64,000 nucleotides of DNA from Thermoguttaceae bacterium (GTDB lineage: Bacteria; Planctomycetota; Planctomycetia; Pirellulales; Thermoguttaceae): positions 62,001 through 126,000 of the forward strand of contig JANXBW010000010.1 of the NCBI GenBank assembly GCA_025060325.1. The letters are read 5' to 3'. Shown in pieces: positions 1-64,000 of this stretch. Numbering within the stretch: position 1 is the stretch's first letter; every line of letters begins with the position of its first letter. The notes beneath the pieces are model-generated. The model was given only the letters and a program-made list of their open reading frames with translations, was not told where the DNA came from and ran no database searches. A program made the translations under genes and the position numbers.

Positions 1-278
1 GCGTTTCAGGCATTGTTAACAAGGCCTTTCGCTAAAGCGCAGAGCCAGTAGATTACCCCCGTGTTTCCCGTTCTATGGAATAAGTGCATCGGCCGATGCG
101 AACCAGCAGTCTGTACCATTGAATACCCCCGAAAGGCCGGGAAGTTCTTCACCTCGGATGTCGTGCTCAAGTGAATGTTCGACATCAACAAGCGCTGCTA
201 TCGAGTAAACGGGGCCTACTTAAAACTGCCCCTAACCTATTAAGAAGGCTCGGCGCCAAGACGCTCGTACATTTTTGT
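1..278. other. Left edge, no supported gene
   Basis: This stretch lies downstream of tadB on the minus strand, where a tadC gene would be expected in a complete Tad locus. I find no frame here that reads like TadC, and the minus-strand frames I could read close within the window. It may be an ordinary spacer. Confidence 0.4.
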
Positions 279-1244
279 TTACACTCTGATGCTTACTATT
301 TTCCGGATGGCAATCGCTCCCAATACCTGCATCAATACGGCAATCATCAACATCCGATTACCCATTGGATCTGTAAATAGCAGCATCACGTACTCGCGAT
401 TGAGGTAATACATCGCAAAAAAAAGAAAAACGGGTAAGGCCATCAGCACAATCCCGGACAATCGTCCCTCCGCTGTGAGTGCCTGGATTTGCCCGTAAAT
501 TTGAAAGCGTTGACGGACAAGTGTGGCGATCTTTTCTAGAATTTCGGCCAAATCACCGCCGGTTTGCCTTTGCAGAACAACAGCAGTAACGAAGAACTTG
601 AGGTCCATGTTCGGGACACGTTCGGTAAGCTCCCGAAGGGATTCCTCCAAAGAAAGTCCTAGGTTTTGTTCGTCGAATACCCGGGCAAATTCCTTTCCCA
701 AAGGGGGCGGCAATTCCTTGCCCACTAAGCCGATTCCTGCCGCCAAGCTTTGTCCTGCCCGAAGCGCCCGGGCAAGCATGTCCATGGCTTCCGGCATTTG
801 GGCAGCGAATGCCTTGAGGCGCTTGTTGCGTCGCCATAAAAGCCAACCCCAAGGGAGCAGCAAGCCAGTGACTGCTAGCGCCGGCCAAAGGGCAAGCGGC
901 ATTCGGAAGAAAGCTGCCGTTATAATCGCACCCAACCCCAAGGCACCGGAAACAAGTGCAAGTTGCGAGGGGGAGAGGGTAACATCAGCTTGTTCGAACA
1001 ACAACCGCAGCCCCTTGAAATTAGTCCAAACTTTCTCCAAGAAATCATCTTTAGTCCGGAGGGCTTCCGCCAAGATGTTCTTTTGCGCCACATGTTTTTG
1101 TAGCAGCGAGCTTCCGCTCCACCGCGCAAGCCGCTTTTCTGCCCGAGAACTGGTCTGCGCTTGGACCCATTGATATACAGCTAAGATAAGCGCCGTAACG
1201 CCGGCAAACACACAGAGGGTGATGACGAATAGATCAAAGTTCAT
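279..1244 (-). CDS. tadB: TadB-like type II secretion system F domain protein
   Basis: Inner-membrane platform protein of a Tad (tight adherence) type IVc pilus, expected to couple the TadA/CpaF ATPase to pilin polymerisation. The 321-residue protein has an N-terminal membrane helix (about residues 5-27), a central hydrophobic pair (about 95-140), a T2SSF domain (about 150-275) with the helical stretch MPEAMDMLARALRAG, and C-terminal membrane helices. Length and layout fit TadB. It starts 114 bases after the end of the cpaF gene on the same strand, so the two are probably cotranscribed. The ATG start is the one that keeps the first membrane helix. TadB rather than TadC is chosen because the gene directly follows cpaF; the two are homologous, so that choice is the main uncertainty. 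Confidence 0.85.
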   Translation of the reverse strand: MNFDLFVITLCVFAGVTALILAVYQWVQAQTSSRAEKRLARWSGSSLLQKHVAQKNILAEALRTKDDFLEKVWTNFKGLRLLFEQADVTLSPSQLALVSGALGLGAIITAAFFRMPLALWPALAVTGLLLPWGWLLWRRNKRLKAFAAQMPEAMDMLARALRAGQSLAAGIGLVGKELPPPLGKEFARVFDEQNLGLSLEESLRELTERVPNMDLKFFVTAVVLQRQTGGDLAEILEKIATLVRQRFQIYGQIQALTAEGRLSGIVLMALPVFLFFAMYYLNREYVMLLFTDPMGNRMLMIAVLMQVLGAIAIRKIVSIRV

Positions 1245-1358
1245 CGGCTTTGGCCCAAGGGATCTTCCGGTTTAAGGACTTAAAGTCGTTTACGTGTCGG
1301 TCCCGAGAGTTTCCCCCTCGCTGCAAGAAGGGGGCATTTGTTCCCAATGAAAGGCTCG

Positions 1359-2690
1359 CTAGTCAACAAGCATGACTCTTTCTCGGAAAGCGCTTGCTGG
1401 CAGGCGAATGCCGGCAGCTTCAAGTCGGGGCATAAAAGTCGGCCGCACGCCGTGACAGACAAATCGGCCATAAGCTCTGCCATGTTCATCCACACCGTCC
1501 TGGATGTATGAATAGATATCTTGGATCACGATGGTATCCTGTTCCATGCCAACCACTTCCGTAATGTGTGTGACCTTTCGTGCCCCGCCTTGAAGCCGGC
1601 TTGCCTGCACAATGAGATCCACGGCGCTTGCAATCTGCTGTCGCATCGCTTTCACCGGCAGTTCGAAGCCAGCCATCATGATCATCGTTTCCAGTCGCGA
1701 AAGAGCATCCCGCGGCGAATTGGCGTGAAGTGTGGTCATCGAACCTTCGTGGCCCGTGTTCATAGCTTGGAGCATATCAAGTGCTTCTGGTCCACGGCAT
1801 TCGCCGATGATGATTCGCTCCGGTCTCATTCGCAAAGCGTTCCGCACAAGGTCAGTGGCCGTTACTTCTCCTTTGCCTTCGATGTTGGGGGGGCGGGTCT
1901 CTAATCGCACCACATGTTCCTGCTGGAGTTGGAGTTCCGCGGCATCTTCGATGGTGATGATTCGCTCGTGATTAGGAATAAAGCTGGACAGGACGTTGAG
2001 CAGTGTGGTCTTACCGGAGCCGGTTCCGCCGGAGATGATGATATTCAGTCGCGCTTTGATCGCTCCCTCAAGGAGCATGACCATCTCCGGCGTGAGGGCT
2101 TTGTAGGCCAAGAGATCCTCCAGCCGGAGAGGATTTTTTCCGAACCGCCGAATGGACACAGCCGGTCCGTCAAGGGCCAAAGGGGGAATGATAGCATTAA
2201 ACCGCGAGCCGTCCGGCATCCGGGCGTCGACCATGGGACAAGTCTCGTCAACACGTCGTCCAACTTTAGACACAATCCGGTCAATAATTTGCAGGAGGTG
2301 TTCGTTGTCGCGGAAGGTCACGTTGACCTTTTCCAGCTTCCCGCGGCGTTCCACATACACTTGCTTGGGGCCGTTGATTAGAATGTCGCTAATCGTCGGA
2401 TCCTTTAGCAATGACTCAAGCGGTCCAAGGCCCAGAGCTTCGTCGAGGACTTCGTCAATGAGTCGTTCGCGCTCAGCTCGGTTGAGGGGCATCTGCTCGG
2501 CATCGCAGAGGTGCTCCACCACCAACCGAATCTCTCGGCGGAGAATGTCCCCTTCAAGATCGGCAATTCGGGAAAGATCGAGCTTGTCAACGAGCTTGCT
2601 GTGGATCCGCTGTTTTAGCTCGTCAAAGCTCGGTTGACGGGGTTCGTTTGGCCGTGCTCCTATCGGAAGTGCAGTCCGCAGTGTTGCCAT
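1359..2690 (-). CDS. cpaF: CpaF/TadA family secretion ATPase
   Basis: Hexameric ATPase that powers assembly of Tad-type pili from the cytoplasmic face of the membrane. The 443 residues show the family layout: an N-terminal helical region (about 20-100), the N-terminal ATPase subdomain (about 100-190), a Walker A motif GGTGSGKTT at 221-229, an Asp/His box region with [11 protein letters not shown], a Walker B region around RIIIGECRG, and the [14 protein letters not shown] segment typical of the CpaF family. Length is normal. The gene is followed by tadB on the same strand; cpaB, cpaC and cpaE, usually upstream, are absent from the 640 bases before it. The ATG is preceded by a G-rich stretch that could act as a ribosome binding site. 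Confidence 0.95.
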
Positions 2691-3333
2691 CGTTTGTCAC
2701 CCCCCAGAACCGTTCCTGGTCAATCTCCGTGATGTTTTTGCCAGTGGTTTCCCACAAACGAGAAAAAAGTGTGTTTCAGCCGATCCAGCTTGGGCCCATG
2801 CGGCCCCACATGGCTGCTAGGCCCGCGGTATACAAGCGGTTAACCGGACCGGGGAACCGGCCGGTTCGGAGCAACTCGTCGTTCCGTTAAGCTAAGGACA
2901 GAACAACACAGCCCTATTGACTTCAGCCAGCAAGCCCGCTGTGAGAAGCAAGTAAGATCATATCCGAAAAGTGAAGCTGGCCTTTCCAAGAGCTAGGTCT
3001 TGGTCCTCGTTACCCTGAAAAATGTGCCAGCAATTTTTTCTCTCCTCGATTAGTCAACCAAATATAGCTCACGCTTGTCCGTTACGGCTGGTTCCGCCCT
3101 CTTTGGTGGCTGAATAGGAGAGGAGCTTTGTGTTGCCGAAGAACAACATCGTCGGCAAGAAGAAACACCTTGACCGGCGACCGCACCCTACAGCTTAGGC
3201 CGAAAGCGGATTTGGGCGGATACCGCTTAGGTGGACAAGCTGTTAGTTCTGGGCAGCAGCTGCGATGTTTGCCTGGGGCAGCTGCGGAGAACGGACAGGG
3301 TAGTCAAATTCACTAATGATAGGGCGGGATCGG
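2691..3333. other. Intergenic, no supported gene
   Basis: This gap separates cpaF (minus, reading away) from the 3' end of the DinG-like gene (minus), so it should hold the cpaF promoter. The only suggestive element is a strong AGGAG-AGGAG sequence at 3117-3125 followed by a GTG at 3130 that opens a 22-codon basic reading frame ending at 3198. Its product has no family I recognise and I do not call it as a gene. Confidence 0.4.
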
Positions 3334-5313
3334 TTACGCCTGCTCGACGATTGTCCGACACGGCGGAAGTGCCTCTAGGAACATAGTGCCATACGGTTTG
3401 CTCCGTATCCGGGAATCGAGAATGACTACAATCCCGGTGTCGGTCTTGCTGCGAATCAATCGTCCGAACCCCTGCTTGAGTTTCAAAATTGCTTCGGGCA
3501 GTTGCATGTCTCGGAAGGGATCGCCCCCCTGTTGACGAATAGCTGCCATCCGTGCTTCAACGAGCGGCATATCAGGGACCGCAAACGGCAGGCGAGTGAT
3601 GATCACGTTGCGCAAAGCCGAGCCGGGCACATCCACGCCTTGCCAAAAGCTGTCCGTGCCGAAAAGTACCCCACGGTTGGTCTGCTTGAAACGTGCAAGA
3701 AGCTGCGTCCGCGGAATCTTTTCTCCCTGACTAAAGAGAGGCATGCGTTTTTCTGTTAGCCACGGCCCCAGTGCATAGGCAACTTTGTTGAGAAGTTCGT
3801 AGCTTGTAAACAGCACGAACGCACCGCCATCGGTGCGCTCGAGATATCGCGGAATGAGCCGGATTAGTGCTGCCTCGTAACCCTCCCGGTCTTCGCCCGG
3901 ATCAGGTACGCCCTCAACCAAGATGAGTTCCACCTGCCGCTCATAATCAAAAGGGCTACCCAGCCGGAGTGTGGCGGCTTCCGTCAGTCCCACACGGCGT
4001 TTGAAATAAGTAAAGTCCCCTTTTCCGGTGGCGAGAGTAGCACTTGTCATGATGACCGAGGGGACTTGGTAGTAGAGACGCTCCCGAAGGACAGGGCCAA
4101 CATCGATTGGCGCGGCCAGCAGTTTAACCCGTTGACGCCGTCCCTCGCTTACTTCCACCCAGTAGACAAAGTCTTCCAATGCTTGGCTATTCCAAAGGTC
4201 GAGTGTTTCTGCCAGCGCGCGGAGTCGCTCTTGAGCGGCGGCCAAGTCTTGCCGGGTTTCCGCGTCATCCTCAAACCGAGTCTCTTGTTTGCCAAGCTCC
4301 CACTGTAACTTCCGCAGACCCTCGCTCAGGATTCCGGAAAACTGGTTAGGTGCGCGAACCCGACCTTTAGAAAGTGGGTTTTGGTCCAGCCATTTAGTTA
4401 CTTCACCAAAAAAGCTCTCAGCACGCCGACGGCATTCTAGCACAAGCTGCTGCGCTTCAGTGAGGTGAAGATGAACGAGGAGCCCCCGATTCTTTCGCTC
4501 GTTGTAAAGTCGCGTCAACGTAAACTCGACCTGGCCACTACTGAGGCCAAATCCCAAATGTGTTGACGCAATCTCCTCGATTGTGTGCGCCTCATCGAGG
4601 ATGACCGCGTCATAGTCTGGCAAAATGGTTGCGCCGGCCTGTCGCAGCGCCAAGTCGGTGAAAAACAAAGCGTGGTTGACCACAAGCAGCGGTGCTGCTT
4701 GCATCCGCTTTCGCTCGCGGAAGAAAAAGCAATCCTCATAGTGTGGACAATTCTTTCCGAAGCAATTATTCCGGTCAGAAACGACCTCCTCCCAAACCTG
4801 TTCGGCTGGGGCGAACGGCAAGTCGGAGAGGGACCCGTCGGTTGTGGTCTTAGCCCACCGGGCGATTTCCCGAAGCTGTTCCAATTCTTCGCTGACAAAA
4901 AGCTCACCGGCCCGCTCCAAAGCCCGCACCAGCCGCCGAAGACTAAGATAATTTTGCCTGCCCTTAACAAGCGCCGCTGTGAACTCGTACGGCAAGACCC
5001 GTTTTAAAAACGGGATGTCTTTTTGGACGAGTTGCTCCTGTAAATTGATCGTTCCCGTGGAGATGATTACGCGGCGGAGCGGTTTGCCAAAGCCTTCCTC
5101 CCCCGAGACGGCCTGGATGGCAGGGATAAGGTAAGCAAAGCTTTTACCGACGCCGGTGCCCGCTTCCACGATAAGGTGCTGACGGGAGGCCAAGGCCTCG
5201 GCCACCGCGTGCGCCATTACAAGCTGCTCCCGCCGGCACTCATACCCGGGGAGCCTTTGGGCTATAAGACCTTCCGGACCAAGTATGTCATCAATCGTCA
5301 GTGTTAAGGTCAT
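3334..5313 (-). CDS. dinG: DinG/XPD-family ATP-dependent DNA helicase with altered Fe-S site
   Basis: Superfamily 2 helicase of the DinG/XPD group, which unwinds DNA 5' to 3' during repair. Of 659 residues, Walker A (AGTGVGKS) lies at about 51-58 and the DEAH box (LDEAHTIEE) near 240; the C-terminal half carries motif V/VI-like segments ending with GFGRLIRSKTDTG. The Fe-S domain has cysteines at 184, 189 and 195, matching the C-x4-C-x5-C spacing of E. coli DinG (C194, C199, C205). The first ligand, expected in the GRxNYLC motif, is serine here (S124 in GRQNYLSLRR, codon AGT). Serine can ligate iron, so the cluster may persist in changed form or be lost. Length is close to bacterial DinG proteins. 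The gene stands alone. YoaA is an alternative family name. Confidence 0.88.
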   Translation of the reverse strand: MTLTLTIDDILGPEGLIAQRLPGYECRREQLVMAHAVAEALASRQHLIVEAGTGVGKSFAYLIPAIQAVSGEEGFGKPLRRVIISTGTINLQEQLVQKDIPFLKRVLPYEFTAALVKGRQNYLSLRRLVRALERAGELFVSEELEQLREIARWAKTTTDGSLSDLPFAPAEQVWEEVVSDRNNCFGKNCPHYEDCFFFRERKRMQAAPLLVVNHALFFTDLALRQAGATILPDYDAVILDEAHTIEEIASTHLGFGLSSGQVEFTLTRLYNERKNRGLLVHLHLTEAQQLVLECRRRAESFFGEVTKWLDQNPLSKGRVRAPNQFSGILSEGLRKLQWELGKQETRFEDDAETRQDLAAAQERLRALAETLDLWNSQALEDFVYWVEVSEGRRQRVKLLAAPIDVGPVLRERLYYQVPSVIMTSATLATGKGDFTYFKRRVGLTEAATLRLGSPFDYERQVELILVEGVPDPGEDREGYEAALIRLIPRYLERTDGGAFVLFTSYELLNKVAYALGPWLTEKRMPLFSQGEKIPRTQLLARFKQTNRGVLFGTDSFWQGVDVPGSALRNVIITRLPFAVPDMPLVEARMAAIRQQGGDPFRDMQLPEAILKLKQGFGRLIRSKTDTGIVVILDSRIRSKPYGTMFLEALPPCRTIVEQA

Positions 5314-5592
5314 CGTTTCCGACGAAAAACGATGGTTGAGGAAAAACGTATGAGCTCCCTACGCTGACACTCCGGCTTGGCGATGGGAGCCACTTTTTGG
5401 GCAACTTGCTGACACCGATCGTTAAGCCTCCTAACATTCTATGCGATGTCTGGTTAAGTCGTTTTTGACCGATTGGTCGCCGTGAAAGCCCGTTGATCCT
5501 GCCAGAAGGATAACGGAGCTCGGCGGTTCCGCCGCCGGCTTCTTATCACCCCGCTTACCTTTGGGAAGCCGAGTGTTAAGGAGTTCCTTAGC

Positions 5593-6759
5593 CTACGGGA
5601 GCTGAAACTGTCGCCGAAAGGCCCGCGGCGTTAGCCCCGTCAACTGCCGAAATCGTACGTCGAGGTGTCGCGGGCTGCTAAATCCGGAACGAAAAGCTAC
5701 AGCTCCAACGGGCAGATGGCTCTGAGCGAGGAGCCGTTTGGCATGCTCAATTCGTACACGATAAATTTCTTGGAGTACTGATCGCCCAAGCAGGGCTCGG
5801 AAGCGTCGCTCTAAAAGCCGACGGCTGACGGCGAGGGCTTCGGCAATATCTTTGACCCGGATGTGCCGTGTGGCATTCTCGCGGATAAACCGCACGGCCT
5901 GGCGGACGATTTGATCGTCGATAGCGGAGACGTCCGTCGAGTGTCGCGTAACGACGCTAATGGGTGGAAGGAATACCGGGCGGTCCGGCGGTTTCTGACC
6001 TTCAAGGAGGGCGTCGAGAAGTGCGGCAGCTTCGTATCCCACGCGTTCGGCCGGAACGGCAATGCTCGAAAGTGTTGGCTCCGTCAACGTGCATTCAAGT
6101 TCGTCATTACCACAGCCGAGAAGGGCGACCTCTTCCGGCACCCGCAGATTGAGCTGCCGGCAGGTGTCGGCCAGCAATCGAGAGAGAATGTCTTCGCAGC
6201 AAAAGATCGCTACCGGTTTGGGCAACCGATCAAGCCACTGGATAATCCGTGAGGTAACTTCCCGCCATAGCATTCGCGCCGTGTACTCGGGAAGGTATTC
6301 GTAATAACACGATTGCGCCTCGTAACCCGCCTTGGCCAGTCGCTGCCGAAAGCCTTGTTCTTGCAATCTGGCATAAACGGCGACATGGCTGCCAAAGAAT
6401 CCGAAATTCCGATACTGCTTATCCAGAAAATATTCCGCGGCCAAACGCCCCACGCCGATTGGATCGACATCCACGGTCGGTAGTCCCAACCGAGGTAGCA
6501 CTGTGGCAGTGTCAACAACCGGAATTCGCAGCTGCTTCACGGCCCGAGCCAGCGCTGCGGTACTCAAGCCCGCAATAATGCCGGCTGGTTCCCAATCCGC
6601 CACAAGTTTCATCATTTTTGGCGAGGGTGGGGCGTCCCGAAGAATCCAGTTGGTCTTTCCAGCGGCATAACTTCGCACGCCCCGGAGCACGCCGCGAGCG
6701 AAGTGCAAACTCCGATCGAGCAAGAGAACAACGCGGCAATTCCCGTCTGAAAAGCCCAT
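5593..6759 (-). CDS. XylR-type sugar-binding AraC-family transcriptional regulator
   Basis: DNA-binding regulator with the architecture of E. coli XylR: a LacI/periplasmic-binding-like sensor domain (about 1-275) fused to a C-terminal AraC helix-turn-helix domain (about 288-388; the segment VSRRLLERRFRALLGRS is the first helix-turn-helix). The sensor contains VVDTATVLPRLGLPTVDVD and a typical IFCCEDILSRLL segment, as in sugar-responsive regulators. At 388 residues it matches XylR. It is transcribed away from the exported-enzyme cluster that begins 1.4 kb to the right, so it could control that cluster, itself, or both. The ligand cannot be read from the sequence; planctomycetes carry many paralogues, so xylose is not implied. 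Confidence 0.88.
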   Translation of the reverse strand: MGFSDGNCRVVLLLDRSLHFARGVLRGVRSYAAGKTNWILRDAPPSPKMMKLVADWEPAGIIAGLSTAALARAVKQLRIPVVDTATVLPRLGLPTVDVDPIGVGRLAAEYFLDKQYRNFGFFGSHVAVYARLQEQGFRQRLAKAGYEAQSCYYEYLPEYTARMLWREVTSRIIQWLDRLPKPVAIFCCEDILSRLLADTCRQLNLRVPEEVALLGCGNDELECTLTEPTLSSIAVPAERVGYEAAALLDALLEGQKPPDRPVFLPPISVVTRHSTDVSAIDDQIVRQAVRFIRENATRHIRVKDIAEALAVSRRLLERRFRALLGRSVLQEIYRVRIEHAKRLLAQSHLPVGAVAFRSGFSSPRHLDVRFRQLTGLTPRAFRRQFQLP

Positions 6760-8190
6760 GACAACCGATATGTCTCAGTTGCGCTCTACAAAACCCGAAT
6801 GATAAAAGCGCGTCGGCCAGGGGCGCTTGTTCGGTCCGGATGATTCCCCCTCCCCGATTCCCAGGGGACGCGTGCCCCCCTTGTCGGCCTTTGTGCAGGT
6901 CAGTCGGCTTCGATACCTACACTCCCCTTGGTTGAGCGGGGTTAGCATCACTGTGTCGATAATTTATGCCAAGCTCTCAAGCCAAACTCTGGCCCGCTTG
7001 GGTTCTCGGCGGCATGTGGCTAGCGCTAAGCACTCGTGGTCTCACCCATTTGACTTTCCCTTCAAACACTTAGTAACGTGCTAAAGTATCGCCCGGGCCT
7101 CAGAAAGCCTTCTGCTCGCCCGTTTGCTCAAGAGCTTTGGATCGCTCGTGCATGGCGGAGGCCGTTTACCGCGGCCATCTCCAACCGATCAAAGCTCTTC
7201 TCCCAGCGAGGCTTCCGCATCCAGCTCCCACCTATTGCGCAGCAAATCCCCGAGTTTCCCCACGTTGGTGGGGTGTCCTTACCGAACGCCTGGCAGCCGA
7301 AAATCCCCTTTCCCGCGTGCCGCCTACCTACCCATTAATCGGCATGTTTATGGAAAAAATCGTCTTTGTCAGTTTTGCCGAGTTACCGCTCGTGTGCTCA
7401 CCTCCTGCCCATGGCCATTCGGCCGATCCGAATCATTTTTGTAATATTTGCCGCGAAGGCAGTCGGATCATTCCTAGGCGCTTCGGACCGCTCCGGCCGC
7501 AGGCCTCCGCTATCCTGCCTCATGGGGGGCCAAATTTATTGGAGAATGTTTTGGCAGATAGCAGTTTCCGCACCATTAGGAAACTCCGGACGACCTTTTA
7601 GCCGGTTCCGGTTTTCCCAGCGATTTCCGGATTTCGCTCCCCGAAAGCTCCTTCCTGTGACAGAGCCCCCCACCTCGTGCTACCTTGTTTCGGCGGTCGA
7701 GCATCGAGCGGGACTAGGAGCCAGCCTCCGGTGCCCTCCGGTTGCTACTGTATTCGGTCCATCCTGCGGAGAACAAGCTACTTTGTTCCACCATTCTTAT
7801 TGCCCCGACCGGGCTCTGCTTGTGTCGCAAAATCGTAACAGTTTTGCGCAAAATGGGGACTTTTTCTTCAGACATTTCAGTATTATGAAGATGACGAGCG
7901 AAGGGAAAGCTTTGTACCATCACTTGCCATGAGGAGATTTTGGCTGGCTTCCGATTGTATTAGGCAGGTCGCCGGTATAAAAGTGTCCTTAAACGGGAGG
8001 CCGTGAGACTATCGGGCGGATCGCTTACGGGGCATCGCAAATTTTGTCAACGGTTTTCTCCCGGCGATCAAGGTATGTAGCTGTGGACTAAGTTCATTTC
8101 GGTGTGAGCGGCGTTTATGAGGCCTTGCTAGCCTGGCTGCTTGTAGGGAGAACACGTCAGACATTGTTGTAGCAAAAGGGAGTTGACATT
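6760..8190. other. Long divergent intergenic region
   Basis: These 1.4 kb separate the XylR-type regulator from the five exported-enzyme genes. Reading frames are present on both strands, but none has a plausible ribosome binding site together with a protein-like composition. The region should hold both divergent promoters, and it contains the CGCAAAAT repeat pair listed separately. No RNA gene was recognised. Confidence 0.45.
7826..7854. promoter_or_regulatory. Candidate AraC-type operator: CGCAAAAT direct repeats
   Basis: CGCAAAAT occurs at 7826-7833 and again at 7847-7854, exactly 21 bases apart start to start. The first copy also pairs with TTTTGCG at 7842-7848 as an inverted repeat. A 21-base direct-repeat period is the classical half-site spacing of AraC-family regulators, and a XylR-type gene lies in this same divergent region. 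The link to that regulator is inference. Confidence 0.35.
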
Positions 8191-9531
8191 ATGGACCAGG
8201 AGAAGCGGTCGCGGTTGAATCGGCGGGAATTTGTCGGAGCAGCGGGGGCGGTGGGCGTGGCAATGTTTATCCCTGCAGCTCGGGGAGTTGCCGCGGAGAG
8301 GCCAGCCATCCTTGGGGGGACGCCGGCCCAGCGTGGCACTTTCCCGGATTGGCCGCAAGTAAAGGAGTCGGACATCGAGGCGATTCGCAAGGTCACTAGC
8401 TCCGGCCAATGGTATCGGGCGGTATACGTGCCGCAATTCGAGGAGGAATATGCCCGGCTCAACCAGGCAAAGTATTGCGTGGCCACAGCCAGCGGAACGA
8501 CCGCGCTTTATTGTTCATTGGGTGCTTTGGGCATCGGACCTGGTGATGAAGTGATTGTGCCGCCGTACACGTTTATGGCCACCGTCACGGTGGTTCTGCA
8601 GCATTATGCTTTGCCGGTGTTTGTGGATTCGGACCGCGAGACGTTCTTGATGGACCCCACCAAGCTCGAGGCGGCCATCACCGATCGCACGGCGGCGATC
8701 ATCCCCGTGCACATCGGGGGCAATGTGTGCGATATGGATCGCATCTTGGCCATCGCCCAAAAACATAACATCCCCGTAATCGGCGACGCCTGCCAGGCAC
8801 ATCTCGCCGAATGGCGAGGCCGGAGTGTAGGTAGTTGGGGAACGACCGGTTGCTACAGCTTCCAGCTGAGTAAGAATCTGTGCTCCGGGGAAGGGGGCGC
8901 CATCTTGACCAACGACGAAGAAATGGCGGACAAGTGTTACGCCTTCCACAATTGTGCACGAAAGCGCAATCCAGCTTCCAGGTTTGTTTATCGACTTGGC
9001 CGCAATACGAATGCTCGCATGACGGAGTTCCAGGCTGCGATCCTTCTCAGCCAGATGGCCGGAATCAAGGAGCGGGCAGATATCCGCACGGCGAATGCGG
9101 ACTATTTGACTAGCATGTTGCGAGAGATCCCGGGCATTTACCCGGCACGAATGTATGAGGGCTGCACCAGAAATGCTTATCATTTGTACATGTTCCGATT
9201 TGTGAGCGAAGAATTTGGCGGTTTGTCTCGGAGCCAATTCCTCCGGGCGCTTCGGGCTGAGGGAGTACCTGTGGCCGCGGGTTACTCACCACTGAACAAA
9301 GACCAGTTCTTACTGGATGCCCTCAACAGCCGGGGATATATCCGCGTTTATGGAAAGGAAACTATTGCAGCCTGGCCGGAACGGAACCAGTGTCCCGAGA
9401 ATGATAAGCTGTGTGCCGAGGGGATTTGGATGGCGCAAAATGTACTGCTTGGCTCGCGGGAGCAAATGGAACAGATTGCTAAGGCGGTGGCAAAGATTCG
9501 TGCCCACGCTGGGGAGATTGCCAAAGCCTAG
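8191..9531 (+). CDS. Tat-exported DegT/DnrJ/EryC1/StrS aminotransferase (1 of 3)
   Basis: PLP-dependent enzyme of the sugar aminotransferase family (fold type I), which normally transfers an amino group to a keto-sugar. The first 35 residues are a twin-arginine signal (NRREFVG, then a hydrophobic stretch, cleavage likely after GVAA), so the folded enzyme should leave the cytoplasm. The catalytic lysine is K228 in SFQLSKNLCSGEGG and the cofactor-binding aspartate is D199 in IGDACQA; the substrate loop SGTTAL is intact, so activity is expected. At 446 residues it is a full-length family member plus signal. A GGGAG lies 14 bases before the ATG. It leads a run of five genes whose products are all exported. 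The substrate is unknown. Confidence 0.9.
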   Translation: MDQEKRSRLNRREFVGAAGAVGVAMFIPAARGVAAERPAILGGTPAQRGTFPDWPQVKESDIEAIRKVTSSGQWYRAVYVPQFEEEYARLNQAKYCVATASGTTALYCSLGALGIGPGDEVIVPPYTFMATVTVVLQHYALPVFVDSDRETFLMDPTKLEAAITDRTAAIIPVHIGGNVCDMDRILAIAQKHNIPVIGDACQAHLAEWRGRSVGSWGTTGCYSFQLSKNLCSGEGGAILTNDEEMADKCYAFHNCARKRNPASRFVYRLGRNTNARMTEFQAAILLSQMAGIKERADIRTANADYLTSMLREIPGIYPARMYEGCTRNAYHLYMFRFVSEEFGGLSRSQFLRALRAEGVPVAAGYSPLNKDQFLLDALNSRGYIRVYGKETIAAWPERNQCPENDKLCAEGIWMAQNVLLGSREQMEQIAKAVAKIRAHAGEIAKA

Positions 9532-9751
9532 GGCAAAGCGCTTGCCCTGATGTACTGTTCTTGCCAAAGGCATTTTCATAGCTGCCCCACAAGCATGCCG
9601 TCCGTTTTAGGGATTTGGATACAGCGATTATCTTGAATCATGACCCGCTTGACGGCGTGGCGGCCAGAAGTGTTACTAGGTGACTGGCGCGCCGAATGTT
9701 CAGGTTGTCGCAATTTGTTTGCGAGATTCGTGCCCCTAGGGAGGCCAAGGG

Positions 9752-11080
9752 ATGCGCTCGGCCAAATGGTTATCGCGCCGGGATTTTCTAAGTAGCGTTT
9801 CGGGGACGTTAGCAGCGTCGGCCACGGTTGCAGTCGCCCGGCCGGCCCATGCCCGCTACTCGCAGAAGCTTGCGATAGACGGGGGCCCGAAGGCAGTCAC
9901 AGTTAGCCCCACTCCCCGGCCTCGTTGGGGAGATGTGGAGCTTAAGCAACTTGAGGCTATGCTTCGGCAAGGGTCGCTTTTCTATTGGGGCGGACCTCAA
10001 ACGCAGCTTCTTATTGAGCGATTTAAACAGGTGTGTCCTGTGCAGTGGGTGCAGACCTGTTCTTCCGGCACGGCAGCCATCCACATTGCTGTTAGTTCCG
10101 CAGGCATTGGCCCAGGAGATGAAGTGATAACAACCCCGATCACCGATATCGGAACCGTCATTGGGGTTCTTTATCAACAAGCAGTGCCGGTCTTTGCCGA
10201 CTTGGGGGCGGGAACTTACAACTTGGATCCTGCCGATGTGGAGCGGAAGATCACGCCCAAGACCAAGGCTGTCATCGCCGTTCACTTGACCGGCAATCCG
10301 TGTGATCTTGATGCCTTAAAAGCCATTTGCGATAAACATAAGCTTGTGCTTATTGAGGATTGTTGTCAGGCCTGGGGAGCCAAGTACCGTGGTAGGCCGA
10401 TCGGGACAATCGGTCATTTCGCTTGTTTTTCCCTCCAGGATTCTAAACATGTCACCTGCGGCGATGGGGGTGTAGTGGGCACCAGTGACGAGCGCTTTGG
10501 ACCCCTTTTGCAAAAATTTGGCGACAAAGGCGGAGATCGACGCAAGTGGGGTGGCCATGAAGTCTTTGCCACCAACTACCGGATGAGCGAGCCACAAGCC
10601 GCCGTGGCAGCGGCCCAGCTCACACGCCTGGAGGAGATTGCTCAGGCACGCTCCCGGTTGGGTAACTTGTTAACGGAGCTAATTGCTAATATTCCGAGCA
10701 TTATCCCACACCAAGTTCATCCGCAGGACCGGGCCGTTTACTGGTTCTACATGTTCCGTATTAAGCCGGAAGCTCTCAAATGCAACCGGTCCCAGTTCAC
10801 CCGGGCGCTGATCGCGGAGGGAGTGAGTGCTTCCGGAGGCTACATTGCAAAACCGTTGTACAAAGAGCCTATTTTCCTAAATCACTCCTTCTTTGCCGGG
10901 CGTTGGCCAACTAAAGAGTTTGGTCTCACCGACATGGATTACACCAAGGTCCGGTGTCCGGAGGCGGAGGCCATCCTGGAGACCTGCATCAGGGTTTACA
11001 TCCGCGAGTACATGACGGAAGAGTACATTCGTCAAGTGGGCCAGGCGATTCGCAAGGTGGCGGAGTATTACGCTGCGTAG
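9752..11080 (+). CDS. Tat-exported DegT/DnrJ/EryC1/StrS aminotransferase (2 of 3)
   Basis: Second exported PLP enzyme of the DegT family, 442 residues. The Tat signal is SRRDFLSS followed by a small-residue hydrophobic stretch, with cleavage likely after ARPAHA. The lysine expected to bind PLP is K232 (QDSKHVTCGDGG) and the cofactor aspartate is D203 (IEDCCQAWGA). The loop before the lysine differs from the other two copies (CFSLQDSK rather than NSFQLSK), so the copies are divergent paralogues rather than a recent duplication. It starts 220 bases after copy 1 with GGGAGG and AAGGG sequences before the ATG. Transaminase and dehydratase activities both occur in this family and cannot be separated by eye. 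Confidence 0.9.
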   Translation: MRSAKWLSRRDFLSSVSGTLAASATVAVARPAHARYSQKLAIDGGPKAVTVSPTPRPRWGDVELKQLEAMLRQGSLFYWGGPQTQLLIERFKQVCPVQWVQTCSSGTAAIHIAVSSAGIGPGDEVITTPITDIGTVIGVLYQQAVPVFADLGAGTYNLDPADVERKITPKTKAVIAVHLTGNPCDLDALKAICDKHKLVLIEDCCQAWGAKYRGRPIGTIGHFACFSLQDSKHVTCGDGGVVGTSDERFGPLLQKFGDKGGDRRKWGGHEVFATNYRMSEPQAAVAAAQLTRLEEIAQARSRLGNLLTELIANIPSIIPHQVHPQDRAVYWFYMFRIKPEALKCNRSQFTRALIAEGVSASGGYIAKPLYKEPIFLNHSFFAGRWPTKEFGLTDMDYTKVRCPEAEAILETCIRVYIREYMTEEYIRQVGQAIRKVAEYYAA

Positions 11081-11220
11081 CAAGCGTTGGCAAGGTCCGG
11101 ATGGGTTTGTGGCTTCCGGAGCTTGCCACACTCGTAATGCGGAAGCCGCGCAACGAGGAGTGACAGGGTGGCAGCGCTGGGACGGAAGGTTAAGGTTTGC
11201 TTGTAAACGGAGGTCATACG

Positions 11221-12579
11221 ATGACTGGAACTACCAAGAGTCGACGCCAGTTCCTCAAATCGATGGGCTTGGTTGGAGCCGGAGCCTTTTGGGTCGCCCG
11301 CGGCAGTTCCGCTTTGGCTGGGTCCAGTCGGGAGAAGCTTGCCATCGAAGGCGGTGAGCCAGTACGCAAGTCAATGCTTTCTTCTCGGCCATATGGTCCA
11401 CAGTTCTACGATGATGTGGAAAAAAAGGAGCTCATCGAAGTCCTTGAGTCGCGAAATCCGTTCCGGTGGTGGCACGGCAATTCGAAGGTTCTCCAATTTG
11501 AACAAGCTTATGCAAAGCACATCGGTGTTAAGCACGCTTTAGGGGTGACGTCGGGAACCACAGCCCTTCTGACGGCGATGGCCGCCTTGGAAGTGGGGCC
11601 GGGCGATGAGGTCATTTTGCCGGCGTGGACTTGGTATGCCGACTATGACGTGATCGTATTGGCCGGGGCACTTCCGGTGTTTGTCGAGATTGATGAATCG
11701 TTTAACATTGACCCGACGGCGATTGCGGAGAAAATAACACCCCGTACCAAGGCCATCATTGCTGTTCATCTACAAGGCACCCCGGCCGACATGGATCCCA
11801 TCATGGACCTTGCTCGTAAACACGGGATCCGGGTTGTCGAAGATTGTGCCCAGTGCTGCGGGGGCAAGTACAAGGGGAAGTACGTCGGCGCCATCGGAGA
11901 TATTGGCATCAACAGCTTCCAGCTCAGCAAGACTATTACTTCGGGGGAAGGCGGGGCCGTAACGACGAACGACGACACGCTGTTTGAGCGGGCGATGCGC
12001 TTCCATGATGTGGGCTCTCTTCGCTCTCCATACACGGAAGCCTTAAAAGGAGGGCTACTATCGGGATTTGCGAGTTGCAATTTCCGGATGAACGAGTTTA
12101 CAGGTGCTGTGCTTAAAGCACAGCTTCAGAAGCTGGAGACCATTTGTGAGCGACTAAGGCGAAACGCGCGGATTGTTCGGGAAGGCATTGCCGATTTGCC
12201 GGGAATTAAATTGCGTAAAACGCCCGATCCAGAGGGTGATCTTGGTGTGGGCGTATTTATCGATTGCGGGAACCGTCAACGTCGGGACTTTTTCCTCAGG
12301 GCACTTCGGGCCGAGGGTGTTGCTGCCTCTGGCCCAAGTGGCTCGGTTATCTTGCCTGCTGACCCGCGAATTGAGCGAAAGGCAACCGTTCACCCCGATT
12401 GGCCTAGCTTTAATTCGCCCCGCGGTCGGGAAATTCAATACGGAGCCAGCTCGTGCCCGAAAACGATTGACATTATCGGTCGATTCGGTGGTGTGCTAAT
12501 GGATCCAAACTTTAGTGACCAGGACCTAAACGACATCATTCGGGCCATCCGGAAAGTCTACACGGCCATGCAAAGCTAG
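11221..12579 (+). CDS. Tat-exported DegT/DnrJ/EryC1/StrS aminotransferase (3 of 3)
   Basis: Third PLP enzyme in the row, 452 residues. Its signal contains a textbook twin-arginine motif, SRRQFLKS, followed by a hydrophobic stretch and a likely ALA cleavage site near residue 33. K237 (NSFQLSKTITSGEGG) is the catalytic lysine and D208 (VVEDCAQCCGG) the cofactor aspartate. The ATG at 11221 is preferred over an in-frame start 24 bases upstream because CGGAGG lies directly before it and because it places the twin arginines near the N terminus. Gene spacing to copy 2 is 140 bases. The three paralogues share order and orientation but differ in active-site surroundings, suggesting distinct substrates or steps. 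Confidence 0.9.
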   Translation: MTGTTKSRRQFLKSMGLVGAGAFWVARGSSALAGSSREKLAIEGGEPVRKSMLSSRPYGPQFYDDVEKKELIEVLESRNPFRWWHGNSKVLQFEQAYAKHIGVKHALGVTSGTTALLTAMAALEVGPGDEVILPAWTWYADYDVIVLAGALPVFVEIDESFNIDPTAIAEKITPRTKAIIAVHLQGTPADMDPIMDLARKHGIRVVEDCAQCCGGKYKGKYVGAIGDIGINSFQLSKTITSGEGGAVTTNDDTLFERAMRFHDVGSLRSPYTEALKGGLLSGFASCNFRMNEFTGAVLKAQLQKLETICERLRRNARIVREGIADLPGIKLRKTPDPEGDLGVGVFIDCGNRQRRDFFLRALRAEGVAASGPSGSVILPADPRIERKATVHPDWPSFNSPRGREIQYGASSCPKTIDIIGRFGGVLMDPNFSDQDLNDIIRAIRKVYTAMQS

Positions 12580-12855
12580 CGAGTCCCACGGAGGGCGATT
12601 AGGGAGCGGGTGAAAAATCAGCGCACCCGAGGTGGCAAGCACGTAAGATCCTTTGTGTCGGTCGCGGGCAACCGGGCGAAATTAAGGAAATAAGCGCCGC
12701 CGGGAAGCCGATTGACAGTTACTGTTTCAGAGGAAGCTCGCAACAAGGGGGCCGCGGAATTATTGTTGCTTAGGCGCACGCTGTCAGGAGGATTCGCGTA
12801 TTGCAAGCTGAATTCTCTTAAATCAGGAGTGTTTACGCAAGCGAGGTTGAGCAAT

Positions 12856-14298
12856 ATGAATAAGTCCAAAGTGATTACGCTCAAAGTCGGTGGTGTGTCG
12901 CGACGCTATTGGCTTCGTACCGCTGGAGCTGTGGTCGGGGGGCTGGCCCTTCCCAAATTGCTCGGGTGCGGCCAGCAGGCGGAAAGCCCGACACGGGTGC
13001 CGCAGGTCGTTGATCGTAAGGTCTTTGGCGCCAACGAACAGATTGGTGTAGGCATCATTGGCTGCGGCCGTCGCAACGGACAGCTGGTTACCGGCAATGT
13101 GGGCGAACTACCCAAAGAGGCAAGAATTGTCGCTGTGGCTGATGTCAACATCCGGCGGGCTGAGCAATGGGCTAAGAAGTACCAGTGCAAGCCTTTTCAA
13201 GATTATCGGAAAATGCTGGAGCTTAAAGAGGTCGATGTTGTCATTTACGCCACGCCGGAGCATTCCCACTATCTGCCCTGTATCCATGCTTGTCAGGCGG
13301 GGAAGGACATTTATGGGGAGCAACCGCTTAGCCACACAATCCGCGAAGGCCAGGTAATGGTCAAGGCGGTGCGCAAGTATAAACGAGTATTCCAAACGGG
13401 GGAGCAACAGCGGTCGCATCCTAAGACGCGGCGTGCTGTAGAGCTAATCCTCAATGGTCGAATCGGTAAGATCCAGAAGGTTATCGGTTACAACTACCCT
13501 AGTCCTTGGGACTGTCAATTGGCGGAGGAGCCGGTTCCCGAAGGGCTGGATTGGGACCATTGGTGCGGACAAAACGAGATTGTGCCGTTTAATATCAACA
13601 TCTATCTCTCACGTGTTCCGTACGAGCGCGGCGAATTCCCCCTTGAGCCGGCGGAAAAGGCCGCCATTGGTCCGGGGTGGATGTCTCTCCGGCCATATTC
13701 GGGTGGCGAACTAGTTAACTGGGGCTGTCACGGGCTGAGTATGGTCCTTTGGGCCTTGGGGATGGATAAGAGTGGACCGACAGAGATTTGGGTGGAGCCT
13801 CCGGTAAAGTTGGAAAAGCTCGTGTACGATAAGCCGGAAAAACGTGATCGTGGCGACCAGTTGATGAGCTCGCCTATTATTCATTACCGGTTTCCCAATG
13901 GCGTAGAACTGGAACTTTCCGGCGTTGACAAGCGCCTAGGCGGAGGTGCAACATTTATCGGCGAAAAGGGTACCATCACTATTTTCCGGAATGGCTATGA
14001 ATGCAATCCCAAAGATCTGGATAAGGAAGAGCTTCCCTCGGATGCGATCCGCGTCGAAGTCAGCGATAACCACATGCAGAACTTCTTCGACTGCGTCCGG
14101 TCGCGTAAAGATCCGATTGTCAACGTGGAGATTGGCCATCGAATTGCCAGCTTGTGCCACTTAGGAAATATCGCCCGCTGGCTGGGGCGCCGCCTCCAGT
14201 GGGATCCGGAAAAGGAGGTCTTTATCGGCGACGACGAGGCCAACCTGTATTTGGACTGTCCGAAGCGGAAGGGGTATGAACTTCCGGAGGAAGTGTAA
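12856..14298 (+). CDS. Tat lipoprotein oxidoreductase, Gfo/Idh/MocA family
   Basis: NAD(P)-dependent sugar oxidoreductase fold. The 480-residue protein begins with a twin-arginine motif (SRRYWLRT), a hydrophobic stretch and a lipobox (LLGC, C38), so it should be exported folded and lipid-anchored. The Rossmann motif is VGIIGCGRRNG (about 65-75). The conserved EKP motif, whose lysine is central to catalysis in this family, reads EQP (E155-Q156-P157, codon CAA), a notable change. The C-terminal alpha/beta domain (about 190-470) is typical of planctomycete members. The ATG at 12856, with GAGG upstream, gives the signal its normal length; an upstream extension has no export logic. Zymomonas glucose-fructose oxidoreductase is a known Tat-exported relative that carries its cofactor. 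It follows the three DegT genes. Confidence 0.9.
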   Translation: MNKSKVITLKVGGVSRRYWLRTAGAVVGGLALPKLLGCGQQAESPTRVPQVVDRKVFGANEQIGVGIIGCGRRNGQLVTGNVGELPKEARIVAVADVNIRRAEQWAKKYQCKPFQDYRKMLELKEVDVVIYATPEHSHYLPCIHACQAGKDIYGEQPLSHTIREGQVMVKAVRKYKRVFQTGEQQRSHPKTRRAVELILNGRIGKIQKVIGYNYPSPWDCQLAEEPVPEGLDWDHWCGQNEIVPFNINIYLSRVPYERGEFPLEPAEKAAIGPGWMSLRPYSGGELVNWGCHGLSMVLWALGMDKSGPTEIWVEPPVKLEKLVYDKPEKRDRGDQLMSSPIIHYRFPNGVELELSGVDKRLGGGATFIGEKGTITIFRNGYECNPKDLDKEELPSDAIRVEVSDNHMQNFFDCVRSRKDPIVNVEIGHRIASLCHLGNIARWLGRRLQWDPEKEVFIGDDEANLYLDCPKRKGYELPEEV

Positions 14299-14561
14299 GC
14301 ATTTCCGGCGGTCTTTTGCCCTGCGGGCTAGCTCGGCCAAAATTGTTGTTTACTAGGCAAAGTAACGGGGGGCTGCCCCAGCTCGCACACGTTCTTGTTA
14401 CGGAAAGCCTGTTAGCTTTCCACCCGGCAGCACGTTGGGCCAAGCGAGGGGTCACCGTGCGCTCACCTCCGGCCGCTTAGGCTTTTGCGTGCCACCCGAA
14501 GTGCCGCCCGGCGCCACCCCAGCGCTGAGGCAGCAGCCTTTATTTTTTTGGAGCTGTGTGC

Positions 14562-15896
14562 ATGAACTACTGTGTTAGCTGGATCTTCCCCAAAAGCAGC
14601 GTGAGGCTTTCGCTACTGGTCCTTCTTGCTTTCATTGGTGCGGGGGGGAGTGGGTGCACGCCACGGAAACCGGAAGGTCCGTCAACCGCGGCGCCTGCTC
14701 AACCGGCCGCGCAAAAGGCTTCCGAGACCGCGCCAACCACTTGGAGCGTCCCGGAGCCAATGCTTGTTCGGAAGGAGAAGGACTTTCGCGGTTTTGCCCG
14801 GGCAGTGCTTGTTGGTGGGCACCCGTTACTTCTAACGCGGCAAGTTCTGCCCGTCGATCGTAAGGGGGCTCTTCCCCCCGGGGAAGGGCCGGACCGCCTT
14901 AAGAATCAAGTTGACCTGTTACTTCGGAATGTGGAAACGCTGCTTGCCGAGAATGGATCAGGGTGGGACAAGCTAGTGCGGATCCACGGATATGTGACCG
15001 GTGTGGACGCAGCTCAGGTGTTGATAGAAGGCCTCGCCAGCCGAATGCCGGAGGGGGACCGGCCGGCTCTCTCTGTCGTCGAGACACCCCTTCCGCTTGA
15101 AGGGGCGCAAGTTGCGATTGACGTTGTAGCGATTTCCGCAGAGGACGTTAAAACCTTGACACTTCGGCGCTCAAGCACGATTTGGGGTGAGGAGGGTTTT
15201 GCCGATGTCGCTTTGCTTCCGGCCGTAGGTCTGGGATTTTTCTCGGGTTATCCGGAAAAAGGCGAGCAGACGGAGGCCGCCGCCAAGTCGTTGGGCGGAT
15301 TGCTGGAACTTGGTCAACAGCTAGGGGTGACCCGCTCTGACATTGCATATTTCCGGGCATTTGTTCAACCAGTGAGCCTGGCCAACACGGTGAAGAGTCA
15401 ACTTCGTAAAACATTTGTGGACCAGCTTGTGCCGCCTGCGGCGTATGTCGAATGGATCGCCTCCGCCCCGGTGGAAGTCGAGATGATCGCGGCCCTTCGC
15501 TCACCCTCCGCCCTTTTAGGTGATAAGATCAGGTTTTATAACCCCCCGGGGGTGAAACCTTCCCCGACATTTACCCGAGTGGTGCTGGCAAGTCCTGGCG
15601 TTTACATTTTTACAGGTGGGCTGATTGCTCAGGAGGCACCGGACGGCGTGGCGGAGGTTAGGGATATCTTTAAGCAACTTAGCGATCTTGTCGACCAGTC
15701 GGGGAGTGATCTGCGTCATCTCCTTAAGGCCACTTATTGTGTAAGTGGAAAGGAGTCAAGTGCGGCCCTTGATAAACTTCGGCCGGAGTACTTTGATCCC
15801 GCCCGGCCGCCGGCTGCATCCAAGGTCACCGTCCATGGTGTTGCGGCGAAAGATCGGTCAATTGTCGTTGACATGATCGCCCTAGGTAGCAAATAG
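14562..15896 (+). CDS. Lipoprotein with three tandem RidA (YjgF/UK114)-like domains
   Basis: Predicted lipoprotein of 444 residues: a membrane-spanning signal (about 12-30) ends in GGSGC, a slightly atypical lipobox, followed by a Pro/Ala-rich linker to about residue 65. Three RidA-like units seem to follow (about 70-200, 205-325 and 328-444); each ends in the family pattern of a hydrophobic V-x-I-D-x-V/M-A-type strand (AIDVVAI, VEMIAAL, VVDMIAL). RidA is normally a homotrimer with active sites between subunits, so one chain could form a pseudo-trimer. By eye the arginine that binds the imine carboxylate in RidA is absent from all three (PALS, PPAAY, PAAS in place of PARS). GGAG precedes the ATG at 14562. 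It ends the exported-enzyme cluster. Confidence 0.75.
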   Translation: MNYCVSWIFPKSSVRLSLLVLLAFIGAGGSGCTPRKPEGPSTAAPAQPAAQKASETAPTTWSVPEPMLVRKEKDFRGFARAVLVGGHPLLLTRQVLPVDRKGALPPGEGPDRLKNQVDLLLRNVETLLAENGSGWDKLVRIHGYVTGVDAAQVLIEGLASRMPEGDRPALSVVETPLPLEGAQVAIDVVAISAEDVKTLTLRRSSTIWGEEGFADVALLPAVGLGFFSGYPEKGEQTEAAAKSLGGLLELGQQLGVTRSDIAYFRAFVQPVSLANTVKSQLRKTFVDQLVPPAAYVEWIASAPVEVEMIAALRSPSALLGDKIRFYNPPGVKPSPTFTRVVLASPGVYIFTGGLIAQEAPDGVAEVRDIFKQLSDLVDQSGSDLRHLLKATYCVSGKESSAALDKLRPEYFDPARPPAASKVTVHGVAAKDRSIVVDMIALGSK

Positions 15897-16230
15897 GATT
15901 AGCTACCAGCGGGGAATTTCGCTGACATGACGAATGCGGCCGAGCCCTCGTTTGGGCGGGCAAGAGCATGCAAGATCAACGTGATGAGCCGGGCAGCCGT
16001 TTTTTTATGATACTGTGTCTTGCGCGCTCCGGGAGGGTGGTGTAACTCGACAGTCTTTGCAAATTCTTTGGCTTTGGCAAGAATCCCAGGGTGTTGGTGG
16101 GTGCCAGGGTTCTCTGACAAAACCGATTTACGGCCTGTTAGGCGGGACTTTGCAACTAAGACTTAGCTAACCTAACAAAGGGTGGCGGAGGTATTTCGGG
16201 GCACCAGTGTTCGAGCGGCTCCGGCGATGG
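15897..16230. other. Intergenic between convergent genes
   Basis: The gap lies between the RidA-like lipoprotein gene (plus) and the rhomboid gene (minus). A run of seven T's ends near 16006 after a weak G+C-rich fold and could serve as a terminator for the plus-strand cluster, but I see no long stem. No gene is supported. Confidence 0.35.
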
Positions 16231-17040
16231 CTATTCGGAAGTCCTTTCTCGCGGGGCTAACCAAATCATCATACCGATACCTGCCAAAAAACCACCGATA
16301 TGCGCCCACCAAGCGATGCCACTTCCGACCTCGTTTCCTGAGCCGAGGACGCCGAGCAGTTGTCCCAAAAACCAAAGCCCGATGAAAAGGAGCGCCGGGA
16401 TTCTGACGGTGGTGAGAACTATCATATAGACAAGGCAATGAACGCGTGCATGTGGCCAGGTAATGGCATAGGCGCCAAGGGCCGCTGAGATTGCCCCGCT
16501 TGCTCCGATCGTGGGAACCACGCTTGTCGGATACGCGGCATAATGGGCAAGTGCGGCAATTATTCCGCCAAGCAAATAAAACAACAAAAAGCGAAACGGT
16601 CCGAGGCGATCCTCTACGTTGTTGCCGAATAGCCAGAAAAACCACATGTTTCCCACCAAGTGAAGCCAACTGCCGTGGAGAAACATGCTGGTGATAATGG
16701 AGCGCAAAACACGAGGGGCCGGTTGCGGCGGTAAAACCACCTCCCCCGGAACCCCCTTAGCTCTCCAGAATGTCAAGACAGTGTCGTAACGTTGATGTTG
16801 TCTTTGCAATTCGTCACGAAGCTCAGCCGGCAAATAGCGCCCATCTATGACAACGGGTCGACGCAGATAAAGTTGAGTGAGCTGGATAGGAACAAAGCCG
16901 TACTGATAAGTGAGCCGATAGCGTTCCCTTTCTGGCAAACGCGACATGTGAATGTGGACAAGCACATTGGTAGCAATGAGAAGTACGGTGAGCCACGGGA
17001 ATCGCTCAGTTGGGTTGTCATCATGATAGGGGAGCAACAT
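16231..17040 (-). CDS. Rhomboid family intramembrane serine protease
   Basis: Membrane protease that cleaves substrates within their transmembrane helices. The 269 residues contain the expected marks: an N-terminal helix (about 15-32), a soluble insertion (about 33-110), the HxxxN region HLVGNMWF (H127, N131), the nucleophile motif GASGA (S181) and the catalytic histidine H247 in WWAHIGG. The serine/histidine dyad is therefore intact. The soluble loop after the first helix, with a long charged helix, is typical of bacterial rhomboids with an L1 extension. It lies downstream of the FabZ-like gene on the same strand with about 190 bases between them, so cotranscription is possible but not obvious. 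Confidence 0.92.
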   Translation of the reverse strand: MLLPYHDDNPTERFPWLTVLLIATNVLVHIHMSRLPERERYRLTYQYGFVPIQLTQLYLRRPVVIDGRYLPAELRDELQRQHQRYDTVLTFWRAKGVPGEVVLPPQPAPRVLRSIITSMFLHGSWLHLVGNMWFFWLFGNNVEDRLGPFRFLLFYLLGGIIAALAHYAAYPTSVVPTIGASGAISAALGAYAITWPHARVHCLVYMIVLTTVRIPALLFIGLWFLGQLLGVLGSGNEVGSGIAWWAHIGGFLAGIGMMIWLAPRERTSE

Positions 17041-17227
17041 GCGACGGGCCCCTTGCTCCGCGAATCAATTGAAAAACACCCCGTTTCAAAAAGTTTGTCT
17101 TTTCACGCGCTTGCAGAAATGCGCAAGAAACCTCAGGGGAGGCTTTCCCCCGACTATCGCGTTTACCCGCCCCGCCTGTAGCTATGCCTTTCGTGCCTCT
17201 CCCGGCCGACAATCACATGCTCAAGCT

Positions 17228-17734
17228 TTAGGTCCCGCTTCGCAAACTTTCGACGGGTAGAGGAATTCCCTTGATTACGCCCTCGCAGACGAGATTTTCC
17301 CGCACAAAGCACTGAAATTGACAACTCATCAGAGTAGCACGGACCCGTAGCATCTTGGCCACGATCACGAATCTTTCCCCCGGTCGCACCACGCCGCGGA
17401 AGCGGACATCCTCAAGGCCGGCAAACCCGATCATTTCGGCGTCCATCAGCTTATACTTCTTCGTGTAGTAACTGGCCAGTTGGGCGGCAGCTTCGCACAT
17501 AATGACGCCCGGCATGATGGGCATACCGGGCATGTGCCCACGGATCCAGAACTCGTCCGGCCCGAGGTCCTTGTACCCCACACAAATGCCCCGCTCCGGG
17601 TCTTCGTAAACGATGGCCGTCAGCTGCTCCATCTCGTATCTTTGGGGATTGTAGCGACGAATTTCCTCGATGTCCGCGATGACGCGGTTCAGGTCGTATT
17701 CCGAGGGGTCGAGGATCAACGCCTTTTTTGCCAC
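17228..17734 (-). CDS. FabZ-like 3-hydroxyacyl-ACP dehydratase (hotdog fold)
   Basis: Hotdog-fold protein resembling beta-hydroxyacyl-ACP dehydratases of fatty acid synthesis. The catalytic pair is present: H67 in IRGHMPGMPIMPG and E81 in IMCEAAAQLA, matching the GHFPGxPxMPG...EAxAQ pattern of FabZ. At 168 residues it is slightly longer than FabZ (about 145-150), with an N-terminal extension of about 45 residues. The start is a GTG preceded by GGAGG eight bases away. Planctomycetes often encode several FabA/FabZ-like paralogues, some near pigment or polyketide genes; none is visible here, so the substrate is open. Confidence 0.85.
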   Translation of the reverse strand: MAKKALILDPSEYDLNRVIADIEEIRRYNPQRYEMEQLTAIVYEDPERGICVGYKDLGPDEFWIRGHMPGMPIMPGVIMCEAAAQLASYYTKKYKLMDAEMIGFAGLEDVRFRGVVRPGERFVIVAKMLRVRATLMSCQFQCFVRENLVCEGVIKGIPLPVESLRSGT

Positions 17735-18147
17735 GATTCCCTCCTTTTCCCGGCCCGGCTTGCCGTTAGTTGCGCTGTGGGAGTTAGCGAGCCGGAACGA
17801 TTTCAGGAGAAACCCGAATTAATCCGTCGATGACTCCTACCGGCGCCCACACAGTGTTGTCCGTTTACCCGCCTATTTTGCCTCCCTTTTCCTGCCAGCG
17901 ATTTTAATGACGGGCTCTTACCGTGCCAATTGTCGACAAACAAAAAGAACCCTACCGCCGGGCGACCGGCTTTGCGATCGCACAATGCGGCAGCGGCGGC
18001 TCATAGAGTCGAGAAAGGACCGGGCTGGTGCTGGCCGCAGGGCACAATCCGCTTTCTTGCACCGCGACTTCTCCGACGCCCTTTCCGGCGCCGAAATAAG
18101 GAAAAGCCGCCGAGGCGGCTCGAACCTGCGGTACCCAGCGAAAGCCG
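17735..18147. other. Intergenic containing one terminator
   Basis: Between the FabZ-like gene and the small basic protein gene, both on the minus strand. Apart from the terminator hairpin at 18102-18120 and the ribosome binding site of the FabZ-like gene, I see no gene. Confidence 0.4.
18102..18120 (-). terminator. Intrinsic terminator after the bL37-like gene
   Basis: On the minus strand, AGCCGC and GCGGCT form a six-pair G+C-rich stem around CTCG and are followed by TTTTC. It lies 28 bases past the stop codon of the small basic protein gene, which supports that gene being a separate transcription unit. Confidence 0.75.
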
Positions 18148-18246
18148 TTAAGTGCGAACGAGACGTCGCTTGGCCCGCCGAGCTTTGCTATTGGAGGGAC
18201 GTTTTCCGTGATTAGCCTTCTTGATTTTTCGATGGGGTTTGGCCAT
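18148..18246 (-). CDS. Small basic protein, bL37-like ribosomal protein candidate
   Basis: A 32-residue protein, MAKPHRKIKKANHGKRPSNS followed by a basic tail ending LVRT. Nearly half its residues are Lys, Arg or His. The central KANHGKRP segment matches what I recall of mycobacterial 50S protein bL37, which also begins MAK and is about 24 residues long. Three signals support a real gene: GGAGGA lies six bases before the ATG, the frame is short but clean, and a strong intrinsic terminator follows on the same strand. Its coding frame is too short for ordinary gene callers. The family link rests on a short motif from memory, so the ribosomal role is a good hypothesis rather than established. 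It stands alone upstream of the FabZ-like gene. Confidence 0.7.
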   Translation of the reverse strand: MAKPHRKIKKANHGKRPSNSKARRAKRRLVRT

Positions 18247-20013
18247 CGGTTTCCTCCGGCTGTTCAAGACTTACCGCTACAAGGTGGTCGTATCGACCGA
18301 TGAATGAATTTAATCGCGAAATTCTTGGCGGCCGTTATTTAGCCAATCTCTCGCCGTAAAGTAGACGGGGCCAGATCGCACCGTCTCACCTTTCTAGAGG
18401 CAACGCTTATAGCAACCCTTTGGCAACCGAACCCTGCGGGGCTTGTGCCGCCGGTGGTTGGCAGCTCCCTCTCCCGCAACTCCCGCGCCCCTTCTTATCA
18501 GGGTTTCCCGTCACTCGAGAAACATGCTCCCCAGCCCATTGCTCAAGGGCATAACAAAGACCCACTCAGTAAGTCGATTGCGACAATTATAACCGAATTG
18601 ATTGCAATGGTTAGAGACCATTGTCCGCCACAACTCTGGACTAATTCGAACCCGATATGACGTAATTGAGAATAGTCCCGGAGCGTCCCCTTCGGCGCTG
18701 GACCGACGCCGGGAAGTGAGGATACCGACGCCCAAAGGTAAGGGTAATTTGACTTGCTACGTCGCAAAGAAACTCCGGGGCGCCCAGTGGTGGCCCGCCG
18801 GATGGCCTGAGGTCGGTGGGTCCTCCTTTCGAGCCCGCCCAAGGCTCGCATTGAGCTTGCAGCCCGGCCAAAGCGACTGATTAGAACCGCCCGGTAGCGG
18901 CAGTGACGCCCGGCCCCGTCAACCACCAAGCACCCGTCTAGCTCTGCACGATCAGGCGCTCCGGCGGTTATGTATGGGGGATTCTGCAGGGGTTTTCTCG
19001 GTGTTGGCTAATAACTTCCGAGTCGACCGGGAGTGGAGCCGGTCGCTGGTTGCCGGAAGGTGGGCCAGCTGCCAGGACATGCTGCCGGCGGCTGGCGCAA
19101 GATGGAACCAGGCTTGGCCACTCGCGCTCGTTGCGAGGATGTCGCTTGCCGCTTGATGGGGAAAACCGCTTCGGACGCGAGGATCTCGGCGGATTCGAAC
19201 TCGCTACGCCATTTTGCGCAACGGGATCCCCTTCGTCCTGCGGCGGTGGCCTTGCCGAGCCAATGCTCGGCGCTTTTCGCCAACGCTCACCATCCGCCAG
19301 GCTTTCCCAAAAAGGCCGCTTACAGCAAAGGAGTTGTGACCTCAGCATGTAGATTGCGTCCGATATGTTCCCCCCTAATAATTGTCGCCAAGTAACTGCG
19401 AATTGGGCGCGGGCTTTGGCCCGGTTTTACGATGAGCGGGCCAGGTTGGTCGGCCATTGGTGAATTTCGAGAAGAACGCTTTGTAAATTTTGGGGCACCG
19501 GGTCTGATTTTTCTGGTTGCTTTAGCCGGAGGTATGCTCCGGCAAGAGGCACCGTTAACAGTGGGCCTTGTCGCAGGTAGCTTTGAGGTTGCGCATATTA
19601 ATGATTGTGCAGTCGTGGCAAGGGAGGGCTAACCGTACAAATTTCTCCGTTGTGTTGATTTAGTGGGGTCGCTGTTTAATTGCGAGCAACCTGCGATTTT
19701 ACCTCGTGTTTAAGGGATAAGAGGACCGGCGTGGGAGGCCTCTCTGCAGGTGTTTTAGTGGGCCGGTTTGTTCCGTAAATCGCGCGATTATTTGTTTAGG
19801 GTAGATTTTTCTTTGTTAATACGCCGTCGTTGAGTTTTGCACGCCGGAGAGTGTGGGGCGAATCAACTTGCCTACCAGATGCCGTTACTTGCACGGAGGG
19901 CGGGGGAATTGAAGCTCCGTGGGTCATGGATAAGCCCCTGTACTCTATTTCCGGAAGCTCGGACGAGAGAAGCATTCGATTCGGTTGCTTTGTTGCAGAA
20001 AGGAGGAGGGGAG
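18247..20013. other. Long intergenic region, no gene recognised
   Basis: Nearly 1.8 kb without a convincing gene. Several frames run 60-130 codons on both strands but lack ribosome binding sites and recognisable protein patterns. I looked for the sequence signatures of RNase P RNA, tmRNA, SRP RNA and tRNA and did not see them. It must contain the promoter of the bL37-like gene (left side) and of the PQQ-like gene (right side). Confidence 0.4.
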
Positions 20014-21294
20014 ATGAGGCACTGTTGGCGCATGACACGTTTGTCCACAGCGGCGTTTGCAGTGTGGATGGTCGGATGCTGTTTGCTAACCGGGGTCGCT
20101 TTCGCTCAGGATTGGCCTCAATGGCGAGGACCGAACCGTGACGGATACATCGTTGGCTTGACACTTCCGGAAAGTTGGCCAGCGTCATGGCGGCCGGTTT
20201 GGCGGATAGAGGTGGGGGAAGGTTATTCTTCCCCAGTCTTGGTCGGCGATCGCCTTTACGTTTTCGCCCGAGAGGACGAGCAGGAAGTCCTTCGCGCTGT
20301 CTCGCTTGTTGATGGAAAAGTGCTTTGGGTACAGAAATATCCGGCACCTTACGAAGTCAACCCAGCTGCCCGGGCTCATGGCAAAGGCCCGAAATCAACA
20401 CCCGTGGTCGGCGGGAATAAGATCGTGACGTTGGGTATCAGTGGCATCCTAAGCTGTTGGTCGACCGAGGACGGAAAACTCCTGTGGCAACACCGTTTTG
20501 AGGACCGATTTGGGGAGACATCGCCAGACTTTGGCACGGCGATGTCCCCGATGGTTTTGGACGGCCAGAGAGTGCTTGCTTTCGTGGGTGGGCCGGAAAA
20601 GGGTGCGTTCTGCGCTTGGGACCTTGCGAGCGGTAAGGAGCTGTGGCAGTGGGCGGGCGACCCGCCGGCTTATTCGTCGCCGGTTTTGGCCACTCTTGGA
20701 GGCAGAGAGCAAGTAGTTATCCAGTCCCGCCGGTTTTGTTCGGGACTTGACCCTCAGACCGGCGAGCTCCTTTGGCAAGTGCCCTTTGTGACGCAATATA
20801 ATGTCAACATCGTGACTCCGGTTGTCTGGAATGACTTACTGATTGTTTCGGGCTTTCGCCGCGGGACAACTGCTTATCGGATTGTTCCTCAAGGGGGCAA
20901 GTTAGCCGCCCAGGAGGTTTGGCATAACAAAGAGGTGTCGATGTACATGAATTCGCCGGTGGTAGTCGGCGACCGGCTGATCGGACTGGCGCAAGAGCAA
21001 CGGGGCCAATTCTTCGCTTTGGACGCTGCTAGCGGTAAAGTCCTTTGGCGGAGTGAACCTAAACAAGGAGAAAATGCAGCTCTTCTGGTGTTGGGTAAAT
21101 ACGTGCTTGCACTCACCACCGGCAGTGAACTGATAGTGCTAGATCCAGCTGCCGACAGCTTTAAGCCCATCGTTCGTTGGAAGGTGGCGGAAACGCCGAC
21201 CTGGGCACATCCCGTGTGGTCGAAAGCCGGACTAGTAGTGAAAGAATTCCGGCACCTAGCACTTCTTGCGCCGGAAAGCCGCTCTGCAAATTGA
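20014..21294 (+). CDS. Secreted PQQ-like beta-propeller repeat protein
   Basis: Exported protein of 426 residues built from beta-propeller (PQQ_2-like) blades. The N terminus is a signal peptide (hydrophobic to about residue 32, with cleavage near AFA-QDW), directly followed by DWPQWRGPNRDG, a motif that opens a large family of planctomycete propeller proteins. Blade repeats such as GKVLWVQKYPA, GKLLWQHRFED, GKELWQWAGDP and GELLWQVPFV follow. The ATG at 20014 is chosen because AAAGGAGG precedes it and it gives a normal signal; an upstream in-frame extension lacks one. No catalytic dehydrogenase residues are evident, so it is more likely a binding or scaffold protein than a quinoprotein enzyme. 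The gene stands alone; a paralogue is at 40373-41707. Confidence 0.85.
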   Translation: MRHCWRMTRLSTAAFAVWMVGCCLLTGVAFAQDWPQWRGPNRDGYIVGLTLPESWPASWRPVWRIEVGEGYSSPVLVGDRLYVFAREDEQEVLRAVSLVDGKVLWVQKYPAPYEVNPAARAHGKGPKSTPVVGGNKIVTLGISGILSCWSTEDGKLLWQHRFEDRFGETSPDFGTAMSPMVLDGQRVLAFVGGPEKGAFCAWDLASGKELWQWAGDPPAYSSPVLATLGGREQVVIQSRRFCSGLDPQTGELLWQVPFVTQYNVNIVTPVVWNDLLIVSGFRRGTTAYRIVPQGGKLAAQEVWHNKEVSMYMNSPVVVGDRLIGLAQEQRGQFFALDAASGKVLWRSEPKQGENAALLVLGKYVLALTTGSELIVLDPAADSFKPIVRWKVAETPTWAHPVWSKAGLVVKEFRHLALLAPESRSAN

Positions 21295-21648
21295 AGCTCA
21301 AATGTCCCGGGAAGTTGCGGCCGCTGCAATTTTCGGATTGTGATTCGGGCGCGCGGCGCGGGAGAGTACCCACGCATCATGGGCCGAAAAGGTAGTTCAT
21401 GATGCCCGACCACATGCATTCTTGAGGTGCTTTCCCAGTGCATGCTGGGGCGGGCCAGCGTCCGCAAGGTGTTGATAAGGCGTTGACGGAGAGTCACTCC
21501 TTGGCAAGCATGCCGACGGGCTATTGCCAGAAACCTGGCGGTATCTTTTTGGTGGAACTTGCCTCGGGCGTTCTTGCCGGTGTGACGGCCCGAGTTCTTG
21601 TTGTCGACGTTCTGCTTTTCCTCAAGGAGGTTTCAGGAGCTTCTGCGA
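21295..21648. other. Intergenic, no supported gene
   Basis: Spacer between the PQQ-like gene and the PIG-L gene. The PIG-L ribosome binding site (CAGGAG) lies at its right end. I see nothing else. Confidence 0.4.
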
Positions 21649-22410
21649 ATGAGTTTGCCCTCCCGGAAAGTAGCACTTGCTTTTATGGCCCATCCGGACG
21701 ATGCGGAGTTTCTTTGCGCCGGAACACTCCTTCGGCTGGGTGAAGTGGGCTGGGAACTGCATATTGCCACAGCGGCGCCCGGCGATTGTGGCACGATGAC
21801 TGAGACAAAGTGGGCAATTAGCGCAAGGCGAACGCGGGAGGCGGAGGACGCGGCTCGGCTACTCGGGGCCCGTTATTACTGTTTGGACGAAAGGGACGGG
21901 TTTATCGTTTACGATAAAGCAACACTGCAAAAAGTTTACGACCTCTTTCGCCGGATTGCCCCAACCTTGGTGTTCGCCCATGCTCCGCAGGATTACATGA
22001 TGGATCATGAGGTCTGCTCGGCCCTGGCACGGGCAGCAAGCTTTCTGTACGGGGCCCCTAATTGCTCCGAGTTTCCTCGGCACCCGGAGAGTCAGGTGCC
22101 TTATCTTTACTATTGCGACCCGGTGGAGGCCACGGACATCTTCGGCCGGCGAGTGACACCGACAACTTATGTGGACATCTCGGCTTATTTAGAGAAAAAG
22201 GCGGCGGCTTTAGCTTGCCACGCTAGCCAGCGGGATTGGCTGCTTGCACATCATGGCGTGGATGAATACCTTGAAGGGATGCGTCGACATGCTCGGTTGC
22301 GGGGTGAAGAAATCGGTGTGCAGGCGGCCGAGGCCTTCGTCCAGCACCGGGGACATGCCTATCCTCGGAATGATCTGCTCGCTGAACTTTTTGCATCGCA
22401 AAAAAGTTAA
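21649..22410 (+). CDS. PIG-L family deacetylase
   Basis: Zinc-dependent deacetylase of the PIG-L/LmbE family, which removes acetyl groups from GlcNAc-containing substrates (for example the bacillithiol enzyme BshB, or chitobiose). The zinc motif is MAHPDDAEF (residues 13-21, counting from the preferred ATG), and a later histidine cluster AHAPQDYMMDHE supplies further ligands. At 253 residues it is of normal length and has no signal peptide, so it is cytoplasmic. The ATG at 21649 is preferred because CAGGAG lies nine bases upstream and the protein then starts just before the fold; a start 51 bases further up adds an unlikely leader. The NagB-like gene follows on the same strand after 129 bases, consistent with amino-sugar breakdown. 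Confidence 0.92.
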   Translation: MSLPSRKVALAFMAHPDDAEFLCAGTLLRLGEVGWELHIATAAPGDCGTMTETKWAISARRTREAEDAARLLGARYYCLDERDGFIVYDKATLQKVYDLFRRIAPTLVFAHAPQDYMMDHEVCSALARAASFLYGAPNCSEFPRHPESQVPYLYYCDPVEATDIFGRRVTPTTYVDISAYLEKKAAALACHASQRDWLLAHHGVDEYLEGMRRHARLRGEEIGVQAAEAFVQHRGHAYPRNDLLAELFASQKS

Positions 22411-22539
22411 TAAGGGGGTGTTAGTCTTGTTCATGATGTTCGGGTAGATGTTCTGGGGGAGATACGGAACTGTCTATCTGGGTAAACGCTCGGTAGGGTA
22501 GCGGGAGTTACAGTTTGCTCAGGGAAGGAGAAGTTGACA

Positions 22540-23472
22540 ATGGCACGACCGCTCAGCAAAGTGGCGCCCGACTGGTGGGATTACACAACGCTTGACCCCG
22601 AGCTTTTGGCCGACGCAGCTAAATTGACGCCACGAGCAATGGAACGCCTGTCCCGGCCAGGTTTTAAGGTGGTGATGTACGACACCTTGGAAGAGTTTTA
22701 CCTAGCTGAGGCGTTGGAATACATCGAGGCTTGGCGGCAGTCGACCGATGATAACCCGGCGGGCATTTGCGGCCCGATTGGTCCTACGGAGCAGTTGCCG
22801 CTTGTAGCCCGGATCGTCAACAGCTTGCAGCTTGACATCCGCAGCGCCCACTTTTGGGGGATGGACGAATGGGTGGGTGATGATGGGAAGCCGGTTTCAC
22901 CCGATCATCCCCTCAGTTTTGCGCGGGCGGATATGGAACTTTGCTTTAACCGGATCGATCGCAAACTGCGGATGCCCGACTCGCACATCCATTTCCCGAC
23001 GGGGGATCTTGAGGAATATTCCCGCTCCTTCGACCAGGTTCGCTGTGTCATCATGCAGGGAGGGCAGGGGGAGGTAAAACACTGGGCGTTTAATGATCCG
23101 CCGAAGCGCACAGGCCGTTGGAAAAATGAACCGCCGCCGCCAGAAGAGTATCGCAAGCTTAAAACTCGCATTACCGACCTTCACCCAATGACCATCATCC
23201 AAAATGCCCGCACAAGTGGCGGTGGTCAGGTGGCGCTTGTGCCTACCAAGGCGGCGACCGTAGGCCCAGTAGAAACATGGAAGGCTGAAAAAGTGTCCAT
23301 TTGGCACCCGGGTCACCACGACAATCCGTTTGGCATGCGACTGACCACCCTCATGATCGCAAAGAAGATCGTGGATACTTCGGTACCGATGTCGTTGCTT
23401 GCCGACCATCCGAATGTCCAATTTAACTTTTATCGGCCTGGCATCGGGACTTGCGAAATAGAAATGCACTAG
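22540..23472 (+). CDS. Divergent NagB-like glucosamine-6-phosphate deaminase/isomerase
   Basis: Member of the NagB/6-phosphogluconolactonase fold, 310 residues. NagB converts glucosamine 6-phosphate to fructose 6-phosphate and ammonia. Recognisable pieces are the phosphate-loop region [13 protein letters not shown], the WGMDEWVG segment equivalent to the family DEY, and KHWAFNDPP in place of GHIAFNEPG. In that last motif the histidine is kept, the glutamate is aspartate, and the catalytic aspartate two residues before the histidine appears replaced by valine. It may therefore have changed chemistry or substrate. The ATG at 22540 follows AAGGAG; a TTG two codons earlier is less likely. It follows the PIG-L deacetylase, which could supply a free amino sugar. 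Confidence 0.8.
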
Positions 23473-23754
23473 GAGGGGCGGCCGAATATTAGCTTCGGGC
23501 TGGGGCCGCGGCTGATGCGAAAAGTAACGCCCCGATTGCGTTGACGAGGTCTGTAGCGTCCGCGTCATAGGATCGCACTTTCGCCCGGCTCACCAGAGGA
23601 AATCGTTTGCGCTGGCCCGCTAGTTCCCAAGGTCTGGAACAAGGCATCGGGAGGCATAAACTCAGTTCATCGCCGGATAAGCAGGTCACGCTGGCCGAGC
23701 TAGCCCGAAGGCCGGGAATGTCTACCTTGCATCGGGGATGAGAGCCGTCCAAGC

Positions 23755-24831
23755 CTATGCGGGCGGGGGGACGGTGTTTGTCTTCGGCTTAAGCGCAGCC
23801 AGCTTTTCCTCAAGCTTTTCCTGGCCGGACAGGAATTCGATTTGGCTTACAAGTGCCCACAACGGCCGCTTGCCGAGGAAATCTTTGCCAAGCTTTACCA
23901 GGTCTTTTTGTGTACAAATCACAGCCTTAATGTCAAGCTGATCTGCCCAGCGTCCCAAGCGGTCCAGGTCATCGGGGCGATACCGGTAATGATCCGGAAA
24001 TTCTTGGAAGGCGATTACCCGAAACCCATGCCTTTCCAAAGTCAGGCGAAAGGATGCGGGATTGCCGACCCCGCAGAAGGCGGCCACATTCTGCCGCCGG
24101 TAAGCGGAGAGCGGTGCAGCCTCACCGCTTGCGTTGACGAGATGTTGCGGGCAATAGGCCACTTCCGCCCAAAGCGCATCAGGATTAAGCTGCCGGGCCT
24201 TTTGTTCAATTTCCCTTCTCGTGAATTCGTCTACGAGGTCGGCACGCGAAAGAACAAGGACATGAGCTCGCCGGAGTTCCGTCAACGGCTCTCGCAGTGT
24301 GCCGCGGGGAAAGACGTGCCCAAAGCCAAATGGCTCAAGGGCATCAAGGAGAACAAGGTCGAGGTCTCGGTGTAGTCTCCGGTGCTGAAAACCATCGTCC
24401 AAAATGAGAAGTTGGGCTCCGTTTTGGCTAATCGCAAGCTCTGCCGCTTGGACGCGGTCCGCCTGCTGATAATGGGGCACATCGGGGACGAGACGGCGAA
24501 GCTCGGCAGCTTCGTCATTGCCGGTGTCTCCCAAAGCGCCGTAGCCCCGACTGAGAATGGCCACGTGGACATTTTGCCGGCGGTACCACTGAGCAAGCCA
24601 GGCAACAAGGGGTGTCTTACCCGTCCCGCCGAGTACCAGATTGCCTACGCTAATCACAGGCACTCCCACCCAAAAGGTGCGGAATGTTCCGCGATCGTAA
24701 GCACGATTGCGGGCCTGGATTATCCAGGAGTAAGGGACCTCGGCGGCGGCTAGGATGGCGCGCAATAGTCCCGCCCACAGTCCGCGCTGCTGACCGCTGA
24801 TCACCTGGTAGTATGTCCGCCCGTCGATCAC
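23755..24831 (-). CDS. lpxK: Tetraacyldisaccharide 4'-kinase
   Basis: Lipid A kinase that phosphorylates the 4' position of the tetraacyl disaccharide at the inner membrane. The 358 residues contain an N-terminal hydrophobic region (about 15-38), the SVGNLVLGGTGKTP motif (residues 61-74, a P-loop typical of LpxK), and the LLILDDGFQHRRLHRDLDLVLLD stretch (split here as DDGFQHRRLHRDLD) with the family DDGxQH motif. Length is normal. The start is GTG and has no obvious ribosome binding site, so an alternative nearby start is possible. Presence of lpxK and lpxA agrees with planctomycetes having lipid A-type outer membranes. The gene converges with the NagB-like gene. Confidence 0.95.
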   Translation of the reverse strand: MIDGRTYYQVISGQQRGLWAGLLRAILAAAEVPYSWIIQARNRAYDRGTFRTFWVGVPVISVGNLVLGGTGKTPLVAWLAQWYRRQNVHVAILSRGYGALGDTGNDEAAELRRLVPDVPHYQQADRVQAAELAISQNGAQLLILDDGFQHRRLHRDLDLVLLDALEPFGFGHVFPRGTLREPLTELRRAHVLVLSRADLVDEFTRREIEQKARQLNPDALWAEVAYCPQHLVNASGEAAPLSAYRRQNVAAFCGVGNPASFRLTLERHGFRVIAFQEFPDHYRYRPDDLDRLGRWADQLDIKAVICTQKDLVKLGKDFLGKRPLWALVSQIEFLSGQEKLEEKLAALKPKTNTVPPPA

Positions 24832-26725
<1,894 letters not shown>

Positions 26726-26858
26726 TCGCGGCGAAAGTGCTCCCGCCTCGCAGGAGTTTGCTCCATCCGGTAAAGAATTTCTTCGCGCCCGAACACAAGT
26801 TGGAGTCAGCCTGCCTCTTGCAGTGTGGACAAATCGCCGATGGGCAAGGCGGGACCAT

Positions 26859-28208
26859 GTGAGAGGGATAATTGCAGGGCTAAGTGTCCTTGCCTTCTTA
26901 TGTATAGTCCCGCCCCCTGTTTTGGGCGAAAACCAATCGGGACGAGCTCCTCGTGATCTTCCTCCCGTTGACAAGCCACCGGTGCAAACCGCCCTAGAGG
27001 ATGCGCCCCTCAAGGCAACTCAAAGCGCCAGCGGGGAGGTAAGTTCCGTTACGACTTTGGGAAAGGCTGGGAATATCTTGCGTTGGTTGGCACCTCAGCT
27101 TGAAAACGGATCGGGGCTTATGTCAACGGGGGCCCGTGCCGGGTTGGCTTCGGACAACTCAATCCGGCCAGCGGAACTTCCGCCACGCTCGGGACTGGCA
27201 CGAGTTCCCTCTGGCCAGGCGATTTTATTCACCCCGCCGGCGGAGACTGGCGACGGTAGCGGGGCGAAAATGGCCGGCGGGCATCTCCCGACCCAAGAGA
27301 TCTTTTCCTCGCCGGCAAGGACTGCCCTGGAAGGGGACCCGTTTACAAATCCTTTCGGCGATCCTCAGGGGGACCAAGAATCCTCGGGCCATCAGGCGCG
27401 ATCGTTAGCCAAGTTGCCCGTAGAAGAAGTAGCTTCTCCCCAGGCTGTGGTAGGTGCCAGGGAGATGAGTGCCATCTCCGGTTCTGTTGATGAGTCCCGA
27501 AGTCGCCGGATTATGTCAACGGACCGGGCCAAGTTGGAGTTTGTTCTTCCAGCAGACAGCGATGTGGTCTCGCCGTCCGAAGGCAGTTTTGTGCCGCTTT
27601 GGGTTGTGATGGCAGAGGGCCAGCAGGCCTCACCGTCTCAGACGGAGCTACCGGCCCCTCCCGAGCAACCGGAAATAAAATCCACAAAGCCCCTTGCGGA
27701 CCAATTGGCGGCTGGTCCTCGGGTTAGTCCCGATGTCTGCCCCAAGCCGGCAAGTTATGATCAGGAATTGCCCGAAGGGCTAGCACCCATCGGATCGCTC
27801 AGTCACGAAATTCCCGCCGGCCAAGGCCGGCTGCCCGTCCTTTGCCCCATGAGTACTGAAGAGCGATCGGCACCTGTAAGTCGGGGGTGGGAGCCGGTCA
27901 CGTTCATGTGGAAGGCCTCTGCCCTTTGTCACAAGCCGGCTTATTTCGAGCAGGTCCATGTCGAGCGATACGGGCATTCCGTGGGGCCGCTCCTTCAGCC
28001 ACTTGTTTCTGGCGCCCACTTCTTCCTCACCGTTCCCATCCTGCCGTACAAGATGGGACTCTATCCGCCCACCGAGTGTATCTACACACTTGGCCATTAT
28101 CGGCCAGGGAGCTGCGCTCCCTACATGCTTGATCCGCTACCTATTTCGCTTCGAGCAGCCCTCATGCAGGCCGGGGCATGGACAGCCGGCGTTTTTGTTG
28201 TGCCTTAG
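26859..28208 (+). CDS. Planctomycete secreted hypothetical protein with conserved C-terminal domain
   Basis: Product of unknown function, 449 residues. The GTG at 26859 gives a clean signal peptide (MRGIIAGLSVLAFLCIVPPP, cleavage near VLGE), with AAGGCGGG just before it. Upstream in-frame starts would overlap guaB and bury the signal. A long low-complexity stretch rich in Pro, Ser, Ala and Glu (about 25-335) leads to a compact C-terminal domain of about 90 residues, with HVERYGHSVGPLLQP, SGAHFFLTVPILPYKMG and YTLGHYRPGSCAPY. I recall this tail in other planctomycete proteins of unknown role. The architecture suggests an envelope protein with a flexible linker. Confidence 0.65.
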   Translation: MRGIIAGLSVLAFLCIVPPPVLGENQSGRAPRDLPPVDKPPVQTALEDAPLKATQSASGEVSSVTTLGKAGNILRWLAPQLENGSGLMSTGARAGLASDNSIRPAELPPRSGLARVPSGQAILFTPPAETGDGSGAKMAGGHLPTQEIFSSPARTALEGDPFTNPFGDPQGDQESSGHQARSLAKLPVEEVASPQAVVGAREMSAISGSVDESRSRRIMSTDRAKLEFVLPADSDVVSPSEGSFVPLWVVMAEGQQASPSQTELPAPPEQPEIKSTKPLADQLAAGPRVSPDVCPKPASYDQELPEGLAPIGSLSHEIPAGQGRLPVLCPMSTEERSAPVSRGWEPVTFMWKASALCHKPAYFEQVHVERYGHSVGPLLQPLVSGAHFFLTVPILPYKMGLYPPTECIYTLGHYRPGSCAPYMLDPLPISLRAALMQAGAWTAGVFVVP

Positions 28209-28446
28209 GCTTTGGGCGTGCTCAGCACCAATTGTGTAGAACCCTCGGTCAAAGCCTACGGCCAAAAGGACGGTGTGTGGCCGGAACACTTGGCCGAGCG
28301 GCTAAGCAGCCTGTGGGTGTGCACATGGCTGGCCCAATCGCGTATCCTCGTCGCGGCCGATTGTCTGTGTCCGGCCAACCGCGCAAAAGTCTGCGGAGGT
28401 CCGGTTTTACGGGTGGATGTTGACGTCTCCGGCTTGACCAATGGTT

Positions 28447-28671
28447 TTATGATCCCATGGGACAGGAGCTACAGCTTGGCCCAGAAGCCATCGGGCAGGC
28501 TTTGGGAGCAGGTTGAGAATTGCTCTTAGAGTGAGCCACTGGGGCACTTAAAAGCTTTTCGAGATCCTGGCCGGAAGCGCCGCACTGCGGACAGGTGGGG
28601 GGTTCACTCAGGCGCACCAAAAACTCAAAGGAATGATCACATTTCTTGCAATGATACTCATATAGGGGCAT
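28447..28671 (-). CDS. FmdB-type zinc ribbon protein
   Basis: Small protein of 74 residues with the FmdB/CxxC_CxxC_SSSS zinc ribbon at its N terminus: MPLYEYHCKKCDHSFEFLV with cysteines at 8 and 11, then PPTCPQCGAS with cysteines at 28 and 31. The tail is Ser/Cys-rich (GPSCSSCPMGS) and may bind further metal. FmdB was proposed as a regulator of the amide-inducible porin gene in Methylophilus, but the family role is generally unknown. AAAGGAG precedes the ATG at a normal distance. It stands alone, converging with the secreted hypothetical protein. Confidence 0.9.
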   Translation of the reverse strand: MPLYEYHCKKCDHSFEFLVRLSEPPTCPQCGASGQDLEKLLSAPVAHSKSNSQPAPKACPMASGPSCSSCPMGS

Positions 28672-29333
28672 CTCAGTTCTCCTTTGTTGCAGCTCCGAAT
28701 CATCTGAAAGTCCGGAGAGGCAATCGAAGCCCCCTCACCGCATTTGCTAATTACTGGGCTGGGTCACAAGCCCTAACAACTAACCGGGCTACTTAAAGCG
28801 GGATCTTCGACGGGGGCGTCTTCTCTGCATCGCCCGAGAGTTTATTACACCACTTCGCCTTCCATTATGACTTGAATGTAAGCCTCCCGGCTTTTCCTAA
28901 AAGGTAGCGCCAAGGAATTTTGCGGCGCTAACTCGCCAAATTTTAGTCTACAGCGGACAAGGGGGATTGAACGTGGTGGGAGACTCTCGTTCGATCATGC
29001 TTGATGGTGCCGCCGAAATCCTTTCCGAGCTCGCATGGGGAGCAGTTGAGAGTTTCTCGGGACATGCTGCGGCGCGTTTGGGCGCAGCCGCACACGAAAA
29101 CACCTGCTCCGAGGGCCCAAGGCCAGTTTGTAGCAGCCTAGAATACCCGGCGGGTGCCCGCTGCCAAGTTGCCTTACTCTCACCACTGGGAAACTTAGCC
29201 GGCCGGTGGAACGTAGAACCGTTTGGATCTGCGGAAGAACAGCTGCGAAACGGAAGGTACTCTTGGTTGGATGAGCCTCCGGCTTTTCTTCCTCAGCAAG
29301 TGAGCAGTTGTGCGGAGGTTGCAGGAGCCAGCA
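28672..29333. other. Divergent intergenic, no supported gene
   Basis: Spacer between the zinc ribbon gene (minus) and nnrE (plus). An open frame from 28967 to 29383 is not convincing: it has no ribosome binding site and overlaps nnrE out of frame. Confidence 0.4.
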
Positions 29334-30023
29334 ATGAGCGAAGTGCCCCCGGTCTTAGATCGAAAGTTGGCCCGCGAACTTGATCGCCGTGCAAGCGAAG
29401 AGTTGGGAATCCCCTCGATTGTTCTTATGGAAAACGCCGGGCGCGGTGCGGCAGACCTCTTGTGTCGATTAGGAATCAACGGGTTAGTCTTGATTTGTTG
29501 TGGGCGTGGCAACAATGCCGGCGATGGCTTTGTCGTTGCTCGACATTTAGATCTTCGCGGGTATCCGGTGAAAGTCGCTCTGTGGGCTGATCCGGCCACG
29601 CTGACGGGGGATGCCGACGTCAACTACCACATCCTGCTGCGGTCAGGAATACCCATTGAGGTCTTCCTTACGGAATCCGACAGCGAACGGTTTGCTGAGG
29701 AGTGCCGGCAAGCGGCGTGGATTGTCGATGCGCTGTTAGGGACCGGTTCGGCGGGCAAGCCGCGACCGCCTCTTAACCGCGCGATTGAAGCAATGAACGC
29801 AAGCGGGGTGCCGATTCTCGCACTTGACTTACCCAGTGGCCTTGATTGCGATACTGGGGAGGCTTTTAATCCCACTGTGCGCGCTACGTACACGTGTACT
29901 TTCGCGGCCTGGAAAAAAGGCTTTCTTGCCCCAAATGCTAAGCAATATTTAGGCCAAGTTCATGTTGCCGACATCGGTATTCCTCGGAAGCTGTTGCAGG
30001 AAGTGCTCGGTCACGCGAAGTAA
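29334..30023 (+). CDS. nnrE: NAD(P)H-hydrate epimerase
   Basis: Repairs damaged nicotinamide cofactors by interconverting the R and S forms of NAD(P)H hydrate in the cytoplasm. The 229 residues correspond to the YjeF N-terminal domain: IVLMENAGRGAADLL (substrate and ion site, with N in MENAG), the CGRGNNAGDGFVVARHL nucleotide loop, and VDALLGTGSAGKPRPP followed by ALDLPSGLDCDTGE. The ADP-dependent dehydratase domain, fused in E. coli YjeF, is absent, so the partner NnrD would be elsewhere. The ATG at 29334 follows GCAGGAG; an ATG 24 bases upstream is less well placed. Confidence 0.95.
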   Translation: MSEVPPVLDRKLARELDRRASEELGIPSIVLMENAGRGAADLLCRLGINGLVLICCGRGNNAGDGFVVARHLDLRGYPVKVALWADPATLTGDADVNYHILLRSGIPIEVFLTESDSERFAEECRQAAWIVDALLGTGSAGKPRPPLNRAIEAMNASGVPILALDLPSGLDCDTGEAFNPTVRATYTCTFAAWKKGFLAPNAKQYLGQVHVADIGIPRKLLQEVLGHAK

Positions 30024-30406
30024 GCGGTCGACGGAGGTCGTATTAGCTAATGAGCACTTGATCGGGCGGGCCCCGCCTGCGTCATATTCCCACGGGTGGG
30101 CTTACCAGGCGCTCTTTCTTGCGGCATCGTTGACGCAGTAAGACGCTTGTCTAACGAGTGGACTCTTCGGTTAGTCTCCCACGAAACTCATAGATCTTTC
30201 GCTGCCTGGGCCAAAGTGGGCTCCTTGCCGGGGGGCAACCACTTCTATCGCCAGGGGGGCTATTCCAGCAGACTTCCTCGCGTGGGAAACACTAGCGGAT
30301 TGCAGTTGCGTTTAGATCACTGAATTCACGGTGGCTTTCTGTCAGATCTGAGTCTTCACAACTGCCACATTCCGCAAGGGCAAGATGGACCGAGCCAGGA
30401 AACCGG
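30024..30406. other. Intergenic between convergent genes
   Basis: Spacer between nnrE (plus) and the TPR gene (minus). No gene and no clear terminator were seen. Confidence 0.4.
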
Positions 30407-31906
30407 TTACTTTTCATCCTTTGACGGTGTTGTAGACGCTGCTGATGGCTTTCCGGCAAGCAGTCTTTCGTACATTCGTTGATAGGTTTGGTTCTGTGGG
30501 GCCAACTGCAGGGCATGCTTTAGCGCGGAAAGAGCCCCCTCCATGTCGCCCGTTTGTTCACAAGAGGCGGCAAGGAGAACATAGTTTTCCGCTGTAGGGG
30601 CTTTCGTGACCAATGTTCGGGCAACTTGCGGAGCACGTTCCACCTTGCGACCCGACGACAGGTAAAGGCGAACCAAAGCGGCGTAGCCGTCGGGACGCTC
30701 AGGCGCGACCTCACAGGCTTTCGAAAAGGCGGCCTCTGCCTCCTCGAATTGAAGTGAGCCAGCAAACAGTTGGCCAATTTCCAGCCAGTTGACGGGGTTG
30801 TCACTTTCAATCTGCGTCAGCTCGCGGTACCAAGACACGGCCTCCCACAGTCGCCCTTGTCGCTGGCACAGGGTGGCTAGCAATTGCCGGCAGGGAACGT
30901 TGTGAGGATCCAATTTCGCGGCACGCTGCCAAAGTCTTTCCGCGCGATGAAACTGGCCGACGGCGAAATAAACCCGACCGATATCGGTAAGGAGAATGGC
31001 TCCGTTGATAGACATTTCCTTGAAATCGTCAACGGCCGTTTCCATCCCTTGCCGGGTAGGCTCCCGCTGTTTCATCAGTTCCCAGTATTTGGCAGTGGTT
31101 TCTTGAGCCTCTTTGCGCTGGCCTAATCGCCTTTGTACGCGGGCTAAGGCGTAGTAGGCTTCCGCATAACGAGGATACTTGTTGACGGCCGCTTGATAAG
31201 CTTGGGCCGCTTTTTCCCATTGATCCAGGAGGCTATAAGCCCGGCCAAGCAGAAAGAATCCTCTAGACCGCGGGTCATTTCGGAGGAACTCTTCCAAAAC
31301 CTCCACAGCCTCTGCCGGACGCTGCAGATTAATGAGCGATTCCGCCAGGATATCACGAGCGCGAAAAGAGGTTGGATCAAGCTCCATCGCCTTGCGGGCA
31401 AGCTCGGCAGCCTTTTCGTGTTCGCCGGCGCGGGCGGCCAGCGCTGCCATGCCGACATAGGCATGCACATATTGCGGATTGAGGCGGAGGCATTCTTCCC
31501 ACGTGGCGATTGCAGCTTTTGTCTTCCCCTGCCAATCCTCTGCCCGGGCTTTCATCTCTAAAGCATCAACATTGTTGGGGCAGATCTTAATTAGCTCGGC
31601 CACGAGAGCGTTGACTTCTTCGATTAATTCCCGGGTATTGCGGGGTAACGGTGGCTCGTCAGGGAGGAGGAATGGCTCCGGTTTCGGAAGGGAAGCAAGC
31701 GAAGCGGCAAGATCGGCCGAAATCTGATTGACAAGCCCATCAATATTTGGGGAATTCTTGCTCCTCAAAAGCCACGCCGTTGCAAGACCGCTTAAGGCAC
31801 CGGCTGCCATCGCACAAAGAAAAAACATGGGCCAAAAAAGTCGCCTGAACCCGGGCGGTCGCGAAGGAGTTTCCTTATTGCTTGTCGAGGGCAACTCGGT
31901 ATTCAT
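30407..31906 (-). CDS. Membrane-anchored TPR repeat protein
   Basis: Tetratricopeptide repeat protein, 499 residues, probably a protein-protein scaffold anchored in the inner membrane. After a short polar N terminus there is one membrane helix (about 23-46, WPMFFLCAMAAGALSGLATA), a linker, and then a run of TPR units from about residue 100 to the end (for example PQYVHAYVGMAALAARAGEHEKAAELARKAMELDP). The ATG at 31906 is chosen because it gives the anchor a normal position; the longer TTG-started frame adds 25 residues without benefit, and neither has a strong ribosome binding site. It lies 103 bases downstream of the CRTAC1-like gene on the same strand and is probably cotranscribed. A related TPR/CRTAC1 pair is at 36670-40033. 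Confidence 0.82.
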   Translation of the reverse strand: MNTELPSTSNKETPSRPPGFRRLFWPMFFLCAMAAGALSGLATAWLLRSKNSPNIDGLVNQISADLAASLASLPKPEPFLLPDEPPLPRNTRELIEEVNALVAELIKICPNNVDALEMKARAEDWQGKTKAAIATWEECLRLNPQYVHAYVGMAALAARAGEHEKAAELARKAMELDPTSFRARDILAESLINLQRPAEAVEVLEEFLRNDPRSRGFFLLGRAYSLLDQWEKAAQAYQAAVNKYPRYAEAYYALARVQRRLGQRKEAQETTAKYWELMKQREPTRQGMETAVDDFKEMSINGAILLTDIGRVYFAVGQFHRAERLWQRAAKLDPHNVPCRQLLATLCQRQGRLWEAVSWYRELTQIESDNPVNWLEIGQLFAGSLQFEEAEAAFSKACEVAPERPDGYAALVRLYLSSGRKVERAPQVARTLVTKAPTAENYVLLAASCEQTGDMEGALSALKHALQLAPQNQTYQRMYERLLAGKPSAASTTPSKDEK

Positions 31907-32009
31907 CCCGGGAGGGTCTTGCACAAAACTTGCGGCGACAATAATCTGGAACGTCCACTCTGACTTGTGAGGCTGCGACAAATTTGATGTCTACTGCGGA
32001 GGTTGCCGC

Positions 32010-33749
32010 CTAGCGGAGGCGGCCGATCTCGATCCAATCTGGCGAGCCTTCTCGGAGCACAATTTGTCGGTGGGCTGGTAGGTTTTCCCAAACGTCGACA
32101 CCGCCGCCGATCCATCGTACTTCAATGCGGTCGATGCGTGAGTGCGCACCCAGGCCGAAATGCAATCGGGTGCCATAGTGGCTTTGGTAACCACGGCCGC
32201 TGTGGACTTCCGCAATTTGAACCAGCTTGCCGGCGGCAACCTTAACCCGGGCCCCAACACCATCTCGATTGGTCCGAGTCCCTTGAAGATGGAGATGGAC
32301 CCAAGAGTTATTCGCGGAGGCATCTGTCTGGAGGACCACCGGCGGTCGGCGTGAGCTGAGGATAACCACGTCCACTTTCCCGTCGTTGTCCAGGTCGTCG
32401 AAGGCTACTCCGCGGGCGACTGCTTTTACCTGAGTGAGCTCTCCCGCCGAAGCGGAGGCGTTGACAAACGTGCCCCGCCCAGTGTTGACGAGAAGAACAG
32501 GCGGAGCCTCCAACGATGTAGAATCGTCCAGTAACTCGATGTTGTCGATAAGGTGCCCACAGCCATAGAAAATGTCCCGGTCCCCATCGTTATCGAAATC
32601 AACAAAATTGCAGCCCCATGTGACGTGATTCAGCGAGCCAGCCCCAGCGCCGGTGGCTTGGGTGACATCGTCGAATAGCGCGCCGCCCAAGTTGCGATAC
32701 AGAGTGGCCCACTGGCCTTGGTAGGAGGTCACATAAAGATCAAGCCAACCGTCGTTATCATAATCGCCACAATCAGCTCCCATGGCCCCGTGAGCCAAGC
32801 CTGCGGAATCGAAAGCTACACCCGCCAGCATGGCAATATCTTCGAAGTGCCCCTGTCCGTCGTTAATCAGGAGGGAGTTTCCCGGCGGGCCGTCGCTTGC
32901 TACAAAAACGTCAGTGTCCCCGTCATTGTCGAAATCGGCGCAGACCATTCCCATGCCCCGGCCCTGGTGACGGTCGACGCCGGCCTCGCGGCTAATGTCC
33001 GTAAAAGTTCCCTCACCGTTATTTCGAAAGAGTTGGTCCGGCCAGTGGCGGAAGCGGGATGGATCGGGATAAATAGGAATTCCGCGCCAAGAATTGGTTA
33101 TTCCCATTCGGGGCGAAAACGCCAAGTAGTTTGCCACATACAGATCTAGATCTCCGTCGCCATCGAAGTCCAGGAATGAGGTTCCCGCGCCAGCCTTCTC
33201 AGGATGGGCAGAAGCCGTTCCTGTTTGAGGAGTGATATCGGTAAAAGTGCCGTCTCCGTTGTTTCGGTAGAAAACGTTTGCACCGTAGTTGCTAATGTAC
33301 ACGTCCGGGAACCCGTCGTTGTCGAAGTCACCCACCGCCACCCCAAGACCGTAACCGGTGTCCCCCACGGCAGCCTGGTGGGTTACTTCACGAAATTGGA
33401 AGCCGCCAAGATTACGGTAGAGTGCGTTTCGCGGCAGGACGGTAGGCCTTGGTTCATCTAGTGGCGCTCCGTTGAGGAAGTAAATGTCTATCAAACCGTC
33501 GCCGTCGTAATCAAAGGTTGCCAGTCCGGAGGCTACCGTCTCGACAATGTGCCGACGGCCAGTGCTCCCGTCCGTGTGCTGAAACTTAATCCCGGTCCGA
33601 AAAGTAACGTCCCGAAAGCTAATCTTCGGCTCAGCCGCGCGTAGAAACACGCTACCGGTTGCCCAAAGCAAAAAGAGGCCAGCAAACGCTGGCCTCGCAA
33701 GAATCCGCAAACCGGAACTTGACGTAACCGGAAAGTTGTTAGCCTCCAT
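32010..33749 (-). CDS. Secreted CRTAC1-like protein (FG-GAP repeats plus ASPIC/UnbV)
   Basis: Exported protein of 579 residues. A signal peptide (about 12-38, FAGLFLLWATGSVFLRAA) leads to seven or so calcium-binding FG-GAP/VCBS units with the pattern DxDxDGxxD (DYDGDGLIDIYFLNG, DFDNDGFPDVYISNYG, DFDGDGDLDLYVANY, DFDNDGDTDVFVASD and others), forming an integrin-like propeller. The last 90 residues are an ASPIC/UnbV domain (GARVKVAAGK, EVHSGRGYQS, LHFGLGAHSRIDRIEVRW). The family is common in planctomycetes and its role is unknown, presumably extracellular binding. It is the first gene of a pair with the TPR gene downstream. Confidence 0.93.
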   Translation of the reverse strand: MEANNFPVTSSSGLRILARPAFAGLFLLWATGSVFLRAAEPKISFRDVTFRTGIKFQHTDGSTGRRHIVETVASGLATFDYDGDGLIDIYFLNGAPLDEPRPTVLPRNALYRNLGGFQFREVTHQAAVGDTGYGLGVAVGDFDNDGFPDVYISNYGANVFYRNNGDGTFTDITPQTGTASAHPEKAGAGTSFLDFDGDGDLDLYVANYLAFSPRMGITNSWRGIPIYPDPSRFRHWPDQLFRNNGEGTFTDISREAGVDRHQGRGMGMVCADFDNDGDTDVFVASDGPPGNSLLINDGQGHFEDIAMLAGVAFDSAGLAHGAMGADCGDYDNDGWLDLYVTSYQGQWATLYRNLGGALFDDVTQATGAGAGSLNHVTWGCNFVDFDNDGDRDIFYGCGHLIDNIELLDDSTSLEAPPVLLVNTGRGTFVNASASAGELTQVKAVARGVAFDDLDNDGKVDVVILSSRRPPVVLQTDASANNSWVHLHLQGTRTNRDGVGARVKVAAGKLVQIAEVHSGRGYQSHYGTRLHFGLGAHSRIDRIEVRWIGGGVDVWENLPAHRQIVLREGSPDWIEIGRLR

Positions 33750-33977
33750 ATCGACGGAAAATGCTTCTCACGGAATCCCGAGACGATACAGCTGCTTCGT
33801 AGTCAAAATGACCGCTACGATCGGCGAGGACTCCCGCTGGTAGACTCGCCCCCCTCTGTCTGCGAGGGACCGTTACAAAGCGCACATGGGGATTCGGCGG
33901 CGACGACTAATACCTACGCCCCCGCCACCACGCGGTGAAAATAGTCGGGCGTGGAGCCGTGACTCTCGCGGACTTCC

Positions 33978-35057
33978 TTATGGGGCAGCAACCGACTCGC
34001 CGCCAATTCGGGTACCCAACGCACCCCAAACGCCATATGGGCTAGGCCCATCGACAGGTTCAGGTCGCGTTGTGTTGCCCGTATCAATCGTTTCACTCAC
34101 GAAGCGGACGGAACCATCCGCGAATAAGCAGTTGACACCGCCGGGGTGATAGCTGTCGGGGGGCATTACGTGGTCCGCTCCCCACTCAGACCAAAATCCT
34201 TTGCAGCCGATAGAGTTGGGCGGCAGGATCGTCTGAAAACCTGCTACCACAACCGTTCCCCAAGCATAGTTGACGCCCCGAAGTTCGCCAATTTGCGGTG
34301 CGGAGGGAAGGATTGTGTTATTCGGTCCGCGGTACGCCAAGCACATAGCTGGGTTGTTTCGGAGGTTGCCGTCCCCAATATTCTCAACGTAATTGCCTCG
34401 GGTAGTTCGAGCGTCATCGCGCTTGGAAACCACCACCTCGCTCATAGCCACGGTGTTGCTGGTACCGTCGCGGATGTCGCCGATAGCGATGAAACTATCC
34501 CCGCCGAAGATCCCCCGCGGGCTACGCCTACCGCGCCAATCCATTGAAACGTCGTCGCCAGTACAGAAAGCGTAAGAGTTATCCCCGTGATAAGAATATG
34601 GACCCGTGAACCTTCCCGCCTCGCCGTCCGACGGGCAAAGCAGGACCTGAAGCTGAACGTTGTGCGGGGCAAAGTTCCAACCGTACCACGGTACCGGTCC
34701 CCATGGCGGATAAGGCGGATTAGCTTGCCCCGCCACATACCGATCGTACAAAGTCTTTTGTTCTAAGTACGGGAGGAGCATCACAAATCCGCTTAACCCT
34801 CCCAAAGTGCTTGTGGCAGGGTCACCGTTGTTGGTTCCTTGGCCCAGGCTGACGAAACATTTGTAAACATCATGATAGTTGTGTAATGCTAATCCCAGTT
34901 GCTTGAGGTTATTGACACACTGAGTCCTTCGGGCTGCTTCCCGCGCCGCTTGGACAGCCGGCAGCAAAAGCGCAATAAGCACGCCAATAATCGCAATCAC
35001 CACAAGAAGCTCGACAAGGGTAAATGCATACCGACGTGAGTTGTGACGCCTTCTCAT
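33978..35057 (-). CDS. DUF1559 prepilin-like protein
   Basis: Planctomycete pseudopilin-like protein, 359 residues. The N terminus is a type IV prepilin signal: basic MRRRHNSRRYA, then [20 protein letters not shown], with processing expected before the phenylalanine by a PilD-type peptidase. The conserved region after it ([27 protein letters not shown]) and the C-terminal H-x9-DG motif (HPGGVNCLFADG) define the DUF1559 family, of which a single planctomycete may carry dozens. The ATG at 35057 follows GGGAGAG and starts the prepilin signal; an in-frame start 63 bases upstream only lengthens the leader. A small lipoprotein gene lies upstream on the same strand. Function of the family is unknown. 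Confidence 0.95.
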   Translation of the reverse strand: MRRRHNSRRYAFTLVELLVVIAIIGVLIALLLPAVQAAREAARRTQCVNNLKQLGLALHNYHDVYKCFVSLGQGTNNGDPATSTLGGLSGFVMLLPYLEQKTLYDRYVAGQANPPYPPWGPVPWYGWNFAPHNVQLQVLLCPSDGEAGRFTGPYSYHGDNSYAFCTGDDVSMDWRGRRSPRGIFGGDSFIAIGDIRDGTSNTVAMSEVVVSKRDDARTTRGNYVENIGDGNLRNNPAMCLAYRGPNNTILPSAPQIGELRGVNYAWGTVVVAGFQTILPPNSIGCKGFWSEWGADHVMPPDSYHPGGVNCLFADGSVRFVSETIDTGNTTRPEPVDGPSPYGVWGALGTRIGGESVAAP

Positions 35058-35510
35058 GAGTGTCTCTCCCGGAACAGTAGCCCTCGCTCGACCCAGCCCA
35101 GCTATAACTGCGAACTTCAAAATCTAGGAAGCCATTGGCACCTGGATTACCCCACTTTTGTTCCGCTCTAACCGCCCGGTGCTCACACGCAATTCCCGCT
35201 TCCTCCTGTCCCCGAAAGACTTGGGGAACTAACCCCTGACCCAGTCAGCTCCTTGGGTGCCCCCGGGGACCCCCAACTTGGACACACGTAACGAGCACTC
35301 GCCCATCTCGACGCCCTACCCCATTCGGCCCCTTTCGCTGGGGAAGGATAACCTTCCACGCTCGAGCCTACCGGCCGACAATCATCGGAGTCAAATTCTT
35401 CAGGACGTTTGTCCAACTAAAAAACGCTCTTACCCTCTTACGGCACAGAGTCTTCAAGGGCAAATCGGGGAAAAAGCCATCTGGCCGATAACGCCCGGCA
35501 ATCTTTACCG

Positions 35511-36014
35511 TTAGTTAGTCGTCAGCTCAAACTTGAAGTCATTGGGAGCCCCCGCCTTTACCTCGACTGTAAACCCGGACGTATCGGGCGAACCGTACTT
35601 CGCCGGGAGCTTTAATGCGGGCCCGGTGGGAGCCCGTTTCGTTTGCTGGGCTTGGATCTCCTTCATTTGCTCGGGAGTTAATGCACCACCGGCCGCCCGC
35701 GGATCGGCAGTGGGTGCTGCCTGGCCGCCACCGCTCACCGCGAAAGCCACGGCATACGTCCCGGGAACCGCCCCCTGGCCAGCCCCCGCGGTATTAAGCG
35801 TGAATCGGCCGCTTGCGTCGGTCACCCCCGCCGCCACTCTTGCCTCGGGCGATTTTGGACTGAAGGTGACCGCGATTCCCGCCGCAGGCGAACCGTCTAC
35901 TAAAACCGTGCCAGTCACCGGCACGGTACTTACCCCGGGCTGACCACCGCAGCCCGCTATGAAAACGCCCGCTGTAAGAAGAGCGACTAGCCAGCCAAGA
36001 TCACGCGCTTTCAT
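35511..36014 (-). CDS. Small lipoprotein with carboxypeptidase-regulatory-like fold
   Basis: Predicted lipoprotein of 167 residues. The signal ends in a lipobox (VFIAGC, C22), followed by a glycine-rich spacer and a transthyretin-like beta domain (about 35-120) with VTGTVLVDGSPAAGIAVTF and GVTDASGRFTLNT, typical of carboxypeptidase-regulatory-like domains, and a Gly/Ala/Gln-rich C-terminal part. In planctomycetes such proteins are frequently encoded next to DUF1559 genes, as here: the DUF1559 gene follows 453 bases downstream on the same strand. The partnership suggests a cell-surface complex, but the role is unknown. The ATG has GAAGGG just upstream. Confidence 0.88.
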   Translation of the reverse strand: MKARDLGWLVALLTAGVFIAGCGGQPGVSTVPVTGTVLVDGSPAAGIAVTFSPKSPEARVAAGVTDASGRFTLNTAGAGQGAVPGTYAVAFAVSGGGQAAPTADPRAAGGALTPEQMKEIQAQQTKRAPTGPALKLPAKYGSPDTSGFTVEVKAGAPNDFKFELTTN

Positions 36015-36669
36015 CCCTTCATCCCCCGCCTAAACGTCTTGGGCCGCTCGCTTTACCGACTTACTTCCCGCCGGACGTGTCGTTCTTGAGGGGGGCATAC
36101 TTCGGGGGCAGCAGAGGAGCTTCTAGGAATACCTAAGAGGCGACCACCACGCTGCGCCTCCTCCGACCTCGGTTTTCACACGGCGAGCCCTGTAGCGTCA
36201 ACGAGTGAACGCGAAGCGCTCTGGCGACAATTCGGACAGACCTTCGACCCAGCCTAAAACCCGAGATGTGCCATTTTGATTAACCGGCTTGATTACAAAC
36301 GATTTGTGGAGTTCGTCAACCCCTCATAACATAATTCAGTATCGGCGGGGTCAGACTTTGTTTCGTTGGTTCAATTGTCCCTCAGCTGAGTGTTAGATGA
36401 GCCCATCAGAATGCCGATCCCGCTCTTAATGGATAGAGCTAAGCGATACTCTAGAGGGGTTCCGAACCGTTCCGGCGCATTAATCAAGAAATCGTTGGAG
36501 GTTGAAGCCTCCGGGTGGCTTTTCCGGGCTTTCTATGTCAATCTGACCCCTGTTCACGATTTCCGGTCAGGAAGGGTAGGCTGCACCGGGGCTTTTTGGA
36601 TCGTTGAAAACCAGCGTTGACGCTCTCTTGCACCCTACGCTTTGTCGCTCGGGAGGAAAAGTCCTCCAA
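36015..36669. other. Divergent intergenic, no supported gene
   Basis: Spacer between the lipoprotein gene (minus) and the TPR gene (plus), and the axis of the mirrored TPR/CRTAC1 block. It should hold both promoters. No gene was recognised. Confidence 0.4.
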
Positions 36670-38063
36670 ATGAATGTTGTAACCGAAACCGAGATTGTAA
36701 ACGCCACGGGGCGAAGTCCAGATTTGGGTCGTCAGCGGCTGGCTCGGTGGGGCGGGTTGCTCATCGCCGCGGTGGGGGCGTGGCTTGTCGGTCTTGCTGT
36801 CGGGAGTTGGGTTTTCAAACAAGCGGGAGGGTTCCCGGCGAAAGGAAGTTTCTGGCCATCTTGCCAATTCTTGAACTGGCGGTGCCCCCCGGAGCGACAA
36901 AGTCCTATCGCCACATGCTTGAAGCTGGTCGCCGGCTTGTTCGGCTAATCTTGGTGTCTTTTCCGGAAGATCCGGAGGCGTTGGCCGCGGCAGCCCGACT
37001 CCACGACCTTGCTCACGACACGGAGCGCGAATTGGCCTGTTGGAGGCTGTGTCTAGAACTTGATCCCACGTATTTGCCAGCCCACCTGCGACTGAGCGTG
37101 CTAGCCCTTCAGGCAGGCCGGTACGATGAGGTTATTGCGCTTACAAACGATGCTCTCCGGTATCACCCGCGTTCACCTGAATGCCAAACGATGTTGGCTG
37201 AGGCGCTCATGAACCTTGCTCGGTTAAGCGAGGCCGAGCAAGTCCTTCGCCAGCATCTTGAGCTTTATCCACAATCGATACCGGGCCGATTCCTTTTGGG
37301 CAACTTGCTCGTACGGCAAAAAAGATTCGAGGAGGCGATCCCTCAGTTGGAGCAAGTGGTCCGACTGGCCCCCAATCATGCTAGTGCGTTACATAATTTG
37401 GCCACTGCGTGTGCTCGGCTTGGGCGGGCAAAAGAGGCGGAAGAATTCCGACGGCAGCTCGCCAGGCTGAAGCAGGCTGAACAGGCTGCTCAGAAGGCGG
37501 GTTTGCAACAATTTGTTGATGAAAACCTCGCCCCCTCGGTCGTCGCGCAGATCGCTAACGCGGGTGGTCGCCTTTTTCTTCGAGCAGGAAACTCTGGGAT
37601 GGCAGAAGCACTTTTTAGGCATGCAGCCGCGCTTGACCCACGGAACATCCAGTGTCGTGTTTTCCTATCTAATTTGTTGCATCAAAGAGGGGAATGGCGG
37701 GAGGCCTTGCGGATCGTTGTCGAGCTTCGAGCTTTGGAACCCTTTGAGCTAAGTCATCATCGGAATGCGGGGTTGTTGTACAGCAAGTTGGGACGGTTCG
37801 ATCTGGCCGAAGCCGCGTTTCGCGATATGTGGATGCTTGCCCCAAACAGTGCGATGGGACCTGCCGCTATCGCCGAGGTTTATCTCCTAGCGGGCAAAGA
37901 TCTTACCGAAGCAAGGCGGCTTACCGAGAAAGCGGTTGCTCTTGAGCCAAGCCCAGCCCATTATAAGCTTTTGGCGGAGGTTTGTCGACGGCTGGGTGAT
38001 GGGCCAGCGGCAGCATGGGCCGTGGAAAAATCGCAGCGGGCCCAGTCCGGCGCAGCTCCTTAG
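36670..38063 (+). CDS. TPR repeat protein with apparent -1 frameshift near the N terminus
   Basis: Paralogue of the TPR protein at 30407-31906. From the ATG at 36670 one frame encodes a polar start and one membrane helix (about residues 24-46, GGLLIAAVGAWLVGLAVGSW), as in the paralogue, but it ends at a stop at 36948. The TPR domain (from about 36840 to 38063, with PTYLPAHLRLSVLALQAGRYDEVI and many further units) continues in the frame one base back. Joining the two gives a protein of the expected layout. A switch between 36826 and 36870 fits best. I see no classical slippery heptamer, so a one-base deletion, an assembly error or a young pseudogene are likelier than programmed slippage. An ATG at 36915 could also start a soluble form. 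The CRTAC1-like gene follows. Confidence 0.7.
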
Positions 38064-38278
38064 CAAGCGCTTGAGGGACGCTCGTGGATAAAGTTAGCCA
38101 GTCAGGGTAGGTTTGTGTAGATGAGAGGTTTGCTGCGTTTGTTTTGCCCCGGAGGTTTGTTTGAGCTTGATAGGTGGTTGAGCAACCGGCGGATTTTACG
38201 TTGCGACAAGTGTTTTGGGGAGAGGTCTTCGATCTGTCTGCAAAAGACATGCACGATTGGTAAAAAGATCGGTCCGCT

Positions 38279-40033
38279 ATGAAGCGGTATTTGTTGCTTG
38301 GGGGGTTACTGGTCGTTTGCGGAGCAATTCTAAGTGTTTATGCTTTGTGGACGAACAGCTTTGGGAAGTGGGTCGGCGGTTTGCGGGGGGGAGGCAAGGA
38401 GGGGACGCCAATCTCCCAAGCCAAGGGGCCTTGGTTCGTCGACGTAGCTAGTGAAAGCGGGGTGGATTTCGTCCACAACCACGGGGGCTGTGGTCGGCGA
38501 TATGTCATGGAGCCAATGAGCGCTGGAGTGGCGCTTTTCGATTACGATGGGGACGGCTGGATCGACATCTATTTCTTAAACGGGGCACCTCTTCTCGGTT
38601 CTGATCCGAACTTAAAACTTTTTAACGCGTTATATCGCAATTTAGGGGGATGGCAATTCCAGGATGTCGGTGGGCTAGCAGCTGTGGATGATCGGGGTTA
38701 TGGCCTCGGGGTTGCCAGCGGTGACTATAACAACGACGGATTTGCAGACCTTTATGTGAACAATTTTGGGCCTAATGTGCTTTATCGAAACAATGGCGAC
38801 GGTACGTTCTCCGATGTTACGAGCGAAGCGGGGGTAGAGAATGGCCATCGCGTGGGGGCGGGAGTGGTGTTTTTCGACATGGATCGCGACGGCGATCTTG
38901 ATCTATATGTGGGCAATTACATCAAGTTTCGCTACGAGCTTCACATAACTCGATATGTCGGGGGCTATCCGCGTTATCCCAGTCCCCGGGAGTATGAGCC
39001 TGATCCAGACACGCTTTATCGCAATAATGGGGATGGATCATTTACGGACGTAAGTGCCGAGTCAGGGATAAGTCGCCATGCGGGAACGACGATGGGAATC
39101 ACCGCGGCCGACTATGACGATGACGGCGATGTGGATATTTTCGTTTGTAACGATGTCCGTGCCAATTTCCTGTTTCGTAATAACGGCGATGGGGTGTTTG
39201 AAGAGGTGGCCCTGATCGCCGGAACCGCCTACAACGGGTATGGGGCTGAAAATGCCAGCATGGGTGTTGACGCAGGTGACTTCAACGGCGACGGGCGGAT
39301 CGATTTTTACATGACCTCCTACCAGGGGGAATTCCCCGTTCTTTATCAGAATGAAGGAGAAGGAATCTTCACCGATGTGACGGTGGAGAGGGGTGCCGGG
39401 CAAGGTTGTTTTCCGCATGTTAACTGGGGCACAGGTTTTGCCGACTTTGACAACGACGGGGATCGTGACCTGTATGTTGCCTGTGGACACGTAGACGACC
39501 TTATTGACTACATAGACCCGAGTACCTCTTTTGCCGCACCAAATGTCCTCTTGCTAAACGATGGGACGGGTCATTTTGTGGATGCCAGCAAGGAAAGTGG
39601 TCCGGGACTGCAAGTCTGTCTACCTAGTCGGGGAACGGGCCTGGATGATTTGGATAATGACGGTGATGTTGACATTGTCGTCCTCAATCTCAACAGTCAG
39701 GCGTCGGTTTTGCGAAACGATCTGCGGGGCGGGGGGCACTGGTTTCAGGTTCGGTTGATAGGAACGGAAAGTAGCCGGGACGCGGTCGGTGCTCGGGTTA
39801 GGGTTTTTGCCGGGGGGCGGTGGCAAGTAGACGAAGTTCATTCGGGGCGGGGCTACCAAAGTGACCACGGCAAGCGCCTTCATTTTGGGTTAGGAAAAAG
39901 CAATCGCGTGGATAAATTGGAGATCCGCTGGCCGCGGGGTAAGGTATCAGTCTATGGCCCTTTGCCGGCCGACTGCTTCGCCACATTTGTGGAAGGGGAG
40001 GAAAGACCCTACATTTCGCCAGTCAATCCATAA
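38279..40033 (+). CDS. Secreted or anchored CRTAC1-like protein (FG-GAP plus ASPIC/UnbV)
   Basis: Second CRTAC1-like protein, 584 residues, homologous to the one at 32010-33749 along its whole length. An N-terminal hydrophobic stretch (about 4-24, LLLGGLLVVCGAILSVYALW) acts as an uncleaved anchor or a signal. Calcium-binding FG-GAP units follow (DYDGDGWIDIYFLNG, DYNNDGFADLYVNNFG, DMDRDGDLDLYVGNY, DYDDDGDVDIFVCND, DFNGDGRIDFYMTSY, DFDNDGDRDLYVACG, DLDNDGDVDIVVLN), and a C-terminal ASPIC/UnbV domain (GARVRVFAGGRW, EVHSGRGYQSDHG, LHFGLGKSNRVDKLEIRW). It is the second gene of a TPR/CRTAC1 pair, in the reverse order of the other pair. Confidence 0.93.
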   Translation: MKRYLLLGGLLVVCGAILSVYALWTNSFGKWVGGLRGGGKEGTPISQAKGPWFVDVASESGVDFVHNHGGCGRRYVMEPMSAGVALFDYDGDGWIDIYFLNGAPLLGSDPNLKLFNALYRNLGGWQFQDVGGLAAVDDRGYGLGVASGDYNNDGFADLYVNNFGPNVLYRNNGDGTFSDVTSEAGVENGHRVGAGVVFFDMDRDGDLDLYVGNYIKFRYELHITRYVGGYPRYPSPREYEPDPDTLYRNNGDGSFTDVSAESGISRHAGTTMGITAADYDDDGDVDIFVCNDVRANFLFRNNGDGVFEEVALIAGTAYNGYGAENASMGVDAGDFNGDGRIDFYMTSYQGEFPVLYQNEGEGIFTDVTVERGAGQGCFPHVNWGTGFADFDNDGDRDLYVACGHVDDLIDYIDPSTSFAAPNVLLLNDGTGHFVDASKESGPGLQVCLPSRGTGLDDLDNDGDVDIVVLNLNSQASVLRNDLRGGGHWFQVRLIGTESSRDAVGARVRVFAGGRWQVDEVHSGRGYQSDHGKRLHFGLGKSNRVDKLEIRWPRGKVSVYGPLPADCFATFVEGEERPYISPVNP

Positions 40034-40372
40034 CGTTCGCCCTGCCTAGCTTCCCTGAGGATAAAAGCGGAGGAGCCAACGTAGCCGGACGGTGCTCCCG
40101 TTGGCCGCGGGAATGGCGTTGACAACGTGGGTTTCATTCCGCGCCAAACGGGCCAATTCCGTTTTAATTGTTTCCGAATCTGTGGTTTCCTTTGTAGGCA
40201 TCGGTCCCGAGGGTGGGACAGTAAGTAAGAAGCAAGTGATTGTTCCCGGTAGCAGCGTGCCGAGAGGTTAAACGCGACTTACTTGGCTTGAAGGCCGGGG
40301 AAAGCCGGGGGTGATAGGCTCCTCCTTAGCTCTTTTTGGCTTGAAAGAACGCGTTAATGATCACTCCTTACA
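40034..40372. other. Intergenic between convergent genes
   Basis: Spacer between the CRTAC1-like gene and the PQQ-like gene. GCCAACG at 40075-40081 pairs with CGTTGGC at 40099-40105, a seven-pair hairpin without a T run. No gene was recognised. Confidence 0.4.
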
Positions 40373-41707
40373 TTACCGGACCAAAACACATTTCATTTGC
40401 GTATGATCACGAATAAGCAGTTTGCCATCAGACAGAGCAATAGGGGCCCAGTTCTGCACCGGTCCGCCCATCCGCGCCATGCCTTCGGTGCTTGTACCCT
40501 CTTGTCCTAGCAGTTCAGCCGAGGCCAAAACTTTGAATTCTTGCGGATCGGGCTCAATTAGATAAAGTCGGCGCATTCCGTCAGTAGCCAAGATCAGTCC
40601 ATCCACAAGGATCATGCTCCCCTTGTTGAAAACGGGCGAGCGGCCAGTTCGCCACCTAATTTGGCCATCTACGCTCATGCAGACAAGCCCATCTCGGCGA
40701 GCATTGGTAGTGTACTGCCCAAAGAAGTAGCCGTTGTAGAAAAGCGGAGGTTTTGTATGCTCGCCAAAGTCCGTAGTCGTGAGGATCTCTTTTGTCTGGT
40801 AGGTGCCGTCCGCATTCTTTTCGACCTTAAAGAGGATAGCCCCCAACTCATAGCCCCCGGCGACGAGGACTTTGTTGTCTCCAGCGTCTACAGCTGTCGG
40901 GATAGGAATCTGGCAGCGCCAGCGCGGATACTCCCAAAGGATCTTGCCGTCCCGAGGATCGATGCCGACAACTTTGCCCGAGCTTGCTTCACCCCCGCCG
41001 CGTCTCATAAATCCACCGGCTGAGGCCGTCACCATCACCACGTGGTCTTCGCCGTCGATCTTAACAAGGCCGGGGCTGACATAGCCCACCGGGCCCAGTG
41101 GAGGTGTTTTCCAGCGGATTTTTCCGGTGGCCTTTTCAAAAGCTACCACCCCTGCCTCCGGGGTCTGCGAAGCCACGATGACAAGTTCCCCGTAAAGAAG
41201 CGGACATTGCGTGATGCCCCACATCGGCAGTTGTTTGCCGCCGAAATCTGTCCAAATGTTCTTATGCCAGACGGGGTTCCCCGTGGTGACATCGATGCAG
41301 TAAAAGTCGCCGTTTTGCCCACAGGAAAAGACGAATTTATCGTCAACAGCGGGCACACTCCGGGAACCGGGGAAGGGGAGGCTTCCCCGAGCTTCGTAGC
41401 TAAATCGCCACAGTTCTTTCCCAGTGACAAGATCAAGACAACGCACGATGTCGCTGACCGGGTCGTCGCGGTCAAGCAGATAGACCCTTCCATTTTTGAT
41501 CACGGGTCCGCCGAAGCCACGCCCCACCGGGACCGTCCACAGCACTTTGGGGCCTTCTTCCGGCCAGGAACGCAAGATGCCCTTTTCCGGAGAGACGGAA
41601 TTGCGGAATGGCCCTAGGTACTGGGGCCAATCGGCTCCCTCGGAGGTCCGAACGTATACCGGGCAGGCAACCATTAGCAGAGCAATGCCAATCACCAAGT
41701 GCTTCAT
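40373..41707 (-). CDS. Secreted PQQ-like beta-propeller repeat protein
   Basis: Exported protein of 444 residues, paralogous to the one at 20014-21294. A signal peptide (MKHLVIGIALLMVACPVYV, cleavage near SEGA) is followed by the family opener ADWPQYLGPFRNS. Propeller blades show the GKELWRFSYEA, GNPVWHKNIW, GKIRWKTPPLG and GKILWEYPRW repeats. The ATG at 41707 is selected because AAGGAG lies nine bases upstream and because it begins the signal peptide; an in-frame start 126 bases further up adds a leader with no export features. It follows the M28 peptidase gene on the same strand. The molecular role is unknown, as for most of this family. Confidence 0.88.
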   Translation of the reverse strand: MKHLVIGIALLMVACPVYVRTSEGADWPQYLGPFRNSVSPEKGILRSWPEEGPKVLWTVPVGRGFGGPVIKNGRVYLLDRDDPVSDIVRCLDLVTGKELWRFSYEARGSLPFPGSRSVPAVDDKFVFSCGQNGDFYCIDVTTGNPVWHKNIWTDFGGKQLPMWGITQCPLLYGELVIVASQTPEAGVVAFEKATGKIRWKTPPLGPVGYVSPGLVKIDGEDHVVMVTASAGGFMRRGGGEASSGKVVGIDPRDGKILWEYPRWRCQIPIPTAVDAGDNKVLVAGGYELGAILFKVEKNADGTYQTKEILTTTDFGEHTKPPLFYNGYFFGQYTTNARRDGLVCMSVDGQIRWRTGRSPVFNKGSMILVDGLILATDGMRRLYLIEPDPQEFKVLASAELLGQEGTSTEGMARMGGPVQNWAPIALSDGKLLIRDHTQMKCVLVR

Positions 41708-41990
41708 CCGAGTTTCTCCTTGCTTTCGCAGGTAGGTTATTAGCCCTAGATTGGGGGATTTGGCCGGCTTCGAGGCCGGTGCAGGCGTCACTATTACGGT
41801 TTTTAACACCTTCGGGAGCCTGGTGGGTCGCATAAGCCCGGAAATCCTTTATCTGGACAGAGACCGAGCTTCGCCAGCCGAGCTGGATGCTCGGGTGTTG
41901 CCCGGACTGCGTCCTTGCGCTGCCTGAGCCGGAGCCCGGATGGCGGGTCTCCACTTCGGAGGGCATAATTCGGAGCGGGGGTGGGTCGAT

Positions 41991-43757
41991 TTAATTTCGA
42001 GACGGATGGGCTAGGTCGATGTGAATGACTCTTCCCTCCCGTTCGATCGTGAGCCTCAAAGATGGGCGAGATGAGTATTTTTGCCAATTTCGTGCCCATT
42101 CTTCCACAGCTGTGAGCGGATCATTCCCGAGGGGTTGCCCGTCAATCTCCCAGATTCGGTCACCTCGCTTAAGGCCCGCGGTTGCCCCTGCCGAGAGGGG
42201 CACCACGTCCAGCACAACGGCGACGCCTGGGTCCGCCGGGTCCAGACCCAGGAGAAGTCCAAAGGGTGCGGGCTTTCCCCGCAACGGAATACGAACCTGC
42301 CGGGACTCAGCGCCCTCAGCTTTCTCGACAGTTAGCTCGATTACTTCTTCAGCCGTTGCTACCGTTTTGAGGAGTTCCTCAAAAGCAGCGAGGGGTTGGC
42401 CAGCGATTTTCGTAATCCGGTCACCCGATTGAAGTCCGGCCTCCGCGGCGGGAAACCCTTCTAGCACGCGGACGATCTCGACCGGCCCAGTGTCGCTCGA
42501 GGGCCGACATTCGATTCCGAGGCGTGGTAAAGGTCGGGCGACCTCGTCTGGCGGTTTTTCGTCTCGGGCCTCGGGCCGAAACTTCGGCAGTTCTTCGCGA
42601 TTCGCCAAATCATGCAAGACCACAAAAGCGTATCGCACGACCCTTTCCGCCCCTTCGTAGTTGATCCGCTCTGCAGTGTCCGTGGGCTGATGGTAGTCCT
42701 CGTGGAGGCCCGTATGAAACATCACGGACGGCACACCGACGTTGAAAAAAGTGACGTGATCGGAGTCGGGGCGCAAATTCCAGGAAAAGCGCAAGGAAAG
42801 GTCTCCCGGGTTTTGGAGCACAAAGAGCCGCCGCCATCCGCCCCCGCTTCTCACTCCCACCAGCTGAAGCGAGTTTTCTCGGAGCCGACCCACCATATCC
42901 AAATTGAGCGAAATAACGATCCGTTGGAGAGGTATGGTAGGCGACTTCGCCCAATGTTTGCTGCCAAGCAGCCCTTTTTCCTCCCCATCCCAAAGCGCTA
43001 CCAACACGGATCGCTTCAGGGAGACCATGCTGCAGGCTTCCGCCAGTTCGAGCACACCGGCCACACCGCTTGCGTTGTCGTCGGCTCCCGGGTACACACG
43101 CGGCTCCCCCTCCCGTTTTCGGCCATAGCCGATGTGGTCGAAGTGAGCGCCCACCACGATGAACTGTTGAGCCAGTTCAGCGTCCGAGCCTGGGATCAAG
43201 CCCAAGACGTTGGTCATTCCCTGCCCGAACGGTTGCAAGAATCCTCCGTCAACACCTGCCGGGGTTAATCCGATTTGCCGAAGCTGCTCGGCAAGCCAAT
43301 GGGCGGCCTTTTGGGCTGCGGGACTTCCCGCCTCACGACCTTCGAAAGCGGGGTCGGCCAGAAAGGAAACGTGCTCGCGCAGCTCCGTCGCGGTGATCGA
43401 GGCCAAAGCAGCCTCAATTGAACCGCCTGCCCGATCAGCTCCACAAGCTGCGTCCAAGCATGGGAAAAACAGCGTCCATGCGACAACCGCTAGGGTCAGA
43501 AAGGGGTGCCGGAAGGTCCCTAACCCGATTTGGGGCCATGAGCGGAGGGAATCGCGGGCGCGCCCCTGCCAACTTCCCACCCCAGTTTTGAGGCCGTGCT
43601 CCGTCTCGCCGCTTTTACCACTCGGATGCCACCTCCAAGTTCTGCTTTCTCCGAGCCGGGGAAAGGTCAGATCGCAGGCCTCCGGAAGTCCGAAGATCGT
43701 GCGTTTAGGGCGGGCACATCGCGGGGCTTTGATCCGGTACGTTTGCAAGATGCCCAT
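41991..43757 (-). CDS. Secreted M28 family metallopeptidase with two PDZ domains
   Basis: Zinc aminopeptidase-like protein, up to 588 residues. The M28 domain (about 115-400) has all five expected metal ligands: H in VGAHFDHIG, D in PGADDNASG, the E pair in WDGEEKG, D in LNLDMVG and H in HEDYHQPTD; a protease-associated insertion is not evident. Two PDZ domains follow (about 415-500, EAGLQSGDRITKIAGQPL; and about 505-588, TAGLKRGDRIWEIDGQPL), which usually bind substrate C termini. The signal peptide is internal to the longest frame (about 83-108, FLTLAVVAWTLFFPCLDA), so the true start is probably further in, with GTG codons available; I keep the ATG at 43757 only as the outer limit. The product is expected in the periplasm. 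Confidence 0.85.
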   Translation of the reverse strand: MGILQTYRIKAPRCARPKRTIFGLPEACDLTFPRLGESRTWRWHPSGKSGETEHGLKTGVGSWQGRARDSLRSWPQIGLGTFRHPFLTLAVVAWTLFFPCLDAACGADRAGGSIEAALASITATELREHVSFLADPAFEGREAGSPAAQKAAHWLAEQLRQIGLTPAGVDGGFLQPFGQGMTNVLGLIPGSDAELAQQFIVVGAHFDHIGYGRKREGEPRVYPGADDNASGVAGVLELAEACSMVSLKRSVLVALWDGEEKGLLGSKHWAKSPTIPLQRIVISLNLDMVGRLRENSLQLVGVRSGGGWRRLFVLQNPGDLSLRFSWNLRPDSDHVTFFNVGVPSVMFHTGLHEDYHQPTDTAERINYEGAERVVRYAFVVLHDLANREELPKFRPEARDEKPPDEVARPLPRLGIECRPSSDTGPVEIVRVLEGFPAAEAGLQSGDRITKIAGQPLAAFEELLKTVATAEEVIELTVEKAEGAESRQVRIPLRGKPAPFGLLLGLDPADPGVAVVLDVVPLSAGATAGLKRGDRIWEIDGQPLGNDPLTAVEEWARNWQKYSSRPSLRLTIEREGRVIHIDLAHPSRN

Positions 43758-44352
43758 ATCGTATGCCTTTTTCTTATGACTCCGATTAGCTTCGATGTTG
43801 GCCGTGATGACTCCAGGACTCCCTCAAATCGGGCCCACCTGACCCAAGGCGGGGTTTCGGTTGACGTCGGCCCATTTTAGCGCCAATGGTCCGGGAAGAA
43901 AAACCGCGGAAGGCACCCTTTGGGGATTGCTTGAATACTTCCTGGGCCTGTGCGGGTTTATCCAGCCGACTTGCGTCCTGCCGGCCAGATGGTCAAGATC
44001 ATTAGGACCCCCGCCGGAAAGGCTGAAAGGGGCGGGCGCACTGGCGACCATTCAGTGCGATGTGGGACCAGTGGTGGGGGGCGGATCGGTGCCATTTTTG
44101 GATTTATGCTGGGATGGTTAACCGAATTTTTTGCAAGACTAGCGAAATCCCGCCCGCCAAGCTTCAGGTTGAATTTGTTCCGATTTGTCTGCGAAGTTAG
44201 CTGGCCTAGTGTGAAGGATTGCGGCTGGCTCACTGCGCTAAGCACTGGCTCGGTGCGCATCGGGTTGGGAGGATTCGTGAGATCCCCCTCTAGTTTTTTC
44301 AAGCCGGCTTAAGAAGAGACAAGGCAAAAAGAAGGTGAAGGAGGTAGCAAGA
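43758..44352. other. Divergent intergenic, no supported gene
   Basis: Spacer between the M28 peptidase gene (minus) and the TrpB2 gene (plus). The AAGGAGG ribosome binding site of TrpB2 lies at its right edge. No tryptophan leader peptide, T-box or gene was recognised. Confidence 0.4.
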
Positions 44353-45720
44353 GTGAGTGCGGATTTGTCTCGCAGAGTGGTCCTGCCTGAAAAGGAAATA
44401 CCGCAAGCGTGGTACAACATTCTCCCCGATTTGCCAGAGCCACCTCCTCCCGTACTCCATCCGGCAACAAAGAAGCCGATTTCTCCTAGCGATTTGGAAC
44501 CGATTTTTGCTCGGACACTCATCGAGCAGGAAATGAGTCCGGAGCGCTGGATTGCAATACCTGAACCGGTGAGAGAGGTATATCGGTTGTGGCGGCCTAC
44601 CCCGCTTGTGCGGGCACGCAGCTTGGAAAAAGCCCTTAATACTCCGGCGCGGATTTACTTCAAGGACGAAAGCCATAGCCCCCCAGGGAGCCACAAACCA
44701 AATACGGCGGTCGCCCAAGCATATTTCAACAAGATCGAAGGTGTCCGGCGGCTGGCGACCGAGACGGGCGCGGGCCAATGGGGTTCGTCACTAGCCTTTG
44801 CGTGTACGCTGTTTGGTCTTGAGTGTACGGTCTTCATGGTCAAGGTCAGTTACTACCAAAAGCCATACCGGAAGACCATGATGCAGCTGTGGGGGGCGGA
44901 TGTCGTCCCGAGTCCCTCGGATCGAACGGAAGCTGGGCGGAAAATTCTGGCGGCTGATCCCGATTGTCCCGGCAGCTTAGGGATTGCTATCAGCGAAGCG
45001 ATCGAAGCAGCAATCAAAGACCCAGAGACTAAGTACACACTAGGCAGCGTGCTTAACCATGTGTTGTTGCACCAGACGATTATCGGACTGGAAGCGAAGA
45101 AGCAGCTAGAACTTGTGGGTGATTATCCGGACATTGTCATCGGTTGTGTGGGCGGCGGGAGCAATTTCGCCGGCCTTGCTTTTCCGTTTGTGGCCGACCG
45201 GCTTCGGGGGAAAGAGGTACGATTCATTGCTGTAGAGCCAAAAGCTTGTCCCAGTATGAGCCGCGGTCAATACCGGTATGACTTCGGCGACACAAGCCAA
45301 CTGACGCCGCTCATCAAAATGTACACGCTCGGGCATAACTTTGTCCCCCCGGGGATCCATGCAGGTGGGCTTCGCTACCACGGGATGGCGCCGCTTGTGA
45401 GTCTGCTAGCCAAGCTTGGGATCGTCGAGGTGGCCGCTTTTCACCAGAACGAGTGCTTTCAGGCCGCTCAGCTTTTTGCCAAGACCGAGGGCATCATTCC
45501 GGCTCCGGAAACTTCACATGCGATACGAGCGGCAGTGGTGGAAGCGTTGCGATGCCGGGAGACCGGCCAGGAAAAGTGCATCCTATTTAATCTGAGCGGC
45601 CACGGAATTTGCGATTTGGGCGCTTACGACAAATTCCTGGCTGGGGAGTTGGAGGATCTGGAATATCCGCAGGAAAAGATCGAGGAAGCTCTGGCGGCAT
45701 TACCGGCGGTAGAGGCTTAG
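44353..45720 (+). CDS. trpB2: TrpB2-type tryptophan synthase beta chain
   Basis: PLP enzyme that makes tryptophan from indole and serine. The 455-residue protein belongs to the long TrpB2 form: an N-terminal extension of about 70 residues before the fold, the lysine motif [10 protein letters not shown] (K115), TGAGQWGSS, the phosphate-binding CVGGGSN, and the C-terminal [12 protein letters not shown]. TrpB2 forms no stable complex with TrpA and may salvage free indole. The GTG at 44353 is preferred because AAGGAGG precedes it at eight bases; an in-frame GTG 18 bases upstream lacks such spacing. No other trp gene is adjacent. It converges with lpxA with only 22 bases between the stops. Confidence 0.95.
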
Positions 45721-45742
45721 TGCGACCTATTTGTGCCCGCGG

Positions 45743-46663
45743 TCAAAAAGCTTGGGCGGCAGAAGGTGGCGCGGACTCGCCATTAGCAAGGCTTGCTTGC
45801 CCGGAAGCAAGCCAGGCTTCGAAGCGATGTCTCTCTGGTGTAATTCCTCGAGTTGTTGTGCACAGGAACTGATAAAGGATGGCTGCGGGCCCTTCCGGAA
45901 AGCGTTCCTTGAGCGTTTCGAGGACTGCTTGCCAAGAAAGACCGCTTCGGTAAATGATTCGGTAGGCCTCCTTTAGTTGACTAATTTGCTCGACGGTAAA
46001 CCCCGCCCGCCGGAGGCCGATGATATTTAGGCCTACCACCAAGGTGGTAAAGCCGTCAACGGTGACATAAGGCGGGATATCTTTACCGACGCGGGCATGG
46101 CCACCCACCATAGCAAACGGGCCGATTCGGCAAAATTGGTGCACTGCTACTGCCCCCGATAGATAAGCTCGGTCACCGACACTGACGTGGCCAGCTAACA
46201 TCACATTGTTCGCCAAGATGCACCCGTTGCCCAATCGGCAATCGTGGGCCACGTGTGCGTTGACCATTAGCAGATTGTTATCGCCCACGACAGTGGCTTC
46301 GTGCTCATCAAGTGCGCGATGGATGGTTACGTGTTCCCGGATGACGTTCCCGGCACCGACGATGACCTTACCCGGCCGTTCGGGCATGTGGATGTGTTGC
46401 GGGAGGCCCCCGATAACGGCTCCTTCGAACACGTGGTTGTTCGGTCCGAGGATGACTCCCTCTTTGATGACGGCGTGCGCTTCAAGACGACACCCGTTGC
46501 CGATGACTGTCTCGCCTTCGACAAGCGCAAAGGGACCGATGTAAACCCCCTTGCCAATCACGGCATATCGGCTGACCACAGCCGTCGGATGGATGAAGGT
46601 CTCTGCGGAGTGTGAATCTTGGTCATCGGGTTCCGGGGCGTGTAGTCGCAAGTGCCGTTCCAT
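45743..46663 (-). CDS. lpxA: UDP-N-acetylglucosamine acyltransferase
   Basis: First enzyme of lipid A synthesis, adding a 3-hydroxyacyl chain to UDP-GlcNAc in the cytoplasm. The 306 residues comprise a left-handed beta-helix of hexapeptide repeats (about 22-215) with the catalytic histidine in VNAHVAHDC (H140, equivalent to E. coli H125), the HQFCRIGPFAMVGG turn, and a helical C-terminal part with LNIIGLRRAGF. It is about 40 residues longer than E. coli LpxA, because of an N-terminal extension of about 20 and a C-terminal tail. The ATG at 46663 follows GGGGAGGA; the in-frame ATG 33 bases upstream is not supported. lpxD and fabZ, often beside lpxA, are absent here. Confidence 0.95.
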   Translation of the reverse strand: MERHLRLHAPEPDDQDSHSAETFIHPTAVVSRYAVIGKGVYIGPFALVEGETVIGNGCRLEAHAVIKEGVILGPNNHVFEGAVIGGLPQHIHMPERPGKVIVGAGNVIREHVTIHRALDEHEATVVGDNNLLMVNAHVAHDCRLGNGCILANNVMLAGHVSVGDRAYLSGAVAVHQFCRIGPFAMVGGHARVGKDIPPYVTVDGFTTLVVGLNIIGLRRAGFTVEQISQLKEAYRIIYRSGLSWQAVLETLKERFPEGPAAILYQFLCTTTRGITPERHRFEAWLASGQASLANGESAPPSAAQAF

Positions 46664-47430
46664 GGCGTTTCCTCCCCGCAACGTGTGGATGGCCAAGAGG
46701 AGGATCTCGCGTGGTTTTTTGCAAAGAGTAGATAGGGGGCGGTTATTCCCAAATACAAACGGCGATAGGTTGCCCCGCTCTAGCCTCGACGGCCTACTAA
46801 GCGGGCTAAGGTGTTTACAACTTGGCCTGACCAGAATTTAACGAACTTGGTAATCAGGATTGTTGCCGCGGCCCGGGTTGATCGCAAGTAAGTAACGGGG
46901 CCAGTCCCCCATGTTGGTGTTTTCGGATGAGCTCCCGCTCGGGCCCCGGGTTACAGCGAGGCCACGGAGGAGTGCGTTCGGGACAACAAATTCGGGGCGT
47001 AACTCCTGAATTAGTGGCGAAGCAAAATATCGGCCCACGCTTTTACTTTCTCGCCATGAAGTCTGATACCAAGGGAAACAAGCCCCCACAAGTCCAGTTT
47101 TCTATCTGCAGCGATTTGGTGGTCTAACAGAGTAGAAGCAGCGCCGCTTGCCGCAAGCCCCACTGCGCGGTTTTGCCGCCACGTAGATTTGCAACCCGCG
47201 AGTGCTGCTTAAAGCCGGAAAAGTTGCGCTTGCCTCGCCCGTTCCACAAGCACCAATACGAGCCCACTCCAAGGCACCTCCGAAACCGTTTAAACGGTTG
47301 TTCGATCCGTCGCGACACCGGTGCTACGAGAACGCGGGCCTGACGCACCGAGACCGTCTAGCCCGAAGGGCAGCTAGGCCCAGGGCAATAGTCTCGGTCA
47401 TTCGTCGCTTTCGGGCTTTGGACAACGCGA
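46664..47430. other. Intergenic, no supported gene
   Basis: Gap between rpsT and lpxA, both on the minus strand. TAGCCCGAAGGGCAGCTA near 47359-47376 can fold with one bulge downstream of rpsT but has no T run. No gene was recognised. Confidence 0.4.
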
Positions 47431-47700
47431 CTAAGTCTGGACGAGTTTATTTAGTCGCTGGGCAAGGCGGGACTTCAAACGAGCAGCCTTGTTTTTGTGG
47501 ATGACCCCTTTAGCGGCGGCTTGGTCAATCTTCTTGGTCGCCAGGCGGAACTCTTCGCCAGCCAGTTGCGCGTCCCCTGCGGCGATGGCTTTAAGTACCC
47601 GCTTGTAGTGCGTCTTAATCGTGTGCTTGACAGCCCGGTTTCGCGCCCGACGCCGGACGTTTTGACGCAGCCGTTTTGCGGCACTCTTGGTATTCGGCAT
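47431..47700 (-). CDS. rpsT: 30S ribosomal protein S20
   Basis: Ribosomal protein bS20, which binds 16S rRNA early in assembly of the small subunit. The 89-residue protein is of standard length and very basic. It starts MPNTKSAAKRLRQNVRRR, the family signature, with the processed form beginning at the proline, and contains RNRAVKHTIKTHYKRVLKA and the C-terminal KGVIHKNKAARLKSRLAQRLN (read in two parts). TTAGGAG precedes the ATG. It is monocistronic, flanked by long spacers, as is common for rpsT. Confidence 0.98.
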   Translation of the reverse strand: MPNTKSAAKRLRQNVRRRARNRAVKHTIKTHYKRVLKAIAAGDAQLAGEEFRLATKKIDQAAAKGVIHKNKAARLKSRLAQRLNKLVQT

Positions 47701-49166
47701 AGCTCCTAACTCACAATGGTTGGAACCCGTAAGAAAATGCGATTGACCGATCTAATGTGTTTAAAGATTACTTGATTTCCCAGTAAAGTGTAGTTGACCA
47801 CCTCGAAAACCAGGAATTCCACTGGGCAGCCGTTTCGGCCGGCCCCGATTGAAACAAGATACGAAGCTTTCGCCCAAGTTGGCAAGTGGGTTCCCCAGTC
47901 TGCTCGTTTTCTTCAGGTTTCCAGGGGCTGACGCGAGCAGTCGGAAGCATCAATTTCAGTATTAGGTCTATCGGTCGAATTTACAGGCGTGTTTGCCGCC
48001 CGATCCCCCGCCCAGAAGCTCTCCCGTTCAGCCCCGGACTTTGCGCGAGGGATACCCCGGGGTGACATCCTCCCGGCGTGAGCCACGCAGTTTTAGCCCA
48101 TTAGCGCCACGTGGCGAAACTGTGGGACTGGGACTTCGCACTCGGACCAAGAAATCAGGATTTTCTTAGGTTCATGGATCGCTCGGTCGTCGGGGGGGTG
48201 TCAGGCTCCTATAGTCGCGCTTCTAATGAGCGATAGGCGGCACACTCCTTCTCCGTTCCGTTTAATCAAACGGCGGACTTGAATTGGCACCTCGGGGGTC
48301 GAGGCCCTTCCGTAATGTGGCCTTTCGTGGCAAGTAATCGATCCGGCAGGTCCGCCACGTTTGGCCAGCCGCTCCGACAGCGAGGCTGGTCAGAATTGGG
48401 TCGACACCGACTTGGGAGATTGACCCTACTCGCCCGTACCAGCTGGGTCCTCGAGTGTCAGGGTTCCTTCTTGCGTCAAGATGAGGCGGCACTTGCTCTA
48501 TGCGCCGAATGCTTGACTTCGTTGACGCAGGCGGGTACTGTGCAAACTGGGAAAGTGTCAACGAGCCAAATCGCTTTTAGTATTTGCGGCAGTTCATTAG
48601 TAGAAGCTTTCGGTAACAATTAAGGATTTGGTGGTAGTAACTCGGTTACTGATGGGTGACTTTTAAGCATAGACGCGTGCAAAAGTTTGAGGGGGACGAG
48701 ACTCCCCAATCCGAGGGAATCTATCCTGTTTGACACTTGTTTTTGGCTGAGCACCGAGTCAGACTGAGGCGGCGTCAAGCGCGAATGGCACCCCTTTTGC
48801 AAACGGCGTTATTCTGTTGTCCCTTCGCGGTCTGGGAAGTCGGCGAAAAGCATAAACTGCTGCATTTGCGACATTGAACTGGAAGCTACACTTGGTAGGT
48901 GGAAAGTCGTTCCAGTTGGTCGACAAGCCGCTGGTTGGTGGTATCACCGCACGCCCCCCTCCTGAGTGTAATTTGCAAAGATAGCCGGCCTCGCCTCACC
49001 GGGGGTTGGCAGGGCAGTTTTGGCGTTGGCGAACAGGGGCTGAGACCAAAGGCAAAGTGTGGTCCGGCAAGCGGAATGTTTGGTTAGCCTACCAGGCGTG
49101 GGGCACTTATTAGGGGTACCGGTGTGGGATGGTAAACAAGTTTTCGCGAGGTGAAGGAGAGCCATC
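47701..49166. other. Long divergent intergenic region, no gene recognised
   Basis: Nearly 1.5 kb between rpsT (minus) and the DUF1559 gene (plus). Reading frames of 60-115 codons occur on both strands without ribosome binding sites or recognisable patterns. I found no tRNA or other named RNA. It carries the rpsT promoter on the left and the GAAGGAG site of the DUF1559 gene at the right edge. Confidence 0.4.
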
Positions 49167-50252
49167 ATGGTAACGCTTCTCAGGCCGGTTCGGTCCAAGA
49201 GTGGTTTTACGCTGGTCGAGTTACTTGTGGTGATCGCGATTATAGGGATTTTGATCGCGTTGCTTTTGCCGGCGATTCAGGCGGCACGCGAAGCTGCACG
49301 GAGAGCACAGTGCTCGAATAACTTGAAGCAAATCGGGTTGGCCTTGCACAACTATCACGACGTGCACAACTCATTTCCGTTTTCCGTCATGGTTCACGTC
49401 GTCGGAAACAGTTTGCAAAATGCTCAAGGCTGGGGGGTGGCGATCCTTCCGTTCATGGAACAGGCTGGTCTTTACAGCCAGTACGACTCCCGCTTCCCCC
49501 CGCTTTCGCCAACCCCAATTCCAGCTACGCTCCCCAACACACAGCCGTTTATCAACATTCGCGTAACAAGCACCTTGATACCCACCTTCGTTTGCCCATC
49601 CGCACCGGGAAGCCCGGAGGCTCGCGTGTATTCAGCCGGAGGGGTGTTCGCCGGGGTGACTGTTTATTGGCGGTCAGCACCGTCGGATTATTGCGTCAAC
49701 TCCGGTGTAGGGCAGGACTGGAATAACGTCGGTCCGGCGGGAAGTTTCGCTCAGATCGCGTATGCCAACTTTTCCGGGGGCGCAGGGCCCAGCCGGGAAG
49801 GCGTCCTCAATTTTGTGGGGTTCGATCCTTTCTTGAATCAGACTTTCTATACTACCAGCCGCATCGCCGACGTGCTGGACGGGACTTCGAACACGATAAT
49901 GATCGGGGAAAGGACTGGCGGGCGGGTAATTTATTTGGGAACTCGTGTGGCCCCATCCGGCACCCCGCCGTACAGCCAGTTGTTGGACGTAAATGGTGGA
50001 GGTTGGGGCGATTTGCTTAATGGCTACCACTGGCTGATCGGAACATCCCAGGACGGGACCTCGATGCAGGGAGGCTCTTGCGCCATTAACTGCAACAATA
50101 TTCGTGGACAGTCGTACCACTCGTTCCACTCGGCGGGTGCCAACTTCCTGCTGGCCGATGCTTCTGTACGGTTGATCAGCGCGACCGTTGATCCGTTCAC
50201 TTTTGCCAGCATGCTCACGCGACGAAAAGGTGAGCCGGTCTCGAGTCAGTAA
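49167..50252 (+). CDS. DUF1559 prepilin-like protein
   Basis: Second DUF1559 protein, 361 residues. The prepilin signal is [13 protein letters not shown] followed by [20 protein letters not shown], and the conserved [28 protein letters not shown] segment follows. Near the C terminus the family H-x9-DG motif is [12 protein letters not shown], with alanine in place of the final glycine. The ATG follows GAAGGAG at eight bases. Compared with the copy at 33978-35057, the first 60 residues are nearly identical while the rest differs, as is usual in this family. No small lipoprotein gene accompanies it; it converges with the FliN-like gene. Confidence 0.95.
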
Positions 50253-50328
50253 TCGTTCGGTTAAGCCTTTGCGGCGGTTTGGTCTTCGCCCAAGTTCTCT
50301 TTCCAGTCCAGTGATTAGTTAAGAGGTG

Positions 50329-51213
50329 CTAGCCCGATTTATTCGGGCGAAGTGTCTGGGTACGTTCCGGCGGAGGCATGATTTTAAGAATTCTTAGGCC
50401 GAATTTTTCCCCAACTTTTACGGCCTCTCCCTGAGCAATGACCCGGCCGGCTACTTCCAGGTCAAGCAGTTCCTCGCATGACTTATCAAATTGGATAATG
50501 GCCCCCGGGCTAAGCTGAAGGAGGTTGGCGACCGGCTGCCTCCGCCGGGCCAACGTCACCCCCACGCACACGGGTACACGCAACAGTGCTCGCACAAGTG
50601 GGGGCAAATTCGCTTCAGCCCTGGGTTCTTCCTTTTGTCCGAGCGTTGCGACGGAAGGCCTAGAGGTTTTTTCTTGCCCGGAAATTTCGGGGGGAGGCGC
50701 CGAACCTGCGGACCGGGGTGCAGTCGGATTAGTCGCAAATTCTTGTGTCCCTTGGGTGGGGTGAGGCCGGGGTCCCTCGTAGATCAAAGCCACGGCCGTG
50801 CCGACGAGATTGCCGGCTTGATCGCTCAGGCGGAGACGGAGCACTTCCGCCTCTTGTGCTGCGCCCTGAGCCGTCTCCGGGCCTTTCTGTGGCAGAGCTA
50901 CTTCCCATGTGCCGGCAGCTTCGAGGTCCTCCGGAAAGAGGGCTACCGCTAGCTCTTGGGCAAGGGTGCTTAGCCGAGACTGACTAGTGGGGGACGGCGA
51001 ACGATAGTCTGCCGGTAGCAGTGCTCCTTCCGGAATGAGAAGGATGATTTCCCGGCCTTGCCCTCGAATAGTCACGCCGACCCCCGGCTGTGCACGAATA
51101 AGTGCCAGCTCTTGGCCCGAGCAAGGCGTGAGCTCGAGGGTCAGTGCCCGCCCAATGAACCGAGCGAAAATCTCCGCAAGCTCTTGTTGGCTGTGCCGGA
51201 AAAGCTCGTTCAC
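50329..51213 (-). CDS. Orphan FliN/FliM-type surface-presentation-of-antigens domain protein
   Basis: 294-residue protein whose last 80 residues (about 210-285) form a SpoA domain as in flagellar motor switch proteins FliN/FliM or the type III secretion ring protein SctQ: LLRVPVCVGVTLARRRQPV, LLQLSPGAIIQFDKSCEELLDL and VAGRVIAQGEAVKVGEKFGLRI. FliN itself is about 130 residues, so this has a long N-terminal part. That part starts with MNELFRHSQQELAEIFARF and a second poorly conserved beta-rich region, reminiscent of SctQ or of FliN forms with a CheC-like half; residues 120-205 are a Pro/Ala/Glu-rich linker. There is no other flagellar gene in the window. The signal for the start is weak. Confidence 0.75.
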   Translation of the reverse strand: MNELFRHSQQELAEIFARFIGRALTLELTPCSGQELALIRAQPGVGVTIRGQGREIILLIPEGALLPADYRSPSPTSQSRLSTLAQELAVALFPEDLEAAGTWEVALPQKGPETAQGAAQEAEVLRLRLSDQAGNLVGTAVALIYEGPRPHPTQGTQEFATNPTAPRSAGSAPPPEISGQEKTSRPSVATLGQKEEPRAEANLPPLVRALLRVPVCVGVTLARRRQPVANLLQLSPGAIIQFDKSCEELLDLEVAGRVIAQGEAVKVGEKFGLRILKIMPPPERTQTLRPNKSG

Positions 51214-51614
51214 CTGTTTGACCTGCGATCAAACGCCTCTGGAAGCGGATTAGATCATTAAATTAGTCATCAAAGTCGTGATCACCATGGAGGGATCACG
51301 GGGGCCAGCGCTTTTTGGCTTCGGTCAAACTTATCGGCCGGCTTTTCCGCAAACTTTTCCCAACTTCCCGTTTTTCGCGGGAAAGAAGGCTGCCCGAGTT
51401 AGTCGTGAACCAAAGGCCCGTTCGGGCGATAAGGTGCAGACCGAATTGGCCCGGAGGTCGGCAAAAGGGTTGGAGTGGGGCGACGAGCATCGACCAAGGC
51501 CATCGACCTGGTGACAGGTCCATAAAAGGCCCAATTAAGGCCTGGTGCGTTGCCAGCGCGGCCGAGCAATGGAGGAGGATTTGGCGACCTAGGCCGGGAG
51601 CTGTGTCACCAAAG
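51214..51614. other. Intergenic, no supported gene
   Basis: Spacer between the tRNA-Ser gene and the FliN-like gene, both minus strand. GTGATCAC and its imperfect partner GGGATCAC near 51279-51300 could form a small hairpin. No gene was recognised. Confidence 0.35.
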
Positions 51615-51697
51615 CGGAGGGTGCGGGACTCGAACCCGCAACCCCTTTCGGGGCACCACATCTCCAGTGTGGCTCCTCACCAATTCGGATACCCTCC
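51615..51697 (-). tRNA. tRNA-Ser(GGA)
   Basis: A complete class II tRNA on the minus strand. Acceptor arms GGAGGGT and ACCCTCC pair fully over seven bases, with G as discriminator, usual for serine tRNAs. The T arm is GCGGG-TTCGAGT-CCCGC, the anticodon arm CCACA-CTGGAGA-TGTGG with anticodon GGA, and the long variable arm CCCC-GAAA-GGGG is typical of tRNA-Ser. No CCA is encoded, so it must be added after transcription. Confidence 0.96.
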
Positions 51698-52812
51698 GTT
51701 CACCGGGGGTTTCCTGTGCCCCACTCATATTGTAAATCGGCCGGGCTAATTTGCAAAAGACCGCGGAAGTGGCTGCTGGCCATCCGTATGCAATTTCGGC
51801 AGGCTGCCGCAAGCCCGCTACCGCATTCCCCGCTTTTTGGATAGTTCGGCTCTACCTGAATCCCCACTGGGGGCCCGGCGATCTGCCCCTCGCCATCCTC
51901 AGAAAGACGTCGGCCGAGTTCCGGTTATCGCCAGGCTGGGTGTATTCTTTCCTCCAAACCACTCGCTCAGTCTCGCGGCTTCCCGCGGGTTGGAATATCA
52001 GACCGTCCGGAAAGGTTGTCAAGCTCGCCAGCCGGGCTTAGCCCGGATGAGGCCCTCATGTGCCCGAAATTAAACCCATCTCCGAATGACAAATACGACC
52101 TAACCATGCCGAAGAAGACATCTCACCGCTAGTTTGGTAAGAACTTCCATTCCGACGTGCGCCCATTGGCTGCCCCTGACCCGGAATGCCAACGCACCTA
52201 CCGGCGAAAGAACGCAACTCATAATTCTTTGCGGTCTCGAGACGGCATTCCTCAACAAATCTTTAGCTAAACATCAGGCAAACCCGATTCGAAAGACTGC
52301 CCTCGGGCAAACACTCTCGACCTGTCGGCAGAGAGCAGGACCAAGAAGGTCTGATGCCATTCATAAAAATCGGCAGGTCCGCTGTGGACTCAGCTCATGC
52401 CCGCCCCGCTGGCCCTCCGGGTCAGCTGGAATTTTTGGCGGACGAAGCTGGCGATCGAAGCCCCACTTGCAAGCGGGCGAGGTTCCGGTCCCTTTCCGAT
52501 CCGATTTCCGCCCCTATCCCTCATGAGAAGAGCCCGAGACCAACGGCGGTTAAAAAGGCTGGGGCACAGTCCTCACGCACCAATCTCGCGCCCACACTGG
52601 GGACATTCGGCACAAGCATTATCCCTGTTCCCGGGCGGAAGGGCTTCCAGCTGTCGGCGTAGTTATAATACCTGGTTTTTGCTCGGCGGATGAAACAAGC
52701 CGTGCTTCAACTCGCCACGTGCCCGTTGCCGAAAAACCGGGCAGTAAAATAAGCCGCCGAATATCGGCGATTGTGGGTCAATGTTGGCCGTTCGAGGGAG
52801 TCACCGGATCCC
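51698..52812. other. Long intergenic region, no gene recognised
   Basis: About 1.1 kb between the tRNA gene (minus) and the ASCH gene (plus). Frames of up to 130 codons are open on the plus strand but show no ribosome binding site, and their composition resembles non-coding DNA. No integrase or attachment-site repeat was seen near the tRNA. Confidence 0.4.
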
Positions 52813-53187
52813 GTGCTACTTTTCAAGAAAAAGTTTCTCCCTGCCATTCGGTCCGGCCAAAAGCGGCAAACCTTGAGATTTTGGAAATGGCGGCACATGC
52901 GTGCCGGACAGCGAAGCTATATCCCGGGGGTAGGTCATATCCTGGTGACGGCAGTGGAGGAAGTTCGGTTAGAAGACCTGACAGAGGCCGACGCCCATGC
53001 TGATGGATTTGCGAGCCTGGCGGAGCTAAAAGCCGAACTGGAAGCCATATATCCCACGCAGCAAGCTCAGGGGAGGAAACTTTTTCGGGTTCTTTTCGAA
53101 CTGGCACCCAGAGAGGCCAAAACTTTGGATGATAATTCTTCAACAACTCAGCGTCCAAAAAGACGTACATCGCGGCGGAAAGCCTAA
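52813..53187 (+). CDS. ASCH domain protein
   Basis: Small cytoplasmic protein of 124 residues with an ASCH domain, a PUA-like fold thought to bind RNA. The N-terminal MLLFKKKFLPAIRSGQKRQT stretch, then RFWKW, matches the usual ASCH start; the middle contains GVGHILVTAVEEVRLEDLT and the end a strand KLFRVLFEL. A Thr/Lys/Arg-rich tail (about 105-124) follows. The start is set at the GTG at 52813 because family members begin there; a TTG-started frame 42 bases upstream would add 14 unlikely residues. No good ribosome binding site is visible, so the start is uncertain. Function of the family is largely unknown. It converges with the DJ-1/PfpI gene. Confidence 0.8.
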   Translation: MLLFKKKFLPAIRSGQKRQTLRFWKWRHMRAGQRSYIPGVGHILVTAVEEVRLEDLTEADAHADGFASLAELKAELEAIYPTQQAQGRKLFRVLFELAPREAKTLDDNSSTTQRPKRRTSRRKA

Positions 53188-53306
53188 ACACCCCGCCCCG
53201 AGCACCCTTCCACGTTACAGCGACTCTTACGGCACATCGACTGTCCCTTTTAAGAACAGCTCCGGCAATACCCGCTGTTTACGGCCTCTGATTGCGGATC
53301 TTTTAC

Positions 53307-53897
53307 TCAAACGCTCTTAGCAGTCTGATGCTCTATCTTCGTTCCCAGCAATTCCAGGAATTTGGCGAGCCACTGGGGATGCGCCGGCCAAGCGGGAGCT
53401 GTCACCAAATTGCCCTCAACGTAAGCTTGGTCGAAGGGCACCTCCACAAATGTTCCGCCAGCGGCGGTCACTTCAGGCCCCACCGCCGGGTAAGCAGTGA
53501 GGATGCGTCCTTTAACAACACCGGCGGCTGTCAGCAATTGAATGCCATGGCAGATAGCAGCTATGGGCTTGCGAGCGTCGGCCATCGCGCGGATGATTTC
53601 GATCACCCGTTTATTTAGCCGGAGATACTCCGGCGCTCGTCCACCCGGCAATACCAGAGCATCGTATTTTTCCGGCGCGACGGCGTCGAAGTCAGCATTT
53701 AGCGTGAAGTTGTGTCCGCGGGTTTCGCTGTAGGTCTGAGCCCCGTCGAAATCGTGCACAGCCGTGCGAACTTGTTCCCCCTTTTTCTTTCCGGGGCAAA
53801 CGGCATCGACTTGATGCCCGACCATCTGCAGGGCCTGAAACGGCACCATTACTTCGTAATCTTCAACGTAGTCGCCAACGATCATCAGAATCCGCAT
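53307..53897 (-). CDS. DJ-1/PfpI family protein
   Basis: Member of the class I glutamine amidotransferase-like superfamily, 196 residues. The nucleophile elbow is AICHGIQ with C116 followed by H117, and the supporting acidic residue lies in the N-terminal VEDYE motif, as in PfpI, YhbO and DJ-1. Relatives act as proteases, glyoxalase III or stress-related deglycases, and the exact reaction cannot be told from sequence. Length is normal plus a short C-terminal tail. GGGAGG precedes the ATG at a good distance. The gene is separated from PPDK by a strong bidirectional terminator. Confidence 0.92.
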
Positions 53898-54008
53898 ACT
53901 TAACCTCCCCGTCCTCTGTTTACTCCAGGTAAACTTGCCGTTACAAGTAGCTGGCTCAGGCCGTCAACGGAAGACCTTCCGTTGTACGTGCGTGCGATCT
54001 TAAAAAAT

Positions 54009-54040
54009 TCGCCCCGAAAAGGGGAAGCCTCTCGGGGCGA
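54009..54040. terminator. Bidirectional intrinsic terminator
   Basis: TCGCCCCGA at 54009-54017 pairs perfectly with TCGGGGCGA at 54032-54040, a nine-pair stem. On the plus strand it is followed by a seven-T run after ATTTGC, and on the minus strand by AATTTTTT. It lies about 100 bases past the ppdK stop on the minus strand, so terminating ppdK is its likely main job. Confidence 0.85.
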
Positions 54041-54141
54041 TTTGCTTTTTTTAGCGGCAAAGGCAAAGTTCTGAGATGGGGCTGTGCCGACAGCTTACCA
54101 GCCGATTTGCAAACCGGAACGACAGCTCGGCCCAAAAAGCT

Positions 54142-56895
54142 TTAAGCGTCGCCGGCTGCAATTGCTGCATGGGCGGCTGCCAAGCGAGCCACCGGGACCC
54201 GATATGGCGAGCAGCTGACGTAGTCAAATTTCAGCTTGTAACAGAACCCTACCGATGCCGGATCGCCGCCTTGCTCGCCGCAGATGCCGATTTTCAGATT
54301 CGGCCGCACTGACCGTCCGCGTTCCACAGCCATTCGCATTAGTTGACCCACGCCTTCCACATCGATGGTCTGGAAGGGGTCGAAATCCAAAATCCGCTTT
54401 TCCAAATATGTCGGCAGGAAGCTGCCGATGTCATCCCGGCTGAATCCGTAGCACATCTGCGTGAGGTCATTGGTGCCGAAGGAGAAGAATTCCGCACTCC
54501 GGGCCATTTGGTCGCCCAACAGGGCTGCCCGCGGCACCTCGATCATAGTTCCGTACGGGCAATCGATAGTCACTCCGAACTCTTGCTCGACTTCCTTTTT
54601 GACCCGATCAAAGATCGGCCGAACGAAGTCTAGCTCCTTAACCGTGCAGGTCACTGGCACCATTAGTTCCGGTTTGGGATTTTTGCCCTCCTTTTTAAGG
54701 GAGGCCGCCGCACGGAAGAGGGCCCGGATCTGCATCTCCGTGAGGTATGGGTAACTGATGCCCAGCCGGACCCCGCGGTGACCCATCATTGGGTTGACTT
54801 CGTGGAGGGCCTCGCCTCGCTTCTGAACTTCTTCTAAGGTGGTACCCAAGGCCTTGGCCAATTCCATCTGGGCCGCCTCGCCTTTCGGGACAAACTCATG
54901 GAGCGGCGGGTCAAGCAGCCGTACGGTCACGGGCAATCCGTCCATCACTTCCAGAGTAGCCCGGATGTCCCGCTCCATGTAGGGCGCCAGTTCGTCGATG
55001 GCCTGCCGTCTTTCCTCGTCAGTCTTAGCGTGGATGACCTTGCGGAGGATAAACAGCGGCTCTTCACTTCCTGCCCCGTAGAACATGTGCTCGATGCGGA
55101 AAAGTCCGATCCCCTCCGCTCCGAACTTTCGGGCCAACGCCGCGTCCGCGGGCGTATCGGCATTGGTCCGGACTCCCATTCGCCGATACTTGTCAACGAT
55201 CTGCAAGAATTGCTGCAGCCGTGGGTTCTCGCCGGCATCAATAAGCGGGAGAGCTCCTTCGTAGACGTAACCGCGGGTGCCGTTTAGCGTCAACACGTCG
55301 CCTTCGCGATAAACTTTCCCATTCACCCGCATTTCCTTGGCAATTGGGTCGACTTCGATCGCAGCCGCGCCAACAATGCAGCATTTACCCCAACCGCGAG
55401 CAACGAGGGCGGCATGGCATGTCATTCCCCCCCGGGAAGTGAGGATACCAACCGCCGCCCGCATCCCCTCGACATCTTCAGGGCTTGTTTCCTCCCGCAC
55501 CAAAATCACCCGTTCCTTCCGCTGGGCCCAATGAACCGCATCCTCGGAGGTAAACACAATTCGTCCGCAGGCACCACCCGGCCCGGCGGGCAATCCCTTG
55601 GCGATAGGCCTGAAATTGCGCTCCTGACCTGGGTCAACAATCGGGTGAAGCAATTCGTCCAACTGGGCCGGTTCTACTCGGCGGACAGCGGTCCGCTCGT
55701 CAATAAGCCCTTCGGCCAGCATGTCCATGGCAATGTTTAGCGCTGCGGTCCCCGTCCGCTTTCCAGCCCGGCACTGGAGCACATAGAGTTTGCCTTCCTC
55801 GATGGTGAACTCGATGTCCTGCATGTCCCCGTAATGACGCTCGAGGATTTCCCGCACGCGCTCAAGTTGGGCGTAAATATCGGGAAATTCCTCTTCGAGC
55901 GTGGGAAGATGTTTATTTTGCTCGCTCTTACTGGCTGCGTTCAGCGGGCAGGGCGTCCGGATGCCGGCCACCACGTCCTCCCCCTGAGCATTGGGGAGCC
56001 ATTCGCCGTAAAAGACGTTCTCCCCGGTGGCCGGGTTTCGGGTAAAGCACACGCCGGTCCCGGAGGTGTTGCCCTTGTTGCCGAAGACCATGCTCTGGAC
56101 ATTGCAAGCTGTGCCCCAATCGTCGGGGATCCCTTCAATGCGGCGATAAGCGACCGCCCGTTTGCCATTCCAGCTCTTAAAGACGGCGGCGATTGCCCCC
56201 CATAACTGTTCTTGCGGATCATCGGGGAATTCCCGACCCAAGACCTCCTTCACCTTTTGTTTAAACTGCTGGCAAAGCTGTTTGAGGTCTTCGGCAGTAA
56301 GATCCAGGTCCGATTTGTAACCCTTGGCGCTTTTGAGGGCATCCATGATTCGTTCAAGTTGCTGACGGATACCCTGGCCTTCTGGCGGCTCAATCCCCTC
56401 CGCTTTCTCCATTACCACATCAGAGTACATCATGATGAGCCGGCGGTAGGCATCGTACACGAAACGCTCGGCTTGGGCGCGAACCACCGGATCATTCTCC
56501 CGCCCTTTGATGACTGAGGCGATCATGCCGGGGATGGTCCGGGAACAAAGACCCACGTTTAGCACAGTCTCCATCATCCCGGGCATACTCCGGCGAGCAC
56601 CAGATCGACAAGAAACGAGGAGCGGTTTTTCCGGATCGCCGAATTTGGCCCCCATCACGCGCTCGGTGCGAGCCAGCGCCTCGGCCACTTCCGCCCGAAG
56701 TTCATCATCGAACTTTCCGCCTGTTTGGAAAAAGCGGTTGCAATACTCCGTGGTAATGGTAAAGCCGGCGGGAACTGGGAGACCGATCCGAGCCATCTCA
56801 GCTAGGTTGGCCCCCTTCCCACCTAGAAGGTCGCGCATTTCCGCATTGCCTTCGGCTTCGTTTGGTCCAAACCAGTAAACGTACTTGTGTGCCAT
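54142..56895 (-). CDS. ppdK: Pyruvate, phosphate dikinase
   Basis: Interconverts pyruvate, ATP and phosphate with phosphoenolpyruvate, AMP and pyrophosphate in the cytoplasm. The 917-residue chain has the ATP-grasp domain at the N terminus (GGKGANLAEMARIGLPVPAGF and VSCRSGARRSMPGMM), the phosphohistidine swivelling domain with GGMTCHAALVARG (H494), and the C-terminal barrel with CGEQGGDPAS and YVSCSPYRVPVARLAAA. It is about 40 residues longer than the 874-residue clostridial enzyme. PFOR lies 4 kb away, supporting reversible pyruvate metabolism. AAGGAAAGG lies upstream of the ATG. A long leader contains a terminator-like hairpin at 57032-57063. Confidence 0.97.
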   Translation of the reverse strand: MAHKYVYWFGPNEAEGNAEMRDLLGGKGANLAEMARIGLPVPAGFTITTEYCNRFFQTGGKFDDELRAEVAEALARTERVMGAKFGDPEKPLLVSCRSGARRSMPGMMETVLNVGLCSRTIPGMIASVIKGRENDPVVRAQAERFVYDAYRRLIMMYSDVVMEKAEGIEPPEGQGIRQQLERIMDALKSAKGYKSDLDLTAEDLKQLCQQFKQKVKEVLGREFPDDPQEQLWGAIAAVFKSWNGKRAVAYRRIEGIPDDWGTACNVQSMVFGNKGNTSGTGVCFTRNPATGENVFYGEWLPNAQGEDVVAGIRTPCPLNAASKSEQNKHLPTLEEEFPDIYAQLERVREILERHYGDMQDIEFTIEEGKLYVLQCRAGKRTGTAALNIAMDMLAEGLIDERTAVRRVEPAQLDELLHPIVDPGQERNFRPIAKGLPAGPGGACGRIVFTSEDAVHWAQRKERVILVREETSPEDVEGMRAAVGILTSRGGMTCHAALVARGWGKCCIVGAAAIEVDPIAKEMRVNGKVYREGDVLTLNGTRGYVYEGALPLIDAGENPRLQQFLQIVDKYRRMGVRTNADTPADAALARKFGAEGIGLFRIEHMFYGAGSEEPLFILRKVIHAKTDEERRQAIDELAPYMERDIRATLEVMDGLPVTVRLLDPPLHEFVPKGEAAQMELAKALGTTLEEVQKRGEALHEVNPMMGHRGVRLGISYPYLTEMQIRALFRAAASLKKEGKNPKPELMVPVTCTVKELDFVRPIFDRVKKEVEQEFGVTIDCPYGTMIEVPRAALLGDQMARSAEFFSFGTNDLTQMCYGFSRDDIGSFLPTYLEKRILDFDPFQTIDVEGVGQLMRMAVERGRSVRPNLKIGICGEQGGDPASVGFCYKLKFDYVSCSPYRVPVARLAAAHAAIAAGDA

Positions 56896-57924
56896 TTGCC
56901 ACGCCTTTCCTTTCGCTTTTTGCTCCCCGGTTTCTGCTTAGGCTTCGCACTTTTGTCCCAAGACCGCTCGGCCGGAGGTAACCGCCGCGGTCCCCCATAT
57001 TTAGCGGTTTAGTACCACCTGGTTGGCAAAGAAAAAAGCCAGCCCCGCATCAAGTAACTGGCTCCTGGGAAGCGGACGATTTTATCAGAACGCTTCGGGG
57101 ACCGTCAAAGGGGCCGGCATAGTTTGGGGGAAGCAAACGCAGGCCCTTCAACCAACCGAGCTAATGCCGGAGTCGAAAGACCCCGCTAACAAGAAGCCGG
57201 CAAAAAGTTAGGTCTCTCGGCCGGCGCATGGCATACCAAACACCACGAGGGTCATCTGGGGGCTGCTCGCGACTTCAATAAGGAGAGCCAATAAGGAAAG
57301 TCAATGGGTACTGAGTCTTGGCTCGGTATTTGGGAGCGCGCGAGCCAGTTCAGCCCGTCGTCATGATCTTCTTTGAGGCCACCAGGTCTTGGCAGATCGC
57401 AATGAGGAGTCTCTTTAGCACCTTAGCACCGGCAGTATACCACTGGCGGGACTCTCAGGTGATTCCTTCACCGGTACCGGGGGCAAGGGCATCCCATCGA
57501 GAACTAGCCCGCCGCGGGGTAGGCTGCGCGCGTCCGCAAGGAGTACTCCGAATCATCCCGCGTCCGCATCGGTTTTTCTCACGTTTTTTCCAAGGTGCGT
57601 TTTTGAGTTGCGAAAAGTTCTCTTCATTTGGGTTCGCGCACGTGCCTCTACGCCCACAGAACGAGAAAAACCGGTGGGCCGAAGTTTGGGACCACCGGTA
57701 CGGACAAGCACTACTGGTTTCGCTGATTACTTCAACGCAAGAAGTGGATCCGAGTGGTCTGGCTCTGCGCCTGCGTGCGGCTCTTTTTCCTCGGTTTCAC
57801 CGAGGCGCTTTGCAGCCTTTGATCAGCACGCGGGTTTTACCTCCCCGTGTGATTCAATGCCTTTTTCGTGATCGGAAGATGACCTATATTCGGGGTGCCA
57901 TTCTCCGAGAGGTCAACGGATTGG
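56896..57924. other. Long intergenic region upstream of ppdK
   Basis: About 1 kb between ppdK and the small secreted protein gene, both minus strand. It should hold the ppdK promoter and leader. A TTG-started 62-codon frame at 57023 overlaps the hairpin there and lacks a ribosome binding site. No other gene was seen. Confidence 0.4.
57032..57063 (-). terminator. Terminator-like hairpin in the ppdK leader
   Basis: On the minus strand AGCCAG and CTGGCT form a six-pair stem with a 20-base loop, directly followed by TTTTTTCTTT. It lies about 140 bases before the ppdK start, so it could end transcription from upstream or attenuate ppdK. The loop is long, which lowers confidence. Confidence 0.35.
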
Positions 57925-58344
57925 TCAGAAGTCGATCCACAGCCCAAAGTTACGACCCTGGTAGTAGAAGTGCCTTCCCCTGTAAGGATAGCCGGGGCGG
58001 CAATCGGGAATTGGGGCGATCAGCACCGGTGGGTGGCCCGGGTAAGGCACAATCACAACTGGCGGGTGCCCAATGCCTATGTTAGGCCGCGGCCTGGGGT
58101 GGTGCCAGTACGGGGTGCGAAAGTTCGGCGACCTCCAATAGGGCTCATACCACCAGGGGGAATCCCGGCGATCATCGTTTCGGCCACGGTCCCGATCGCC
58201 ACCGGGGCCCCTGTGATCTACCAGCACGAGCGGAGCACCGATGTCCCGCGTTGGGCCGCCAAACGTGATTTCGAGTGCCCGAGCATTTTGAGCCAACACA
58301 GCCAAACCCACTGTAAGGACCAACGCCAATATGATGCGCTTCAT
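57925..58344 (-). CDS. Small secreted Pro/Tyr/Arg-rich protein of unknown function
   Basis: 139-residue product I do not recognise. It has a clear signal peptide (MKRIILALVLTVGLAVLA, cleavage near ARA-LEI). The mature part is rich in Pro, Arg, Gly, Tyr, His and Trp, with stretches such as GGDRDRGRNDDRRDSPWWYE, PYWHHPRPRPNIG and YRGRHFYYQGRN. This composition suggests a surface or cell-wall-associated, partly disordered protein. GGGGAGGG precedes the ATG at a usual distance, which supports translation. It stands alone. Confidence 0.75.
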   Translation of the reverse strand: MKRIILALVLTVGLAVLAQNARALEITFGGPTRDIGAPLVLVDHRGPGGDRDRGRNDDRRDSPWWYEPYWRSPNFRTPYWHHPRPRPNIGIGHPPVVIVPYPGHPPVLIAPIPDCRPGYPYRGRHFYYQGRNFGLWIDF

Positions 58345-58780
58345 TTTTCGGCCCTCCCCTCTGCAAAGTCGTTGCTACGTTGTGGTTCGGTCCGGGTTTA
58401 CGCAGTTCGCAACCGGTTGCGGCCGTTTGGTTGTTCGGAATTGGGTCGACCGATAGTTAGGCTAGCAACCACTGTGCCACTTTTTGTCGGCTGGTCCCGG
58501 TCCTGGGCTACTCTGGAAGCATCCCACGAACTGCTAAAAGCGCCCCTTACGCACTAATTTGCCCAGGCCTAGGGATCCAAGAAGCTGTTACGACCCCGTA
58601 CCCAATTCAAAGAAACTCTTGCCACCCTTCTATCTGTATCGAAATGACTGCGCATCACTCCTACACTTGATACGCCTTTGATGGGCCCGTTGGTTTTGAG
58701 CGCTTTTTTTCGCTCGGGCGGTCATCAATCCAGCCAGCAAACCGCTACTAAGGTCCCCGCTGCCCCGGCAGCATTCCCGG
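58345..58780. other. Intergenic, no supported gene
   Basis: Spacer between the alcohol dehydrogenase gene and the small secreted protein gene, both minus strand. No gene, hairpin terminator or RNA was recognised. Confidence 0.4.
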
Positions 58781-59782
58781 TTACTCTACGACCAAAACCC
58801 CGGTCCCGCTGATGCGATCCGCCTTCAGGTCCTGAAGGGCTCGATTGGCATCGACTAATGGGTAACAGGTCACGCGGGGCCGAATCGGAATTTGGGCAGC
58901 CTCCGCAAGTAGCTGCTGCCCGTCTTCGCGGGTGTTGGATGTCACACTGCGAAGGTCTCGTTCATAGAAGAGGCATCGCTCGTAGTCCATGGCCGGGATA
59001 GGCGTTACGTGAATGCCTGCGATAGCCAACGTTCCGCCTCGTTCCAGTCGTTCCATAATGGCTGGGACGAGTTCTCCGGCCGGTGCAAAAAGAATCGCGC
59101 TGTCCACCCGGACGGGTAATTGCGAGGGACTTTCCCCCACCCAAAACGCGCCCATTTCCCGGGCAAGCTGCCGGTGCTTTTCCCCTCGCGTCACCACATA
59201 AACCTCATAGCCTCGATGGAGGGCGATCTGGAGTACCACATGGGCTGAGGAGCCAAACCCGAACAGGGCAAGTCGGCCGCCCTCCGGAACATTTGCCCGC
59301 CGCAATGCCCGGTAGCCGATTATCCCCGCGCAAAGTAAGGGAGCGGCATCTGTGTCTTCGAAACCTGGCGGAATCGGATAAGCGAACTCTTCTGGGACGA
59401 GAGTGAACTCCGCAAATCCCCCGTCCTCGTGGTAGCCGGTAAAGCGAGCGCAGGCGCAAAGGTTCTCCCGCCCGGTTTGACACAGTCGGCATCCCCCGCA
59501 GGTGTACCGCAGCCAAGCGATTCCCACGCGGTCGCCCGGGCGAAATCGTCGGCAATTCTCTCCAATTTCTTCCACGACCCCCACGACCTGGTGGCCAGGG
59601 ATGATTGGCACCCTGTATCGCGGGAGGTCTCCCTCCACGACGTGAAGGTCCGTCCGGCATATCGCGCACACCCGGACCCGGACTAGCAGTTGGCCGAAAC
59701 CGGGCTGTGGCACAGGTAGATCCCGCAACTTTAATGGCGCACTTTCGATCGGCCCGATCTCGGGCAAAACCATGGCTTTCAT
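58781..59782 (-). CDS. Zinc-dependent alcohol dehydrogenase
   Basis: Medium-chain NAD(P)-dependent alcohol dehydrogenase, 333 residues, close to the AdhA-type enzymes (about 340). Catalytic zinc ligands are C42 (CAICRTDLHVVEGD), H64 (IPGHQVVG) and the cysteine in APLLCAGIIGY; the structural zinc site has four cysteines at 95, 98, 101 and 109 in TCGGCRLCQTGRENLC. The cofactor-binding motif is LFGFGSSAHV. All active-site parts are present, so activity is expected; whether it makes alcohol in fermentation or oxidises it is open. GGAG lies upstream of the ATG at a normal distance. It is a single gene. Confidence 0.93.
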   Translation of the reverse strand: MKAMVLPEIGPIESAPLKLRDLPVPQPGFGQLLVRVRVCAICRTDLHVVEGDLPRYRVPIIPGHQVVGVVEEIGENCRRFRPGDRVGIAWLRYTCGGCRLCQTGRENLCACARFTGYHEDGGFAEFTLVPEEFAYPIPPGFEDTDAAPLLCAGIIGYRALRRANVPEGGRLALFGFGSSAHVVLQIALHRGYEVYVVTRGEKHRQLAREMGAFWVGESPSQLPVRVDSAILFAPAGELVPAIMERLERGGTLAIAGIHVTPIPAMDYERCLFYERDLRSVTSNTREDGQQLLAEAAQIPIRPRVTCYPLVDANRALQDLKADRISGTGVLVVE

Positions 59783-60953
59783 CGTTCGTACTCCGGTGTC
59801 ACTTTTCGGGTCAAGAAATCGTCACAGCGAACGCTTCGGAAGGTTCTTGGGGCAAGCTTTTCAGGCTAAACAAACTCACGCGGCCGCCGCTCTCCATCGG
59901 GTGCCCTGACCTATGGAACTCACTACATCTTTAGTTACATAGGTAGTGGCGTGACATTGAGGCTTAAAGCTTCAAGCCACTCCTTCCCTGGCGAGATCCC
60001 GGCGTGGGAGAAGCTCGCCCTGCGGCCACGAAGGGGGCCTCGGCTTTGGTCGAGTTTTTCCGAAAACGCTAAGCTTTAGCTTCGCTTTCAATCCTGCGCC
60101 GTAGTGCCCTATCGGCTATCAGAGCTCAACTAAGTTTCGCTGGGGACTAAATGAGGCCGAGTCCCCTCCGGAGTACTTCTTGGGCTAAGGTCCAACGGCG
60201 GGCCCCACGAGCCACCCCCAAAATGTTGATCATGTTACAGCCTGGAAGGTGGACTGGGGACCCTAGCATCGCTCCTGCTTTTTTGCTGAGCTTTCTTCAG
60301 GTTCGCTTGAGCGGAGTGTGAACGTGGGTTTGAGCGCGGTTAGCCTGATTAATTGCAGGCGCCGGGTAAGCCTGGAAAAGGGGCGGGCAAAAGCAGAATT
60401 CAAACGCATCGGCTCCCGGGCACACAAACGGCGAGCCTCATCCCCATTGAGGTTCCGGGGCTTTCGCATAGTCGCATCGTCCTCCGGTGTCCATACGTAA
60501 GCGGGAAATGAGTGACCGTCTGGAGTAGGGCAAATAGCTCAGGGAAAGTACCGGAGTAGGATCCCAGGGCAGGGGACTTGCACGGCAGGTCCAAGTTCGG
60601 TTGCCGTTACGGGCATTTTCCAAACGCAAGCTTGAAGACGAGCCGAAATTCGTGTAACGTGAGCATTGTGCCGGCGGAGGAATTTCGGGCGGCGGCGACC
60701 TTTCATGGCTGCCCCGTACTCGTTCCTGCCTCGGCCCTGGAAAGTTGTCTCGGATGGGCTTTTCCGGCACTCATTGGTCCACTTTGTAACCCCCAATAAG
60801 GGGGATGTCGTTGCTGAGACGTGGCAGGCCTCTAGGAGACCGGTAGTTCAGCAAAATTTTGTCCGCGGGCAACTAGTTCATAGTTCCTTGAGCTCCGTTT
60901 GGTGTGTGCTTGGCATCGCGGAGCAAGCGTTGTTGTTTTAAAGGAGTCCGGCT
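59783..60953. other. Long divergent intergenic region, no gene recognised
   Basis: About 1.2 kb between the alcohol dehydrogenase gene (minus) and PFOR (plus), holding both promoters. Reading frames up to 110 codons are unconvincing. The PFOR ribosome binding site AAAGGAG lies at its right end. Confidence 0.4.
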
Positions 60954-63900
60954 GTGAAGACGGGTCAGTATTTAACTCTTGAAGGCAACGAAGCTACCGC
61001 CGCTGTCGCCCACTTGTGTAACGAGGTGATGGCTATCTACCCGATTACACCCTCGTCAACTTTGGGTGAGCTGCCTGACGAGTGGGCTTCGAAAGGCCGA
61101 AAAAACCTCTTCGGCGTTGTCCCCACTGTGGTGGAAATGCAGAGCGAAGCCGGTGCAGCGGCGGCTGTCCACGGGGCTCTGCAGGCCGGCGCCCTCAGTG
61201 CGACGTTTACGGCCTCCCAGGGCCTACTGCTTATGATCCCCAACATGTTTAAGATTGCCGGCGAGCTTACGCCCGCGGTCTTTCACGTCACAGCGCGAAC
61301 CGTCGCCACGCACGCCTTGTCCATTTTCGGAGATCACAGCGATGTGATGGCTGTTCGCTCCACTGGCTGGGCTCTTCTAGCGGCCGGCAGTGTGCAGGAA
61401 GCGCAAGATTTAGCGATGATCGCTTATGCGGCCTCATTGGAAAGCAGGATTCCTTTCCTCCACTTCTACGACGGTTTCCGCATCTCCCACGAGGTCAACT
61501 GTATCCAGGTGTTGACGGAGGACCAGGTGCGGGCCATGCTTGACCCGGAGGCCATTCGTGCCCACCGCCTCCGGGCAATGAATCCGGAGCGGCCCGTGCT
61601 CCGTGGCACCGCTCAGAACCCAGACGTCTTTTTCCAGTCGCGGGAAGCGTGCAATCCGTTTTATTTCCGCTGCCCAGAGATCGTTCAAAAGGTGATGGAC
61701 CGCTTTGCGGCGGTGACAGGGCGACAGTATCACCTCTTTGATTACGTGGGAGCTCCCGACGCGGACAGGGTGATCGTGATCATGTCCTCCGGCGGCGGGG
61801 TAGTGGAGGAGACGGTTGAGAAGCTTAATTCGCAGGGAGAACGCGTGGGAGTGCTTAAGGTCCGGCTCTTCCGGCCGTTTGATGGCCGGGCATTCGTCCG
61901 CGCCCTGCCCAAGACAGTGCGGGTGGTGGCGGCTATGGACCGGACAAAAGAGCCTGGGGCTATTGGCGAGCCTTTGTATCTAGACGTCGTAGCCGCCCTC
62001 ACGGAAAATTGGGCTGAGTACGCACCCGGCCAGCCAATGCCTCTTGTCATCGGCGGTCGTTACGGCCTTTCTTCCAAGGAATTTACCCCGGCAATGGCCG
62101 CCGGCATTTTCGAGGAGATGAAAAAGCCGCAGCCGAAGCGGCACTTCACTGTCGGGATTCATGATGACGTCACGCACCTGAGCCTGCCTTACGATCCCAA
62201 TTTCTCCACAGAGGCCCCCGATGTCACCCGGGCGGTCTTTTTTGGGCTGGGCGCTGACGGCACGGTAGGATCAGTCCGGAACACTTGCAAGATCATCGGC
62301 GAAAACACCCCGCTTTATGCCCAGGCTTACTTCGTGTACGACTCGCGGAAGGCTGGGTCTTTGACCACCTCCCACTTGCGCATCAGCCCTCGGCCAATCA
62401 AAGGTTCTTACTTAATTAGCCGTGCCAATTTCGTGGGATGTCACCAATTTGTGTTCCTGGAACGGTTCGACGTCCTTTCCATGGCCGAGCCAGGGGCAAC
62501 TTTTCTGCTTAATAGCCCGTTTGGACCGGACGAAGTTTGGAATCAGATCCCTGCGGAGGTTCAGGAGGAGATTATCCGCAAAAAACTTCGCTTTTGGGTC
62601 GTTGACGCTTATCGGGTGGCCCGCGAGGCGCAACTGGGTGTCCGCATCAACACAATCATGCAAGTGTGCTTCTTCAAGCTGAGTGGGGTGCTGCCAATTG
62701 AGGAAGCGGTGGGCCATATCAAAGAGGCTATCGTTGCCACCTATGGCAAGAAAGGCGGAAGCGCAATTATCGAGCGGAATTTTGCCGCTGTGGACCGGGC
62801 ACTGGACGCCTTGGCGGAAGTGCACTATCCGCAGCAGGTGACCTCCAAGAAGCACCGTGTACCTCCGGTTCCCGAGGATGCTCCCGCGTTTGTCAAGAAT
62901 GTGCTCGGTAAGATGATCGCCAATAAAGGCGATGAGCTTCCAGTCAGTGCTTTGCCGGTTGACGGCACTTATCCGACGGGCACCACTCGCTACGAAAAGC
63001 GGAGCATCGCGCTAGAGATACCTATTTGGGATCCGGAGCTTTGCACGCAGTGCGGCTTCTGTTCGCTGGTGTGTCCGCACGGGTGCATTCGGATGAAGGT
63101 TTATCCGCCCAGCATTTTGGCACAGGCGCCTAATGGCTTTAAGTCGACGGATTATCGCGGCAAGGAATTCGCCGGGTGGAAGTTCACCGTTCAGGTCGCC
63201 CCTGATGATTGCACAGGATGCGGTTTGTGTGTGCAAACTTGCCCGGCCAAAGATAAACAGGTGCCCAAGCACAAAGCGATCGACATGTTGTCGAAATTCG
63301 AGCATCTGGATCGCGAACGGGCATGCTGGGACTTTTTCTTCAACAAGATTCCCGATGTCGACCGCGAGCAAGTCAAAGTCGATACGATTAAAGGCTCGCA
63401 GCTCCTATTGCCGCTGTTTGAGTTTTCCGGTGCCTGTGCCGGCTGTGGAGAAACGCCGTATGTTAAACTCATCACCCAGCTGTTTGGTGATCGCATGATG
63501 ATCGCCAACGCCACGGGTTGTTCATCGATTTACGGTGGTAACCTCCCGTGCACACCGTATTGCACGACGCCGGAAGGCCGCGGACCCACGTGGAACAATT
63601 CGCTCTTTGAAGATGCCGCCGAATTTGGCTTTGGCTTCCGTTTGGCTGTGGACCAAATGGTGGAGTACTGTCACGAGTTGTTGCGGCGGCTGTCGGGGCA
63701 GCTGGGCGATAGCTTGGTGTCCGCTCTGATTAACAATCCGCAGGAAAGCGAGGGGGATATTCGTCGACAGCGGCAGTTGGTGGCGGAACTGAAGCGCCGG
63801 CTGGCAGAAATAGATTCCGAGGATGCGCGGAACCTTTTGGCGTCGGCCGATTATCTTATCCGTCGCAGTATTTGGTCCTTCGGTGGCGATGGTTGGGCCT

Positions 63901-64000
63901 ATGACATCGGGTTTGGCGGGCTGGACCATGTGCTGGCCTCCGGGCGGGACATCAACTTGCTTGTGATGGATACGGAGGTCTACTCAAACACTGGTGGACA
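60954..64000 (+). CDS. nifJ: Pyruvate:ferredoxin (flavodoxin) oxidoreductase, cut by window end
   Basis: Oxidises pyruvate to acetyl-CoA and CO2 while reducing ferredoxin or flavodoxin. The frame starts at a GTG preceded by AAAGGAG and stays open for 1015 codons to the window edge; the full enzyme is about 1170-1200 residues, so the last 150-200 are missing. Visible parts: N-terminal pyruvate/TPP domain (EGNEATAAVAHL, YPITPSST), domain III, a ferredoxin insert with two 4Fe-4S motifs (C697-xx-C-xx-C-xxx-C and C753-xx-C-xx-C-xxx-C), and the TPP domain with CAGCGE (C828, C831) and NATGCSSIYGG for the proximal cluster. The last residues are VYSNTGGQ. All three clusters look intact as far as visible. 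Together with PPDK it suggests anaerobic or facultative metabolism. Confidence 0.96.
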   Translation, partial: MKTGQYLTLEGNEATAAVAHLCNEVMAIYPITPSSTLGELPDEWASKGRKNLFGVVPTVVEMQSEAGAAAAVHGALQAGALSATFTASQGLLLMIPNMFKIAGELTPAVFHVTARTVATHALSIFGDHSDVMAVRSTGWALLAAGSVQEAQDLAMIAYAASLESRIPFLHFYDGFRISHEVNCIQVLTEDQVRAMLDPEAIRAHRLRAMNPERPVLRGTAQNPDVFFQSREACNPFYFRCPEIVQKVMDRFAAVTGRQYHLFDYVGAPDADRVIVIMSSGGGVVEETVEKLNSQGERVGVLKVRLFRPFDGRAFVRALPKTVRVVAAMDRTKEPGAIGEPLYLDVVAALTENWAEYAPGQPMPLVIGGRYGLSSKEFTPAMAAGIFEEMKKPQPKRHFTVGIHDDVTHLSLPYDPNFSTEAPDVTRAVFFGLGADGTVGSVRNTCKIIGENTPLYAQAYFVYDSRKAGSLTTSHLRISPRPIKGSYLISRANFVGCHQFVFLERFDVLSMAEPGATFLLNSPFGPDEVWNQIPAEVQEEIIRKKLRFWVVDAYRVAREAQLGVRINTIMQVCFFKLSGVLPIEEAVGHIKEAIVATYGKKGGSAIIERNFAAVDRALDALAEVHYPQQVTSKKHRVPPVPEDAPAFVKNVLGKMIANKGDELPVSALPVDGTYPTGTTRYEKRSIALEIPIWDPELCTQCGFCSLVCPHGCIRMKVYPPSILAQAPNGFKSTDYRGKEFAGWKFTVQVAPDDCTGCGLCVQTCPAKDKQVPKHKAIDMLSKFEHLDRERACWDFFFNKIPDVDREQVKVDTIKGSQLLLPLFEFSGACAGCGETPYVKLITQLFGDRMMIANATGCSSIYGGNLPCTPYCTTPEGRGPTWNNSLFEDAAEFGFGFRLAVDQMVEYCHELLRRLSGQLGDSLVSALINNPQESEGDIRRQRQLVAELKRRLAEIDSEDARNLLASADYLIRRSIWSFGGDGWAYDIGFGGLDHVLASGRDINLLVMDTEVYSNTGG

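Follow-up and report, generated by a model that had tools for sequence, protein, structure and literature searches.

The question raised by this locus is whether a very short minus-strand frame of a planctomycete encodes bL37, a ribosomal protein that excerpts of three papers place elsewhere: solely in high-G+C actinobacteria (PMC5876184), specifically in actinobacteria (PMC10085706), or so far only in mycobacterial ribosomes, with a derivation from uL30 (PMC10618245). A literature search found no publication treating bL37 together with planctomycetes. We analysed a window of 64,000 nucleotides from a Thermoguttaceae bacterium (contig JANXBW010000010.1, positions 62,001 to 126,000 of the forward strand), in which a sequence-only reading had proposed an unannotated 32-residue bL37-like gene with a ribosome binding site and a terminator. 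The features of the locus are collected in Table 1.

Table 1. Features at and next to the putative bL37 gene (positions within the window)
Feature	Position	Strand	Details	Basis
Planctomycete bL37 gene (probable)	18148..18246	-	32 aa, MAKPHRKIKKANHGKRPSNSKARRAKRRLVRT, stop TAA	Translation, NF047429.1 score, genome search
Shine-Dalgarno GGAGG	18253..18257	-	6 nt ahead of ATG	Read from sequence
Core motif KANHGKRP	18196..18219	-	Residues 10-17	Conservation among relatives
Terminator-like hairpin and imperfect T run	18094..18121	-	Starts 26 nt past stop	Consensus scan
FabA-like (hydroxyacyl-ACP dehydratase) gene	17228..17734	-	Downstream neighbour	PF07977, E = 2e-21
Rhomboid-domain gene	16231..17040	-	Next downstream	PF01694, E = 4e-33

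The frame lies at 18148-18246 as proposed and ends in TAA. The minus strand reads gccggaggaaaccgATG, and the ribosome binding site is likewise present, with GGAGG at 18257-18253 and the proposed start 6 nt away. The terminator was borne out only in part: a 7-pair stem was found at 18121-18104, followed by a T run that is imperfect (TTCCTTATTT), and the terminator alone is weak evidence because the kilobase around the gene holds 4 terminator-like sites on both strands compared to a shuffle mean of 1.6 (sd 1.5). AlphaFold predicted helices at residues 7-10 and 20-29 of the peptide (mean pLDDT 69.8, block 21-30 at 79), with most of the KANHGKRP motif in the loop between them and the first helix at low confidence. 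In the roughly 450 bases on the 5' side of the gene (18247-18700), neither a gene nor an RNA family was recognised convincingly, and the frames listed there are mechanical ORFs. An Rfam search of window positions 12000-26000 gave nothing above threshold and a single sub-threshold match; the window's sole tRNA is at 51614-51697.

Comparison with existing family models showed that the protein already has a name. NCBIfam NF047429.1 (ribo_Plancto_bL37), an equivalog model for 50S ribosomal protein bL37 in NCBIfam release 20, matched the peptide over positions 1-32 of 32 with 60.3 bits (cut-off 40), and model and window gene represent the same protein over its full length, with no difference. Since NCBIfam holds this equivalog model, the family is known to annotators, and the description of the gene as unannotated does not hold at the family level. 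The actinobacterial model NF047428 (ribo_Myco_bL37) gave 21.3 bits over residues 6-17, under its cut-off of 30, and scored the window gene at 16.9 bits (E = 0.06) in a search of the organism's own genome. In that 4.78 Mb genome, the gene was the single match to NF047429 (58 bits); the same profile matched none of 14 control genomes, and each genome with the gene yielded a single copy in the searches made. Pfam has no family for the peptide, and plasmid records gave no match to it at E <= 1. The window gene is real and very probably encodes an under-described ribosomal protein of an already named family. What the analysis adds is the breadth and divergence of this family in a phylum without detected uL30, plus a link to a mitochondrial protein that is statistically clear at the level of sequence.

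Conservation of the gene was evaluated on the best 80 of 296 confirmed loci, ordered by likeness to the window protein; all 80 are planctomycete by record title, a few of these assignments being ones we presume. The ORF has 32 codons in 79 of them and 33 in the remaining one, which was excluded from the substitution analysis. In the window gene and the other 79 loci, mean pS was 0.70, mean pN 0.19 and the median dN/dS 0.15, with 1822 of 3160 pairs usable, which favours less saturated pairs; entropy by codon position was 0.55/0.39/1.33. K10, A11, N12, H13, G14, R16 and P17 were identical throughout the close relatives (78 of 78 distinct sequences). Outside the retrieval seed, K26 (77/78), R27 (78/78) and T32 (77/78 distinct sequences) were also kept, and among 32 diverse members A and N were invariant, while H, G and P each reached at least 90%. 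Of the 73 phylum genomes matched by NF047429, 70 supplied one homologue each; a Shine-Dalgarno-like 4-mer, taken from a loose set, preceded 46 of these 70 homologues and was present in 23 of 68 control windows (Fisher p = 3e-4). Because the profiles grew step by step out of their own matches, the core motif was selected for; ORF length, start sites, the tail conserved in close relatives and the synonymous differences are evidence independent of profile building. We conclude that the window gene is conserved and under purifying selection.

These data bear directly on the reading that the locus is a chance frame with a coincidental motif. Thirty-two codons are few, and terminator-like sites are merely 2.5 times as frequent as in shuffles, as such a frame would allow; conservation at the protein level despite near-saturated synonymous sites speaks against it, as does a back-translated KANHGxRP pattern that was found in 74 of 294 planctomycete genomes, with 0 for the reversed pattern in every genome listed. 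A coincidence of this kind is thus a negligible prospect. Three places of the pattern (in G200, in G116 and at G133:C40:16427) were judged to be chance when read in translation; one further place, the second in G082, was left unread.

We searched short frames of planctomycete genomes with bL37 profiles, the check that had been suggested for this gene. NF047429 matched 73 of 294 phylum genomes, 25 above its cut-off and 48 below. Profile A1, derived from 44 of these matches, reached 80 of 294, including one probable chance match (G133:C36, in which the core is absent); A3, with divergent forms included, reached 91 of 294, and the iterated profile A4 102 of 294, which belong to 34 of 92 sampled families. 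Ninety-nine of the 102 A4 matches were read in translation (G190, G202 and G246 were unread). The fifteen weakest, all read, carry [KR]ANHG, or LANHG in G256, in short basic ORFs with a plausible start, except that one (L217) extends to about 86 residues and another (L215) lacks an ATG or GTG nearby. Profile A5 was applied to 15 previously unmatched genomes and gave something at E <= 1 in 12, of which eight best matches look like chance and 4 were held to be real: family f44 (3 of 3 tested) and one further member of f48. The f44 members (L220, L222 and L223), with MRDKRRQRLTWRSKRANHGKMGCKGRRVGRYK and a near variant, matched A5 at E = 1e-4 to 0.0014. Their very divergent pattern is RANHG[KR]MG[CT]KGRRVGRYK, with MG in place of RP.

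The near-universal core of the family is [KR]ANHG (L031 has KANGG and G016 has KANGR), and both tails are variable. Compared to NF047429, the wider planctomycete set adds subfamilies of the types KANHGARP...GSGKK, WRSKKANHGRKP... and MRDKRRQRLTWRSKRANHGKMG..., and 22 of 29 diverse members matched the model at E <= 1, with 7 giving no match. The earlier suggestion that annotation may miss the gene fits the divergent subfamilies, in keeping with the 25 of 73 matches that pass the cut-off. A KANHGRKP subfamily (L190-L194 and L208-L219), often with WRSKKANHG ahead of the loop, escapes the RP pattern and NF047429 and, nearly wholly, A1.

Within the class, 97 of 198 genomes were matched. The own order contributes 48 of 49 genomes, provided that unmatched genomes sort by kinship, as the 20 listed suggest (there are 81 more), and the remaining 49 matches all belong to family f3. 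The 20 unmatched genomes listed comprise 19 from f102-f105 and one from the own order, G419; two weak A3 matches among them (E <= 0.1) were judged chance and not counted. In f102-f105 the bL37 gene is lost or unrecognisable. The phylum sample (21/21) had suggested that bL37 is ubiquitous in the class, which was dropped in light of the class search. Moreover, profile searches left bL37 undetected in many planctomycete families, some near-complete genomes among them, and nothing convincing was found in f5, f58, f65, f76, f25, f12, f34, f75, f102 and f103 (one or two genomes each). Such absences are soft, since only the top first-look candidates were scored (26-27 per genome for the phylum, 40 for the class and up to 150 in chosen genomes). 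The presence of the family in about a third of the sampled planctomycete genomes means that bL37 is not confined to actinobacteria, which the sequence-only reading had proposed on condition of homology, and that the family spans more of the planctomycetes than the bL37 papers state.

A very basic short peptide might also be a nucleic-acid-binding or antimicrobial peptide and no ribosomal protein at all. The composition would suit this, K, R and H making up 47% of a peptide on average and acidic residues numbering 0.07 (n = 70 homologues), and an excerpt of PMC10085706 reports disk assays in which C. acnes bL37 itself inhibited S. aureus and S. epidermidis. A housekeeping-like spread through the order (48/49, under the same proviso on kinship), a single copy per genome and the ribosomal role assigned by NCBI point the other way, and we regard a non-ribosomal role as highly improbable.

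We then compared the planctomycete proteins with actinobacterial bL37 (NF047428; 5o60 chain 3, 7kgb chain v and 8crx chain V). The ANHGKRP loop and the basicity are common to both, the sizes are similar (24 aa in actinobacteria and 32 aa in the window protein), and the likeness of KANHGKRP to mycobacterial bL37, noted beforehand, is exact, the motif being identical letter for letter in mycobacterial bL37 chains of the PDB. The flanks differ: in actinobacterial bL37, [KG]ANHG is preceded by 14 residues and KRP is followed by two, whereas in the window protein 9 residues precede KANHG and 15 follow KRP. An excerpt of PMC5876184 describes bL37 as starting with a helix of about 13 residues, after which comes a loop. 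The window protein has just 9 residues ahead of KANHG and a short predicted helix, at low confidence, at residues 7-10; families f28 and f56 (MAKKISKRRGRITKANHGARP...) have 12-13 residues there; their N-termini are nearly of actinobacterial length.

In searches of PDB sequences, the single window peptide matched 7kgb_v at E = 0.066. With A1, 7kgb_v was the best bL37 chain at E = 0.0015, and the other four followed at 0.0062, 0.072, 0.25 and 2.5; with A5, 7kgb_v reached E = 6e-5 and the other bL37 chains listed 9e-4 to 0.045, C. acnes bL37 being absent at E <= 1. E-values of 0.01-0.05 are untrustworthy here, because a phospholipase A2 chain that shares NHG reached E = 0.026 with A5. The f28/f56 sequences align end to end with 7kgb_v, but at E = 0.012. 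When sequences were shuffled, the real A1 score was reached in 0 of 20,000 shuffles for M. tuberculosis bL37, 1 for M. smegmatis and 10 for C. acnes. The organisms are those to which we take the chains to belong, as the PDB search output gave molecule names alone. No planctomycete chain was among the PDB matches of the single peptide, A1 or A5, and a literature search found no planctomycete ribosome structure.

A search with PF00327 detected uL30 in 0 of 294 planctomycete genomes, many of them incomplete assemblies, and in 13 of 14 control genomes; it was undetected alike in planctomycete genomes with and without bL37. In the own genome, the uS5 stop and the uL15 start overlap (L207 1480-1483) with no gene between them, so that the usual rpmD slot, known from the E. 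coli order rpsE-rpmD-rplO, is closed. A lack of uL30 in planctomycetes may already have been published. Since bL37 was undetected in many families, a uL30-less ribosome can do without recognisable bL37.

With uL30 undetected throughout the 294 genomes, one could imagine a planctomycete basic ribosomal peptide that is not bL37, that is bound elsewhere, for example at the vacant uL30 site, and that reached ANHGKRP independently. Indeed, the match between the window peptide and bL37 spans about 12 residues, under the cut-off of the actinobacterial model, and other peptides are reported in the same cleft as bL37: the N-terminal extension of Borrelia uL30 (PMC10618245) and Coxiella CLaSP, the latter without substantial bL37 identity (PMC13392368). 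Both are different proteins, known here by description, and the excerpts of these two papers mention no KANHG core for either. The stretch in common with the planctomycete proteins is the C-terminal loop of bL37, shuffled sequences almost never reached the real score, and the length and N-terminus of f28/f56 come near those of actinobacteria. Independent origin thus appears unlikely, although clearly less so than a non-ribosomal role.

Our preferred reading is that the window gene encodes planctomycete bL37, which would very probably be, judging from its sequence, a highly basic large-subunit peptide seated in a pocket of 23S rRNA next to H89 and the tip of 5S rRNA. Excerpts of PMC5876184 and PMC10085706 describe the bL37 pocket as lying below the 5S tip and being formed by 23S H39, H40, H72, H89 and the joint between H41 and H42. 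By analogy with these structures, the ANHGKRP loop would occupy the same pocket and brace H89 beside the peptidyl-transferase centre. In the window subfamily, the stretch before the loop is shorter, and KRP is followed by a 15-residue tail that is basic and predicted to be helical. Because uL30 is undetected in planctomycetes, this tail may, speculatively, cover part of the surface vacated by uL30. The Borrelia uL30 extension is described, in the excerpt of PMC10618245, as reaching the bL37 pocket, and the same excerpt proposes that bL37 split off from a long uL30. With uL30 in 0 of 294 genomes, bL37 persists here while its parent according to that paper is undetected; the uL30 body could have been lost following such a split, but the data give no support to this.

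The best PDB match of A1 was not a bL37 chain but ciliate mL102 (6z1p chain AQ, 109 aa), at E = 6e-8 compared to 0.0015 for the best bL37. Residues 62-88 of this chain carry KKANHGARPCSS, and RNARPPKKANHGARPCSSVMRRLKKK corresponds to the core and to where the tail begins in the planctomycete profile. A5 matched mL102 at E = 4e-5 and the f28/f56 profile only at 0.031; for the matched fragment, which was chosen because it matched, 0 of 20,000 shuffles reached the real score. mL102 differs from planctomycete bL37 in its flanks, the matched stretch being preceded by about 60 residues and followed by about 20. The mitoribosome containing mL102 is described in an excerpt of PMC7326499 as lacking 5S rRNA, and the term "bL37" is absent from the main text of that paper. 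We infer that the loops of mL102 and bL37 coincide in site, the site of mL102 being taken from a single sentence in the excerpt of PMC7326499. The bL37 family possibly extends into mitochondria, as suggested by this sequence match; if the link is true, the same small protein would fill a pocket by the peptidyl-transferase centre in planctomycetes, actinobacteria and a mitochondrion.

The bL37 papers confine the protein to mycobacteria or actinobacteria, and about a third of the sampled planctomycetes have the family. A wider interpretation, which we offer tentatively and as a possibility more than an expectation, would be that bL37 is an old bacterial ribosomal protein with a [KR]ANHG core and not an actinobacterial invention. 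It would occur widely in Planctomycetota, would not depend on uL30, could change in both tails and would be kept as mL102 in at least one mitochondrial lineage; its apparent rarity would arise because peptides of 24-37 residues are overlooked by gene callers and family cut-offs.

Finally, the neighbourhood of the gene was compared among 81 loci, the window counted. Two neighbour clusters (42 and 34 loci, the window not among them) are suspected shadow frames. A homologue of the FabA-like gene lies downstream on the same strand in at least 33 of the 81 loci and a rhomboid homologue is present in at least 12, counts that are lower bounds because the loci differ in length; neither neighbour is ribosomal.
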